A DNA stretch of 64,000 nucleotides from Spinellus fusiger (Eukaryota > Mucoromycota > Mucoromycetes > Mucorales > Phycomycetaceae). Positions 1 through 64,000 of this stretch are shown piece by piece. Position numbers and translations under genes: made by a program. Under the pieces are notes generated by a model. That model was not told where the DNA came from. It did not search any database and saw nothing but the letters and a program-made list of their open reading frames with translations. Positions within the stretch are counted from its first letter, which is position 1, and every line of letters starts with the position of its first letter. The stretch is from positions 186,001 through 250,000 of the forward strand of contig JALLLS010000024.1 of NCBI GenBank assembly GCA_025094145.1, given 5' to 3'.

Positions 1-704
1 CATGAAGAGGGTATATTTAGCCGAGTGGCAAAGAAGAAACCTTTTTGAATGAAACACATCAAGAAAAAAGACTCAAGTTTGCCAAAGAACATCTCCACTA
101 GACTGTTGATATATGGAAAAAGGTTATATGGACTGACGAAAATAGTTTCGAAATTGGCAAGAACAGTCGAGTGATTCACGTTTGGCGTAAGGATGGAGAA
201 GCTTACAAAAAAGATTGTCTTGATCCCACATCCAAAAGCGGAAGATCTTCAGTTATGGTCTGGGGAGCCATTCGTCACGGTGAGAAGTCGGAGCTAGTGA
301 TGCTTGAGAAGGATGAACGAAAGGCTGTTGATTTTGTCAAGAAAGTCTATGAAGAGTCATTGCTACGTTTCTGGGGTCTAGAGTGCCACTTGATATTGAT
401 GAAAGATGGAGCACCCACTCACAAAAGTATTTTAGCAAGTGATTGGAAAATAGAGAGAGGAATTGATAGTTTGGAGTGTCCTGCTCAATCGTCCGATCTG
501 AACCCCATTGAAAACCTTTGGATACAGACAAAAGACAAGGTCCAGAAGAGATGTAACGGTTCTGTCAAGATAGACAAGTTTAAGACTATTATAAAAGAAG
601 TCTAGGATTCTTTTGAATCAAAAACATGCAACTTTTTGATTGAAACAATATCAGTACGAATGCAAGAAGTCATCAAGAACAAGGGTGGGAGTACCCATTA
701 TTAA
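1..704 (+). pseudogene. Tc1/mariner transposase, broken
   Basis: Translated pieces show the DDE transposase core: WTDE for the first Asp, LMKDGAPTHKS for the second, and SSDLNPIENLW for the Glu. Reading needs a frame change near position 45 and passes in-frame stops after KEHLH (about 110) and at 603-605, so no functional protein is made. After the last stop the same frame runs on to a natural-looking terminus at 704 (GGSTHY). It belongs to a different Tc1 lineage from the copies at 44.1 and 58.5 kb, judging by residues around the DDE motifs. Confidence 0.75.
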
Positions 705-891
705 AGCTACATTTGTAATAATTTTTTATAAGTAAAATTAAAAATAAACTACATATAAGCATTCTTGAGCCTTTTTTTTAAAACATAATATGAGCTTTAT
801 TAAAGTAGAAAATACTTTGTATTCCTTTTGATACAGGAAAAAAACTATATTGATAATATGAAATCTATCGAATTTTTTTGCTACCCCACTG
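1..891 (+). mobile_element. Tc1-like transposon remnant, 5' end outside the window
   Basis: The segment carries a decayed Tc1-family transposase (1-704) and a 3' end reading ...CTACCCCACTG, followed by a TA dinucleotide at 892-893. The reverse complement begins CAGTGGGGTAG, the usual start of a Tc1-type terminal inverted repeat. The 5' repeat lies off the window. Between the transposase stop (704) and the terminal repeat is AT-rich sequence without a gene. Confidence 0.7.
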
Positions 892-1969
892 TACAGTTAA
901 TATATAAAATAAAGAAGTCAACACCATATCTTTGATTCCGTACAAAAGGGTGGTTTATACCCTTGGTGAAGAATAGTTGTTGGTTCCTGCTCTGTTCCTG
1001 TTTGTTCCCTTTGTTTGTATTTTTCGTTGATCCATCGTTAGGAAGGTTGCCGTTATCTGTCTTCTTGTGTCCCCACAGATCTACTCTCAGAGTGTCCCTT
1101 CCAGACCATCACAACCATAGTTCTTGCAGCCGCAAAGAACCGAGTTCCCCATCTTCCATTTACGAGCCCCCCTCCAGCGCATACACTTGCAAGAGCAGCC
1201 AGTATTTCTCTGAGGCACTGCGTGTCTCCAGAAATATCCCATTGCTCAACCGTAAAGATGTAAAAGGAAGGATATATCACTGCTTAAAGGCAAGAAAAAT
1301 ATGCTGTACTATGCCGATTTGTATTACTATCCTTTATGCCTATGTCATGGGAGATCAATCATTTTCTACTTTTGCATAAGATCATACTGTAATATTTGAG
1401 TGGATAATTTAAAATAGTAGCTTCAGAAAAAGACAGGAGATGAACTCAACATAGAAACATCCTCGGAGTCAATAAATATGCCATTGAAAATGAAATACCA
1501 AAAATGGGATAAAAAGAAGAATAGATACAATTATGCAATATCTATATTGTAAATAGAGATTACGAATAAGAAGGAAATGTTCCAACTATAGATGCATGTA
1601 TCACATTGACGGTTCTATTAAATTATTCATGCATTTATACTAGAACCATAGCTTCACGATAACAAAGAAAAATAAAACAAACAATAATTAGTACACAGAA
1701 TATTATTGTAGTCTTGAGTCAGTCAAGGTAGTCTATGTCTATGTATATATACACATATACGAAGATGGTTACTACAAAGGATATCAACGAGACTATTCAA
1801 TTAATATACACAAACAGTAATCTACGATAATAATAATAATAATAAGGATGTATAATAAAATATGCACAAATATGCACAAATATCAGTCATTCAACGGCAT
1901 GAATAAACATTTAAACACGACTATCTAAAAGACAGAATAGTATCACTGTAACATACATGCAGAGATAAG

Positions 1970-1978
1970 TATAAAAAG
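1970..1978 (+). promoter_or_regulatory. TATA-like box of secreted-protein gene copy 1
   Basis: TATAAAAAG lies 66 bp upstream of the ATG at 2044. The same box is kept at the same distance in copy 2 (near 46140, minus strand). Confidence 0.45.
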
Positions 1979-2043
1979 TTAGCCTACACACACTCTTTTT
2001 TTTGTTATTCATACTACTCTTTAACTGCCACCATCTTACTACT

Positions 2044-2687
2044 ATGTTGAAATCTGTTTTGATTCTCATCTTTGCCTTGGCCTCTCTTTCTTTTGTTTCT
2101 GCTGGGGAGAATTATAATGATATCATCAAACTGTAAGTCATTTATTATTAATAGTGGTCATCTGTGTGTCTTTTTACTAGTTTGTACTAATAAACAATTC
2201 AGTGTGAATCCCCACACTAATGAGCTGTTGATAGTTGGAAAGAATTACACTTTTACTTGGTATACTCTCAACATACACTTGTTTTTTATTGAATTAACAT
2301 GTGCGTGATTGTCTAGGGAAATAAATGATCCTAAAAATAAACTTCCCAAGAATGCCACGCAAGTATTGAAAAAGTCATAGTCAATGTTTATTCATGTTTC
2401 TATATTTAGTGCTGATCTGTATTATGAGGACTTTAGAGAACATAGTCCACCAAGTAAGCATATTGAAGAGTGTAAATAATAGATACAAATAACGTTATAC
2501 TCTTTTTTTTATAGTATACCTTCGCCATGGAATTCCTATCAATCAAAAATCTATGGAAGTAAAAATCGTCGATTCTCATTTTAAAGCGTCTGTTACTCCT
2601 ATTGTACTACATATTAATAACGGTGATCCAGACAATGTTATTTTTGCATACTCTTTAGTCGGTGTATCTAACCCAAAAATAAATTAG
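2044..2687 (+). CDS. Small secreted protein, copy 1 (hypervariable pair), five exons
   Basis: Proposed exons are 2044-2132, 2203-2259, 2317-2362, 2429-2453 and 2515-2687, giving 129 residues. The start is the first ATG after a TATA box and is followed by a clear signal peptide (LILIFALASLSFVSA, cleavage near residue 20). Intron 1 has a TACTAAT branch site 10 nt before its CAG acceptor. The mature part has the pattern VNPHTNELLIVGKNYTFTW, which loosely resembles the start of KRE9/KNH1-type Ig-like domains of fungal wall proteins; this resemblance is weak. The last residues and the stop fall in sequence aligned with the Tc1 terminal repeat of copy 2, so the original C-terminus has probably been replaced. 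Function unknown. Introns match copy 2 almost perfectly while exons do not. Confidence 0.6.
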
Positions 2688-2771
2688 GAATATTTTAAAT
2701 TTAGACCATAATTTTACCCTTGAATAAGTTTTGTTTATTAAACATTATTCATTTATCGCTTTTCCACTCTA

Positions 2772-3018
2772 ATGTCTACCTCATCTAACACCACCGAACA
2801 CACCAAAAAGACCTCTTGGAAACAGGAAAAAAGAAATAGTGACGACTATAATCATTGTCTCATTGCTCAAGAGACCACTGCAAATGAGACCACTCATGTT
2901 GCCATCTCTGCTAGGTTTGGAGTTAGTAAGCAGTCTATCTCCCGTATCGTAAAGAGATACAAAGAAACTGGTTGCTTCAAGGCCAAAAGAAGCACCGGGA
3001 GTAAGCTCATTCTCGGTT
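2772..3018 (+). pseudogene. Tc1 transposase N-terminal fragment
   Basis: The frame opens with MSTSSNTTE and includes the helix-turn-helix stretch ARFGVSKQSISRIVKRY. It matches the N-terminus of the intact transposase at 58581 and of the decayed copy at 44.1-45.45 kb. It is cut off after about 80 residues where the IS630-like element begins. Confidence 0.85.
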
Positions 3019-3028
3019 AGAAAGACTA

Positions 3029-4948
3029 CACACCCAAAGATTTTTGGGATACAGTCAGGCTTATGGAATTTGGCGTTTTCTCAAAAATAATTGGCCTTAA
3101 GTCATAAATAAATGTCCACTTTAGAAAAAATAAATGTCACGAGTTTAGATTATTTTTGTCACAACCTGTCAATTAAAATGGTCGTAACGCCAATTAACAT
3201 TAGCCAGAATATTACATTTAATTGGCACACCTCTTTGGCGACTTTTCATGATAACAACATGATATATAATTCATAAGAATATTTATTTAAAAGAGACACT
3301 TATACTAAAATGGTGTCTTATTATAACAATTAATGATTTGGCACTTAGAATGATTACAAAAGGCATAAAGGTTACTAATGAATACATCATTACAAGCATC
3401 GCCAATCCTGCTTGACAAATTTTCTTCATTCATAAGTCTATCACGCTTCATCTTCCCTTTAACTATTGCCCAAAATTGTTCGATGGGGTTTAATTCAGGC
3501 GAATAAGGAGGAAGGTAAATGACTTTATAGCCTTTACTTTCAATTTTACGTATCATTGGCTTGGATTTATGGATAGAAGCATTATCCATAACGATGTAAC
3601 TTCCCTTAAAAGTTTGATCAAGATCCATGATAGAAAGAAGCTCGTTCATAAATTTGACAAAGTGCGCTGTAGTTGTACTTTTTGGTACTAACTTATTATC
3701 GGCTGGGTCATCATCAACTTGTGGATATGCTGTACTAATTTCAGTTGCAGATCTTTTCTTTCCATTATTAGCCTTTATCCTTTTTTTTTTGCAGTCTATG
3801 TTTCTTTTCTTGGTGGAGGCTTTTTGATGGCAACATGGATGATACTAACGAGTGAATAGCACCAATGATTGTATGAGATGTAGCTCTGGTTTTTTGTTGC
3901 TTTACTACTGCAGTGCTACCTTTTTTTGATCTCGCCCAATTATTTCTCATGTTGATATGAAAACCTGCCTCATCAATGAAGATGCAGTTTCTTGTAAAAT
4001 TCATATCAGAGTCTTTCCATTCCATGAACCACGCATATCTCGTCTGTAGGTTTTTTATTGAGTTTCTAACTTCAGGTTCAAACGTCGGCTGTTTTACAGT
4101 GATGAGCATTGTGTTTCGCAAATGGGTATTCATTTGCGATTTTGAAATACTAAATCCTTCAAATCACTCAGTCAAACTTTTTATTATGTCATCCGAATGC
4201 AACTGAGGGTCGTTATCAAGAAGCTCTTTAATATACTTATTATGTTCGATTATAAAAGAACTTTTCGGGCCGGAGTTTTGCTCACTATTTTTATATGCTA
4301 TTTCTTCTGTTTCTTCATAGACATGCCACCATCTTAATGCAGTACGATATTTAATATTCAAATTTCATGCAACCTCAGCAACTAGTCCATGCTCTTGAGG
4401 ACTTTCAAGCATACGGTCAATGAACGTTTCCCGGGTGAAATCGCTGTAATCACTGTATTATTTTACTGGTGGGCTCAAATTGTTAGATTTCGGCTGCTTC
4501 TTAGCTGAAGACTCATCAGAAGTTTTCTCAGGACGCTTAGCGTTCAAGTAAGTTTCCCGACTAGTTATTGTTTCAAGAACTATGTTGGGATCATCGGCTT
4601 GCGTTAAAACATCCTCCATTGGATCATAAACTTTCTCGCCTTGTTTATTAAAAATGTTTTCTTGTCCATCATAAAAGAAAAGAATTCATCATTATATTAT
4701 ATTTTATCAAGAAGAGAAAAGGTACAAAAAAAGTTGCCAAAGAGGTGTGCCAATTAAATGTAATATTCTGGCTAATGTTAATTGGCAAGTTACGACCATT
4801 TTAATTGACAGGTTGTGACAAAAATAATCTAAACTCGTGACATTTATTTTTTCTAAAGTGGACATTTATTTATGACTTAAGGCCAATTATTTTTGAGAAA
4901 ACGCCAAATTCCATAAGCCTGACTGTATCCCAAAAATCTTTGGGTGTG
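3029..4948. mobile_element. IS630/mariner-like element with about 220-bp terminal inverted repeats
   Basis: Positions 3029-3245 and about 4738-4948 are inverted copies of each other with few mismatches. Both ends begin CACACCCAAAG and are flanked by TA (3027-3028 and 4949-4950), the Tc1/mariner target duplication. Inside is a decayed DDE transposase on the minus strand. The element sits at the cut end of the Tc1 fragment (2772-3018). Its first 23 bp are identical to an end of the Fanzor-family repeat at 50393-50415. Confidence 0.85.
3305..4690 (-). pseudogene. IS630/Tc1-type transposase (DDE_3-like), broken
   Basis: Read on the minus strand, the pieces give an N-terminal region (DGQENIFNKQGEKV from about 4670), a helix-turn-helix region, CIFIDEAGFHINMR with the first catalytic Asp, IVMDNASIHKSK with the second, and YSPELNPIEQFW with the Glu. 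At least three in-frame stops interrupt the N-terminal half, and a frameshift lies near 3830. The element therefore cannot supply transposase itself, although its ends look well kept. Confidence 0.8.
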
Positions 4949-5039
4949 TAGTATAAATAGACATGTCAAAATTGTTTTAATAAAAGTATCTCGTTCTTGA
5001 GTCTGATAATTCTTCCTTAAATTTAACACCACTACACTA

Positions 5040-5771
5040 AGAAAGTAAAGCTCCACCACAAGTTCACCTCAGCATTCCATACACGCACTAACGGAAAATG
5101 TGAACGCTTCAATGGCATACTGAAACAGATGCTGAGAAAATATGTACATGAAGCAATACACCGCTGGGACGAGTATTTGGATACAGCATTATGGGCATGT
5201 AGAATCCGCAAACATCGAACCACAGGATTCAGTCCATTCTATCTCACATATGGTCAAGAACCAAGACTGTCAGGCGACATTATGAGACCATTCATAGAAA
5301 TCACGGCAACCGAGAGACCAGACAAAAGTAACAGCAACGCCCTTTCTATCCAAAAGCTGCTCAAAGCATGGCAAGAGGCAAACGCTACGAACTATGGCCA
5401 ACAGTGACAAGGATAAAGAACGTTGGGATGCAGTGATGAAACTACACAGTTTTGACATTGGAGACCACGTCCTGATGCGCCATGAAACCCGCCTAGGTTC
5501 GGAGTACAACTAGAGAGGTCCTTATATTGTTATTGAAAAGAACAAACAGACAAACAGATACAAGCTGATTACTGTCGAAGGCGAGCCTTACACTTCCTGG
5601 ATCCATGCGGACAGACTTAAGGCTGTCAGAACCCCACAAGTGACAGGAATCTGGTATGATCCAATGCTATCCAGGCATAGAACCCGCTTAGACAGGCGTA
5701 TATTTGCCAACTCTGGTCAAAATGCAGTGATCGAGGACGATCAACAGTTCGAAGGGGGGGTATTGTCGTGA
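5040..5771 (+). pseudogene. Ty3/gypsy integrase C-terminal fragment
   Basis: The translation shows the end of a retroviral-type integrase core (HTRTNGKCERFNGILKQML, containing the conserved NG..ER.N pattern), then FSPFYLTYGQEP. After a frameshift near 5400 and a TAG at 5510-5512 comes a C-terminal part (FDIGDHVLMRHETRLG...GPYIVIEKN). Reverse transcriptase, protease and gag are missing. The coding remnant runs into a polypurine tract (GAAGGGGGGG, 5751-5760) and an LTR, so it is the 3' end of a gypsy element. Confidence 0.85.
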
Positions 5772-6035
5772 AGACTTTTTGCCATATTTGGAAAATCATT
5801 CTCTTGAGAATTAGAACTCATTCTTTGCCAAAACAAGAAGAGGACTCTATCGAACATCAAAAGATGTCGATAGCTCACAGTATTTTCGATAGTTAATCCC
5901 TGAATACATACCATTAAATAAGTATAAAAAGACGTAGTTATTTCATTGAATAAATAAAAGAGTTTAACTACACGTTCTACTGTTCCGTATACCTTTGGCT
6001 TAAAAACCCAAAGATGACACAATACTCTAACAAAA
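5764..6035 (+). repeat. 3' LTR of the gypsy remnant
   Basis: It starts TGTCGTGAAG directly after the polypurine tract. It contains a possible TATA region (AAGTATAAAAAG near 5930) and an AATAAA signal near 5950. The 3' boundary is uncertain (about 6015-6040) because no 5' LTR or target duplication is available. The TGTCGT start is shared with the solo LTR at 51459-51714. Confidence 0.6.
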
Positions 6036-6039
6036 TCAA

Positions 6040-7633
6040 GACTGACCTTTATTTTATATTAAAAATAAATAAAATGAAAATAAGTCATATACTGACGTGG
6101 TGATAAGAAGTTAACAAGATAAAAAAAAGACTTAATAGTAAAGGGATAAAGGTCTTTTTATACTAAATGCAACATGAATAACTACAAAATAGTTCATACT
6201 ATGAATACATAAAGATAAAAAGATTGTATCAGAAACTGTATGATATTTCACCCTATTTACTATAACCAATGTATTTTGTAGACTCTTCTATGAGGTTAAC
6301 AGATATTATATTATTAAAACTTGTTTATTCATTGTGCATAAATCAATATTAAACAAGATATTCTTTATTATGTGTAGAACACTATAGTGATAGAATAAAA
6401 AGAATACTACGAAGCACGCCCCAAACCTTAGAATAAAAAGAGAAATTGTCAGGAAGAATTCTATAGCAGTCTCTAAGGAGATAGTGTGTGGTCTATTTTA
6501 GACAAGGGTTTCCCCATTGAAAGAAGGTACCAAGCAGTAGTAAACGTCATTAATATCTTTACTGGCCGTTAGTATTTGATATAAAAATATAGTTTTTATT
6601 TTATTTTATCTATGAAAATCATAACTATGTTCATGATGAAGCAAAACGTCTGAAAATGATCAAAGCCTTCTATATTATAAAGTGTATCACTGTTTTCTGT
6701 TCATTAGTTTTTTGATAGTGATAATAATTAAAAAGAACAGCACTAGGTTCAACTTTTTATTATTAATATTAATCTATATGCGATGAGTAGAAGAAATGGT
6801 TCATATATTGATATGATAAACTTTATTATTAAAAATAATACCTAATGTTGGTCCCACCTGCTTTTAAAAAAGTAGCTTAATTTTTTATATTGAAATGAAT
6901 GAAAACATAAATAGGGTGCTAATATTTGTAACAACCAAGCTATTATTGAGAAGCGCCCTGTTTTTATTTTATAAGAATAATTATAGTTTGAAAAAGATAT
7001 TAAAACTTTAAATATATTTTAGTAAATATTGACCTAATATACTTTTTGAACTTTATGCAAAAGCATTCCATTGGTGGTTAGACCAGTAAAACAGATATCT
7101 ATACTAACTTGTGTATTAATAACAATGATATATCAAACTCTATATATATTTTAGATATTAAATTTAATTGAAATTCTGCAAGCAAGACCATACTAGTATT
7201 TATTTTCATGATAAATTATAGACACCTTATTCTTAAACAAAGACTGTGGTGACCTATAAACTATAAACTATTATAAATAAATAAATAAAAAAGTTCATGA
7301 AATAGAATTCTATTATAGCTCATCTTTATTTATTTATTTTTTTTAAAAAAAAAAAGAAAAGTCGTTGTAAAATATCTTGAAGGGTTTAAAGTATTCTTTC
7401 TTTCTTTCAGTAGGATGTTTCAATAGATAGATTGATGAATAAAAATCAACAGAGATTGAGTCCTATTATTCAGCTATGAGACCGATAAACGACCTATTCA
7501 CTGGTATAGTATCTTAAGCATGAGCTGAATAAGATTAACTATTTGTAATGTGAAATAATATGGTATCCAGCTATTATTTTATTTTTTGACTTTCTGTCAT
7601 AATTATAATAACACATATAAAAACATAATAAAT
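6040..7633. other. AT-rich intergenic region
   Basis: No coding frame, RNA gene or recognisable repeat seen. The stretch is AT-rich with poly-A/T runs (for example near 7330-7350). Confidence 0.6.
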
Positions 7634-10194
7634 CTACATAAAGTCATTGGTGTCGCTTATAGCATTGTATTTTAGTCCCTTTTGAGAGACGTATTCTCTG
7701 AGAATGCATTTTCCCATTATTGCAGCATGGTGCAATCTTGAATAGGGTGCAAATGGAAACATTGGCTCTACTTTGACTCCTGCTTCTCCACCAAGAACAA
7801 TGCCATTGCTCAAGTCACCTTTCTTGCATATACTTTCAAAAGTCTCGGGGTATTTCTCGAGAACATGCTGGTAGCCCAAGTACTTTTCACATTCTCTTAA
7901 AGCACCGTACGCTTTCTCATGGTCTTTTGCATAGTTCAATAAGTGATCCATGCTGCTCTTGTCATTTTCTTTTAATTTTTTTGCTCTGTGGGCAATGATA
8001 GAGGTGCGTCTGCTAGAAGAATAAAATCGCACCAAAGCACTTATTCGAAGACATAAGCCATAAAGCTCCATTTCTTTTTTTGAGTAAAGTTTTTTTAGGA
8101 GTACATCACAGAAAGGATGCAAGGTTGTCCAGTTGTCGATGCTGTTTTCTTTGCCTATCTTGTCTTGATAAAAGAATGCCAATACATAGTTTAGTAGTGC
8201 CTGTATATGGTCGAGCACACCAATAATTTCTTGATCTGGTTGGTCACCACGGTGCTTGTATGCTGATGCTAACTTTTTGAACCTAATGCAAGTATTTGTT
8301 AGTCTAAAACCTTTAAAAATATATTATTTGACTTACATTATAGAATACAGTCTGAATTTCTCAGGAGTTTCGGCGTCTGGTGCTGTGGCACTTAACTTGG
8401 TTGATATTGCTGTAGCAGGTGTTGGGGTAGATGTAGTTGGGGTAGATGTAGATGTTTTTGGAGGTGAGACAGACGGTGCTATTGGAGTTGCTGCTGCTGG
8501 AGTGGTCGATTTGACTGAAGGTGGTGGTGGAGGAGGTGGAGGAAGAGCTGTTGATTTTGTTACTGGTGGAGCTGTTGATTTTGGAGGAGAAGGAGGTGGC
8601 ACTGTCGATTTAACCACTGAAGGTGGAGGTGGAGGTGGAAGGACTGTCGTCTTTGTTACTAGAGTGGTTGGTGTGGTTGGAGTTGCTTTTAATGTTTGTG
8701 TATTTGGTGATGGTCTATTTTCATCAGTCTTATTTGACGTAGTAGACTTGGCAGAAGTTGAGAGTGATGAGGTACGTGATGGTCTCGAGATATGGGTAGA
8801 AGGTGAATTTTTTGACTTGATATTAGCAGATGACTTGTGAATTGCTGTGAATGGTGAATGTTTTGTTGGTGTAGAAGCACGAGAATCCACTGGCCCTGGC
8901 CCATCAATTGATCTCGCTGATGAAGTGCTATTGATTGTTTTCTCTGATCTTTCAGAAAATTTGTGATATTTGGTATGATGTTGTGGAGAAGGTGAAGGAC
9001 TAATGGTTTCACCATCTTCCAATTCAACTTCCACATGGGAACGTTTCTTAGTTGCTTCGACAACATGTGGCTTAAAGTCGAGTAGCTTTTCTTTGAGCTT
9101 TTGGGGCTTTGGCATTGTAATGTGCATGCGCATGGTAGGTCGTTTCGGTTTTTTGGAGACCATACGTTGACCAGGTCTATTCATTGATGTTGAGTTAATA
9201 AGCTTTGTTATAAGGTATCTACCTTTCTATGCTTTTTAGTCTTTTCGTCATTGTGTAATTTTCCTTTCCCATAATAAGTAGTTGAGCACCAATAAGTTCC
9301 TGTAGAATACAAGTGAGTATATAGTTGAGAGAGAGAGAGAGAAACTAAAAATATTTCTTACATTGATACGAATATCTTTTGCTATATTGTTTAAACTTTT
9401 CTTCCAGTGGTCTCTCAAAGAATGTGATAATCTTTTAGAGGTTGAGATTGAGGTTGAGGTTGAGATTGAGGTTGAAGAGGTACTTAGTTTTTTAGAACTT
9501 GGTTTGGTAGATGACAATTTAGGTCCTGGTGTCTGTCCTGGTGTCTGCCCTGGTGTCTGCCCTGGTGTCTGCCCTGGTGTCTGCCCTGGTTTTTTGCTGG
9601 CCTGTTCTATCTCTCTCAAAAAGTCCAAAACAGGATTCGATTCTTCAGGTGATTTTGCACGGCGGCTTTCTTTGGGAGGTGGAGGTGCAAGCTTTGCAGC
9701 TTGTGCCACTTTATAGGCTCTACGCTGTTCATCTGACATTCCACGCAAAAGTCGTCTAGAGTGAGAAAAATAGTAATGGAAAGGAAAGGTGAATCAGGTG
9801 GAGAATGTCTCTGCACTTACTCTTCAGCAATGATTTCATCAACATCACGCAATTTAAGACCACGGCTTTGTGGAAGAGGAGGTGGACGGTCAAAACTAGG
9901 TACTTTGTAGTCAGGGTTTGGTACATAGTGGTGGCGAGCCTTAAGACGACTGTAGTCTCCTAGTGTAGCATCCTTTGAAAGAGGCCCCCAGCCAGAGTGC
10001 TTTCCTTCAACAAGATAGGCTTCTCGTTCACCACGAAGTATATCAGCAGGGTTTCGGTATGCTGCATACTCAGCCTTGTTTTTGTACGAATAGGCTTGAT
10101 TGGTGGGGTAAGTCTTCATGGATTTCTTGCACAAGCTTCTGAGCTTATCTTTCAGGTGTTGTGCTTCATCAACTGTAGTCATTTTGTAATTCAA
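7634..10194 (-). CDS. Possible AF4/FMR2 (Ebp1-like) transcription-elongation scaffold, five exons
   Basis: Exons by eye: 10194-9821, 9755-9362, 9299-9223, 9176-8337 and 8282-7634, all with GT-AG borders and continuous phase, giving about 777 residues (a second in-frame ATG at 10182 is also possible). The N-terminus (about 125 residues) is charged. Next come five PGQT repeats, a Ser/Thr-rich stretch and a long Pro-rich disordered region with PPPPPP blocks. The C-terminal about 220 residues are helical, with LYGLCLRISALVRFY and RAKKL. They resemble in pattern the AF4/FMR2 C-terminal homology domain (CYRCLALLYWRMF in AFF4), including the helix before it (FKKLASAYKHRGD). Disordered scaffold plus a C-terminal domain is the AFF layout, and fission yeast has an AFF-like Ebp1. 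If right, it would be a nuclear super-elongation-complex scaffold. The assignment is inference; gene structure is more secure than function. Confidence 0.6.
9523..9594 (-). repeat. 12-bp tandem repeat coding PGQT units
   Basis: About five copies of a 12-bp unit (GGTGTCTGCCCT on the plus strand) sit inside exon 2 of the preceding gene and encode Pro-Gly-Gln-Thr repeats. In frame, so copy number could vary without breaking the gene. Confidence 0.85.
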
Positions 10195-11051
10195 ATGGGT
10201 AAAGAATTCAACTATACTCTTTGGTTGCTAAAGTTAAACTGTTTAGTTTTTCTCTCTACTCTTTCTGTTCATAAGAGACAGTGTCATTTACATTGCTCAG
10301 AAGATTGCAAGAGGGAAGTAAACGAATGGGGAAAAAAGAGGAGATATTAATTTATAGCTAGACATTGTGGTGCATTATGTGACTGCATTTTATTATCAAC
10401 GTAAAATGAATGCGCAAACAGGAGTGACTGAGGGACACTAATAATCTCGATCTTCTTTAATACCAGAGCTTCTTGTCCTTATCATTGATCTTTCTCTTTC
10501 TCATTTAATCTTTCAATCTTCTGATGTTATTTATCATGAGTATTACAATTTACCCGCTCTTTGGTAGTAAAAATAGAGAAGAATAAGTCCTCGAAATGAA
10601 TAGTAATATTTCCAAGTCTTTAGATCTATTTTTAGCTCACTATTAATAATACGTAGTCTCAACATACATTGATCAGAAGCTCTTCTTCATCTATTGTACA
10701 TTACTAGAGCTTCTTTATTTTTCAGATTTCTTTAGTCGTACTCCTTTAGTTGGATCACTTGAATTCAAATAAATGTCTGAAAGGCCAAAGCGATAATATT
10801 AAAACAGCTACTCATGGGTGTATACTATATCATTGTCTTTATTGAAGGACCTGAGGTTTGTCCATACATCAACTATAGAAGAAATTATTATAATCACATT
10901 TCTTGAAACTGCTTTTTATTATAGCATATTTGGTGGATCCATCCATTATCTTATGACCAGCGATGAAAACAAGAATGTGCTTTGGAGAAACAGTATATTG
11001 AAACTCATCTTTTATGTAGTTTTATTATTATCTATCCCATCTCTTATGTAG

Positions 11052-11230
11052 CTATTTCTTTGAGAAGTTTAAAAGCATCACTGTCATGCTATCTATTGAG
11101 CTTTTACAGGCAATAGACAATAATGTCAGCTTTGGAAGGTACAATGGTTTATTAAAATGTAGACCCCAAAAACCTCCACCAAATAAACAGTTCTTATCTG
11201 TTAGGGTTCCTTCCACATCAACAATAACTG
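11052..11230 (-). pseudogene. Possible terminal exon or fragment with HAD-like motif
   Basis: Downstream of a plausible acceptor (TTATTTGTAG at about 11230) the minus strand reads AVIVDVEGTLTDKNCLF and continues to a stop at 11052. VDVEGTLTD resembles motif I of HAD phosphatases (DxDxT), but the second Asp is Glu. No upstream exon or other HAD motif was found, so it may be a fragment or chance. Confidence 0.2.
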
Positions 11231-12060
11231 CCCTACAAATAAGTTTCTCGCAGAATAAATGGTAGGCAAGGGGCAATACTATAGTCTAAGATCAATGTTC
11301 TCATATTCATATTATAGACAACTTAAACATATTTATGTTGACTTCAGAAAGTGAGTAAGCAAAGGATATACAAACAAATGCTGATTGAGAATAATAATAA
11401 CAAAAACTGGCCTGGACCATGCACTTTATTGATCTAATATAGCTGTATAACTATTTTTGCTATAGATAATATTCACAGAATACATAACACTAAGGAGAAC
11501 ACTATACATTTATCTGAATAGTATATGATGCTACAACTTAATTGAACACAGAAGAAGACAGTGAGTTGGAAAAGACAATACACATACTAAATATCCAAAG
11601 TGCCAAGTATGATTGTGAGTGTGAGAGCCTGTTTAGATTTTACCAAACAAACAACAAGACCCTATTCAGTTAATTGCTAATAGAATATTCTACCATTGAC
11701 TTGTAACATTACACATCATTATGAAGTATTTATAAGTATTACTTGTACACTATTGATAGATGCTATACTATTGATTAGTTATATAATTCCAATTGAGTTG
11801 TCTGAAGTATAAAGTATTTTTTTTTCATAGGATGAATGGTATTTGGCTATTAAATAATAAGATATCCTTTCCATCCCAGTCTTTTCTTTATAATATCATA
11901 TTAACAGTGCACACTATACGCCACGAGTTATTATTTGTAGGCAATACAATATAATTATAGAAAATATATCTTTGTATATCATTTAGTAGTGTGTCCTGAT
12001 GAATATTATTACTAATTATGTGCTGCAGATCAATGGGTAGAAGGGTATATTTTATGGAGA

Positions 12061-12395
12061 GGTGATACTCGATTCATGTTTGATTTATTAGAAAATAAAA
12101 TAGATATGACTTGGGATCAGAGGAATAAGCAAATGGGTTTGAATACTTAGTACATGCTACTATAACATGACAGTAGTTGTTCATAGAAATGAATATTACT
12201 ATTTGTATTTATAAAAGATAAAATAAAATAAAATAAAATAAAATAGAGGTTGATAATAGTATTATCAAGAATACGTCTATAGTAAAATTGAGGTGTATGT
12301 TATACTTTCATGTACAGGCCAACTACTCTCTTTCTTTCCAATCCCAAGTTATATCTATTTTATTTTCTAATAAATCAAACATGGAGCAAGTATCA
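12061..12395. repeat. Inverted repeat with 55-bp arms
   Basis: 12061-12117 and 12341-12395 are inverted copies sharing ATGTTTGATTTATTAG and most surrounding bases. The 220-bp loop holds the AAAAT tandem run. No terminal TA duplication or transposon end could be fixed. Confidence 0.7.
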
Positions 12396-12785
12396 ATTCA
12401 TCCTTAGTGTACCATTGGAATGTTTATTAAAGACTTTTCTTGTAGTGCTATGACAATTCCTGTTTATGATATCCAAAGGTTGACTTTATTTATAAATATC
12501 CACCTTGTTGGCAGCCATAGCGCATAATGAGGGAGGGAGGGTTCTATTTTAATCCGTCAGCCAACTTTTTGATTGGAATTATTTGAAGGCGAGGTCATTC
12601 ATTGACTTGAATTCTGATATGAAATTCAATGACTACTGTCAGCACTCTTTCTAAAGTCTATAGATTGGCATAGGTGTCGCTCTTTGATTTCATGCCATGG
12701 ACCATGGACCTACAGAATGGCCTTAATGAAGCATGCTACTAAAGACGATATCGGACTTGCTTACATTTACATTTTGCAAAACTGT

Positions 12786-12953
12786 CTTTTTTATTTATTT
12801 TTATTTTTATTTATTTTTATTTTTATTTTTATTTATTTTTATTTATTTTTATTTTTATTTTTATTTATTTTTATTTTTATTTTTATTTATTTTTATTTTT
12901 ATTTTTATTTATTTTTATTTTTATTTTTATTTATTTTTATTTTTATTTTTTTA
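12786..12953. repeat. ATTT/ATTTT microsatellite
   Basis: About 165 bp of mixed TTTATTTT units. It produces spurious Phe/Ile/Leu-rich open frames. Confidence 0.95.
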
Positions 12954-13916
12954 CGTGTACAATAATAAATTCACAAGTTTTATTCTTTGTCCTGCCAACT
13001 GTTCAATGGTTATTCAGTGCATGTACCTGAGCATGACTGGGGTTTGTTGAATATATAGACCAAAAAGAGAGCATGCAACACCGCATCTGGGTGTATTCCT
13101 CCATTGTTCTTATAAAGTCCTGTCTATTTTCCCCCAATGACTGTGAAGTTGAATTACCTAAGAAAGGTATTTTGTCTTGCACACCTCTCTGGTGATGTGA
13201 CACTAAATACCCATCCCATGAGACTGCCTATCTACTTTAAACAGTGAGTGGTTGTTCCAATAGAATCCCAGCAAGCAATGACAGTCCCTCTAATGTTCTA
13301 TTATGCATAGTCTATAAGGTGTAGTGTGTTTACAGGCATACAAGTAAAAAAGAATAGATAATAAGGACATCTACACCATCAAATCGCTTGTTTATTTCTA
13401 TAGGTTTTATTTACAGTCGGAAGTTGTTAATACAAATGCAACACAGGTTGGTATGTCTTTTGTGGTTTATGTTAGCGTGTTGAGAGTTAATAAAAGACCC
13501 ACATTCTATTTCTTATTTCTTATATTGTTGATGACTCCTGATGTTAATACTCTATTATTTTCATACGCCTCTGCTGTGAAGAAAGAGAGACATTGCAACA
13601 AAGACCCTTCCATTGTAGTCCTGCTACTGCAGTTGCAATTGCTTATTATGGCAGAACAGAACAGACACCCTTCTCTTTATCTGGTCTTTAATTCACTATG
13701 AAGGAAGACAAGAGAAGGGTAGTGTTGCCATGGAGAATGGTATTTCTTAATAGACCCTGGGACTTGTCTTGTCGGTACTACGCTATAAATGGCTGTGTCT
13801 TGCCATCAATCAAGTCACGTATTCGTCACTGTCGACCACTGCTCTTCTTTCTCCACTCTTTGCTTCTTTCTCTCTTTCTCTCCTTTCCTCATCGATTGGA
13901 GGCTAAACACACTGGT

Positions 13917-15287
13917 ATGCTTTTGGTCAAGAGCCTAGCCGCCTCTCTAGAGTATTGGTCTTTTGACTTTCCTCCTGGATCAGAGACAGACTTTGAGGAT
14001 TCTTTGGGTGGTGCATGGTAACCGCTAATAGTGTCCACAGAAGAAAGGAAAAAAAAAAATAATAAATATAGGAGGGGAGGAGTCCTAGAGTGCAGAACTT
14101 ATGCTCTTTTTTTCTTTTTCTTTTTTTTCTTAGGTACATTACACCCACACACCATGCTATTGAGTTTATTACGCTTGCACCCATCTTCCTTCTCTTGACT
14201 GGCTTTTTTGGATGGCGTGCATTTAGAAAGGGGTAGGAGTAGTGACTTAATATTTTCTCGTCTCACTTTTTGGGGCTGCGCATGATTCTCTGTCTTACCT
14301 AACATTGCCTTGTGGGTTACAGAACAGCAACACATCAACAGCTCACAACTCCGTTAGTGAATGTTCAAGCACAATGGATGGAGAAATTGCTTCTTATTCT
14401 CTTGATAGGCTCATTAAGCTGCACTGTTGTTCACAAGTACTTTACGCATACCCTGTTGTTTCTTCTACAGGTAAATGAGAGAATGGATGTTATGGAGTAT
14501 GTTTTTATGGAGTATGTTTTTATGGAGCCTATGCTATGGAGCCTATTCCATGTCCTAAGGTTAACATATCCTAACTCATCTTTTTTCTTTCTTTTCTTCT
14601 ATTAGCCATGTCATGCTAGTGCAGTATTGCTCATTGTTGTTATGAGTTGGCCATTTAAACATCATCTTTTTATTCCTCGTTTATTATTCAACATATACTT
14701 GCATACATTATGGGGTGCTATCTTAGCTCTTGTATTTCCTGATCTGAGGGACCATGATATGTTTGGTGAGGTATTCAACTTCTTCCTAGGTAAGTCAACG
14801 GAAAGAACAAGAGACACACTCTTGTTCTGTCTATTCATTTATCTCTATAAAGGAGAAACTAATGCTGTCTCTCTTCTGGTGGCTGTTGTCTAGAACATAT
14901 TCTTATCCTTGGCCTACCCTTCTTCCTGCTATGGACTGGCCGCTATGTCATCTTACCAGCTTCCATTGACATGGCCTTGTTTTCCTTCTTTCTCTACGCT
15001 GCTTACCATAGCCCCCTCTTACATATCCTCTCTCTATCCTCTGGATACAATCTCAATTATACCTTGGTACCCCCTGCCTGTAAGTACTAATTGTGTAATA
15101 TGAATCCACCATGGATACATACTAATATTGGATGGCAGTGGGTTTTCTAATTGCAGTAGGTCCATGGTATCGGTTTGTGATGTATGGCACTGCCTTGGTG
15201 AATATGTTTTGGACACGGTATCTGTTCATAGGAAAATACGTAGAATGGGTGTGCAAAGAGATACCATCACAAAAAAAAGTTCAATAA
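13917..15287 (+). CDS. TMEM164-family multi-pass membrane acyltransferase, six exons
   Basis: Exons: 13917-14017, 14134-14232, 14323-14470, 14606-14789, 14894-15079 and 15139-15287; phases close to give 288 residues, near the 297 of human TMEM164. The start chosen is the ATG before KSLAASLEYWSFDFPPGSE; the frame is open further upstream. Family features are the YFTHTLLFLLQPCHA segment matching the TMEM164 LLNPCH signature with its proposed catalytic Cys, LWGAILALVFPD, LPFFLLWTGRY, and NLNYTLVPPA followed by GPWYR. Several hydrophobic helices are visible. Mammalian TMEM164 is reported to transfer acyl chains to make polyunsaturated ether lipids; the fungal substrate is unknown. Intron 5 offers two acceptors (15137-15138, or one 18 nt downstream near 15155); the first keeps the family spacing. 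Confidence 0.8.
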
Positions 15288-16068
<781 letters not shown>

Positions 16069-17382
16069 ATGTCCCAAAAGCATTCTGAATTGCCCTCCTT
16101 TGACTTTGAGTCATGGTTGCCTTCCTGCACAGATACACTTAACACCTTCTCAGATGATCTTATCAAGCAATTTGATTCCAAGCGATTTATTATTAAGAGC
16201 GAAGTGGTAGAAGCTATTCAACAGGCTCCAGAGGTAACGACTACTCTATTCTCCTTTGTTATTACTATTTTCTACTCCATGTCCAAGTACATGTGTTGAT
16301 AGCATTCAAACTCATGTATTCTATAGGACACAGCAACATGTAGTCCTCTTGGTTTGGTATCTAATAACGAGGATCCAATGATAACAGCCACAAAAGTGTC
16401 TACATCAGATAAGGAGGAGGCAATAGCAGTAGAAGAAGAAGAGAAAAATGACGAAGAGGAAAAGAACGAAGAGTGGGAGGACAGAGTGCCTCCTACTTCC
16501 TACAGAGAGGAGCCACCACACCAGATAATGAATGAAGAACCACCACACTCTGCAGTGACTGATAAAGGGTTGGAGGGTATTCTAAACAACACCACTGACT
16601 CTTTTCTCGGCAGCATCGCATCTGCAGAGTATGGACCTATAGACCTAAAACATAACGCGTACATACAAGAGAAGAAAAAGGAAAACAACTCCATCTCATC
16701 TTCTGTCTATACACTAGACCGTGAATGTTTCCAAGATGATATTGATCATGAGTCTATAGCTGAATACTCCTTGCCCATACCAACAGCCCATCTACTGAAT
16801 CCAAGAGAGATGACTTCTATGGCTACTCACACAACATTGGCCACCCTTGCTTCTACTGGGGCAACAGGAGAAGAAATACAAGAAGAAATACACAAACAAA
16901 CCTTTTTACAGAGCCATTTAGAGGCTGCAACACATACAGATGTGTCTCAATCCCTCTCACCTTGCACTCTTATCTCTTCACCTGCCTCTACGCTTCTCCT
17001 TACCCCGAACAAGCCCTCATTGGAAGAGACACCTTCCAAAAGCCTACTTCATAAGTCTTCTGCTTTTTTCCGTCAAAGGATGACAAAGTTCAAAAAGGGG
17101 CAGGATACAGTTGGCCCTCCTCCTATGCCCCGTAACATCTCATCCTTTTCTCTTTCTCATGACAAGGCTACAGCAAAAAACTACCCACCAAAACCACTCC
17201 ACTACTCACCTGTAGATCCACCTTCTGATGATGTTGCCCACCGCAAGTCTTTACCTGTTCCTTCTAAATCCAGGACAACAGATGTTCGTGTTGAGAGTAA
17301 AAGACATTCAGAACCACAGCCTGTCTCTACTAAACCACGCCGTTCTTTCTTTAGTCAATTGCTGCATAGAGGAACTACCTAA
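16069..17382 (+). CDS. Unrecognised low-complexity protein, two exons
   Basis: Exons 16069-16233 and 16327-17382 join in phase (GAG|GTAACG ... ATAG|GAC) to give 406 residues. Exon 1 (MSQKHSELPSFDFESW...) has some helix propensity. The rest is acidic (EEEEKNDEEEKNEEWED) and then Ser/Thr/Pro-rich. A basic patch (FFRQRMTKFKKGQ) and a basic C-terminus (KPRRSFFSQLLHRG) are the only ordered-looking short motifs. No signal peptide or membrane segment. I do not recognise a family. It converges on MUS81, with stops about 400 bp apart. Further upstream exons cannot be excluded. Confidence 0.6.
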
Positions 17383-17479
17383 GTTCCCTTTTTCTTCTTC
17401 TTTTCTTCTTCTTGCTTTCCAAAACAAGCATTTAATTAATCCCATCTCTAACATTTGAATTCATCTTTTTTAAACATCG

Positions 17480-17499
17480 TTTTTTTTTTTTTTTTTTTT
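17480..17499. repeat. Poly-T run
   Basis: About 20 T residues in the 3' flank of the preceding plus-strand gene. Confidence 0.9.
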
Positions 17500-17614
17500 G
17501 CATAACTATCTCTCTCTTTCTCTCTCTTTTTTTTACTGTTAAAAATAGTAAAAGCAACTTGATCTATAAACACTTATAAAACACACCTCCTTTCTCTCTA
17601 GATATAGATATAGA

Positions 17615-17781
17615 TATTATTTTTATTATTGTTATTATTTTTATTATTGTTATTATTGTTATTATTGTTATTATTGTTATTATTGTTATTATTGTTACTA
17701 TTGTTATTATTGTTATTATTGTTATTATTGTTATTATTGTTATTATTGTTATTATTGTTATTATTGTTATTGTTATTGTTA
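17615..17781. repeat. TTATTG microsatellite abutting the MUS81 stop
   Basis: About 25 near-perfect TTATTG hexamers end directly beside the MUS81 stop codon (17782-17784), so they would lie in the MUS81 3' UTR. They give spurious poly-Leu, poly-Asn and Ile-Thr frames. Confidence 0.95.
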
Positions 17782-20700
17782 TCATACTTCATGAGATCCA
17801 TGATGAGATCCGTGATAAGATTCGCTAGCATTGCTTCCCCACGTTTCCCAGAGTCTTTTACTTAAGGAGGTGCTCCACTTTCGACGCATAAAACTATCTT
17901 CTGTTGCATCCCTTGCCATCATCTGAGCAGCCTTTCTATCATTTCTTTTCTCATCAAAAGCACTAAGGAGAGAATGAGGGGTAGGATAGATCTGAGCAAA
18001 GGCAGTGGCTTTTTCGCCACTTACGCCACGTAGGACCCTTAGCATTCGTAGATACAGATCTTTGAGAGTAGCTGTCCCATGTTTACTGTTCAATTGATTG
18101 TAGAGAGGATACGAAATCACATAGTAGGCATTGGCTTTCTCTTTTTGCTGCTGCCCAAGTCTTGTTTTGAGGGCCAAGTAATTATTGCGAGACACAAGAT
18201 GTTCTGGGATCCGATACAATGTCATCCCTTTATACATCTTGCGCACCAATGCAGTAACACACACCAGATAATCAATCGTATCATCCAAGGACTGTGTTCG
18301 CTTCAAATAAAACCCATCCATGATCTGTGTACCCGACATGGCTGCATGGATGGCCTGAATACCAAATCGAGCCGCCTCTTCTTTATTGTGTTCCTCCACC
18401 ACATACATGACTTTGCGTGCACCTGCCTGACCAAGACGTCTTTTCTGTTCCTTGAAACGACCATCTTTGATGCTACTCACCAAGTCATCAAGGCGTTTGC
18501 GCTCGAGGACAATGTCAAGAAACAATCCTTCGCCAGGACTCTCTGTGCCGCACTTTTGAGCAATCCATATGACATCTCCTAGATCCAATGCACGTGTTAT
18601 GACCCGAACGCCCTTTTCTACTAGTCGTTCTTGGATATAATCTCGGTTGGAACGCATTTTGATCTCTCGTGAGTCAAGCACAAGGACAATGTCATAGGTT
18701 GTGGGTGGGAATGGATCAAATCCCTCGCCCTCGCCCTTTTCTCTTTCTTCTATTGTGGGTGTGGCACTATAGGATCTGCTCTCTTGGACATCGCGTGTCG
18801 TCGTGGATTGAGTGGTCTGTGAAAACTGACTCTCAGAACAAGTGTCATCGAACCGACTGTCCTGAGATAGACTGTCGAGTGTGTAAGAGTCCCTTGAAGG
18901 ATAAGCATGCGATGTCTGGGATAGCCATAGATCGTCTATGGGTTCAGGCGACATGGAGAGTAACGAGACAATAGAAGGAAAGGGGCAAACGAGAGCTGCA
19001 TGGTGCTCAGGAAGACGGCCCACCATGAGGGTAGGATCGTCTGTTTCTTTTATACAAAGGACATGATGAAGTATAGCTTGGGGTTGTTGGGTCGTGTGGA
19101 ATTCAATGTGGAATTCAAGGCCATTGTCTATTCTTATAAGTTAGACGACACAAACACACACACAAACATAAAGAATAGAAAAAGAATAGAACAAGTAGAG
19201 AAAAAGTAGAGAAAATAGAAAGAAAAAAATAAATAGAAAAGAATAGACTTATTTACCGCCTTGATCTGCAGCAGCCTGTGCCCTATGCTCTACTGTCTGT
19301 CCTTCATTGTTGAGATAACGATAGAAAAAGGTGTTTGTAGGGGCAGTGGGTGGTGCCTGTTCTCAATGCCATTTGGGTCCATATGAGGTAGAAATTACAC
19401 TGATTTGGAATGATTACCTCTGTTGTATAGTCAAAGGTATCATAAAAACCAGAGAGAGAAGAGGGTTGTGGTGGCGGCGATGGTGAGGAAAGTAGAATAA
19501 CATCGTTTGCTTGAGAGGATGGAAATTCATACAAAAGGGATGTTGGGGAGGGAGAGTCTATTATAATAAACGGCTGTATTGCTTCTGATGGTGAGGAGTG
19601 TTTATGAATAGGCAGAGTGGTGTCTGCTGCACTATCGTCATCACTATTGTTACCATCGTTGTATGCTTCAAAGCGATTCTTATTCTGTGTTTGTTTTGGT
19701 AGAGAGAATTCTTGTTCTTTAATAAATGTTGATGCCAATGTCGATGTTGATGTTGATGTTGATGTTGATACTGATGCTGATGATGATGTCAATGTAGATA
19801 TGGGTGTGGTAGGCGTGGATTTAAGATTGGCACGATAAGCAATAGGATCAAGCACATAAAGACTAAGATCCACCTGGGATTCACTCAAAACATCATCTCC
19901 AACGAGTGTTTCTTCCTCTTCTTCCTCATTGCCACTGTCCCCACCCTCTCCTTCTTCATGAGATGGACCTGTTTTTCTCCTCTTTGAATGAGTTGTCTGT
20001 GAAGGTAAACATGCATTTCTCAATTGAAGTGCCATAGCCGCTCCTTCTTCTGTAAGCATATATCTGGCAGGACTACCGTGTTTCCATACATAACTCTTTT
20101 CTATCAATGTCTTTATACTATTCCATGCAGTATAGTTTTTCCCAGAAGGGGGTAGATCAAAGGATGTGTTGCAGTAGTTTTGTGCACTGCGGATGATTTG
20201 CTCTTTAGTGACTTGGTCTTGGTTGTTTTCCTGATACTCTAAAAGACTCAGCAAAATAGCATAAGCACCCGAACGGTAGGTAGGTACGTAGATCCTCGGG
20301 GGTCTTGGTTGCCTTGGTTTCTTATTAGCGGAGGTTTCACATGGGTTGTCATGGTGAGAGTGTTCTTGAGAATCCACAGCAGTTCTTTTTTTCCCTACAT
20401 AACAACAATGCTGGTTCATAACAAAAACAAAATGAGGGAAGGAGGGAGAAGGCACTCTACCTTTTGTACGTGCTGGTAAAGGGAGTCGATGAGCAACACA
20501 ATGTTCTGTCATTTTCTTCTCAAGTTTAGCTACCATGCCTGCACCAATGCCATGGAGCTGATCTGCTTCTGAAGGATGTTGGAATACGATGGGACACTTT
20601 GAGATGGAGTCATGGGCCTATAAGACTACATGAGCTATTTCTGACTGTGGTGAGGTCTGCTGGCTTACCTTTTTATAAGTAAAATAGGCTTTACTCTGTT

Positions 20701-20803
20701 GATCTCGTGCCTTTTCCATCCATTCACCGATCCAGTCTCTTAGTAACGGATTGCCACATTCTGTTGGTAACATGACCAAAGATACCAAGACAAGTGCGCT
20801 CAT
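17782..20803 (-). CDS. MUS81: MUS81 structure-specific endonuclease subunit, five exons
   Basis: Exons 20803-20669, 20617-20461, 20394-19418, 19356-19257 and 19127-17782 close to 904 residues. The N-terminus has the MUS81 helix-hairpin-helix region (CGNPLLRDWIGEWMEKARDQ ... DQLHGIGAGMVAKLEKK). A winged-helix part follows (YVPTYRSGAYAILLSLLEY). The XPF/ERCC4 nuclease core shows VLDSRE, GDVIW and the catalytic ERKRLDD, then QKRRLGQAGARKVMYVVEE. C-terminal helix-hairpin-helix elements come last. With an EME1-type partner it cleaves replication-fork and recombination intermediates in the nucleus. At 904 residues it is longer than the human (551) and yeast (632) proteins, mainly through an acidic and Ser/Thr-rich linker in exon 3. 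The start at 20803 is the longest; the Met at 20773 is an alternative. PPN1 ends 173 bp upstream. Confidence 0.92.
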
Positions 20804-20976
20804 TTAACTTGTGAATTTAATCCATACAGAATAAAACAAAAACTGAATAAAACAAAAAGCTTCTTATGTAGACAGGTTGATAATAATAAAGAGGTATAGA
20901 TTATGGAGAATGGCTTGTGGATGTGTTAATTGGGCAGGACTCTATCTAGATTCAGTCCAACACTATCCAGTTCAAT

Positions 20977-22678
20977 CTAGAATGAATTATTCAATGTTTG
21001 CACAAACATATTATTAGTGTAAGAAGACCACAGTCTGTTTCCTTTTGTGCTGTCTTCTACCATGGCTTTAGCAAGATGGTAATAGCTGTGGGCCGACAGA
21101 TCCTCGAGCCCATAAGCATCTTCTGTTGTGTATTCTAACTGATACTTGAGTGGAGAAGGCTCTTTGTCTTGTTTCTCCTCCCAGTGAGTAAGATTGGCAA
21201 AGAACTGATCATAGCCCAACAGTGTGCCATAAGGTATGGGGCTACGTGATGTGGTGTTCTTCTCATAGCGATAGATACGCACTGTTGGGAAAAAGGTAGG
21301 CAAGACAGAGGGTGCCACTTGAATGATGACGACGTCTGTTCGGATATAGTTTCCAGGAAGAATAGCACTTTCTTGGTGCTTATTAGTGTCAAATTGTCGA
21401 TACATACCCCGCAGCCATTTGACATATTTGTTAAGGTTGCGATTGGTGTGCACTGTGTCTTCTGGTTCAGACTCATTATAAGTGGGGGCTGTGTTACTCT
21501 CCAGGCGATCGCCATACAATAAAAAGTGATCCATGTTCAAATGACCATAAAAGTGACCCAAAAGAACATCAGAATAGGACGATGAAATGCGTAAATACAG
21601 ATCAAGACAGGTGTTGCGGTAGTCGCGTGTGGAGGGTGGAACATGTCCAATGATGTAAACTCTCTCATCATTACGTCTTGCATTTTCAAGTTCTTTCTCA
21701 AGCCATTCCATGTGACGATAGGCAGGTGTATCCACTTTACAGTGTTTTACTGCCTTGTTGCGAGAAGAGAAATAGAGTGTGTTGAGAGAGACCACCCGTA
21801 GATGAGGCGTGACTTTGATGCTGAAATAGCCTCCTTGTTTGAATACTTTGCGTTGGTCTTCGGGTATCCAATGGCGCCATATCTCTTCGTAGTAGGATAA
21901 CAAGCCTTCGTCTGCCTTCTTATCTCCAATCTTGTTGGCAGGAAAGACATCATTATTGCCGAGAGAAGGGACGACTGGGACGTGGGGCCAAAATGCGTCG
22001 ATCATCATGTCAGTGACTTTTTGGTTCAATCGATAGACTTGCTTTCTGCTTCTTCGACTTGTCTTATCCCAATCATGTCTACAAGGTCCATGTTGAGAGA
22101 CATTTCACTTTTCAATTGTGTAGATGTGTGTGTGTGTAGGGGGGGGGGAAATTTGGTTGTGTTTTACCTTGAATTATCACCTGTCCATATCACAAAATCA
22201 AGCTTATCGCGCCACTCTTTTACAATCCAATCCAGGGTGCGTTGGGCCAGTTCAATGGGTGCATCACAGGATTTTCCAGGTGTACCCAATCGACCACCTA
22301 CACTGCTTTTATGGGATGCCTTTGTTCTGTTCTCTGGCATACGGTGGCAGGCTGATTTAATGGTAGCTCCAGGCAAATAGTCTGCATCTATCTACACACT
22401 ATAACTTAGTATAAAGACAAGACAATCTATAGCCATGGACATACATGCATGTCTGTGATCTGAAGAAAGTAGCCATATTCTTTATGTTTCTTTTCTTTTG
22501 CCTTTAACACTTTCTGCCCATACATTGTGGGTGGCTGTGTCTCCCAGGAATCCCAGGAAGATGGAAATTGATCTACAGGGTCTGATATAGGATCGGGTAA
22601 AGAGGACTCGGGTGGTGATAAGCAGGTAGAGATGCCTGCTCCCAGTGCTAATAAGACACAGATAGAAAGTCTGATCAT
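20977..22678 (-). CDS. PPN1: Vacuolar endopolyphosphatase (Ppn1-type), three exons
   Basis: Exons 22678-22445, 22391-22168 and 22078-20977 give 519 residues. A signal peptide or anchor starts the protein (LSICVLLALGAGISTCLS). Metallophosphoesterase motifs follow in order: FLQITDMHIDADY (DxH), VIWTGDNSRHD (GD), PSLGNNDVFPAN (GNND), IIGHVPPSTRDY (GH) and LLGHFYGHLNMDHF (GHxH-like). ITDMHIDADYLPGA matches what I know of fungal endopolyphosphatases, which cut internal bonds of long polyphosphate in the vacuole. Several N-glycosylation sequons (for example NLTHW) fit lumenal exposure. Intron 2 contains a C-rich run, seen as the G run at about 22140 on the plus strand. It is in tandem with MUS81 on the same strand. 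Confidence 0.9.
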
Positions 22679-24680
22679 AAGGAAAAGAGAGTAAAGCTAA
22701 AGGATAAAACAGAAGCAAGTTGACATTCTTTAAATAGAATAAAATATTAGTGGCACTTGTTACACACTGATGCAAAATAAATACAGAAAAATGGAATAAG
22801 GATGTTGAATGACTACGGAGATGAAGGTGTCTTTTTGCTGTGTCCCTAATATGGACATCTCATCATCGGTTGCTATGGTGAAAACCGTGCATTCCTACTC
22901 TACATAAGAAAAGAAAAAAGAGACTCTTTATCCTACTCCATAAAGTGCCACAGTGAGTTGAGATGTGCTTCAATTTGTAAATACATGTCATTTGTATTGA
23001 ATAAACTTCCGCTTATGTCTATCTAAAGCTCTCCTTTCTTTTATTTTTATTTTTATTTATTTCTATTTATTTATTTTTGATAAGTAGAACCATCTTATCA
23101 TGTATGTATTCCTGATAAGATATCCCTCATAAATCACTCTTGGTGGACTTGTGGTATTACTTCCTCCTATAAACTGTGATGATTTATAATATGTTCTATG
23201 AATAGTATACTCTCTCCATAGATTCAGTAGGATAGGGGCCATGATAGCACTAGATATTATGTTTAAAAGGATAGAGTAGCATATCAATCAATGTACATCT
23301 TCATGTACAAAGTATGTTTCTTTACTTTATGGTTTTCCTTGTGTCTATGTTAAGTATCAGTCATTTCTTATATCCAATGGGGAATCTTGAGAGTAGACTG
23401 CACCATAAGAAGTATAAAGGTAACATTCTCTTGTTCTCTTATGTATCTTTATTAATACACTGTGTTCCACTCTAGAATCATTCCAACAGAAACTGTTCAT
23501 CCCAAAACATCCAACGAATAATAAAGATATTATGCATTGAGTAAACTTTAATGGCTTTTACTTATTCTGGGTATTTCAATGTCTATGATTGGAATAAAAT
23601 GACCTAGGATAAGAAGTACACCAAGTGTATTGTTTGGATGTTTCCTTTCTTTCTGTAGAGTAAGCCCATCACCAGCTGCATAATATTTTTAATAGAAACT
23701 TCTTTTGTCATGAATGCATTCTACTTGCTTCATGTGCATAGAGATGAATTTATATTAGACTGATAGGATCTCCCTGTCTGTCTGTCTATTCCTGATGGTC
23801 TGGTTAGCAGCAGCAGCAAAAACAACAACAAGTAGAACATCAGGTGTGTATGTTATGAATAGAGTTGTAGAGATTAGTTTGTCTTTTTATTTTATTTTAT
23901 TTTTATAGTGTGCACCACAGAAACATTTACTCTTATCTTTGGTTGCAGGTAAGTTCATTCTTCCATCTCAGATATAGTTTAAAGTGTTTCTATTTCTATT
24001 TTCAAATGACATGGATTCGGCCAATAGTACTGTTTATCTCTACCCATGATATATAGAATAAATTAAGATTTGATAGTAAATAGTCATGGCCCCTTTACTA
24101 ACGATTTATGTAGCTTGCATGTATCTTTTTTTCTTTTTGAATTGAATTGACTTTCTATGGCTGCTAGTGTCTATTCATACCACAGTCTTTTTCATTTATA
24201 TTTATATTTATTTACTTTATCTACTCATATAGAAAGAGTTATGGTGTTTTTGGGTTACAACAAGCCTTTCAAGGGGTGTACAAATTAGGACGAGAAAATA
24301 TTAAAAACTTAAAGATAAGCCCAGGATGAAGGGTGCAAATAAAAGTCAAAAATTTTCCTATTATATATTCTTATATACTCTTATATTAACTTGAACCTTG
24401 AGGAGAGTCACACTACTTTAGAAAATTATACAGTCTCAAGATCAAGGACAAATCCCATCTACGACCTCCACCCACCCTCACATTCAATAGTAAAACACCC
24501 ACTCAATCCCACGTACAGTCCTTTCTTAGCAGTAGTACTAAAGTGGAAAACACTTCTCCGCCAGGTGCCAGTCCTATTTCAACGTCACTAGTTATGCGCC
24601 ACCGAAAATTTTTATGAAAATTGTCAAGGCATGCTCCACCGGCTTTCTCTCTCTCTTTCGACCCTCGTCAAATAATTTCA
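22679..24680. other. Intergenic region between divergent PPN1 and eL22
   Basis: About 2 kb without a convincing coding frame. It contains ATTT-rich runs near 23040-23080 and 23890-23910. A pyrimidine-rich stretch (CTTTCTCTCTCTCTTTCG, 24643-24660) just before the eL22 start is typical of ribosomal-protein leaders. Confidence 0.5.
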
Positions 24681-25123
24681 ATGGCTCCCGTCAAGACTAA
24701 CTCTGTTGCCGCCAAGAAGTCCAAGTTCGTCATTGACTGCTCTGGTCCTGCCAACGACAAGATCTTTGATGCCGCTGCCTTTGTAAGTGTCCTTTTGCTA
24801 CTGCTATAAAGTGCCCAAAAGACAATGCGATATTTATCCCTGTCTTGTTCGCTCTATAGGAAAAGTACCTCCACGACCGTATCAAGGTTGAGGGCCGCAC
24901 CAACAACTTGACTGAAGCCGTCACCATTACCCGTGGTGCTGACAACAAGATCACTGTTGTTACTACCATTGCTTTCTCCAAGCGTTACCTCAAGTACCTT
25001 ACCAAGAAGTTCTTGAAGAAGAACCAGATCCGTGACTGGCTCCGTGTCATTGCCACTGACAAGCAGACCTTTGAATTGAAGTACTTCAACATCGCCAACG
25101 AGGAGGAGGCTGATGAAGAGTAA
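24681..25123 (+). CDS. RPL22: 60S ribosomal protein L22 (eL22), two exons
   Basis: Exons 24681-24782 and 24860-25123 give 121 residues, the usual eL22 size. The sequence shows [34 protein letters not shown] and [20 protein letters not shown], all hallmark eL22 stretches, and an acidic tail ending EEADEE. It is a structural protein of the cytosolic large ribosomal subunit. Codon use is strongly C/G-ending compared with neighbours, as expected for a highly expressed gene. A pyrimidine-rich leader precedes the ATG. Confidence 0.97.
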
Positions 25124-25950
25124 ATCTGCTCTCTTTTTCTTCCCCTGTGAAAAAACACCATTTTAATAAACTGTTATGAGAATGGGGGAGGTTGCTAAGT
25201 TTGGGTGAGATGAGAACGAACCCGCTGAGCTATTTCTTGTTTATTTTCATTTGCTCACAAATCACAATCTCTGTTGAATGTCTCTTACTCCATGCACTAG
25301 ACAGGCCGTGTGTCTGGCATGGCAGGTATCTTATAAAAAGGTAAACAAAAAAGTTTTCTAGTTCTTGTCCCTCTTCAGAAGCCCCTTGAAATAAGGCGAC
25401 CAAGGCCAAGGAGTGTCCAATAGATAGACAGTCACTATTTTAAAAATAAATACCACACTAATAATAAACAAGTCACAACAAAACAAACATTGTCAGTACG
25501 TATGTGGTTGTGTGTGGAGCTGTCCCTGTGCTATGTTTCTATAAACTGCTTTTGTCCCTGTGTTGTGTTTCTTATAGACCTTTTTCTTTTTTTTTCTTTT
25601 TTCTTTTTTTTTTCTTTTTTCTTTTTGTGATTTTCCTTGAGCGACCATCTTTGTGTGAATCTCACCAGTAAAATAAAACAGATGCCACTGTTGATTTGCT
25701 CAAAATTGTCTGATTGGTTGTCCGATAGCAGTGCAATGAATCCCACCACAGCCCATGGCCTTATTACCTTGTTGTGCCTCTTTTACTCTAAAGACTTGTA
25801 ACAAAAACAAAACAAAAAAGGCTCATTGATTTGCCATTTTTCAGCCAAAACATCCTCCCTTTATTCTTCTTTTTCTTTCTCTTTTTACCCTCTTTTTTTT
25901 CCCATTATTTAGTTTTTACCAGGGTTCTAACTTGTGTTTGGCATCCAATC
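25124..25950. other. Intergenic region
   Basis: eL22 3' flank (AATAAA near 25165) and a poly-pyrimidine stretch at about 25575-25625. An open frame from 25831 merges with the next gene but its first 40 residues are Phe-rich low complexity, so they are not taken as coding. Confidence 0.5.
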
Positions 25951-27192
25951 ATGATGAGACTGTTGGTGCTTTGCTCGATTGTCATCTTTCTCTCATGTCC
26001 GTCTGTTACTGCAGCATCAAAAGCGACGCCTACTGCGATGCCTGAATATGTGTTATCTGTAGCTCAACCTTCGATATTCCACCCATCTGAAAGCCATACG
26101 TCTGCACAGCCATCTCGGTCTTTCTCACCTACCATTACCAACCCACCGCCACTACCGACACCACTGACACCTCCTTCTCTCTCTTTACGAACAACAGCCA
26201 ACAGTTTGAGAAGACGAGAAGACATAAGCGATAATGAAGACAAGAAGAAAGCAAAAACAACACATAGTAGTGCCATCCGTTCAATGACAGATACTGAAGG
26301 AAAAACCATTATTGTCACTACCATTATCATCATATCTGACCCAGATCCTGACCAAGTCTATCACGCTATGGAAGGTGGAGACAGCTCTAAAGGAACAAAA
26401 GTAGATACATCTGGTCAAAGTCAGCCCAACGATCCCAACGGTGGGGGTACTAACACAGACTCAAATGATCCTGCATTAGAAGAAAAGATTCAACGCAAGC
26501 AAAGCGAATTACAGCGCATGGTGACAATTGCCTCTCTTGTGGGTAGTCTTGGTGGCATTTCTGTAATAGCAGCCACCATTATTCTTGTACGTATGCGCAC
26601 AAAGAAGCGAAATTCAAGAAATCAGTTACTGGAAGAGGCCAGAGACTCGACATTATTTCTACATGAATTAGAGAACGGCACTCATCATGGGCACGATGCC
26701 AACGCCAATAATAGCCATGGAGAGGGCGGGGACGAGGGCGGAGGCGGAGGTGAGAATGGAGACAATCAGCCTCCCATGGCCATACCCTCGGCACCTCCTG
26801 TGTCTGATGCATCGATTGCCAGCTGTCTCAATAGCACAGGCTATGAGGCATCTCCACATCGTCAGTCTCTTTCCACACAACTCCAGGGAAACTCACCCGT
26901 TCCTTCTGCACCAACAATGAAGGAATTGGATGGACTGGCGAGTGACTATTGTCGACTCCCTGTTTTATTCTCTGAACAGAGCACTTCATCCCCCTCCCAC
27001 CACCATGCTATAGCTGAATCTTCTTCACATTCTACCTGTTTTCATTGTAAACCGCTGGGTCCATCTGTTTCACCTGAAATCCCTCCACCTGCTTACACAG
27101 CCTGTGCACCATGCGCACCTTGTACGCCCTGTGCACCACCCTTCTATTTGCTACCCTCCGAGACCCTAGAGAGCAAAGCACCCACAGAATAG
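25951..27192 (+). CDS. Single-pass membrane protein with disordered Pro-rich tail
   Basis: An uninterrupted 413-residue frame. The start chosen (25951, or the next codon 25954) begins a clean signal peptide (MRLLVLCSIVIFLSCPSVTA); the frame is open to 25831 but that extension is Phe-rich. A Pro/Ser/Thr-rich ectodomain follows. A transmembrane helix (VTIASLVGSLGGISVIAATI, about residues 230-255) is followed by a basic stop-transfer sequence (RMRTKKRNSRN). The cytoplasmic tail is His/Gly/Asn-rich and contains PPPAYTA, a PPxY-like motif that can bind Rsp5/Nedd4-type WW domains, and a Cys-Ala-Pro repeat (CAPCAPCTPCAP). The type I layout recalls fungal wall-stress sensors, but no family is recognised. 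Confidence 0.65.
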   Translation: MMRLLVLCSIVIFLSCPSVTAASKATPTAMPEYVLSVAQPSIFHPSESHTSAQPSRSFSPTITNPPPLPTPLTPPSLSLRTTANSLRRREDISDNEDKKKAKTTHSSAIRSMTDTEGKTIIVTTIIIISDPDPDQVYHAMEGGDSSKGTKVDTSGQSQPNDPNGGGTNTDSNDPALEEKIQRKQSELQRMVTIASLVGSLGGISVIAATIILVRMRTKKRNSRNQLLEEARDSTLFLHELENGTHHGHDANANNSHGEGGDEGGGGGENGDNQPPMAIPSAPPVSDASIASCLNSTGYEASPHRQSLSTQLQGNSPVPSAPTMKELDGLASDYCRLPVLFSEQSTSSPSHHHAIAESSSHSTCFHCKPLGPSVSPEIPPPAYTACAPCAPCTPCAPPFYLLPSETLESKAPTE

Positions 27193-29085
27193 CAGTAGTC
27201 CATTTGTTTTCTTCCCTCCACAAATAGCTACTCCACAACACATCCCCCACTCTATTAGGGGATGAAGGAGCGGGGCGACTGGTTTCCCTTTCTCTAAAGT
27301 TAAATATTTGTACATTGATTTACTATTACTTTTTGCATTCCTTACTCTTACCCATATAGACTGATATCTATCTTTCTATCTTTCTACTATTTATTTACGT
27401 TACATTTATTCCCTTCATTTCATTTATACCTACTACTGGATTACATTTCTGATAGGTAGACCTGTTTGAATACACACACACGCTTTCTTATTCACACAAA
27501 CAAACAAAGTGTTGGCAGTTGATTGATGCCATTCTTATTTATTTATTCTCTTTTATTTATTCTCTTTTATTTATTTATTTACTTGGCTGTGCCTATTGAT
27601 TGTACAACAATAAACACTACCAATGGAGAGAGAAATAAAGACAAATAATAATAAAAACCCTTATACTCATTATCATCAACGGATTCAAAATCACATACTC
27701 TATCCATTGTCAATGTCAATAGATAGGATTTGATGGCCTATAATTTATCACTAAAATGCAACCAAACAATCACTAAAAAGGCACAATCATTGATCTACAG
27801 TGGTTTTAATAGTTGAATGCTGGGGGTGGTACTCCATCTTAATTTTACTTGATAGGCCAGACTATCATCTTACACAGGAGGCATTATTATTATCTGGTGT
27901 ATAATTTACCATCAATAATACCCATCTAAAGATCAAAGTCTCTCATTCATCTTGGTCACTATTTTCTCGTTTTAGTCCATAGGAGAGAGTTTTTTCTGAT
28001 CATCACTCAGCCATAAATCTCAATTTAGTCATAGTAATTTCCAGGTATTCTGTACACTTGTAAGACTAGATTCGTATTATAGTTTATTGTTTAACTAATC
28101 ATCTTAAGTCTTCTGGCCTTCTGCTGTGAAAGGTTGGTTTAGACTCAGGACTTCTCAAGACAAATTTATTCAAAGGCAGGCAAAACATCTTATCTACTTA
28201 TCTATTGAACTTGGCTCACACTATTCTCTGTCATTTTCTCCTCTCACTCTTGTAATTGACAGTATCTTTTATGCGCCAACACATTTTTTTTTATTATTAT
28301 TATTATTCTTGCTCTTGTTCTTGTTCTTATTATTATATTAAACCCTATTAAAATAAAGACTATACTTTATGAGTAGATGAAATAATAAGAATAATTGTAA
28401 TTGTAACAATAATAATAATAATAATAAACACCTGGAAATAAAATGCTTTGAACTACATGTCTGTCTGTCAATCTAAAAAGAACGTTGGAGGACTTCCCCT
28501 TACATGTTCTTCTCAGCCTTAATATAGCTAATGGTGTAAGCAGACCACCATTCTTCTTTACTAGAGAAAAATACATCCTTTATTTTGAATTATATTTTGG
28601 TAATTTTAGGAAACAATTTCTTCGATAATACAAATCTAGCCTAAAAAGTTTATTTACCTCACTGATGGATAAATCTAATTGAAAACACTCAAGTTATGTT
28701 ACCATTAATTAGATAAAAGATACTGATCTAGACAATAGCGCTAAGTTGTAGATCCATGTCGCAATCGTTGGTATAATACTCTAAATTTAATAAGAAAAGA
28801 AACTAGAGTATATCATCAGCTATGAAGGCTTACATGAAGTAGCCGTGTTGGAATATCTCTGATGTTTAAAAACAAACAAAAGATAAATACAAATACAAAA
28901 AATAAAAATAAAAATAAAAATAGAGGGGAAGCAATATGCTAATGATCAACGAATCAGTGAGCACCTTTAGAAATATGCTGGCACTATAAGGCCACTAATA
29001 CTTCCAGGAAAGTAAGTTAATAGTACAGTATTACCATGGACTTTTTTATTATTATGTCTTTAGGACACCTTTAGAATAATAATAA
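27193..29085. other. Intergenic region
   Basis: No coding frame supported. Contains ATTT-rich runs (27530-27580), TTA/TTG runs near 28290-28335 and an ATA run near 28405-28430. Confidence 0.5.
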
Positions 29086-29266
29086 TGTTCAGAAACGACC
29101 AGGGACAAGATGTGTGTTTGGTAATAAAAGAGTTGTATTTATCAAAGCTCTATACTACAACAATTACAACTACTTATATACTTTTCAGAACATGTTAATT
29201 TAATCTAATTCTTCAATAACAATATCTCTTGGAATGTGCGGGTTGATTTCCTCAATATTTTTAACA
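29086..29266. repeat. Solo LTR-like repeat, family B
   Basis: Begins TGTTCAGAAACGACCAGG and matches the repeat at 54419-54620 in direct orientation for most of its length. It ends in AAT-rich low-complexity sequence, so its 3' border and target duplication cannot be fixed. From 29267 to 29911 nothing further is recognised. Confidence 0.6.
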
Positions 29267-32200
29267 ACAATAATAAAAATAAAAATAAAAATAAAACAAT
29301 GTGTTTGAAAAGAGTTTTCTTTTTTCTTCTTTATCACTGATAGTATTCATCAAAATCCAACTTAATAAACAACATAATTTACTCTTTAACTATAGGTTCT
29401 ATCGAAATTTTCGGCCTGATTCTTATATAGCTAACAGTTACAGTACACTCTTTGCTTGGGTGATGAGATGGATTTTATTCTGACAGTGCGATAATAATGT
29501 GTGGACTCTATCTTTGTCATTTTAGTTAGTTTGATAAAGCCAAAAATGGCAGATTGGTACTAATGTTCTTATTACTATTTTTGAACAAAAGGTAGAAAAC
29601 GTTAATTTTTCCAAATCTCCGGTTATTCGATCACATATCAGAGATAATAATTTTACTTCATGATATACCTTGGGTATAGCTTATTCGTAGCATAAATATT
29701 AGCTAGTTTGTTGTACTATTAAATATATGTTTATTTTTTCAATAGAATAGAGTCTATATATTTACAATATAATGCCTTTAGTAACATATTGATGGTTTTG
29801 TAACTTCGTCGATCTAGTTTTATGACGCAGATATACCAAAGGGTGTTACACAAACTACGATTATTCTTATGAAACATATATTTTGCATGCAAAATATACA
29901 GCATGAATAGTACACACCAGGAGATTTTTCTGGCCTTTAAGCGATGATATCTTCGCCCTTTAAAATCGAAAATTTCTTGCCTTTTATGAAACTTCATTTA
30001 AAACAAAAGGTTTGCGGATATCAAAAATAATATTTCTTTTTGTGGATACCTCAATATCAAATTGTATTATTAGTAAAATATATTGTTTATGGATAAAATT
30101 GTTTATTATAATAATGTAGCTAATGATATATTATGACTATAGCTACTGCCTAAGTGAACACCCTCTTATCAATAGAATCCACACCCTAAAGGCCTTGTGC
30201 TTTATCCTTGGGAGATAGATAAATATGCTCAGGAGTATACCCTAGACAGCCTAGACACCTTAGACAGTATAGAAGGAAAAAGACCACTTGAGGCTGACTT
30301 GAGAAAGAGTCTTAACTTATCTAATAACAGAAGAGTGTATTAGTAATAATTCAATAAGAGAGATAGTATGCTTACCTTGTACTTAATACTTGTCTTGTGA
30401 ATAATAAGCCATGTTTTATCTATTGGAAGAAGAGTCAGTACTATGTCTTGTAGATTTCAATGAGCTCAAGCCCAGATAAAGACACTGCTTACCTTTTTAT
30501 CACTAGAATAGTCCTTGGTAGTGTCTACAACTTCTCTCTATTGTTTCTCTTTGTTAATAATGGCACAATACCTTGCTCAGTTATGCTCATCTTGACAAGT
30601 GCTTGGGTGCTAAGTTGTATGTGCAGTGTGGGAGATAACAAAAGGAGGAGAATATCAAAACAAATAATTCCTCTCTCTCTATTCTGGTAACGTATACATT
30701 TTAGTCTTCACTCATAAAATTCACAAGTCAAAATTCACGTCAAATTCACAGATCAAACAATTCACACTCTATTTGCCTTGAACCTAAAGGACAGTATTAG
30801 AAACAATACCCTGTTATCATTAAGTATTATTGTTAATAACAGTTACAATAAGATAGTTGTTGAAGTGATTATGGATATAGATTCAGTAAATGGCTATACA
30901 TTTGTTAATATAACTGACATTGGTTCTATTTTATGGACAATAATCACTAGAGTTAACTCTATAAATTCTGTAATACATCTTTCTTAAGCAGTGTTATGTT
31001 GCAAATACTGTGGGCTTATAGATAGCACATGTTAAACATTAAATGCAGTGATTGACTTGCAATGTCAGGTTTACTTCTTCCTTTTATCCAACTTTATATT
31101 GTTTAATTAAACAGTCCATAGTCAATGCCAAGACACACAGGACCTCGTAAGGCTGGTTACTCATACGGAGATTGACAGAAAAGAGAAGGGTATGAAGTGA
31201 CAGAAGGCAAACTAATGGTTGTAATAATAATAGTACCCTATGGGAATACAGAAAGAAAACAAATCGAGAACAAGAAACAGTCAGCTGTCCAAGTCCTTAA
31301 AGCTTATCTTGTTTATACTCTAGAAAGCTATTTGGATTAAAGTCTATTTTATTAAGAATGTAGACCATTACACTTTTTATATTAGTTTGGCATTTCTTTT
31401 ACTATGAATTTGACTATGAATTTGACTATTTTGCTATTCTCAATTAATAGCTATGGCTTTCATAGAACATCCAAGCAGACTGGGAAGGGTAACTGTCCTA
31501 TCCTACAGTGTGTATAATCTTGGTCCCGTATTTCAAGGCCATACAAATCAATAAAGTGATTTCATTGTAAATAAAGTTTATCTCTTCCCTTGAAATATAC
31601 ATAGGACAAGAGGAGGAAATCTATCTCTGAATTTACTGAGATGTTATTATCGTATAGCTTTGATCCCTATAGCTTAAAGATATATTTATATATAAAAGTA
31701 ACCTCAAAATCCATACTATGTAACTTTGTAAAATATATCCTTTATTCTGTAATAAAGGGCACTGTGGTTATCAATAGGACCACTAGAGAGATTCATCCGT
31801 AGTTGTTCGGTCTCTAGCGGGGACAAAGAAATAGAGTATTAGTACAATGGCTAGTCTAGGGAAATCAAAGAGGGTACATGAACAGGGACACAACACACGA
31901 TTTGATCACAACTGGTAACTAGGCAACTGTTCTTTAAGGAATTCTTTTCTTTCTAGAATGTTGTTATAGTCTGTATTGCTTTGGTAGTTCTGATTAAGCA
32001 AATGACTTGTGAAAATTCGATTTGTTCTCTTCTGTTTGGATATAAACACCGGCTAATTACACTGTCTGTTGTTCTTCATAACTTCTACCCTCTTTAACTT
32101 GTTTGTTTTTGTCTGGCACATAAACCAACAGTTGTGATCTGGTGAGTGTTTGTGTATGTTTGTTATGTCTGACATATTGGTCAGTTTCTATTGTATATTC

Positions 32201-32355
32201 TTTTATTTTAATAAACCCAGTGAACCAGCTACAAAGGCAAGAAGGTGCCAGTGCAAGGGTAATATGACATACATAGAGAGTACATTAATACATCTCGAAC
32301 TAATTATTCTTACTACTATTCTATTATTAAAAAGGGGTATTGGCACCTAAAAGGA

Positions 32356-32805
32356 TTGGAGTACGATCCTACCAAGCTGCCAGTCATTGCCTATGGCACA
32401 GGAATGAAAGGAAAGGATGCTACCAAGTTCAAAGGCCATCGTGTTGGTTTGACAAGAATTTTATATCAATCATTGAAAAAGAGACAAAAGAGTGGTGATC
32501 TTCTTCTGGTTGATGTCGATGAGTTCTTTATATCGAGGGTAAGCATGATTGACCTCTCACTTAATATAAAATGCTCTTCTAACAGTTACTCTGTTTTGTT
32601 TTCTTTTTTTGTTCTCAAGATCTGCCATACTTGCAACACAAATATCCTCACTGAGGTATTAGTGAATTTCAACAATATCCGCGCTTGCCAAAATTCCGGA
32701 ATTGTTTGGAACAGAGATGTGAATGCATCAAAGAATATCTATACGATTGCAGAAGAGGCTTTGAATGGTCGCCACCGACCAGCTCCTTTCTGTCGAGAAG
32801 CATAG
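32356..32805 (+). pseudogene. Fanzor-like (eukaryotic TnpB) nuclease, C-terminal part
   Basis: Two exons (to 32538, and 32620-32805) join in phase across an 81-bp intron. The product reads LPVIAYGTGMKGKD, GHRVGLTRILYQSLKKR, VDVDEF, then a zinc-ribbon region beginning CHTC and a RuvC-III-type motif, WNRDVNASKN, ending NGRHRPAPFCREA. This order is that of Fanzor/TnpB C-termini as I know them. The second zinc pair is damaged (CQNS where CxxC is expected), and residues FIS stand where RTS-like residues are usual. The N-terminal domains and the RuvC-I Asp are not found upstream, so this is a remnant. The other two copies have also lost the catalytic Asp (NRN) and zinc Cys residues. Confidence 0.7.
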
Positions 32806-33016
32806 ATACTCTTTGATGCATTCATATCATATATCGCCACATCGAAAGTGGTTTCCTTCGGGATTCAGATATTTACAGGTAAATCTACATAATAATCTTT
32901 ATTTAAGAACTAACATGAATACATTTCACTTTTTTTGCTCCTTTTCAAATCGATGTCATTTTTAAACAATTGTATTTCGACTATTTCTTTTTACATCCTA
33001 AAGACCTCCTGGTGTG
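32806..33016 (+). ncRNA. Candidate guide-RNA region at the Fanzor element right end
   Basis: TnpB and Fanzor loci usually encode their guide RNA at the element end downstream of the nuclease. Here about 210 bp between the stop codon and the right end is almost identical in three copies (32806-33016, 33744-33956, and 35783-35995 inverted), although the coding part is decaying in two of them. It contains a small potential hairpin, CCACATCGAAAGTGG. The RNA role is inference only. Confidence 0.25.
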
Positions 33017-33028
33017 TAAGCCAGTCTA

Positions 33029-33956
33029 CACACCAAGAGATTTTTCTGGTCTTTAAGCGGTGATATCTCCTTCCTTTCTGGGTGAGCTAATTTTTACCCT
33101 TTTATGGAACTGTAATTAAAATCAAAAGGTCTGCGGATATCTAAATTATTATTTCTTTTTGTGGATACCTCAATATCAAATTGTATTATCAATAGAATAT
33201 ATTGTTTATGAATAAAATTATTGATGGATAATATTGTTTATTGTAATAATATAGCTAATAATACTGTAGCTAAAAATATACTATTACTATAGCTACTGCT
33301 GTTCTAGGTATATTCCCTCATAGCAATAGAATCTATACCCTAAAAGCCTTGTACTTTATTCTTGGGAGATAGATAACTATGCTCAGGAGCATATCCTAGA
33401 CAGTATAGATAGTATAGAAGACTACTTGGGACTGACTTGAAAGGAGTCTTTACTTACCTAATAATAATACATTGAGTGTCTTGTGGAATAAAATGAGCTT
33501 AGGCCCAGATGAAAAGCTCTTCTAACAGTTACTCTGTTTTCTTTTGTTGTTCTCAAGATCTGCCACACTTATAACACAAACAGCCTCACCAAAGTATTAG
33601 TAAATTGCAACAGTATTCACGCTTGCCAAGGTTATTGAATGATCTGGAATAGGAATATGAATGTATCAGAGAATATCTATACAATCACAGAAGAGGCTTT
33701 GAATGGTCGCCACCGACCAGCTCCTTTCTGTAGAAAAGAATAGATACTCTTTGATGCATTCATATCATATATCGCCACATCGAAAGTGGTTTCCTCTGGG
33801 ACTCAGATATTTACAGGTAAATCTATATAATAATCTTTATTTAAGAACTAACATGAATACATCCCACTATTTTTGCTCCTTTTCAAATCGACTTATCATT
33901 TTTAAACAATTGTAGTTTGACTATTTCCTTTTATATCCTAAAGACCTCCTGGTGTG
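33029..33956 (+). mobile_element. Fanzor-family element, 0.93-kb deletion derivative
   Basis: Both ends are like those of the copy just upstream (CACACCAAGAGATTTTTC... and ...CTCCTGGTGTG, TA on each side at 33027-33028 and 33957-33958). The middle is deleted: the left end joins the Fanzor intron region near 33500. The coding remnant has lost the zinc Cys residues and reads WNRN in place of WNRD. It lies 10 bp from copy 1 in the same orientation and ends 54 bp before the MYG1 start. Confidence 0.75.
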
Positions 33957-34010
33957 TAATGGTAAATTTGTATGATAAACAAGTCACGTCTGCATTGTTT
34001 ATTGTCGATC

Positions 34011-35636
34011 ATGCAAAGAATTTCACGTAGTATCTTCTCTGGTAACATTCTCAATTCAATGTCAAAGGTAAATTGTGTTTTAGAAGGTTAACACCGTCAT
34101 ATCCATACTTTAGTGACTAATACTTTGTTTCTAAACAATTTTAAAGCTTATTGGAACACATAGCGGTCATTTTCACTGGTAAAAGCCAGAATAAACACCA
34201 TACATATGCACTAGAAGACTCATTATGTTGCCGTTTATCTTATGCTTGATACTAGTGACGAAGCCTTAGCAGTATGGATGCTTAGACAGACAGATGCCTT
34301 CAAGGACGCCAGCCTTGTGCGTACTCGTGATCCTGCTAAACTCGCTGAAGCTGATGTTGTCGTCGATGTCGGTGGTGTTTATGATCCTTCCCAGCACAAG
34401 TACGACCACCACCAGGTAATAATGAGAGTATAGTCTTGATTAGAGATAAACTCAATAATTTGTTTTTTCTTTCTTTCTTTATGTATATAAAGCGTGGCTT
34501 CGTTGAGACATTTGATGAGAAGCACTCGACTAAGCTCAGCTCTGCTGGTTTAGTGTACAAGTGAGTAATTGAAAGAGTGATGTCTTGAAGATTTACTTTA
34601 TGCTTATCTTTATTGAATTTTTTTATAGGCATTTTGGCCGTGAGGTTATTGCCAACCTCACCAGCAAGCCTGAGAATAGCGAAGAGATTGAAACAATTTA
34701 CCAAAAAATCTACAATGTAAATCTAGATACACTTTTTTTGTCTCAAAACATAGTTGCTGATTCTTTTACTCTATTCTAGGATTTTATTGAAGCATTGGAT
34801 GCCAATGACAACGGTATCAGTGCATACCCCAGTGATCTCACCCCTCTGTTCAAGGAGAGCCCTACTAGCTTGCCTTCACGTGTTGGCCAAAAGAACCCTG
34901 CATGGAACGAGGAGCTTACTGATCCTGAGATTGATGCTCGCTTTGTAGAGGCATCCAACATGGCTGGTGGAGAGTTGAAAGATCATATTCATGGTTTGAC
35001 ATCTTCATGGCTCCCTGCTCGCAGCTTGGTTGTCGATGCATTGGAACATCGTAATGAGGTTCATTTGTCTGGTCGCATTCTCGCACTTGAACAGTCATGT
35101 CCCTGGAAAGAGCATTTGATGGACTTGGAGAACGAGCGTGGTTTGACAGGAGACAAGAGCATCTTATATGTATTATACCCTGAATCTAAGCCCGAGGGTA
35201 ACTGGCGTATTCAGTGCGTACCTACTCGTCCCACAGGTTTCGAGAACCGAAAGAGCTTGCCTGAAAGGTAATATACATCTGTCTACATGTCTTTTGTGCA
35301 GTAAATAGAGGCTCACTTTGTTTTTCTTTGTAACTAGCTGGAGAGGTTTCCGTGACGGTGAATTGAGCCAGATCTCAAGCGTAGAGGGTTGTATATTTGT
35401 CCACGCAGGAGGGTAAGTCTTGATTTATAATTATAATAATGCTACTAACTTATCGCCTTTTCTCTTTCTTTCCCTGTGTATGTCTTGCTTCTGCAGTTTC
35501 ATTGGTGGTATGTATTTAATGAATGCGTATACATTTCTTTTCAGTTATTTTTATTTATTAATTGTACCTTTTATTTGCAGGTAACAAGTCTCGTCATGGC
35601 GCTTATGAGATGGCTAGACTCTCTTTAGATTTGTAA
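34011..35636 (+). CDS. MYG1: MYG1-family exonuclease (UPF0160), nine exons
   Basis: Exons: 34011-34067, 34147-34178, 34256-34415, 34493-34560, 34629-34716, 34780-35267, 35338-35412, 35497-35507 and 35581-35636, closing to 344 residues. Family motifs: LIGTHSGHFHCDEALAVWML, VRTRDP, VVVDVGGVYDP, KYDHHQRGF (DHH-like) and FVHAGGFIGGNKSR near the end. MYG1 is a metal-dependent 3'-5' RNA exonuclease reported in mitochondria and nucleolus. The first Met gives a basic, Ser/Arg-rich presequence (MQRISRSIFSGNIL); a second in-frame Met at 34059 starts just before SKLIGTHSG, so alternative starts could give two locations. Exon 8 is only 11 nt. The gene lies between inverted Fanzor-family copies. Confidence 0.92.
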
Positions 35637-35782
35637 ATACAGCCTTTATTTATAAAACAAAAAGTAAATAAAATGAATTATTTTTGGTGTCTTCAGGCTT
35701 GATTTAGCTAAACATGAGGTACTGGAATATAGCTCTTGTGTTTGTTCCATATCTTATATGTATAAATGTATGCTAAAGACTA

Positions 35783-38550
35783 CACACCTAAAGATCTTTA
35801 GGATATAAAAGGAAATAGTCAAACTACAATTGTTTAAAAATGATAAGTCGATTTGAAAAGGAGCAAAAATAGTGGGATGTATTCATGTTAGTTCTTAAAT
35901 AAAGATTATTATGTAGATTTACCTGTAAATATCTGAGTCCCAGAGGAAACCACTTTCGATGTGGCGATATATGATATGAATGCATCAAAGAGTATCTATT
36001 CTTTTCTACAGAAAGGAGCTGGTCGGTGGCGACCATTCAAAGCCTCTTCTGTGATTGTATAGATATTCTCTGATACATTCATATTCCTATTCCAGATCAT
36101 TCAATAACCTTGGCAAGCGTGAATACTGTTGCAATTTACTAATACTTTGGTGAGGCTGTTTGTGTTATAAGTGTGGCAGATCTTGAGAACAACAAAAGAA
36201 AACAGAGTAACTGTTAGAAGAGCTTTTTATATTGTTTGACAGGTCAATCACATTTACTCTCAATATTCTAGACTCATCAACATCAACCACAAGAAGACCT
36301 CCACCCTTTTGTCTCTTTTTTTTCAATGATTGATATAAAATTCTTGGCAAACCAATACGATGGCCTATAAACTTGGCAGCATCTTTTACATTTATTCCTG
36401 TGCCATAAGCAACGACTAGCAGCTTGGTAGGATCCTACTATAACATTCTTAGGTGCGAATACCCCTTTTCAATAATAAAATAATAGTAAAAACAATTAGT
36501 TCGAGATGTATCAACGTACTCTAGGTGTGTGTCGTATTACTCTTGCACTGGCACCTTCTTGCCTTTGCCTTTGTAATAGATTCACTGGGTTTGTTAAAAT
36601 AATAGAATATAAAATAGAAACTAACTAATACGTCAAATATAATAAACATATACTCACTAGATCACAACTGTTGGTTTATATGCCAGATAAAGACAAACAA
36701 AATAAAGAGAATAGAAGTTATGAAGAACAACAGACAGTGTGGTTGGCAGGTATTAATATCCGAGCAGAAGAGAACAAAACGAAATTTCACAAGTTATTTG
36801 CTTAATCAGAACTACCAAAGCAATCCAGACTACAACAACATTTTAGAAAGAAAAGAATTGCTTAAAGAACAGTTGCCTAGTTACCCATTGTGCTCAAATC
36901 GTGTGTTGTGTTCTTGTTCATGTACCCTCTTTGGTTTCCCTAGACCAGCTTTTGTATCCAATACTCTATTTCGTTGTCCCTGCTAGAGACCCAATATCTA
37001 TACATTTATCTCTCCAGTGGTCTTGTTGATAACCTTAGTGCCCTTTATTGCAGAATAAAAGATATATTTTACAAAGTTACATAGTATGGATTTTGAGGCT
37101 ACCTATATATATATATCTTTAAGCTATAAGGATCAAAGCTATACGATAAAAACATCTCAGTAAATTCAGAGATGGATTCCTTTTTCTTGTCCTATGTATG
37201 TTTCAAGGGAAGAGAGAAACCTTATTTACAACAAAATCACTTTCTGGAATTCTATGGACTTGAAATACATGATCAAGATTATAAACACTATAGGACAGGA
37301 CAGTTACCCTTCCCAGTCTTCTTGAATGTTCTATGAAAGCCATAGCTATTGCTTGAGAACAGCAAATTAGACAAATTCATAGTAAAAAAGAAAAGAAATA
37401 TATGAACAATAAAGTCATAATATTTCTTTGTTTGGATAATGTGTTTGAAAAGAACCTTTTCACTGTCTGTCTGTTTTAGCATTGACTATGGACTGTGCAA
37501 TTAAACACTAAAAGTTGGATAAAAGGAAGAGGTAAACCTGACATTGCAACTCAACCACTATATTTATTGTTTAACATAATGTGTTATCCATAAACTCACA
37601 GTATTTGCATTATGACACTGCTTGAGAAAGATTTATTATAGAACTTATAGAGTTAACTATAGTGATCATTGTCTAGAAAATAGAGCCAAGCTTACTCGTG
37701 TTAAGAACAGTGTATTCATTTATTGACTCAATATTCATAATCACCTCAATTATTCCATTGTAACTGGTATTAACAGTGGTACTTAATGAGAAATAAGTAT
37801 TGTTTCTAATACTGGACTTTAGGCCCAAGGCAAATAGAGTGTGAATTGTTTGACTTGTGAATTTTATGAGTGAAGACTAAAATGTATACGTTACCAGAAT
37901 AGAGAGAGAGGAATTATTTGTTTTGATATTCCCCTCCTTTTGTTATCTCCCACACTGCACATACAACTTAACACCCAAGCACTTGTCAAGATGAGCATAA
38001 CTGAGCAAGGTATTGTGCCATTATTAACAAAGAGAAACAATAGAGAGAAGTTGTAGACACCACCAAAGACTGTTTTAGAGATGAGAAGGTAAGCAGTGTC
38101 TTTATCTGGGCTTGAGCTCATTGTGTTCTACAAGATACTCATTACATTGTTATTAGGCAAGTAAAGACTCCTTTCAAGTCAGTCTTAGGTGGTCTTCTAT
38201 ACTATCAACAGTGTCTAAGATATACTCCTGAGCATAGTTATCTATCTTCCAAGGATAAATCACAAGGCCTTTAGGTTATAGAATCTATTTCTATGAGGAA
38301 TTGTACTTTGGCAGTGGCTATAGTCATAATATAGTATCAGCTATACTATTACAATCAACAATATTATTCATAAACAATATATTCCATTGATAATACAATT
38401 TAATATTGAGGTATCCATAAAAAAAAACAATTATTTAGATACTTGCAAACCTTTGATTTTAAACACAGTCCCATATAAGAGCAAAATTCGGGACCCTCGT
38501 AAAAGGAAGGAGGTATCACCGCTTAAAGGCCAGAAAAATTTCCTGGTGTG
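35783..38550 (-). mobile_element. Fanzor-carrying element, right copy (inverted)
   Basis: Ends are CACACCTAAAGATCTTTAGG (35783, TA at 35781-35782) and ...TTTCCTGGTGTG (to 38550, TA at 38551-38552). On the minus strand it repeats the organisation of the left copies. Its part next to MYG1 (35783-36225) is nearly identical to 33510-33956 inverted. The Fanzor remnant (about 36420-36000) lacks the zinc Cys residues and RuvC-III Asp. Confidence 0.75.
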
Positions 38551-38630
38551 TAGAGTGGATCGGTGTTTAAATCTATAAAATTTTCCATTCTACTTGTTTC
38601 CCATTTCCATTTCTCTTGAGCGCATGAGTC

Positions 38631-39070
38631 ATGTCTGCGTATGATCACGCCAGCAGTGGGTCGCTCAAGTTCAAAGGGGGCGAACCTGCTATCAAGTAAA
38701 TAGAAAAATAAGAGTTTATGTTGACTGTCTCTTTTGTATTGAATAGAAAAAAGAAAAAAAAGAAGAGCTCATCAGAGAAAGAGAAGCTAGCCCGTGCTCT
38801 ACGTGACAATGACAGAATTGAACACGACACGAGTAAGCAACGTATCATAGCCGTGGAGAAGACAGAAGCAGAGATCAAGTTTGAGGAGACTAAGATGAAG
38901 CGAGTAAGGGACAGACTTTAGGCTCAAAAGTAGCTAATATTGTTCTATAGCAAATGGAGCGTGTCGCCAAGGCTGCTACCCGATCACACAAGGAGAATGT
39001 ATCCGAATTCAACAAGAAGCTCGAACATCTTAGTGAACATTATGATATTCCTAAAGTAGGACCAGGCTAA
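38631..39070 (+). CDS. FAM32A homologue, three exons
   Basis: Exons 38631-38695, 38747-38903 and 38951-39070 give 113 residues, against 112 for human FAM32A. The protein has the family layout: [17 protein letters not shown] at the start, a Lys-rich block (KKKKKKK), [20 protein letters not shown], and the conserved end [15 protein letters not shown]32A is a small nuclear protein found in late human spliceosomes near the 3' splice site; a similar role here is inference from the family. The stop is about 155 bp from the convergent hydrolase stop. Confidence 0.9.
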
Positions 39071-39226
39071 TAGGACATTTATTATCACTTTCTATTCTCT
39101 CTTTTCTTCACAAAACTATGATAAATACTGTCTAATACATAAATGTGTGAATCCATATGTGTATGTAGAAGTGTAAACATATAGAAGTGTGTGTATACCT
39201 ATCTATACCTATAGCTGCTGCTGATG

Positions 39227-40268
39227 CTATAAATGGTGCATTGGTAGTGCAGAAGGAATCTTTACCATCCAAGTCTCACACCATTGAGCACTCAGTGTCT
39301 TCATCTCCTGAGAACATACATGCTCTATACCAGGATAAATAATGAAATCCCAATCTTTGTGTCGTTTTCCCTCGTGTACTTTTGACAGACGCTCACAGAA
39401 TGGAATGTTATAAGCAGCAGGAACGATCATGTCGCTTCCTCCATTCATCATGAGTAGTTTGGTTGTCTTTAGCCTGTTTTCCAGATTCTTTGTTTTTTCT
39501 TGAACCATCTCTCTAAATGGCTTGGACAGCTTTACTTCTTTGGACAGACCGAGTCTTTTCATGCGTGTCTCTATAAGGGCCAGGAAGTCTGCAGTACCAA
39601 TAATTGGAATGGCTACAGTAATTCTTGGATCTAAAGAAGAGAAACAGTGCACAAATAGGAATCAATAAAAGGAACATGTTGCAAGTAATAAGTAGCACAA
39701 TTTGAGTGCGTGTTTTGTACTAGGAAAGAATAAACACAGAGCAGTGTACCTTGTGCAGCAGCCATAACAGTAGCATGGCCACCCAATGAAATACCCAACA
39801 CTCCCCACACATCAACAAGTGACTTTGGTTGTGGGCCGAATAGATAATGCTCAATCACATCAATAAGCTCGGATATTAAACGGCTACAGCTGTACACCAT
39901 CGACCACAAATCCACAGCATGGTTGATATTCGTACGTCCATCCTCACTCCACGCATAATTAGACAATTCGTTTATCTGTCGCGTACCGTGATTAAGCTGA
40001 TCAAATGCCACGACAATAAGGTGGCGTCTTTCTTTAGAGGGATTCTCATTGAGTTTGCAAAGGTTTTTACAGATATTCTTCATACGATCCATGTTTTCTT
40101 ATTGAAGAAATAGTTGTAAGTACTGCTTGAATTAGAACTACTCTTACCAAGACGACCGTGCAATACAAACATGACTGCTACAGAGCCCTTTTCGGCCAGA
40201 GAGTGATACTCTTCAAGGCCATAGACAGTGAGGAAGAGACCGTGGACTATCAAGGTTTGCTGAGACAT
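39227..40268 (-). CDS. Alpha/beta-hydrolase, three exons
   Basis: Exons 40268-40148, 40097-39750 and 39630-39227 give 290 residues. Visible hydrolase features: an early strand and oxyanion turn (VAVMFVLHGRL), VVAFDQLNHGTR, the nucleophile elbow GISLGG (GxSxG), MNGGSDMIVP with the acid, and YPGIEHVC with the catalytic His. It looks like a soluble esterase or peptidase of the prolyl-oligopeptidase-like group; substrate unknown. The ATG at 40268 (MSQQTLIVHG) is preferred; a Met at 40286 is in frame but overlaps the end of a transposon that starts at 40284. That element lies about 15 bp upstream of the start codon, so the native promoter has been displaced. Confidence 0.8.
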
Positions 40269-40283
40269 TGTAGAAGACAAGTA

Positions 40284-40876
40284 CACTCTTTCCGAAAATT
40301 ACACTACTTCCAAAAATTAGTCACGTTTCATAAATATTTATAATACAATATATACACAGATGTGACAAGTGAATGCGACATTACTTTTCGGAAATGGTAT
40401 ATTGGTACACCAAATAAGTGAATTTATTATAAACATATTCTTTTTAAACAATCGTCAAATCTGGACTGGGAATATCTACTGAATCCTTGCAAGACACTGA
40501 ACAGTACTTTATTACAAAGAATCTGAGATCGTTGAGGATAATGTCTCCTTACCCAAAAGAGCTTCTCTTTTCAGTTTACTCTTTACAACTAACCAGAACT
40601 GCTCAATAGGATTAAGTTCAGGCGAATAAGGTGGAAGATAGACACAGCAATATCCTCCACCCTCAATGTAAAGCTGAATGTCCCTATTATTATGGATAGA
40701 GGCATTGTCCAAAGTTTGTGACGTTGTGCAGCGGATATTGTTCATTGTCCACTTCCATCTTTGTAAATAAATGTATCTATGTTCAATCTTAAATGGTTGT
40801 TTAATAAATAATTCAGTATAAAAGTGCACCAATTTTCACAACTATTCTTGCACCAAATTGATTTCTGGAAAGAGTG
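40284..40876. mobile_element. IS630-like element, internally deleted (593 bp)
   Basis: Ends are CACTCTTTCCGAAAATTA (40284) and ...TTGATTTCTGGAAAGAGTG (to 40876), inverted and flanked by TA (40282-40283 and 40877-40878). The minus strand encodes the C-terminal half of a DDE transposase (LDNASIHNNRD and YSPELNPIEQFW, 40832-40512), with the segment bearing the first catalytic Asp deleted. Related to the decayed copy at 56328-57490. Confidence 0.8.
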
Positions 40877-40878
40877 TA

Positions 40879-41399
40879 AATACTAAGAGATATGGTGAAA
40901 AGAAAGTAGCTTGTGGGGCAAATAGTGTAAAAGGGTAAAAACGATGGAAAATCTATTAAAAGATTTACAGTCACTTATATTGGACTGCCACCTTGTTCCT
41001 ATAAACATAATATACTCTACTATAGAACGAATAATAAGCTATTCACCAGCTCATTTTTAATAAGAACACATCACTTTGCTATAGTACGATAAATAGATCA
41101 CCCATCACTATGATACCTGCACAGTATACTAAACTTTAATATATATAGGCGTCATTTAATTTATCATTTATCATTCGTCCATTCAACATCAAGAATAGAT
41201 TGATATTCCTGTTCACTCGTCTTTTAGTCACGCAAAATTAGAAAGTATACGATTTCTCTTTTTTGAAATCCTGAAAAAAAAACATGCTTTACGGATATAA
41301 ATGTTACGACCTCAAGACACATACTAATGACTTCAAATTCAACACAAAGTTAGTTTAACATATTTTTTATATTAATGTATATAATTTTTTTATTTTATT
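40879..41399. other. Intergenic region
   Basis: AT-rich; no gene or clear repeat seen. It probably includes the 3' end of the following Tc1-like element, whose terminal repeats I could not fix. Confidence 0.4.
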
Positions 41400-42485
41400 T
41401 TATTTTTTTGCTGGGCCACCTTTGGCATCAATAACTGTCTGGCAGTGATCCTTCATTGAGCCAAATAAACGTTCGGCAAGATCGACATGAATATTTCTCC
41501 AAGCTTCTTCTAAATCTGTCTTGAGTTCATCAATATTATTAATACTGGCCCTCTTGTTATCAATAAGCTTATCAAGACAGCTCAAGGGATGTTCAATGGG
41601 GTTGAGATCAGGACTTTGGGCAGGCCAGTAATCAAAACGCCTAATTACATGTGTGTTTTTCCACCATGTTGTATAGCCACCTGTATGGCAGCTAGCTCCA
41701 TCTTCTTGGAATATGAAGTCCCTGTTCTCTATCTCATTCAATTCAATGAACCATGGCAGAAATTTTTCTGCCAAAATATTGACATATATGTCCTGATTCA
41801 CAGTGCTATCAACAAAGACCAAAGGCCCAAATCCACCTGCCCAGAAACATCTCCAGATCATTATGCTGCCTTTCCCCCATTTGGTTGTAAGTATGATATG
41901 AGCAGCCTTATACCTCTCTCCTATCTTTCGAATCACTCTGGTTCCTCCCTGGTAACCCTCTACTTCAAACTGTGACTCATCAGACCATACGACGCGTCTC
42001 CAGTCCTTAGGAGTCCAATTGACCCGTTCCTTCACCCAACAAAGTCTTTTCTTCATGTTTTCTTCAGACAACCTTGGCTTGTGTGCTGCGAAGTAGGAAC
42101 CAAACTCAATCTGGTATATGTATTTGATGAATGTTGCTCTACAGATGATTATCTGATGTGCCTTAAGTTCAAAATTTATGAAGTTATAGGAGGCAGATGG
42201 GTTGCCTCTAATGACCTTTTCCGAGTATTTGAGGTCCCTCTCACTGGCTTTCTTAGGTTTTCCATGACTCTTTAAACGCAATGGTGACCCACGTTCTTTG
42301 ATGTTTCTGATACTATTTTGAACTGTGGGATTTTTCATCTCAACTACGTTTGCGAATACAGTCAATTTTAATACAGCCTTAAACAGGTAATAAATGCCCC
42401 ATAGCTTTTTATCTTCTGCTTTGTCATATTCTCCACGAGTGTGTGTTTCTGAAAATTTATCTGGCATAGTGTGTTGGTTTAACAC
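41400..42485 (-). CDS. Tc1-like transposase, uninterrupted 361 residues
   Basis: A full-length open frame. The N-terminus carries a helix-turn-helix type DNA-binding region (about residues 40-90, VQNSIRNIKERG). The catalytic core follows: WSDESQFEVEG with the first Asp, FQEDGASCHTG with the second and SPDLNPIEH with the Glu, 35 residues apart by hand count. It is a different lineage from the 58.5-kb transposase. Length and motif completeness suggest a recently active copy, but matched terminal inverted repeats were not found by eye. IMIWRCFW has Arg where Gly is usual (MIWG), a possible damaging change. Confidence 0.8.
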   Translation of the reverse strand: MLNQHTMPDKFSETHTRGEYDKAEDKKLWGIYYLFKAVLKLTVFANVVEMKNPTVQNSIRNIKERGSPLRLKSHGKPKKASERDLKYSEKVIRGNPSASYNFINFELKAHQIIICRATFIKYIYQIEFGSYFAAHKPRLSEENMKKRLCWVKERVNWTPKDWRRVVWSDESQFEVEGYQGGTRVIRKIGERYKAAHIILTTKWGKGSIMIWRCFWAGGFGPLVFVDSTVNQDIYVNILAEKFLPWFIELNEIENRDFIFQEDGASCHTGGYTTWWKNTHVIRRFDYWPAQSPDLNPIEHPLSCLDKLIDNKRASINNIDELKTDLEEAWRNIHVDLAERLFGSMKDHCQTVIDAKGGPAKK

Positions 42486-43376
42486 TATTTGGAAAGAAGA
42501 AGAGTTTTCTGCAAAGAATTTTTTTTATTAAAATTTAGACAAGTATTAAATTCAATTGTGTGTGGCTGTATCTACCAAATACATTCAAATATCTGATGAT
42601 ACATATTATTGAATTAAATATTTGATAATAAAGAGTTTGTTAATAAAGAGTTTGTTAATAAAACATAATTAGTATATCTGAATTTTCTTGATGTATCTCA
42701 AGTACTTTTGTTATATCTCTAGGTTACTTGAATCATCTGATACTATCAAGATATATGGAGAATTGATCATCTAATCTTATAAAGAGTGTATGAGTTATTT
42801 AAAGTACAAATACCTCTATATTTATTGTTGTAGGTTACCAATAACAATAGTATCTCAGATCAATGATTGAATTATGGACATATTCTCTTTTGGAGAAGGC
42901 TTTAGTTTTTAAAGTAGTGATAAAGCACTCACAAATAAATCAGATGCAACGGATCTTCCAGCAGAGCATCTCAACAGCATAAACCCAAGCAAATAATCAC
43001 TTGCCATAGATAGAGATATCCATCATCCCCGTCAATAGAAACACAGACTACCTAAAAGGGACCATACAATAGAAGAAAGGTTAGCATCGAGGCGTGTATC
43101 TAAGAGATGATACTTTAGCAATAGAGGGATTTTTATTAGAATCACTATATATTATCAATCAAAAAATTATAAAACAAGTTCAAAAGAGTAAATAAAGATC
43201 AGACTTTGTTTACTCTTTGAACTTTCCGGACTTCCTTTGGTTGAAGCCAAAGACAATAACCCAGGCGGACTCTCTCATCACCACCTGAGACCAAAAATAG
43301 GGTCCCGCACAATGCTGCCTTGGAATATGAATCCCAAATTAGATGTCGCACAGTTCTGATAAACATTGGCTTGATG
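42486..43376. other. Intergenic region with repeat fragment
   Basis: No gene seen. 43312-43372 matches the flanks of the LTR at 54419-54620 without the LTR (see findings). Confidence 0.5.
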
Positions 43377-44092
43377 TACAGTTTAAGGTATTTTTATTTT
43401 TTGGGTGTGGTTTGCTATTCGCGCATTGGGCATATTAGCCACCCTATGAGAACTTTTGAGAAAAATAAGAATGAATATATAAACACTTCAAATACAAAAG
43501 TGAAAAAATAATGCAAATGAATTAGAAACAGAAGGACAGAGAAATACAAAACCTCAAATGAGGGAAAAATAATGAGAAATGAGAAATGATGGTAAAATAA
43601 GAATTATGAATAGACATCCAAAAGGCCATAAAGTCAGCAGGGAAACCAGGACACCAAAAAGATAACCGTCATCCTGTGGCAATTCGAAATCTAACGATGG
43701 ATATTTAGAGCAACTCAGATAATCCTGAAAATAAATACAACAACTACACTAGCAGCTTCTGGCTTTGCTAAACAGGTTAAAAATAGGTGGTAGAAGAGAG
43801 ATCAGAGAAAAAGTGAGGATACAGCTTCTGTTGCTGAAGGAGTCTTTGCACTCTATGGCAGCGATGGTATTCCTGCTCAACACACCCATCAGCAGCCTCA
43901 ATGAGCAAGCTACCAGCTGATGGCTCTACCTTAAAGTCTCGAGTAGATGTGGCTCGATCAATGGCTTGCAGCAGTATTAACAAACTGGGCCAAAGATCTC
44001 GCCATTTAACAAAAAGACTTAACCGTACGCGACAGAAGATTTAGACAATAGTCAATGGGATGAACGTCTTGTGGTGGGGCAGGAGTGTATAA
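43377..44092 (-). mobile_element. LINE 3' fragment (family 1), minus orientation
   Basis: Reads on the minus strand into the last codons of a LINE ORF2 (KWRDLWPSLLILLQAIDRA ... HRVQRLLQQQKLYPHFF, stop at 43777). Then comes a 3' UTR ending ACCCAAAAAATAAAAATACC near 43380. The UTR matches those at 57951-58470, 59850-60335 and 61290-61507. The 5' part is missing and a Tc1 copy abuts at 44095. Confidence 0.8.
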
Positions 44093-44094
44093 TA

Positions 44095-45453
44095 CAGTAG
44101 CTTTCAAAATAATAAGGAAGATTTTTCATATCCCGGTATGCTTCTGTAATAGGAAATACTTCTTCTTTGTCATAAAAACATACATTAAACACACAGTATA
44201 GACTTAAAGATTGGATAAAGTATAAAAAAGGTCAACAGGATAATAAATACAAGATTATTGGGTGGAAACTCTTAATATTTGGTGTTTCCACCCTTGGCAT
44301 CTATCACAGCCCTACATCTCTGCCCCATGCTGGCAATGAGGGTGTCTGTAGTGTCCTTGGGAATATTCTCCCATTCTTTTAACAAGAGCACCTCCAAATC
44401 TTTTAGAGTACTTCTTGGGGTTATACTCTTTCTAATGGTCCTGTAAAGTTCTTCCTATAAATGCTCTATGGGGTTGAGGTTGGGGCTTTGTGAGGACCAC
44501 CCCTCCATAGTGACAATGCTCTCTTGTGTCTTCCACAACCTGGACTCTCTACTCTTGTGGCAGTTGTCATTATTCTCTTGAAGAACATAATCAATCTCTG
44601 GATTCAGTGCCTTGAGTCGAGCCAGCTCAGGGCAGTAGTTATCCTTTAAGATCCTGATGTATCTTCTACTGTCAATACTGCCCGTCACAGGCACCCACCT
44701 TCCAACACCTTCACTAGAGAAGGAATCCCACACCATCACCCCACCACCACCAAACTTCATGGTAGGCTTTATGTTCTTTGATATTAGACCCTCCTTCTTT
44801 CTTAGTACTACACTGGTGCGGTTATTGGTTCTCATCAGTTGATACATTGACTCATCGAACTAGATGGCTGTCTTGCAGTCTTCTGTCCAGTGAAGATAGG
44901 CCTTAGCCCAAGAAAGTCTCAACTTCTTGTGTTTAATAGTGAGGGAAGGTTTCTTAACCACTCTGCAAGAAAACAGGCCAAGCTTCATCAATTTTCTAAA
45001 AGTGTTCATGGACACTTGGGTGGTCATTTGCTTGCAAAGTTGATCCATTGTCTGGAATGAATCCCTTCCCACTTCGCGACTGACCTCTCTCTCTTCCCTC
45101 TCATTAAGAATGGGCTTACTCCCGGTGCTTCTTTTGGCCTTGAAGCAACCAGTTTCTTTGTATCTCTTTACAACACGGGAAACTGGCTGCTTACTAACTC
45201 CAAACCTAGCAGAGATGGCAACATGAGTGGTCTCATTGGCAGTGGCCTCTTGAGCAATGAGACAATTATTATAGTCGTCACTTTCTTTTTTTCCTGTTTC
45301 CAATAGGTCTTTTTGGTGTGTTCGGTGGTGTTAGATGAGGTAGACATTAGAGTGGAAAAGCGATAAACAAAGAATGTTTAATAAATAAAATTTATTCAAG
45401 GGTAAAATTATGGTCTAAATTTGAGATATCCCTATTATTATTTGAGTCAACTA
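44095..45453 (-). mobile_element. Tc1 element, decayed full-length copy
   Basis: The end at 44095 (CAGTAGCTTTCAAAATAATA, preceded by TA) matches the intact element's terminal repeat. The other end at about 45453 (GTTGACTCAAATAATAATAG on the minus strand) is a diverged form. Its transposase is broken. The same insertion is shared by the duplicated segment at 2.7-3.0 kb, so insertion came before duplication. Confidence 0.8.
44300..45347 (-). pseudogene. Tc1 transposase, broken
   Basis: Aligned by eye with the intact 359-residue protein at 58581-59660. There is a frameshift near 45290, a Trp-to-stop (TGG to TAG) just before FDES, a changed second catalytic Asp (QEN instead of QED) and another TGG to TAG after PIEHL. 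Several changes are C-to-T or G-to-A. The helix-turn-helix ARFGVSKQPVSRVVKRY and terminal KGGNTKY are kept. Confidence 0.85.
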
Positions 45454-46840
45454 TAATGACTGGAATGAATGCAAAAATAGCATTGTCTGCATCACCGTTA
45501 TTAATGTTTAGTTTAATAGGAGTACTAGACGCTTTAAAATGAGGACTGATGATTTCTATTGTCATTACTCCTTGGTTGATAGGAATTCCACGGCGAAGGT
45601 ATACTATAAAAAAAAGAGCATAACGTTATTTGTATCTATTATTTACACTCTTCAATATGCTTACTTGGTGGACTATGTTCTCTAAAGTCCTCATACGACA
45701 GATCAGCACTAAATATAGAAACATGAATAAACATTGACTATGGCTTTTTAATACTTGCGTGGCATTCTTGGGAAGTTTATTTTCAGGATCATTTGTTCTC
45801 CTAGACAATCACGCACATGTTAATTCAATACAAAACAAGTGTATGTTGAGAGTATACCATGCAAAAGTGTAATTCTTTCCAATGAACAATGCCTCTCCAT
45901 AATTGGGCCTCACACTGAATTGTTTATTAGTACAAACTAGTAAAAAGACACACAGATGACTACTATTAATAATAAATGACTTACAATCTGATGATATTAT
46001 TAACATTATTCCCAGCAGAAACAAAAGAAAGAGAGGCCAAGGCAAAGATGGGAATCAAAACAGATTTCAACATAGTAGTAAGATGGTGGCAGTTAAAGAG
46101 TAGTATGAATAACAAAAAAAAAGAGTGTGTGTAGGCTACCTTTTTATACTTATCTCTGCATGTATGTTACAGTGATACTATTCTGTCTTTTAGATAGTCA
46201 TGTTTAAATGTTTATTCATGCCGTTGAATGACTGATATTTTTGCATATTTTATTATACATCCTTATTATTATTATCGTAGATTACTGTTTGTGTCTATTC
46301 ATTGAATAGTCTCGTTGATATCCTTTGTAGTAACCATCTTCGTATATGTGTATAAATACATAAACATAGACTACCTTGACTGACTCAAGACTACAATAAT
46401 ATTCTGTGTACTGATTATTGTTTGTTTTATTTTTCTTTGTTATAGTGAAGCTATAGTTATAGTATAAATGCATGAATAATTTAATAGAACTGTCAATGGG
46501 ATACATGCATCTATAGTTGGAATATTTCCTTATTCGTAACTTCTATTTACAATATAGATATTGCATAATTGTATCTATTCTTCTTTTTATCCCATTTTTG
46601 GTGTTTCATTTTCAATGGCATATTTATTGACTCCAAGGATGTTTCTATGTGGAGCTCATCTCTTGTCTTTTTCTGAAGCTATTATTTTAAGTTATCCACT
46701 CAAAGACTAGAGTATGATCTTATGCAAAAGTAGAAAATGATTGATCTCCCATGACATAGGCATAAAGGATAGTAATACAAATCGGCATAGTACAGCATAT
46801 TTTTCTGGCCTTTAAGCAGTAATATCTTCTTCCTTTTACG
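45110..46840. repeat. Duplicated segment, copy 2 (inverted relative to 1250-3018)
   Basis: Reverse-complement match to copy 1 across the secreted-protein gene, its 5' flank and the Tc1 N-terminal region. Here the Tc1 element continues to its other end (44095), while copy 1 was cut by another transposon. At its outer side (46790-46840) it runs into a Fanzor-family element end, as copy 1 does. Confidence 0.85.
45392..46073 (-). CDS. Small secreted protein, copy 2 (hypervariable pair), five exons
   Basis: Exons 46073-45985, 45914-45858, 45800-45755, 45689-45665 and 45603-45392 match copy 1 border for border and close in frame. The protein is about 143 residues. The signal peptide is nearly unchanged (one Leu-to-Pro). 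The mature protein is strongly different: FVRPNYGEALFIGKNYTFAW against LVNPHTNELLIVGKNYTFTW in copy 1, and INQGVMTIEIISPHF against INQKSMEVKIVDSHF. The last about 20 codons, from near 45453, read into the Tc1 terminal repeat, giving a C-terminus unlike copy 1. A TATAAAAAG box precedes it near 46140. Function unknown; a KRE9/KNH1-like fold is only a weak suggestion. Confidence 0.55.
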
Positions 46841-48008
46841 TCGAAAAATATTTTGCCCTTTTATGGAATAATAATTAAAATCAAAGGTTTGCAAGTATCC
46901 AAATATTTATTTCTTTTTGTAGAATACCTCAGTATCAAATTGTATTATCAGTAAAATATAGTGTTTATAAATAAGATTATTTATTATAATAGTATAGCTA
47001 ATACTATATTATGACTATAGCTACTGCCTAAGTGAACACCCTCTTATCAATAGAATCCACACCCTAAAGGCCTTGTGCTTTATTCTTGGGTGATAAATAA
47101 CTATACTTAAGAGTATACCCTAGAGACCCTAGATAGTATAGAAGACCACCTAAGAATAACTTGAAAGGAGTCTTTACTTGCCTAATAACAATGCAATGAA
47201 TGTCTTGTGGAATACAATGAGCTCAAGCCCAGATAAAGACACTGCTTACCTTCTCATCTCTAAAACAGTCTTTGGTGGTGTCTATTACTTCTCTCTATTG
47301 TTTCTCTTTGTTAATAATAGTGCATTACCTTGCTTATTTATGTTCATATTGAAGAGTACTTAGGTGTTAAGTTGTATGTGCAGTGCGGGAAATAACAAAA
47401 GGAGGGGAACATCAAAACAAATAATTCCTCTCTCTCTATTCTGGTAACGTATACATTTTAGTCTTCACTCATAAAATTCACAAGTCAAACAATTCATACT
47501 CTATTTGCCTTGGGCCTAAAGGACAGTATTAGAAACAATACCTTGTTATCATTAAGTGCTGTTGTTAATACCAATTACAATGAGATAATTGAGGTGATTA
47601 TAGATATTGAGTCAATAAATGAACACACTGTTCTTAACACGAGTAAGCTTGGCTATTTTCTAGACAATTATCACTAGAGTTAACTCTATAAGTTCTGTAA
47701 TACATCTTTCTTAAGCAGTGCTATGCTGCAAATACTATGAGCTTAAGGATAACACATTATGTTAAGAGAAGAATATCAGTGACTGAGTTGTAATTTTGGG
47801 GTGATTTTTGTTCTATTTCTTGTTTTTACAGCTAATTCTATACTTTTTAATTGCAAAAGTCAATAGCCATTGCTAAAATAGGTAATCAGAGTTTGAGATA
47901 GTTTATTTAGACAGCGAAAAGGTCTTTTTAAACACATTGGCCAATCATAAGAATATTGCGGTTTTATTCTCAGGATATTTTCTTATATATCCCAAAAATC
48001 TTTGGGTG
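46790..48008 (+). mobile_element. Fanzor-family element, deleted form, left of the peroxidase gene
   Basis: Same family as 29913-33016 but without the Fanzor coding region. The left end is worn (TTTTTCTGGCCTTTAAGC near 46800). The right end reads ...AAAAATCTTTGGGTG before TA at 48009-48010. From 46870 on it is nearly identical to 50393-51788 inverted. Confidence 0.8.
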
Positions 48009-48574
48009 TAAATATAAGATAAATCATATGCGTAAATCATATTTTTAGTGTCTCATTTTTTTTTTGGTAATGTAATCTATTTTTTTTCGAAGATTGTTTC
48101 ATTTTAGGTTAATGTTCTGTACAAAGCATATTTACCAAGAGTGTAATATTTATTTATGTTGTGTAGCCAATAGCGTGTTTAAATAATCATCTATAGGAAG
48201 ATGGAAATTGCTGAGATGTTCTCCTATAGTTATATGTCACCAATAATATCTCTATCATAAGATAAAAGATGTGAAAGTAAGCACAGTTTAATTATTAAAA
48301 AAAAACAGTAGTAACACAAGTGTTTTCTGAACATCTCCACCAGTTTAAATCTCCCTTTGCCAATGATTTGTTAGCTATGATGCGTAATCAACTTAGCTAT
48401 TGGCTTTACTTGTCGCATATTCCTACGGACCTTTCTATTTTCTCATTACTAAACTTTTTAAGCTCAACTGTTCTTAGTGATTGATGTCATGAGAAAGACA
48501 AGCTTACATTCTTGAATATGCCCAATGAAGGAATATCAGTGGCTGACAGGCTAAAAGTATAGTCACAGAGGATC

Positions 48575-48582
48575 TATAAAAA
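48575..48582 (+). promoter_or_regulatory. TATA-like box of the peroxidase gene
   Basis: TATAAAAA lies 68 bp upstream of the ATG at 48643. Confidence 0.5.
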
Positions 48583-48642
48583 TGATTAGCTCTCCAAATC
48601 ACTTTTTACTTAACACTTGTATCTCTTACAAATTAAAAAAAA

Positions 48643-49525
48643 ATGAAGACTCTCTACGATTTCACTGTTAAGAACATCAAGAACGCTGAATGGAACTTGG
48701 AAGAACTTAAGGGAAAGGTAATTGTATAAGCACGAAAAAGAGGATAGGTGTAGTGTACTTAAACATGTACTATCTAGGTTGTCTTGATCGTCAATGTTGC
48801 CTCCAAGTGTGGATTCACCAAGCAATATGGCGGTTTGGAACAACTTTACAAAGACTTGCAAGCAAAGGAAGGCGCCAACTTTGAGATCATTGGTGTTCCT
48901 TGCAACCAGTTCGGTTCTCAAGGTAAGTCAATCGAATGATGACATAGATATGCAAATAAAAGAATTGTCCCAAGCTAACACACCTTTTTGTTTATTTCAT
49001 TACTAGAACCTGGCACTGAAGATGGTAAATTCATAGACTGTAAAAGAGAAAAACAAATAGTTTACTTATTCTGTTTTCTATTAGAAATTCAAAGCTTTTG
49101 CAAACTTACATGGGATGTTACCTTCCCCTTGACTGCCAAGATGTAAGAAAAACAAAGAGAGAGAGATAGATACCGTAAGATGTGTTCAACTAATAGAGAA
49201 CTCTAGGGATGTGAATGGTGATGATGAAGCACCTCTCTACACTTGGTTGAAGGAATCTCAGTCTGGTCTCCTTGGGTAGGAATGATAGACGCACTACACT
49301 ATGAACAGCTACTGATTTTTGTTTTAATATAGCTTAAAACGCATCAAATGGAACTTTGAGGTAAATTCAATAGACAGAGATGATGAATAATGACAAGTTT
49401 GGGATATTAATTTATTGTACTATTTTTAGAAATTCTTGATCAACAAAGAAGGCAAGGTCGTGAACCGTTACTCTTCTCTCACTGAACCAAAGGCAATCTT
49501 GGATGACATTCAGAAGCTCCTGTAA
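48643..49525 (+). CDS. Thiol (Cys-type) glutathione peroxidase, seven exons
   Basis: Exons 48643-48717, 48778-48922, 49007-49024, 49085-49142, 49207-49275, 49333-49360 and 49430-49525 close to 162 residues, the normal size. Motifs: VVLIVNVASKCGFTKQYGGL with the peroxidatic Cys (not selenocysteine), IGVPCNQFGSQEPGTE, and RIKWNFEKFLINKEGKVV with the conserved WNF. Yeast relatives (Gpx3/Hyr1) use thioredoxin and detoxify hydroperoxides; FCKLTW has a Cys at the usual resolving-Cys region. The start follows an A-rich leader and a TATA box. Exon 3 is only 18 nt. The gene lies alone between inverted Fanzor-family arms (46790-48008 and 50393-51788). Confidence 0.95.
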
Positions 49526-50369
49526 ACTACTTATGATTCTCAATTATTTTATCTTCAGTATATATTCCACAGCTACATTTGCAGTTTAATATTTTTTATT
49601 ATCATTTATAATAAAAGTGTGCACTGGACCATAATCATTCTTTTTTCGTAATGGGTTTATAAGTGAAAACATAAAAAAGTATTGTAGGTGTCATCTTTAA
49701 TTGTGTCAATAATTATGATGACTACTACTTAATTTCATAGACTTAGCATCCGATGGCTTTGTCTTTGCATTCTTGCTCTCTTTATCTCTTTATTACTACT
49801 CTATGAGTGTCTTAGTTGATAACTCTAAAAATGGACTGGTCAATAGAAACACTATCTGATATTTCCACGGGGTACTTTTGTCGAATAGTGGCATTAACAA
49901 TAGCAAAAGAAAGGAGGTATTCGATATCAAATCCATTAAATCAACCCGAGGATCTACTTTCTAATAAAGTAAAGCACACAGAATGAGTGAGCTTGATAGT
50001 CACTTCTAGACAACCACGACATATAGAACATAGATCTACAAGCTGTAGCAAAAAGTAAATAGGCTATGACAGTACATGTGAAAAGTCTGAGAAATGACAG
50101 TTCACACTCTAAAAAAGATCCTCTGACCTGGTATTGTGACAATATATTTCAGACAAACATCTTAATTTTGTCTTTAGAATGCAATAGAATATACTGTAAA
50201 TCACCCAAAGACTTTAGTAGACATGTGTCCATATACCATATTAAGATTCAATAGACAGTACACTAAAGAATACAAGCAACGAATTTCTGAGTAGAAAAGA
50301 AATCAATGCAGTCAACGAATAACGAGATATTTTGAATAACAATGGAGTGGTTGTACAGAAAATATACTA
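49526..50369. other. 3' flank of the peroxidase gene
   Basis: Polyadenylation-like AATAAAA near 49609. No further gene seen. A 21-bp end fragment of another Fanzor-family copy (50370-50390) abuts the next element. Confidence 0.5.
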
Positions 50370-50392
50370 CACACCAGGAGATTTTTGGGATA

Positions 50393-51788
50393 CACACCCA
50401 AAGATTTTTGGGATATATAAGAAAATATCCTGAGAATAAAACCGCAATATTCTTATGATTGGCCAATGTGTTTAAAAAGACCTTTTCGCTGTCTAAATAA
50501 ACTATCTCAAACTCTGATTACCTATTTTAGCAATGGCTATTGACTTTTGCAATTAAAAAGTATAGAATTAGCTGTAAAAACAAGAAATAGAACAAAAATC
50601 ACCCCAAAATTACAACTCAGTCACTGATATTCTTCTCTTAACATAATGTGTTATCCTTAAGCTCATAGTATTTGCAGCATAGCACTGCTTAAGAAAGATG
50701 TATTACAGAACTTATAGAGTTAACTCTAGTGATAATTGTCTAGAAAATAGCCAAGCTTACTCGTGTTAAGAACAGTGTGTTCATTTATTGACTCAATATC
50801 TATAATCACCTCAATTATCTCATTGTAATTGGTATTAACAACAGCACTTAATGATAACAAGGTATTGTTTCTAATACTGTCCTTTAGGCCCAAGGCAAAT
50901 AGAGTATGAATTGTTTGACTTGTGAATTTTATGAGTGAAGACTAAAATGTATACGTTACCAGAATAGAGAGAGAGGAATTATTTGTTTTGATGTTCCCCT
51001 CCTTTTGTTATTTCCCGCACTGCACATACAACTTAACACCTAAGTACTCTTCAATATGAACATAAATAAGCAAGGTAATGCACTATTATTAACAAAGAGA
51101 AACAATAGAGAGAAGTAATAGACACCACCAAAGACTGTTTTAGAGATGAGAAGGTAAGCAGTGTCTTTATCTGGGCTTGAGCTCATTGTATTCCACAAGA
51201 CATTCATTGCATTGTTATTAGGCAAGTAAAGACTCCTTTCAAGTTATTCTTAGGTGGTCTTCTATACTATCTAGGGTCTCTAGGGTATACTCTTAAGTAT
51301 AGTTATTTATCACCCAAGAATAAAGCACAAGGCCTTTAGGGTGTGGATTCTATTGATAAGAGGGTGTTCACTTAGGCAGTAGCTATAGTCATAATATAGT
51401 ATTAGCTATACTATTATAATAAATAATCTTATTTATAAACACTATATTTTACTGATATTGTCGTCAATAGCTTGTTAGTCCAAAGGAAATCCGGTCAGTT
51501 AACAGGTAGTTAAACTCTGATGTTTATTATTTCATAACATTGTGTCTTTTATACTTTTCTACTACTAGTATTTAGCTTCAGGGGTATGTTATTGAATACT
51601 ACAAACTATCATCATCCCTTAGTATTCAATGGCATCCCCTTCTCAGTTTAGTAGTAGGAGTTGGTATTTCCAAAAAGGGTAGTAGTTCCAATTATAGAAA
51701 ATGTCTTTACGACAATAATAAAATTTGATACTGAGGTATTCTACAAAAAGAAATAAATATTTGGATACTTGCAAACCTTTGATTTTAA
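50393..51788 (-). mobile_element. Fanzor-family element, deleted form, right of the peroxidase gene (inverted)
   Basis: Starts CACACCCAAAGATTTTTGGG after TA (50391-50392); its first 23 bp equal the first 23 bp of the IS630-like element at 3029. The body mirrors 46870-48008 almost base for base. The outer end is lost near 51788. A 256-bp solo LTR (51459-51714) is inserted in it; subtracting that, the two arms have the same length (about 1.14 kb). Confidence 0.8.
51459..51714. repeat. Solo LTR, 256 bp
   Basis: Begins TGTCGTCAATAG and ends TTTACGACA, so the ends TGTCGT/ACGACA are inverted. It interrupts sequence that is continuous in the other arm (ACTGATA...ATACAATTTG), which proves it is an insertion. 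The short duplication looks like ATA(A/T). Confidence 0.75.
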
Positions 51789-52277
51789 ACACAGATACAT
51801 ATAAGGTGATAATTGCGTCGTAAGGTGTGATATAGCCTCGGCTATAGAATGGGTAGTCGACGTTTTGCCATGCATTCACAGTGTTGGAGGTGCATGAGAT
51901 AAAATTAGATGTAGATAACAACACAAGGAAAACAGTGTATAGAAATCACATTATTTGAACATTCAATAAAATATTGACCTTTTTGTTAATGTTAAGTATC
52001 ATTGGAACTATTGAGAGAAGCAAGGATTGCTTAAAGAATAGTTGCCCAGTTACCAGTTGTGTTCAAATTGTGTGTTGTGTCTTTGCTTCCTTACCCCTTG
52101 GAATCCCTTAAACCATACTCTGTGTCAAAAACCTATTTCGTCGTCCCTGCTAGAGACTGAACTACTACCAATTCATCTCTCTAATGGTCTTGTTGATAAC
52201 CAAAGTGCCCTTTATTAAAAAGGTAAAAGAAAGGTTGTGTCACTGTTTAAAGTCAGATAAATCTTCTGCTGTGTATT
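51789..52277. other. Repeat fragments
   Basis: About 52010-52215 matches, inverted, the region near 31740-31950 of the Fanzor-carrying element (shared ACACAACACACGATTTG-like stretch). The remainder shows no gene. Confidence 0.5.
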
Positions 52278-52291
52278 AAAAAATGAGCTCC
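52278..52291 (+). repeat. Target-site duplication, 5' copy, of the LINE
   Basis: AAAAAATGAGCTCC, repeated exactly at 54304-54317 on the other side of the LINE. Confidence 0.9.
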
Positions 52292-54303
52292 GCTCACTCA
52301 CCCAATCTCGTGGTCTTCGTCAGGGAGATCCTCTCTCTCCTGTGCTTTTCAATCTTGCTTTTGAGCCTCTGTTGCGTCGTTTGCTCCATGATACGACATT
52401 CAAGGGTCTCTCTCCTCCTCCACACCCAAGTCTTTCCCAGCCTCCTGCTCTCAAGTTTCTAGCCTATGCAGACGATCTCTTAGTCTTTCTACCCGACCAT
52501 GCTCATTTACATCGCTTACAGGAGCATCTTACTACGTACTCTGCAGCATCCAACGCTCGCATTAATATGCACAAAACACAAGCCTTTTCTCTTTCGGGTG
52601 CTCCCCAGCCCTTATGGACTCCAATCCTTCAGCAGTACAATATCACAGACTGGCATGACCGTCGTTCACCAGAACCTCTTAGGTATCTTGGGTTTCCCTT
52701 GATGACTTCTCTACCACAGAGAGATGTCTTTTGCAAGTCGCTTTTGTCGAAGATAGAAGCTACCTGCAATATACATCTTTCTCGTTCTTTGTCTGTTCGT
52801 GGCTGTGCAACAGTGCCCAACACTCTTGTTCTCTCGACTCTTTGGCATGTTCTTCGTGTAGTGTCTCCTCCCTCTGTGTTCTTCCAGAAGGTACGGTCAC
52901 TCATGGGTCGTTTCCTCCAGCACTGCATGTTCCCTCCCATAAAGCTTGCTACTTTATGCTCTCGGACTAGCCATGGTGGATTAGGTATCTTGGATCCCAG
53001 TATCCAACAAAGTGCTCTCCAATTGCGTTGACTTGTTCCTTTTTGTTTGTCCCCTCGTTCTCCTTCTGGTTTAGTTCCTCCGTGGTTCTCATATCTTCTG
53101 CAAGTGGCTGCCCCTTCATTGGATCCTCTCTATTGTCTTTTGTTTCCCGATCTTCGTCCTTCTATCTATTGTTCTCTGAGTAGTGCATTCCACTCGATCT
53201 TTAGTGCAATAGACCGATTGCCACACTCCTTTGAAAAGATTGCAGTGAATCTTCCCACTTGTCTTGAGCTTCCGCTTTCTTCTGCTTGTTTTGTTGCTTC
53301 TGGCTCTCCAGCTTTCCTTCGCTCCTGGCGTGCTCTCCGAGTTAGTGATGCTTTTGAGGTGAATCAAGAGCTTGACGTTCTGCAGCGCCGTCTCCCTGGT
53401 GGCCTTACCAATTATCCACGCATTGTTCGCAAGTTTTTTCGTAGAATTGATAGCCAATCCTTACTCTTACAGCCCTTCCTCCTCAGAGCGTCGTTACCTG
53501 TCCAATGGGTACAGACTCTCTTTCCTTTGCTTTCTCCTGGGACTGGATCTACAGTAGACATCTCTCCTTTCCTTTCTGCTTTGGTACCCTCCAAGCCATG
53601 GTCTCGTCTCTCTCCACGTCTTTATCGAAACATATGCATGCGAGTATCCTCACCAGCACCTTCCTTTAACCCTCCTCTTCGTCCATCCCACTGGAAAGAG
53701 CTCTGGTCTTTGCCATTACAGCATATTACTCGCAATGTAGGGTACCGGGCTCTTCACAGCAAGCTTTCATGCCGCTCTCTCCTACACAAGCTTGTTCCCT
53801 CTTCCTTTCCCTCCGGCATTTGTCTTGTTTGTTTGGCCGCTGAAGATACACAAGAGCACCTTCTTTTTACTTGTCCAAAGAAATGGTCTTTTTGGTCCTC
53901 CTTTTGGCACAAACATTTTGGCCTCTCTCCCCAGCCCTCCGACCTTGTTGCAGCTCTTCTCTCTTTTGTTTTTCCTAAGGCCAGTGTCTCTAATACTCCC
54001 AACGTCTCTATCTTTGGCTGTGCTCTTTTGGCTATATGGCGCCACCATTGGATGTTCATATTCGATAATGTACCTGTTACCTCCTCTGCTGTTCTCTCGT
54101 CTGCTACTCGCCTCTTGGACCGTCTCCAGTCAGAACTTGATATGGACATTGAGTAACACAGTGCTCTCTCCCTGTTAAAAATTATTACTTAATTAGAAAA
54201 ACAATAGAAAATTAGAAAAGCCAAAAACAAGTTGTGACTCTCTTTTCCTCCCTAAAAAAAAGATTATCACCAAATAAACTCAGAGCCAGAGGCTCCATAC
54301 AAA
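52292..54303 (+). mobile_element. 5'-truncated LINE (family 2) with 14-bp target duplication
   Basis: Starts inside the reverse transcriptase and ends in a short A-rich 3' tail (GGCTCCATACAAAAA). Exact 14-bp direct repeats (52278-52291 and 54304-54317) mark both borders, so this is a single target-primed insertion, truncated at its 5' end. Its 3' UTR differs from that of the family-1 LINEs at 43.4 and 58-61.5 kb. Confidence 0.92.
52293..54156 (+). pseudogene. LINE ORF2 C-terminal part: reverse transcriptase and zinc-knuckle region
   Basis: The frame shows SRGLRQGDPLSPVLFNLAFE and FLAYADDLLVF (catalytic YADD), the thumb-like region, and a C-terminal Cys/His motif (CLVCLAAEDTQEHLLFTCP). One in-frame TGA at 53029-53031 stands where a Trp (TGG) is likely; otherwise the frame is open to 54156. 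The endonuclease domain and N-terminal reverse transcriptase are absent by truncation. Confidence 0.9.
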
Positions 54304-54317
54304 AAAAAATGAGCTCC
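54304..54317 (+). repeat. Target-site duplication, 3' copy, of the LINE
   Basis: Exact copy of 52278-52291. Confidence 0.9.
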
Positions 54318-54418
54318 TTAGTAGTTAGCCATTCGTAAAAAACGGTCACGTATTTTTTTGGACATATTCTTTCACCGGATAAATGCTACTTCGAAATATG
54401 AATCCCAAAAATAGATAT

Positions 54419-54620
54419 TGTTCAGAAAACGACCAGGAACAAGAGGTGTGTTTGGTAATAAAAAGGTTGTAATTCTCAAAGTTCTATACTACAACAATTA
54501 CAACTACTTATATAATTTTCAGACTATGTTATATTAATATAATCTATACAATAGCAATGTCTCTTAGAATGTGCCGGTCAGATTCCTCAACATTCTCAAA
54601 AATATCAACGCTGTAAAACA
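54419..54620. repeat. Solo LTR-like repeat, family B
   Basis: Begins TGTTCAGAAAACGACC and ends near CTGTAAAACA. Its flanks (GAATCCCAAA... before, CAATTCTGATAAGCATTGG after) are joined directly at 43330-43365, an empty-site relative. Related to 29086-29266. Confidence 0.65.
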
Positions 54621-56204
54621 CACAATTCTGATAAGCATTGGCTTGATCTATGAGTCTAAAGGGATAACAGTCATGGCCTGCAGTGGGCCAAGTGGCTACT
54701 AGTTTTTATTTTTATTTTTAAAAAATAAAAATAGATTACTTTAAAAATGAATGTGTAGGAGAGGTCAGGTGGCCCTGATACCCTACAGAAACTATTCACA
54801 CCATTAAGCAATTGGAAAAGTAGCATATGGAGGAATAAAAGTACTATTGAACCTAAAAGGTGTAATAAACAAGGATCTTAAAATCATAAATCATTAAAAT
54901 TCTTGCTATCAGTTTGGTGTGTCGTTCCCAATAGTTAGACTATCTGTGATATTGTTGGAAATGGGTAGACCTGGTCACCTATTTCGGGAGAACTTATTGT
55001 AGTAATTCTATAAATGTAAAAATGTAGAATAGCATAAATAGTGAGAGCAGATGCACACCTTGCATCTTTGAGAAATACACCTTTATTTTACCAAGCACCC
55101 CTTTTGCCTCTGATTCTTAACAATATCATACAAACCTGGTACCCAAGCTGTCATTCACTGTGTCCATCTCTGTTCTGTCCTACTCTTTTGCCATCATTTG
55201 TTCTCGCGTCTATATCTGGTCGATATTCTTTCTTCTTGTTGGTCTTTGCTTTTAGTTCTCTATACCTGTCTCATACAAGTCTTTGTCCTAGCAGCAGCCT
55301 GCGTGCTTTAATAAGATTACCTTTGCTCCCCATTACAAATGAGACAAGTAAACAAAAAACAATATATATTCTTTTTTCATATATACCCCAAAAAGATTGT
55401 AGGCAAAAATACATCATTGTTTAAATATTTACTCTGTATCCTGAATGAGCGTGGTAATTACTACAAAAGAGTGTTTAGTTATTTTTGTTAGTAGACAACT
55501 GCTAATTGATTATGAGTCCTTTTTTTTATATAGCCAGTGGAGAGAGTTTTCTTCTATCTCCAAAAACATTATGATATTTCACCATCTTTACACAAGTTAA
55601 AAGGAGTATAGTCAAAATTCAATATAGCTAAGCTACAATCCCAAAGACAATAGAGATAAACTTTAATATTAGCCTCAGTAGCATTGATCACAACCCTTAA
55701 GTATTATTGGGTTTTGCACCTGAGCAGAAATAAACTAATTAGTTTTTATATTATTAGTGTCATAATTATTAGTATTATAATTATTAGTGTCATAGATGGA
55801 TTTTATGTGAAATACTACATTTGCTATGAAATACACTAGGACAAAGTCAACAGCGGTGGGTACTGGTTCTTTGTTAGGGTTGACGAGGTGTTCTCTTTAC
55901 AACAGGTCATTTACAGGTCATCTTTATGCGAGCATTATTGACTGGTTACTTATCATCTTTTCACTTTAGGTAAAATAGCTACAAAGCTAGGAATACACCA
56001 TGGACACTCTACTGGAGGTCCAACTGTAGTATGATATACAAAAAATGAATTTACATTGTTTTATTTATTGCAATTGTCTCATTTTATATTAAAACCTAAC
56101 AAAAAATGATATATAATAGATTTAGAATACCATAGAGAAGGATATAGAAGCTCTTTAATCATAATAGAATACTTTTATTATATCTATTTCTATCATTGTT
56201 TATA
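54621..56204. other. AT-rich region without a recognised gene
   Basis: No supported coding sequence. An open frame at 55041-55424 lacks family features. Confidence 0.5.
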
Positions 56205-56327
56205 CTACACACCAGAAGATTTTTCTTGCCTTTAGGTGGTGATATTTTTTTGTATTTTTTTGTATTTTTTAGGTGGTGATATGTCCTTCCTTTTAAGACC
56301 AAAAAATCTCACGTTACATGTTTCCGG
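56205..56327. repeat. Fanzor-family element end, fragment
   Basis: CTACACACCAGAAGATTTTTC near 56208 followed by a locally duplicated AGGTGGTGATAT motif; a terminal fragment only. Confidence 0.55.
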
Positions 56328-57490
56328 AAATTATTGGTGCATTCCATTTTTGCACCAAGTGCACCAAAAAAAAAGGAATTTAGTATAAACATATTCTTTC
56401 TTAACAATTGTCAAATATGGACTGAGACTATCTACAGAATCCTTGCAAGTCACTGAACACCACTTTATTACAAGAATCTGAGATCGTTGAGGATAGTGTT
56501 TCTTCATCCAAAAGAGCTTCTCTTTTGAGTCTACTCTTTACAACTGACCAGAATGCTCAATAGGATTAAGTTCAGGCAAATAAGGTAGAAGATAAATGTA
56601 GTCATATCTTCTACCCTCAATGTAAAGCGAATGTCCCTGTTTTTATGGATAGGGATATTGTCCATGATCAAATACAATCCCACCCTCACCTTTTTGACTC
56701 TGGATGGGACCACTTACTGCTATTCTATTCTTCAAAGCTGCTTCGTCAATGAAAGCACACTTGCTCAAGAAATCCATTTCAGCTTCCTGCCAACGAGTAA
56801 CCCAGTTGTACCCTTCTTCAATCTTTTCGGGACTGTTTTACTCTACCATATGGAAATGAGCTCTTTTAAGTGTAAAATGACATTTCTCGGTAATAAAGTC
56901 ATGCAAGGTAGATTCTTTGATTTCAAGACTCATAAACCGGGCATCTAACTGCTCCATCATTTCCTCCAAGACAGTATCTGGCTTTTCATCTACCATGTCA
57001 ACCAAAAAATCCTTGTGTTCTTTGCAAAGCTTAGGTGGTCTTCCAGCCAAATTACTATTGGAACTGCTACCATCTTTCCTGTGAAGTAAGTCCTCATCCT
57101 TATTTAAACGCTCTGTTCCTTTTTTGAACCAGTCTTGACCAGTGCTAGGAGGTATATTAACTTTTTTGCAAGCAGTACGGACACTAAGTTACTTCTAATA
57201 CACCTAATAAAAAACCTATCCTTATCCTCTTTTTTATATGAATAATAGCTTGATTTTGCAACCTATTTATTTTTGATTATGCCATCATCTAAGTTGTCAA
57301 GTTTATTGTCCTTGACCTGCTTTTCTGGAAGCTCTAGTTCCATGTAGTGTCTAAATTCTGTGACGTTGTGCAGCGGATATTGCTCATTGTCCACTTCCAT
57401 ATCCAGAACAGCAACTGAACCCCTTCTCTTCGTTGTAAAGATTTCTACTTCTATCTTCGTAAATAAATTGATCCATGTTCAATGTTGAAT
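56328..57490 (-). pseudogene. IS630-like transposon, decayed copy
   Basis: Minus-strand pieces give an N-terminal helix-turn-helix part (MAGRPPKLCKEHKDFLVDMV), CAFIDEAAL (first Asp region), MDNIPIHKNRD (second) and LPELNPIEH (Glu region) in shifting frames with stops. The left side (near 56328, TTTCCGGAAATTATTGG) and interior match the 593-bp element at 40284-40876. The right end is lost where a Fanzor-family fragment begins. Confidence 0.75.
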
Positions 57491-57495
57491 GGTTG

Positions 57496-57720
57496 TTTAT
57501 TATAATATAGCTAATACTATACTATTACTATTACTATAGCTGCTGTCCAAGTGCATTCCCTCATAGTAATATCCTTGGAAAATAGATAATTATGCTCAAG
57601 AGTATACACTAGACAGTATAGACAGTATATAAGACAACCTAAGACTGACTTGAGAGTCTTTTATTAATAATACAATAAGTGTCTTGTAGATTACAATGAA
57701 TTCAAGCCTAGATGAATTTT
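57496..57720. repeat. Fanzor-family element, internal fragment
   Basis: Matches the left-end interior found near 30100-30340 (TATAGCTAATACTATA..., ACTATAGCTGCTG, ACCTAAGACTGACTTGA). 57721-57948 shows nothing recognised, though its TA-rich composition resembles an old LTR. Confidence 0.6.
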
Positions 57721-57950
57721 TTTATCTGAATTGAAAAAGTAGAGGCTGAGTAATGACAGGACTTTATCCAATAATAGATTGCTTTTATTTAGTGGAATAT
57801 ACAACTCTTTATATACTAATCAATTGTCATAGTTACACTTATGTGTCTCCTATAGTTGAGTCCACACACATGGCCCTAATTAATTATCAGTGTTAATGCA
57901 ATTGACTGGTGCTACTTATGTTAGACATGTCTCTGTATTGACCCTGGATA

Positions 57951-58470
57951 CAGTTCAAAGTATTTTTATTTTTGGGTGTTGGTTGCTATTCGCGCATTGG
58001 GCATGTTAGCCACCCTATGAGAACTTTTGAAAAAATAAGAACAAACATTGAAACACTTCAAATACGAAAGTGAAAAAAAATAATGCAAATGAATTAGAAA
58101 CAGAAGGACAGAGAAATACAAAACCTCAAATGAGGGAAAAATAATGAGAAATGATGAGAAGTGGGTAATGATGGTAAAATGGGAATTATGAATAGACATC
58201 CAAAAGGCCATAAAGTCAGCAAGGAAACCAGGACACCAAAAAGATAACCGTCATCCTGTGGCAACTCGAAATCCAACAAGGGATACTTAGAGCAACTCAG
58301 ACAATCCTGAGAATATATGTAGCAATTACATTAGCAGATTATGGCTTTGCTAAACGGGTTAAGAATGGGTGGTAGAGGAGAGATCGGAGGAGAAGTGAGG
58401 ATACAGCGTCTGTTGCTGCAGGAGTCTTTGCACTCTATGGCGGCGTTGGCGTTCCCGCTCAACAACTATC
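57951..58470 (-). mobile_element. LINE 3' fragment (family 1), minus orientation
   Basis: The 3' end is at 57951 (CAGTTCAAAGTATTTTT on the plus strand). It contains the last codons of ORF2 (HRVQRLLQQQ) and the 3' UTR. It forms one arm of a large inverted repeat with 59850-60335. Confidence 0.8.
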
Positions 58471-58474
58471 TATA

Positions 58475-59837
58475 CAGTGGCTTTCAATAAAACAATGGCT
58501 ATTTCAAATTCAGACCCTAATTTTACCCTTAAAAATTCTTTTTTTATTAAACATTCTTCATTTATTGCTTTTCCACTCTAATGTCTACCTCATCTAACAC
58601 CACCGAACAACCCATGAGACCTCTTGGAAACAGAAAAAAGAATATCGATGACTTCACTCGATGCCTCATTGCTCACGAGGCCACCGTAAATGGGACCAGC
58701 CTGGTTGCCATTTCTGCTAGGTTTGGAGTTAGTAGGCAGTCTGTTTCCCTTATCGTAAAGAGATATAAGGAAACTGGCTGTTTCAAGGCCAAGAAGAGCA
58801 CTGGGCGCAAGCCCATTCTTAATGAGAGAGACGAAAGAGAAGTTGATCGCGAAGTGGCAAGAGATTCATTCCAGACGATGGATCAGCGTCGCAAGCAGAT
58901 GACCACCCAAGTGTCCATGAACACTTTTAGAAAATTAATGAAGAAGCTTGGCCTGTTTTCTTGCAGGGTGGTCAAGAAACCTTCTCTCACTACTAAGCAC
59001 AAGAAGTTGAGACTTGCTTGGGCCAAGGCCCACCTCCGCTGGACTGAGGAAGACTGGAAGACAGTCATCTGGTCCGATGAGTCAAAGTACCAACTCATGA
59101 GGACCAACAACCGCAACAGAGTGGTGCGCAAGAAGAAGGAGGGGCTGCTCCCAAAGAACATCAAGCTCACCATGAAGTTTGGTGGTGGTTGTGTGATGGT
59201 GTGGGGTTCTTTCTCTGGTGAAGGTGTTGGAAGGTTGGTGCCTGTGAAGGGCAGTAGAGACAGTAGAAGATACATTGATATCTTGAAGGAGAATTACTGC
59301 CCTGAGCTGGATCGACTCAAGGCACTGAATCCAGAGGTGGATTATGTTCTTCAAGAGGACAATGCCAGCTGCCACAAGAGTAGAGAGTCCAGGTTGTGGA
59401 AGGCAAATGAGAGCATTGCCACCATGGAGGGGTGGCCTTCCCAGAGCCCCGATCTCAACCCCATAGAGCACCAATGGGAGGTGCTTGACAGAGCAATAAG
59501 AAAAAGGATGACCCCAAGAAGTACTCTTCAAGATTTGGAGGTGCTTCTGTTGGAAGAATGGGAGAATATTCCCAAGGACACTACAGACACCCTCATTGCC
59601 AGCATGGGGCGGAGATGCAAGGCTGTCATTGAGGCCAAGGGTGGAAACACCAAATATTGAAGTTTTCCACTCAATAAACTTGTATTTATTATTCTGTTGT
59701 CCTTCTTTATAATTCATCCAATTTTCAAGTCTCTACTGTGTGTTTAATGTATGTTTTTATTACAAAGAATAAGTATTTCCTATTGCAGAATCATAACGGG
59801 GTATGAAAAAAAACCATTATTATTTTGAAAGCCACTG
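58475..59837 (+). mobile_element. Complete Tc1 element, apparently intact
   Basis: Ends CAGTGGCTTTCAATAAAACA and, inverted, CAGTGGCTTTCAAAATAATA form imperfect terminal repeats of about 25 bp. TA flanks both sides (58473-58474 and 59838-59839). The 1363-bp element carries one uninterrupted transposase. It lies between opposed LINE fragments. Confidence 0.92.
58581..59660 (+). CDS. Tc1 transposase, 359 residues, intact
   Basis: A cut-and-paste transposase. The N-terminal paired-type helix-turn-helix includes ARFGVSRQSVSLIVKRYKE. The basic linker KKLRLAWAKAHLRW leads to the catalytic core: WSDESKYQ (Asp 1), LQEDNASCHKS (Asp 2) and SPDLNPIEHQW (Glu), with 35 residues between Asp 2 and Glu by hand count. 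GGCVMVWGSFS is the expected glycine-rich strand. The C-terminus ends AKGGNTKY. No stops or frameshifts. Codon use is rich in G/C-ending codons relative to the AT-rich surroundings. Decayed relatives lie at 2772 and 44.3-45.3 kb. It could be active and may mobilise them. Confidence 0.93.
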   Translation: MSTSSNTTEQPMRPLGNRKKNIDDFTRCLIAHEATVNGTSLVAISARFGVSRQSVSLIVKRYKETGCFKAKKSTGRKPILNERDEREVDREVARDSFQTMDQRRKQMTTQVSMNTFRKLMKKLGLFSCRVVKKPSLTTKHKKLRLAWAKAHLRWTEEDWKTVIWSDESKYQLMRTNNRNRVVRKKKEGLLPKNIKLTMKFGGGCVMVWGSFSGEGVGRLVPVKGSRDSRRYIDILKENYCPELDRLKALNPEVDYVLQEDNASCHKSRESRLWKANESIATMEGWPSQSPDLNPIEHQWEVLDRAIRKRMTPRSTLQDLEVLLLEEWENIPKDTTDTLIASMGRRCKAVIEAKGGNTKY

Positions 59838-59839
59838 TA

Positions 59840-59849
59840 CTAAAAACCC
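59840..59849 (+). repeat. LINE target duplication, copy 1 of 3
   Basis: CTAAAAACCC, repeated at 60336-60346 and 61508-61518, each time directly after or before a LINE border. Confidence 0.8.
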
Positions 59850-60335
59850 TTAGAGTGCAAAGACTCCTGCAGCAACAGACGCTGTATCCTCACTTCTCCT
59901 CCGATCTCTCCTCTACCACCCATTCTTAACCCGTTTAGCAAAGCCATAATCTGCTAATGTAATTGCTACATATATTCTCAGGATTGTCTGAGTTGCTCTA
60001 AGTATCCCTTGTTGGATTTCGAGTTGCCACAGGATGACGGTTATCTTTTTGGTGTCCTGGTTTCCTTGCTGACTTTATGGCCTTTTGGATGTCTATTCAT
60101 AATTCCCATTTTACCATCATTACCCACTTCTCATCATTTTTCATCATTTTTCCCTCATTGAGGTTTTATATTCTCTTTTCTTTCCGTCTCTTCTCTTTGC
60201 ATTATTTTTTTCACTTATGTATTTGAAGTGTTTCAATGTTTATTCTTTTTTTTCAAACGATCTCATAGGGTGGCTAAAATGTCCAATGCGCGAATAGCAA
60301 CCAATACCCAAAAATAAAAAATACTTTGAGCTGTA
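59850..60335 (+). mobile_element. 5'-truncated LINE (family 1)
   Basis: Begins TTAGAGTGCAAAGACTCC in the end of ORF2 and ends ...ATACTTTGAGCTGTA. Flanked by the CTAAAAACCC target duplication. Nearly identical to 57951-58460 inverted, so the Tc1 element sits in the centre of a palindrome. Confidence 0.85.
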
Positions 60336-60346
60336 CTAAAAACCCG
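60336..60346 (+). repeat. LINE target duplication, copy 2 of 3
   Basis: CTAAAAACCCG, shared border of two LINE insertions. Confidence 0.85.
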
Positions 60347-61507
60347 GCTCTTTCGTGTAATCAATATTACCCCAAAAGAGTAAAAATACAAATCGCAAAA
60401 CTCAACATAAGCAACATCCATCCATCAGCAACAATCCCCATCCACCCACATAGTACACAGTACACATTGGATAAACCAACTAAGGATCCTGGCCAACCAC
60501 CAACCATCAAGCAACCTCCTGTACCAGCACCTGTCAGACCCTTTGTGTCTGAGGCCACCACTGCCACCACCATTCCTAACTCAGACAGCAGAAAACCCAG
60601 ACTACTTACCAAACGCACTCGTGCAAAGACTTACGAGTATCAAATGACTGAGGTAGAAAAGTCTGATACATTCACCCAGCAGATGATGGCATTTCTGTCA
60701 GATATTCAGAGACAAATGGCAACAATTGGACTCCGCATCCAGGAATTGGAAGCATGTCAAGGTCAAGGATGACCTTATTACATCTCTCCAGGCTCAGATC
60801 AATGCCAAGAGTGCAGATAATCCACCCAAATCACCTCCCGCCCCTACTCCCACACCCATCCCCACAGTAAAACCCACAGATGCCATAGAAAAGGCTACTG
60901 TCACTTATGCCAACATGGCTAAAAAGAACGCCTCCCCAGCAAAGAAGACAGCAAAGGCCAGAGCAGTGCTTAGAGCACAAACAGTTCGGGCCTTACAAGA
61001 GCCTACTGGGCCCTCAGTATACGACTTTGTATACTTGCCCTGTCGCCGCTACCTCAAGTATGGCCAGATCCGCAAGATGTTGGGATCACTGAAGATCCAA
61101 CAGTCACCAGCCCTCCCGCCACCCTTGAAAAAGAAGCCCTCCAGGCATTTGAGTCTGACTCAGCCATGGAAGGAGTCGAGGGAAACAATCAACACACCCA
61201 ACAATACTTGTAAATAGACCCATCTTTGGTCTATTGAGAAGCTTGTGGGATTAGGCTCAAACTAATGTCTATGTCTGCATTGTCATCTCCCATTTCTCAT
61301 ATTTCTCTTCATTTTTTCCCTCATTTCGAGGTTTTATTTACTCATATCTTCTGTTTCTTTTTTCCTTGCATTTATTCTTTCCACTTTTGTATTTGAAAGT
61401 GTTTATATGTATATCTTAATTGTTCAAAAGTTCTCATAGGGTGGCTAACATGCCCAATACGCGAATACCAACCAACACCCAAAAATAAAAAAATACTTTG
61501 AACTGTA
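60347..61507 (+). mobile_element. ORF1-only LINE copy (family 1), lacking ORF2
   Basis: Starts GCTCTTTCGTGTAATC, carries an ORF1-type coding region, then passes straight into the family-1 3' UTR (from about 61290) and ends ...TTTGAACTGTA. Exact 11-bp target duplications flank it (60336-60346, 61508-61518), so it inserted in this shortened form. Confidence 0.8.
60353..61213 (+). pseudogene. LINE ORF1 (gag-like) with frameshifts
   Basis: The first part (to about 60770) is Pro/Thr-rich and ends in a helical stretch (FLSDIQRQMATIGLRIQELE). After a frameshift at about 60760 it continues with ITSLQAQINAKS, then TYANMAKKNAS and VYDFVYLPCRRYLKYGQIRK, the pattern I associate with Mucorales LINE ORF1 proteins. 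A second frame change after MLGSLK leads into an acidic end (EDPTVTSPPATLEKEALQAF) with a stop at 61211-61213. No ATG is present near the start, so the original N-terminus is lost or lies upstream in the full element. Confidence 0.7.
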
Positions 61508-61518
61508 CTAAAAACCCG
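61508..61518 (+). repeat. LINE target duplication, copy 3 of 3
   Basis: CTAAAAACCC plus G, followed by unique sequence (CATTTAATAGTC). Confidence 0.85.
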
Positions 61519-61685
61519 CATTTAATAGTCAAATCATGAAAACATAGATTTTTTTTATTGAAGATTGTTATTTTTCAATCTAATATTAAAAAAGAATGGA
61601 GAATAATTTATTAGTTTCATGTTTGATTGTTCCACATTCATTCCGCCTCTTTATAACCTTATGTTTCCGAGTAAAGTTAAGAGTA

Positions 61686-61956
61686 AAGTGACCCGACAAA
61701 AGTAATAGAATTTTTTCCAATGTAGATTTCCTTTTTTAGATTCATGCTTTTCTTGATAGTGTCATAACTTCATGAGTTCATTAGATAGAGGTATATAACG
61801 TCTTTTATGTGTCATAAACACTATTTTGTGTATCAATTGATACTTTGATATTTCTATCTAATGAACTCATGAAGTTATGACACTATCAAGAAAAGCATGA
61901 ATCTAAAAAAGGAAATCTACATTGGAAAAAATTCTATTACTTTTGTCAGGTCACTT
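61686..61956. mobile_element. Hairpin MITE, 271 bp, Tc1/mariner type
   Basis: Arms 61686-61789 and 61854-61956 are inverted copies with about one mismatch in 100 bp (CCCGAC against CCTGAC). The loop is about 65 bp. Ends AAGTGACC/GGTCACTT are flanked by TA (61684-61685 and 61957-61958). No coding capacity. Confidence 0.92.
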
Positions 61957-64000
61957 TAGTACTTGTTTTTTAAAAGGTGACTATTCTCCTCTTCGATACG
62001 ATTGCACACAACAATAGATACCATGTCATCTGTTAATAATATATTTATATATTATTTGTTGAGCACAGACAGGCATTCTAATCAACAACAATAGTTCTAT
62101 CCCTACATTTATCCATTAAAAATCAGCATTCGCCTTTTCCCAATCACTTTATGAAATATCAACACTGCTTTTTATTTTTGGATTTTGATATAAAGTAAAG
62201 TTAGGGCTGTGCCATTTCAAATAAATAGTACACTGATTGTATAATCCTTAGTATTTTCTGGGAATAGGGTATACTCTTTATCTGTTACTGATCAAGCTCT
62301 ATTTCTTATACATAATAATAAGCTGGGCGCTATAAAACTAGTCTGTACTTCAAATTCCGTGGTAATATTCTAGTGAATTAGCATACACTAATGGTTTTTA
62401 TTGTTTATTATTAAATAAGAGTTTTATATAACTTGTAAACAATAAGTCTGTTTCTGAGATGATTTAAATATTTAATTAAAGAAGTTTCTATTCAATAAAA
62501 ACAGGATTTACACACACACACACACACACAATAGATTCGGAGATGGTCATTATTTTCTTAATGAGATATAGTATACAAAGACTAATAGATGGTTCTATTG
62601 CTAGTATGGAGTGAGGATGATAGACAGCCATAGATACTAAGTGTGGCTCTATAGAGTACTGGTTGCCTTTTTATTTATTTATTTAAATAAATGAATAATT
62701 GTATTGTCTTGTAAACACTTTTTTTTTAAAAAAAATTGATTAAAGATTTAAAGTCTATAGATTACATATTCATAAAGTTAGAAACTATGAGAGTAAGATA
62801 TTCAAGCTGAAGAAGTCACCCTGGGCTTGAAATAGTGGCTGATCTCATGGCGATCACTTTCATATGTCAAAATAGGTGATTGTCATGTGAACAAAATATG
62901 TCGTGCAAAAATTAAATAAATAGCAATCCAAAAGGAAATAGCATACATAAACTTAAATAATAATTCATGATAATACCTTCAAATATCACACAGTATATTT
63001 ATAAACGCTTTTATGAACATCAAATAATAAAATAGTTTAATAGGGACATAAAGTTGAGTTTATCACTAGTAGGTTTTGATGACAGTTTATAATAAATTTC
63101 TTATATGTAGATGAAGTTTTTAAACAAGAAATAGATTAGTACATCTTAACTATTATTAATGAGAGATATATCACAAGATGTAACTCAATGATATAATCTA
63201 TCTGTGCATATTTTTTAGCAGCACTTGTACTAATCATTGTAAGACATATCCTCATGCTATCTGAGCTATCTAAACATGTGAGTGACATGACGAAATCACT
63301 GGTAGTAGCTTTATGGTGCTATGAATTACACTAAAGATATGTAGAATAATCTAAATAAACTATGAGAGTTTTAATTCTTTTTAGTAACTTTCACCTAATA
63401 TTCTTTTACTTTGAGTTCTACTGTTGATAGCCCCATGAAATATGCTTTTGGATTGAGAGAATATAGATCGTTAGAATTAGGATATCATCTTTTACGAAAC
63501 AGTTACTAATGACACCAGTCTGGCCAATTCTGAAGCCATTGAAAGACAGTACCACCACCATTTTTTACACTCATAAACACATACAATGGTCAATCTTTTT
63601 CTAAAATAAAGACTACCAATAGAAAACCTTTAATATATGAGTAAGATAAGAGAGAAAGAGAGAATCAACTCATTGGATGGCTGGAAACTCATACTCGACA
63701 GTGGGTATCCACCCCACATTTTGAAAAAAAAAAGATGAAGTCTATTTCTATTGTTTAGAAATACACAATAACGTATTTATTAAACTAATGATAAGACACT
63801 TTATTCTTTATTTTTGATGACTCAAACTGACACTACATTTCCAGTAATAAAATCAATGGGGTAACTCAAAGAAAAAAAAAAGGCAAATATTTCTGCCAAG
63901 AAATGTGAGACCCCAAGAGAAAATTGATAATGGTGGAGGAGATAAGGGGGAAGCTGATATAGGAAAAGCGTATTTGTGTTTGTATTTGTATTTGTATTTT
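61957..64000. other. AT-rich region without a recognised gene
   Basis: No coding frame supported. A CA microsatellite lies at about 62512-62530, and TTTGTA repeats mark the window end (63975-64000). Confidence 0.5.

Follow-up and report, generated by a model that had tools for sequence, protein, structure and literature searches.

Two genes for putative secreted proteins in the genome of Spinellus fusiger, together with a third close copy, differ far more in their exons than in their introns, and comparison of these copies and of a second recent group indicates that the rate at which amino-acid changes became fixed has far outstripped that of silent changes and of changes in introns or flanks, with a third group pointing weakly in the same direction. 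As judged from sequence alone, duplication has carried the family to which these genes belong to about 43 loci, and parts of exon 5 are reshuffled by recombination among the copies. We consider it rather likely that these are recently expanded secreted proteins, facing a host or a rival, that are under extreme diversifying selection combined with segment shuffling.

Position and structure of the two copies

The window analysed here is a stretch of 64,000 nucleotides on the contig labelled C115, and the genome searched comprises 38.08 Mb in 197 contigs. Copy 1 (L009) lies at 2044-2687 on the plus strand and copy 2 (L010) at 46073-45392 on the minus strand, exactly where the initial annotation had placed them; a third close copy is labelled L011. 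The features of copies 1 and 2, in window positions, are as follows.

1257..2043, plus strand: copy 1 shared 5' flank (about -785 to the ATG), about 96% identity with copy 2
1970..1977, plus strand: copy 1 putative TATA box, 74 bases before the ATG, recognised by sequence and alignment
2044..2132, plus strand: copy 1 exon 1, encoding the putative signal peptide and the beginning of the mature part
2133..2202, plus strand: copy 1 intron 1, 1/70 differs from copy 2
2203..2259, plus strand: copy 1 exon 2, 17/57 differ from copy 2
2260..2316, plus strand: copy 1 intron 2, 1/57 differs from copy 2
2317..2358, plus strand: copy 1 exon 3, 4/42 differ from copy 2
2359..2409, plus strand: copy 1 intron 3, GC-AG type, 1/50 differs from copy 2
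2410..2453, plus strand: copy 1 exon 4, hypervariable core, 2/44 differ from copy 2, random-like against other close copies
2454..2514, plus strand: copy 1 intron 4, 1/61 differs from copy 2
2515..2687, plus strand: copy 1 exon 5 to the stop, 36/173 differ from copy 2
45985..46073, minus strand: copy 2 exon 1
45858..45914, minus strand: copy 2 exon 2
45759..45800, minus strand: copy 2 exon 3, followed by the GC-AG donor
45665..45708, minus strand: copy 2 exon 4
45392..45603, minus strand: copy 2 exon 5, longer than that of copy 1 and with a different end
46074..46842, minus strand: copy 2 shared 5' flank

Five exons with identical borders had been described for the pair. The five-exon structure holds, with the same phases and with exons 1-4 of 89, 57, 42 and 44 nt in both copies, but the 3' ends are not identical, since copy 2 reads beyond the homologous stop and its last exon has 212 nt against 173 nt in copy 1. 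Open frames across the five exons of copies 1 and 2 require a GC-AG donor (GCAAG) at intron 3; the adjoining GT donor (CAA/GTATT) was rejected, as by hand reading it would make exon 4 open with a stop codon. The scripts that chose the splice sites preferred open frames. The splice models of the family deserve trust, since four independent NCBI models were recovered by the same procedure, with agreement in all four of the relatives that have one: those of L038 and L051 are identical to the NCBI models, that of L045 is the same except for one final residue (a partial entry), and that of L033 is contained within an NCBI model with 15 extra N-terminal residues. The latter begins at an in-frame ATG 15 codons upstream, so that the signal peptide would no longer stand at the N-terminus; this is perhaps an annotation choice. 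Copies 1, 2 and L011 all retain open frames.

GC-type donors (GCAAG) recur in L009-L014, L016, L020-L024, L026-L028, L030 and L031, mostly at intron 3, with L024, L028, L030 and L031 having one at intron 1; L015 has ACAAG at the place of the intron-3 donor. Elsewhere in the window there are open frames that we take, by eye, to be like Tc1/mariner transposases (2771-3013, 44860-45330, 58551-59660, 41400-42524, 102-605 and 3305-3844), and open frames at 52261-54156 are presumably like a LINE reverse transcriptase. One transposase-like frame starts 84 bases past the stop of copy 1 and has been duplicated along with the family copies on C115. Rfam gave no match within the 64-kb window at gathering thresholds.

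Divergence of exons, introns and flank

The initial annotation had counted 8 differences in about 250 intron bases and 53 in 354 exon bases; these figures were slightly off, with their sense unchanged. On recount copies 1 and 2 differ at 4/238 intron positions against 59/316 in exons 2-5 (Fisher p 2e-11), copy 1 and L011 at 3/235 against 56/310 (p 1e-11), and copy 2 and L011 at 1/234 against 57/310 (p 4e-14). Between copies 1 and 2 exon 1 differs at 8/89 positions, and the 17/57 previously given for exon 2 was obtained again. Their 5' flank, for which about 3% had been estimated, differs by 3-4% out to about -785, and by less near the ATG. Intron divergence within the trio of copies 1, 2 and L011 (0.4-1.7%) is below that of the flank (3-4%), and thus the introns are somewhat constrained. 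Dating by introns presumes that they are near neutral, and with the flank as reference the contrast is milder, exon divergence being about 5-6 fold higher. Introns and flanks would look conserved mainly from the short time since duplication, with constraint on splicing and on the promoter adding to this.

Nearly all of the exon changes alter residues, as had been noticed by hand: 43 of 134 codons differ between copies 1 and 2 with a single silent difference (AAT>AAC, codon 87), and the signal peptide is indeed changed only once (L8P). Across the three pairs of the trio there are 43, 50 and 55 differing codons, of which 1, 2 and 1 are silent, and at 14/134 codons the three copies carry three different residues.

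The family across the genome

The search for further paralogues that had been suggested was productive, yielding about 43 loci in the S. fusiger genome. Copy 1 as a DNA query found 31 loci (34 rows, three of them second pieces), and L033, L038 and L024 as DNA queries found 12 further loci; L047 matches the family in its flank and start only. An open five-exon model was obtained for 27 of the 43 (14 from one batch, 11 from another, and L034 and L035 with hand-set intron borders), which is an upper figure since the script preferred open frames; 13 are broken by the models used and three (L029, L032 and L047) are without a model. By similarity a young clade of 30 loci and a deeper clade of 13 (L038 and L040-L051) were defined. 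Five close pairs are inverted, 7-44 kb apart, on C115, C113, C173 and C176 (L009/L010, L011/L012, L030/L031, L036/L037 and L020/L023), and L036/L037 have 99.97% identity over 3.9 kb.

In 12 diverged members of the young clade, aligned in 50-base segments, mean identity is 0.60-0.76 in the flank from -750 and rises to 0.84 from -50 to the ATG; it is 0.73-0.79 in the segments holding most of introns 1-3, 0.63 in the intron-4 segment, and 0.45-0.62 in mostly-exon segments beyond the signal peptide. Letters of the TATA(A/T)A type stand at the same place in 22/23 aligned members, L040 having TATTAAAA there.

Protein searches, which reached only relatives sharing exact 5-residue words, gave no match at E<=0.01 from copy 1 and only itself from L033, and the family alignment found four annotated S. 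fusiger proteins, all matches at E<=0.01 being from this species. Against the genome in six frames the L033 protein gave 12 rows, five of which are its own exons and the remainder weak. The DNA queries, carrying conserved flank and introns, find about 43 loci and so show a route where protein search fails. The family is young and apparently lineage-restricted in S. fusiger (Phycomycetaceae, Mucorales).

Codon tests of selection

Accelerated amino-acid-changing evolution of the secreted protein, the central proposal of the initial annotation, finds support in the trio, from both counts and likelihood, in a second cluster and, weakly, in a third pair. Codon maximum likelihood (our own code, one omega, star tree) gives the C115 trio an omega of 4.3 overall and 5.4 for the mature part (likelihood ratio test p 3.8e-5 and 1.1e-5). 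Among single-base codon changes, for which the expected silent share is 0.25, the ratios of replacement to silent changes (N:S) in the three pairs are 19:1, 28:2 and 34:1 (p 0.022, 0.009 and 0.0005), or 16:2, 28:2 and 32:2 by gapped protein alignment. The second cluster (L024/L030/L031) has ratios of 17:2, 15:3 and 18:1 with 2, 2 and 0 intron differences in 231, and the third pair (L034/L035) has 4:0 with introns at 2/241, which is too small to stand alone. Pooling one pair from each of the three clusters gives 38 replacement and 4 silent changes (p 0.011). The group L017/L018/L019 shows no excess (omega 0.58, p 0.37; N:S 4:4, 8:5 and 7:2). By the NG86 method dN/dS for copies 1 and 2 is only 1.6, a low value because many codons changed at two or three bases, and the method counts the intermediate steps as partly silent.

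A family dN/dS at or below 1 had been named as evidence against acceleration, and here the outcome is divided, since recent pairs are mostly above 1 and deeper pairs, which are saturated, mostly at or below it. Within the young clade dN/dS exceeds 1 in 8/10 pairs at dS<0.2 (one of the eight being L017/L019, at 0.035/0.028), in 31/77 at dS 0.2-1 and in 0/4 beyond, and within the deeper clade in 0/55 pairs, of which 46 have dS >=1 or undefined. With saturated dS and doubtful alignments, the deep values neither refute nor support acceleration. Exons 2-5 are more different than introns in 44/45 young pairs (10 members) and in 51/55 old pairs (11 members). The old clade was rejected as a "normal" control, as its exons align no better than shuffled ones (0.356 against 0.338).

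An excess of exon differences might also arise without positive selection, through relaxed constraint, through decay into pseudogenes or through a bias of mutation that acts on exons alone, such as biased gene conversion or targeted mutation. The broken loci (13/43 by the models used) would fit such decay, and codons with multi-base changes, 23/43, 20/50 and 20/55 of those changed in the trio pairs, are commoner than simple point substitution suggests. Relaxed constraint, however, yields a dN/dS of 1 at most, and these explanations are also at odds with the silent differences in same-residue codons of the trio (1.7%, 3.5% and 1.9%), which are near intron and flank rates, with the open frames of copies 1, 2 and L011, and with the balance of weak-to-strong and strong-to-weak differences (31/24, 23/28 and 22/34, unpolarised). 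Biased gene conversion was rejected on the last of these, there being no GC bias among the unpolarised changes, and we regard this whole class of explanation as highly improbable.

Exchange between copies

The initial annotation had offered a mosaic origin by gene conversion as an alternative, and this proves to be real in the family, although it does not account for most of what separates copies 1 and 2. In its strong form the variant exon stretches would be old alleles of other family members, imported by conversion events that used the conserved introns as anchors, the apparent acceleration then being ancient variation on young backbones. Exon 5 of the cluster on C113 is a clear mosaic on nearly identical introns: the first 87 bases of the L024 exon recur unchanged in L030, and the part from about base 90 onwards recurs in L031. 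Between L030 and L031 there is no difference in 912 flank bases or in 231 intron bases, but exon 5 differs at 30/158 positions. Similarly, exon 5 of L013 has one stretch like L009 and the next like L010. In the trio changed codons cluster mildly (longest runs 7, 9 and 9; shuffle p 0.047, 0.022 and 0.040) and exon 4 is block-like, both of which suit exchange; outside exon 4, however, changed codons are mostly interspersed with unchanged ones. Furthermore, silent differences in unchanged codons at most two positions from a changed codon number 1/53, 0/55 and 0/57 in the trio pairs, which is close to the rate in introns, against a dS of about 0.5-1.9 or saturation among deep paralogues. Exchange with old paralogues would import silent differences and these neighbours are clean, so the bulk of the trio's differences are probably selected replacements. 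On the other side, four-fold third positions inside changed codons differ at 3/9, 0/6 and 1/5.

Exon 4 looks to be replaced as a block. It is 44 nt long in eight close copies, which between them carry six unrelated-looking cores (L009 and L010 share one, L011 and L012 another, and L013, L014, L015 and L016 have one each). Exchange would call for donors, and a genome-wide search for two of the cores found none at <=3 mismatches; when all six were compared with 46 fetched loci the best non-self matches were about as good as those of 20 shuffled queries per core, the L009 core coming to within 7 mismatches where its shuffled versions came no closer than 8. Ancient exchange as the general source of the variation is in our view unlikely.

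The inverted pair L011/L012 has no substitutions from -700 to past the gene, the whole 3.4 kb being 97.7% identical, and a recent conversion of the gene unit is possible.

Fold and likely function

The proteins are of about 110-150 aa and consist of a signal peptide, a putative one read by eye from the conserved hydrophobic N-terminus, and one predicted Ig-like, Kre9/KNH-like beta-sandwich domain. Only the L033 product among 12 proteins scanned passes the gathering cut-off of PF10342 (25.1 bits against 24.6, over nearly the whole domain); seven of the 12 match at E<=1, six of them below the cut-off (copy 1 at 13.7 bits), and the other five, including copy 2 and L011, give no match at E<=1. A genome search with PF10342 pointed to seven other places; three were fetched (L052-L054) and rejected, none of them beating E 0.23 against the family DNA profile. 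The predicted model of the L033 product (P0001) is an eight-stranded, Ig-like beta-sandwich with a mean pLDDT of 74 and blocks of 73-92 from residue 41; it is the best of five models (the others having pLDDT 55-66), was built from four sequences, three of them NCBI relatives, and represents L033 rather than copies 1 and 2. Its fold matches are Ig-like and FnIII-like, that is, generic sandwiches. A sequence search of solved structures was set aside, its best hit (E 0.029) not being credible. Copies 1 and 2 have no cysteines.

A check whether the variable residues form one surface had been proposed. Assigned to strand or loop, the 65 variable sites of the trio fall in both and are spread across the whole domain. 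By alignment, exon 4 probably spans strand C of the sandwich and the loop that follows it.

Spinellus has been named a facultative mycoparasite (PMC8480134), and we propose that the family proteins are secreted binders facing a host or a rival, which may have the effector, recognition or defence role first suggested for them. The proteins would be secreted under a common TATA promoter and share the same sandwich fold, and the mature surface, with the exon-4 strand and loop foremost, would contact a changing partner, for which a molecule from the parasitised mushroom or from a competing microbe is the likeliest candidate. Every new surface variant would then be favoured, losers would decay and shuffling would add combinations.

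The same diversifying selection could instead serve self/non-self or mate recognition within the species. A secreted, predicted Ig-like repertoire with a common promoter-like flank would suit such a role as well, and the data do not separate the partners; dozens of dispersed and often broken copies would, however, seem to fit birth-and-death effector families better, and we hold recognition within the species to be distinctly improbable. It is also conceivable, although quite unlikely, that the fungus carries in its germline a repertoire of secreted binders, each a single Ig-fold domain, acting like variable domains, in which framework and promoter would be fixed, exon 4 renewed almost wholesale in most copies, point changes made elsewhere, and segments shuffled by recombination between copies, several of which form inverted pairs.

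If selection driven by a host or rival is the right reading, an early-diverging fungus gains a family with a very clean contrast of exon and intron as a mark of diversifying selection, on an Ig-like scaffold and in a mushroom parasite. To our knowledge few host-facing proteins have been described in mushroom parasites.

Comparison with known systems

The Spinellus family is new, and the pattern that it displays is already known in conotoxins and in the bicycle proteins of aphids. Literature searches on Spinellus returned no title concerning its proteins, those on Kre9/KNH in Mucorales nothing on this family in titles and abstract starts, and among the matches listed for hypervariable fungal gene families and mucoralean mycoparasite effectors none dealt with it.

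Kre9 and Knh1 of yeast are cell-wall glucan proteins. The Spinellus family resembles Kre9/KNH (PF10342) in that L033 passes the cut-off and in its predicted beta-sandwich, and is unlike Kre9/Knh1 in being short, single-domain and poorly conserved.

In the conotoxin superfamilies of cone snails introns are conserved within a superfamily, as is the signal sequence, and the mature peptides differ (PMC3862624). Both systems have duplicated secreted genes with conserved introns, a conserved signal sequence, putative in Spinellus, and a differing mature part. Conotoxins, however, are described as venom peptides of animals, built on cysteine frameworks and encoded by genes with introns of >3 kb (PMC3862624), whereas the Spinellus family has a predicted Ig-like sandwich, belongs to a fungus and has short introns, of 50-70 bases, within the stretch that encodes the mature domain itself.

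The bicycle genes of gall aphids encode secreted proteins with little sequence homology, for which extremely strong positive selection is reported (PMC9168663, PMC13041983). Gene structure is better conserved than sequence both in these and in the Spinellus family; the bicycle genes differ in having many micro-exons, a saposin-like fold and a role as insect salivary effectors. Finally, the pea aphid cassette effectors KQY/KHI are reported to combine a conserved signal-peptide cassette with a divergent secreted remainder (PMC7495047), a division that is also seen in the Spinellus family, although 33 of the 37 exons of KQY1a are no longer than 15 bp (PMC7495047), against the five fixed-phase exons found here.
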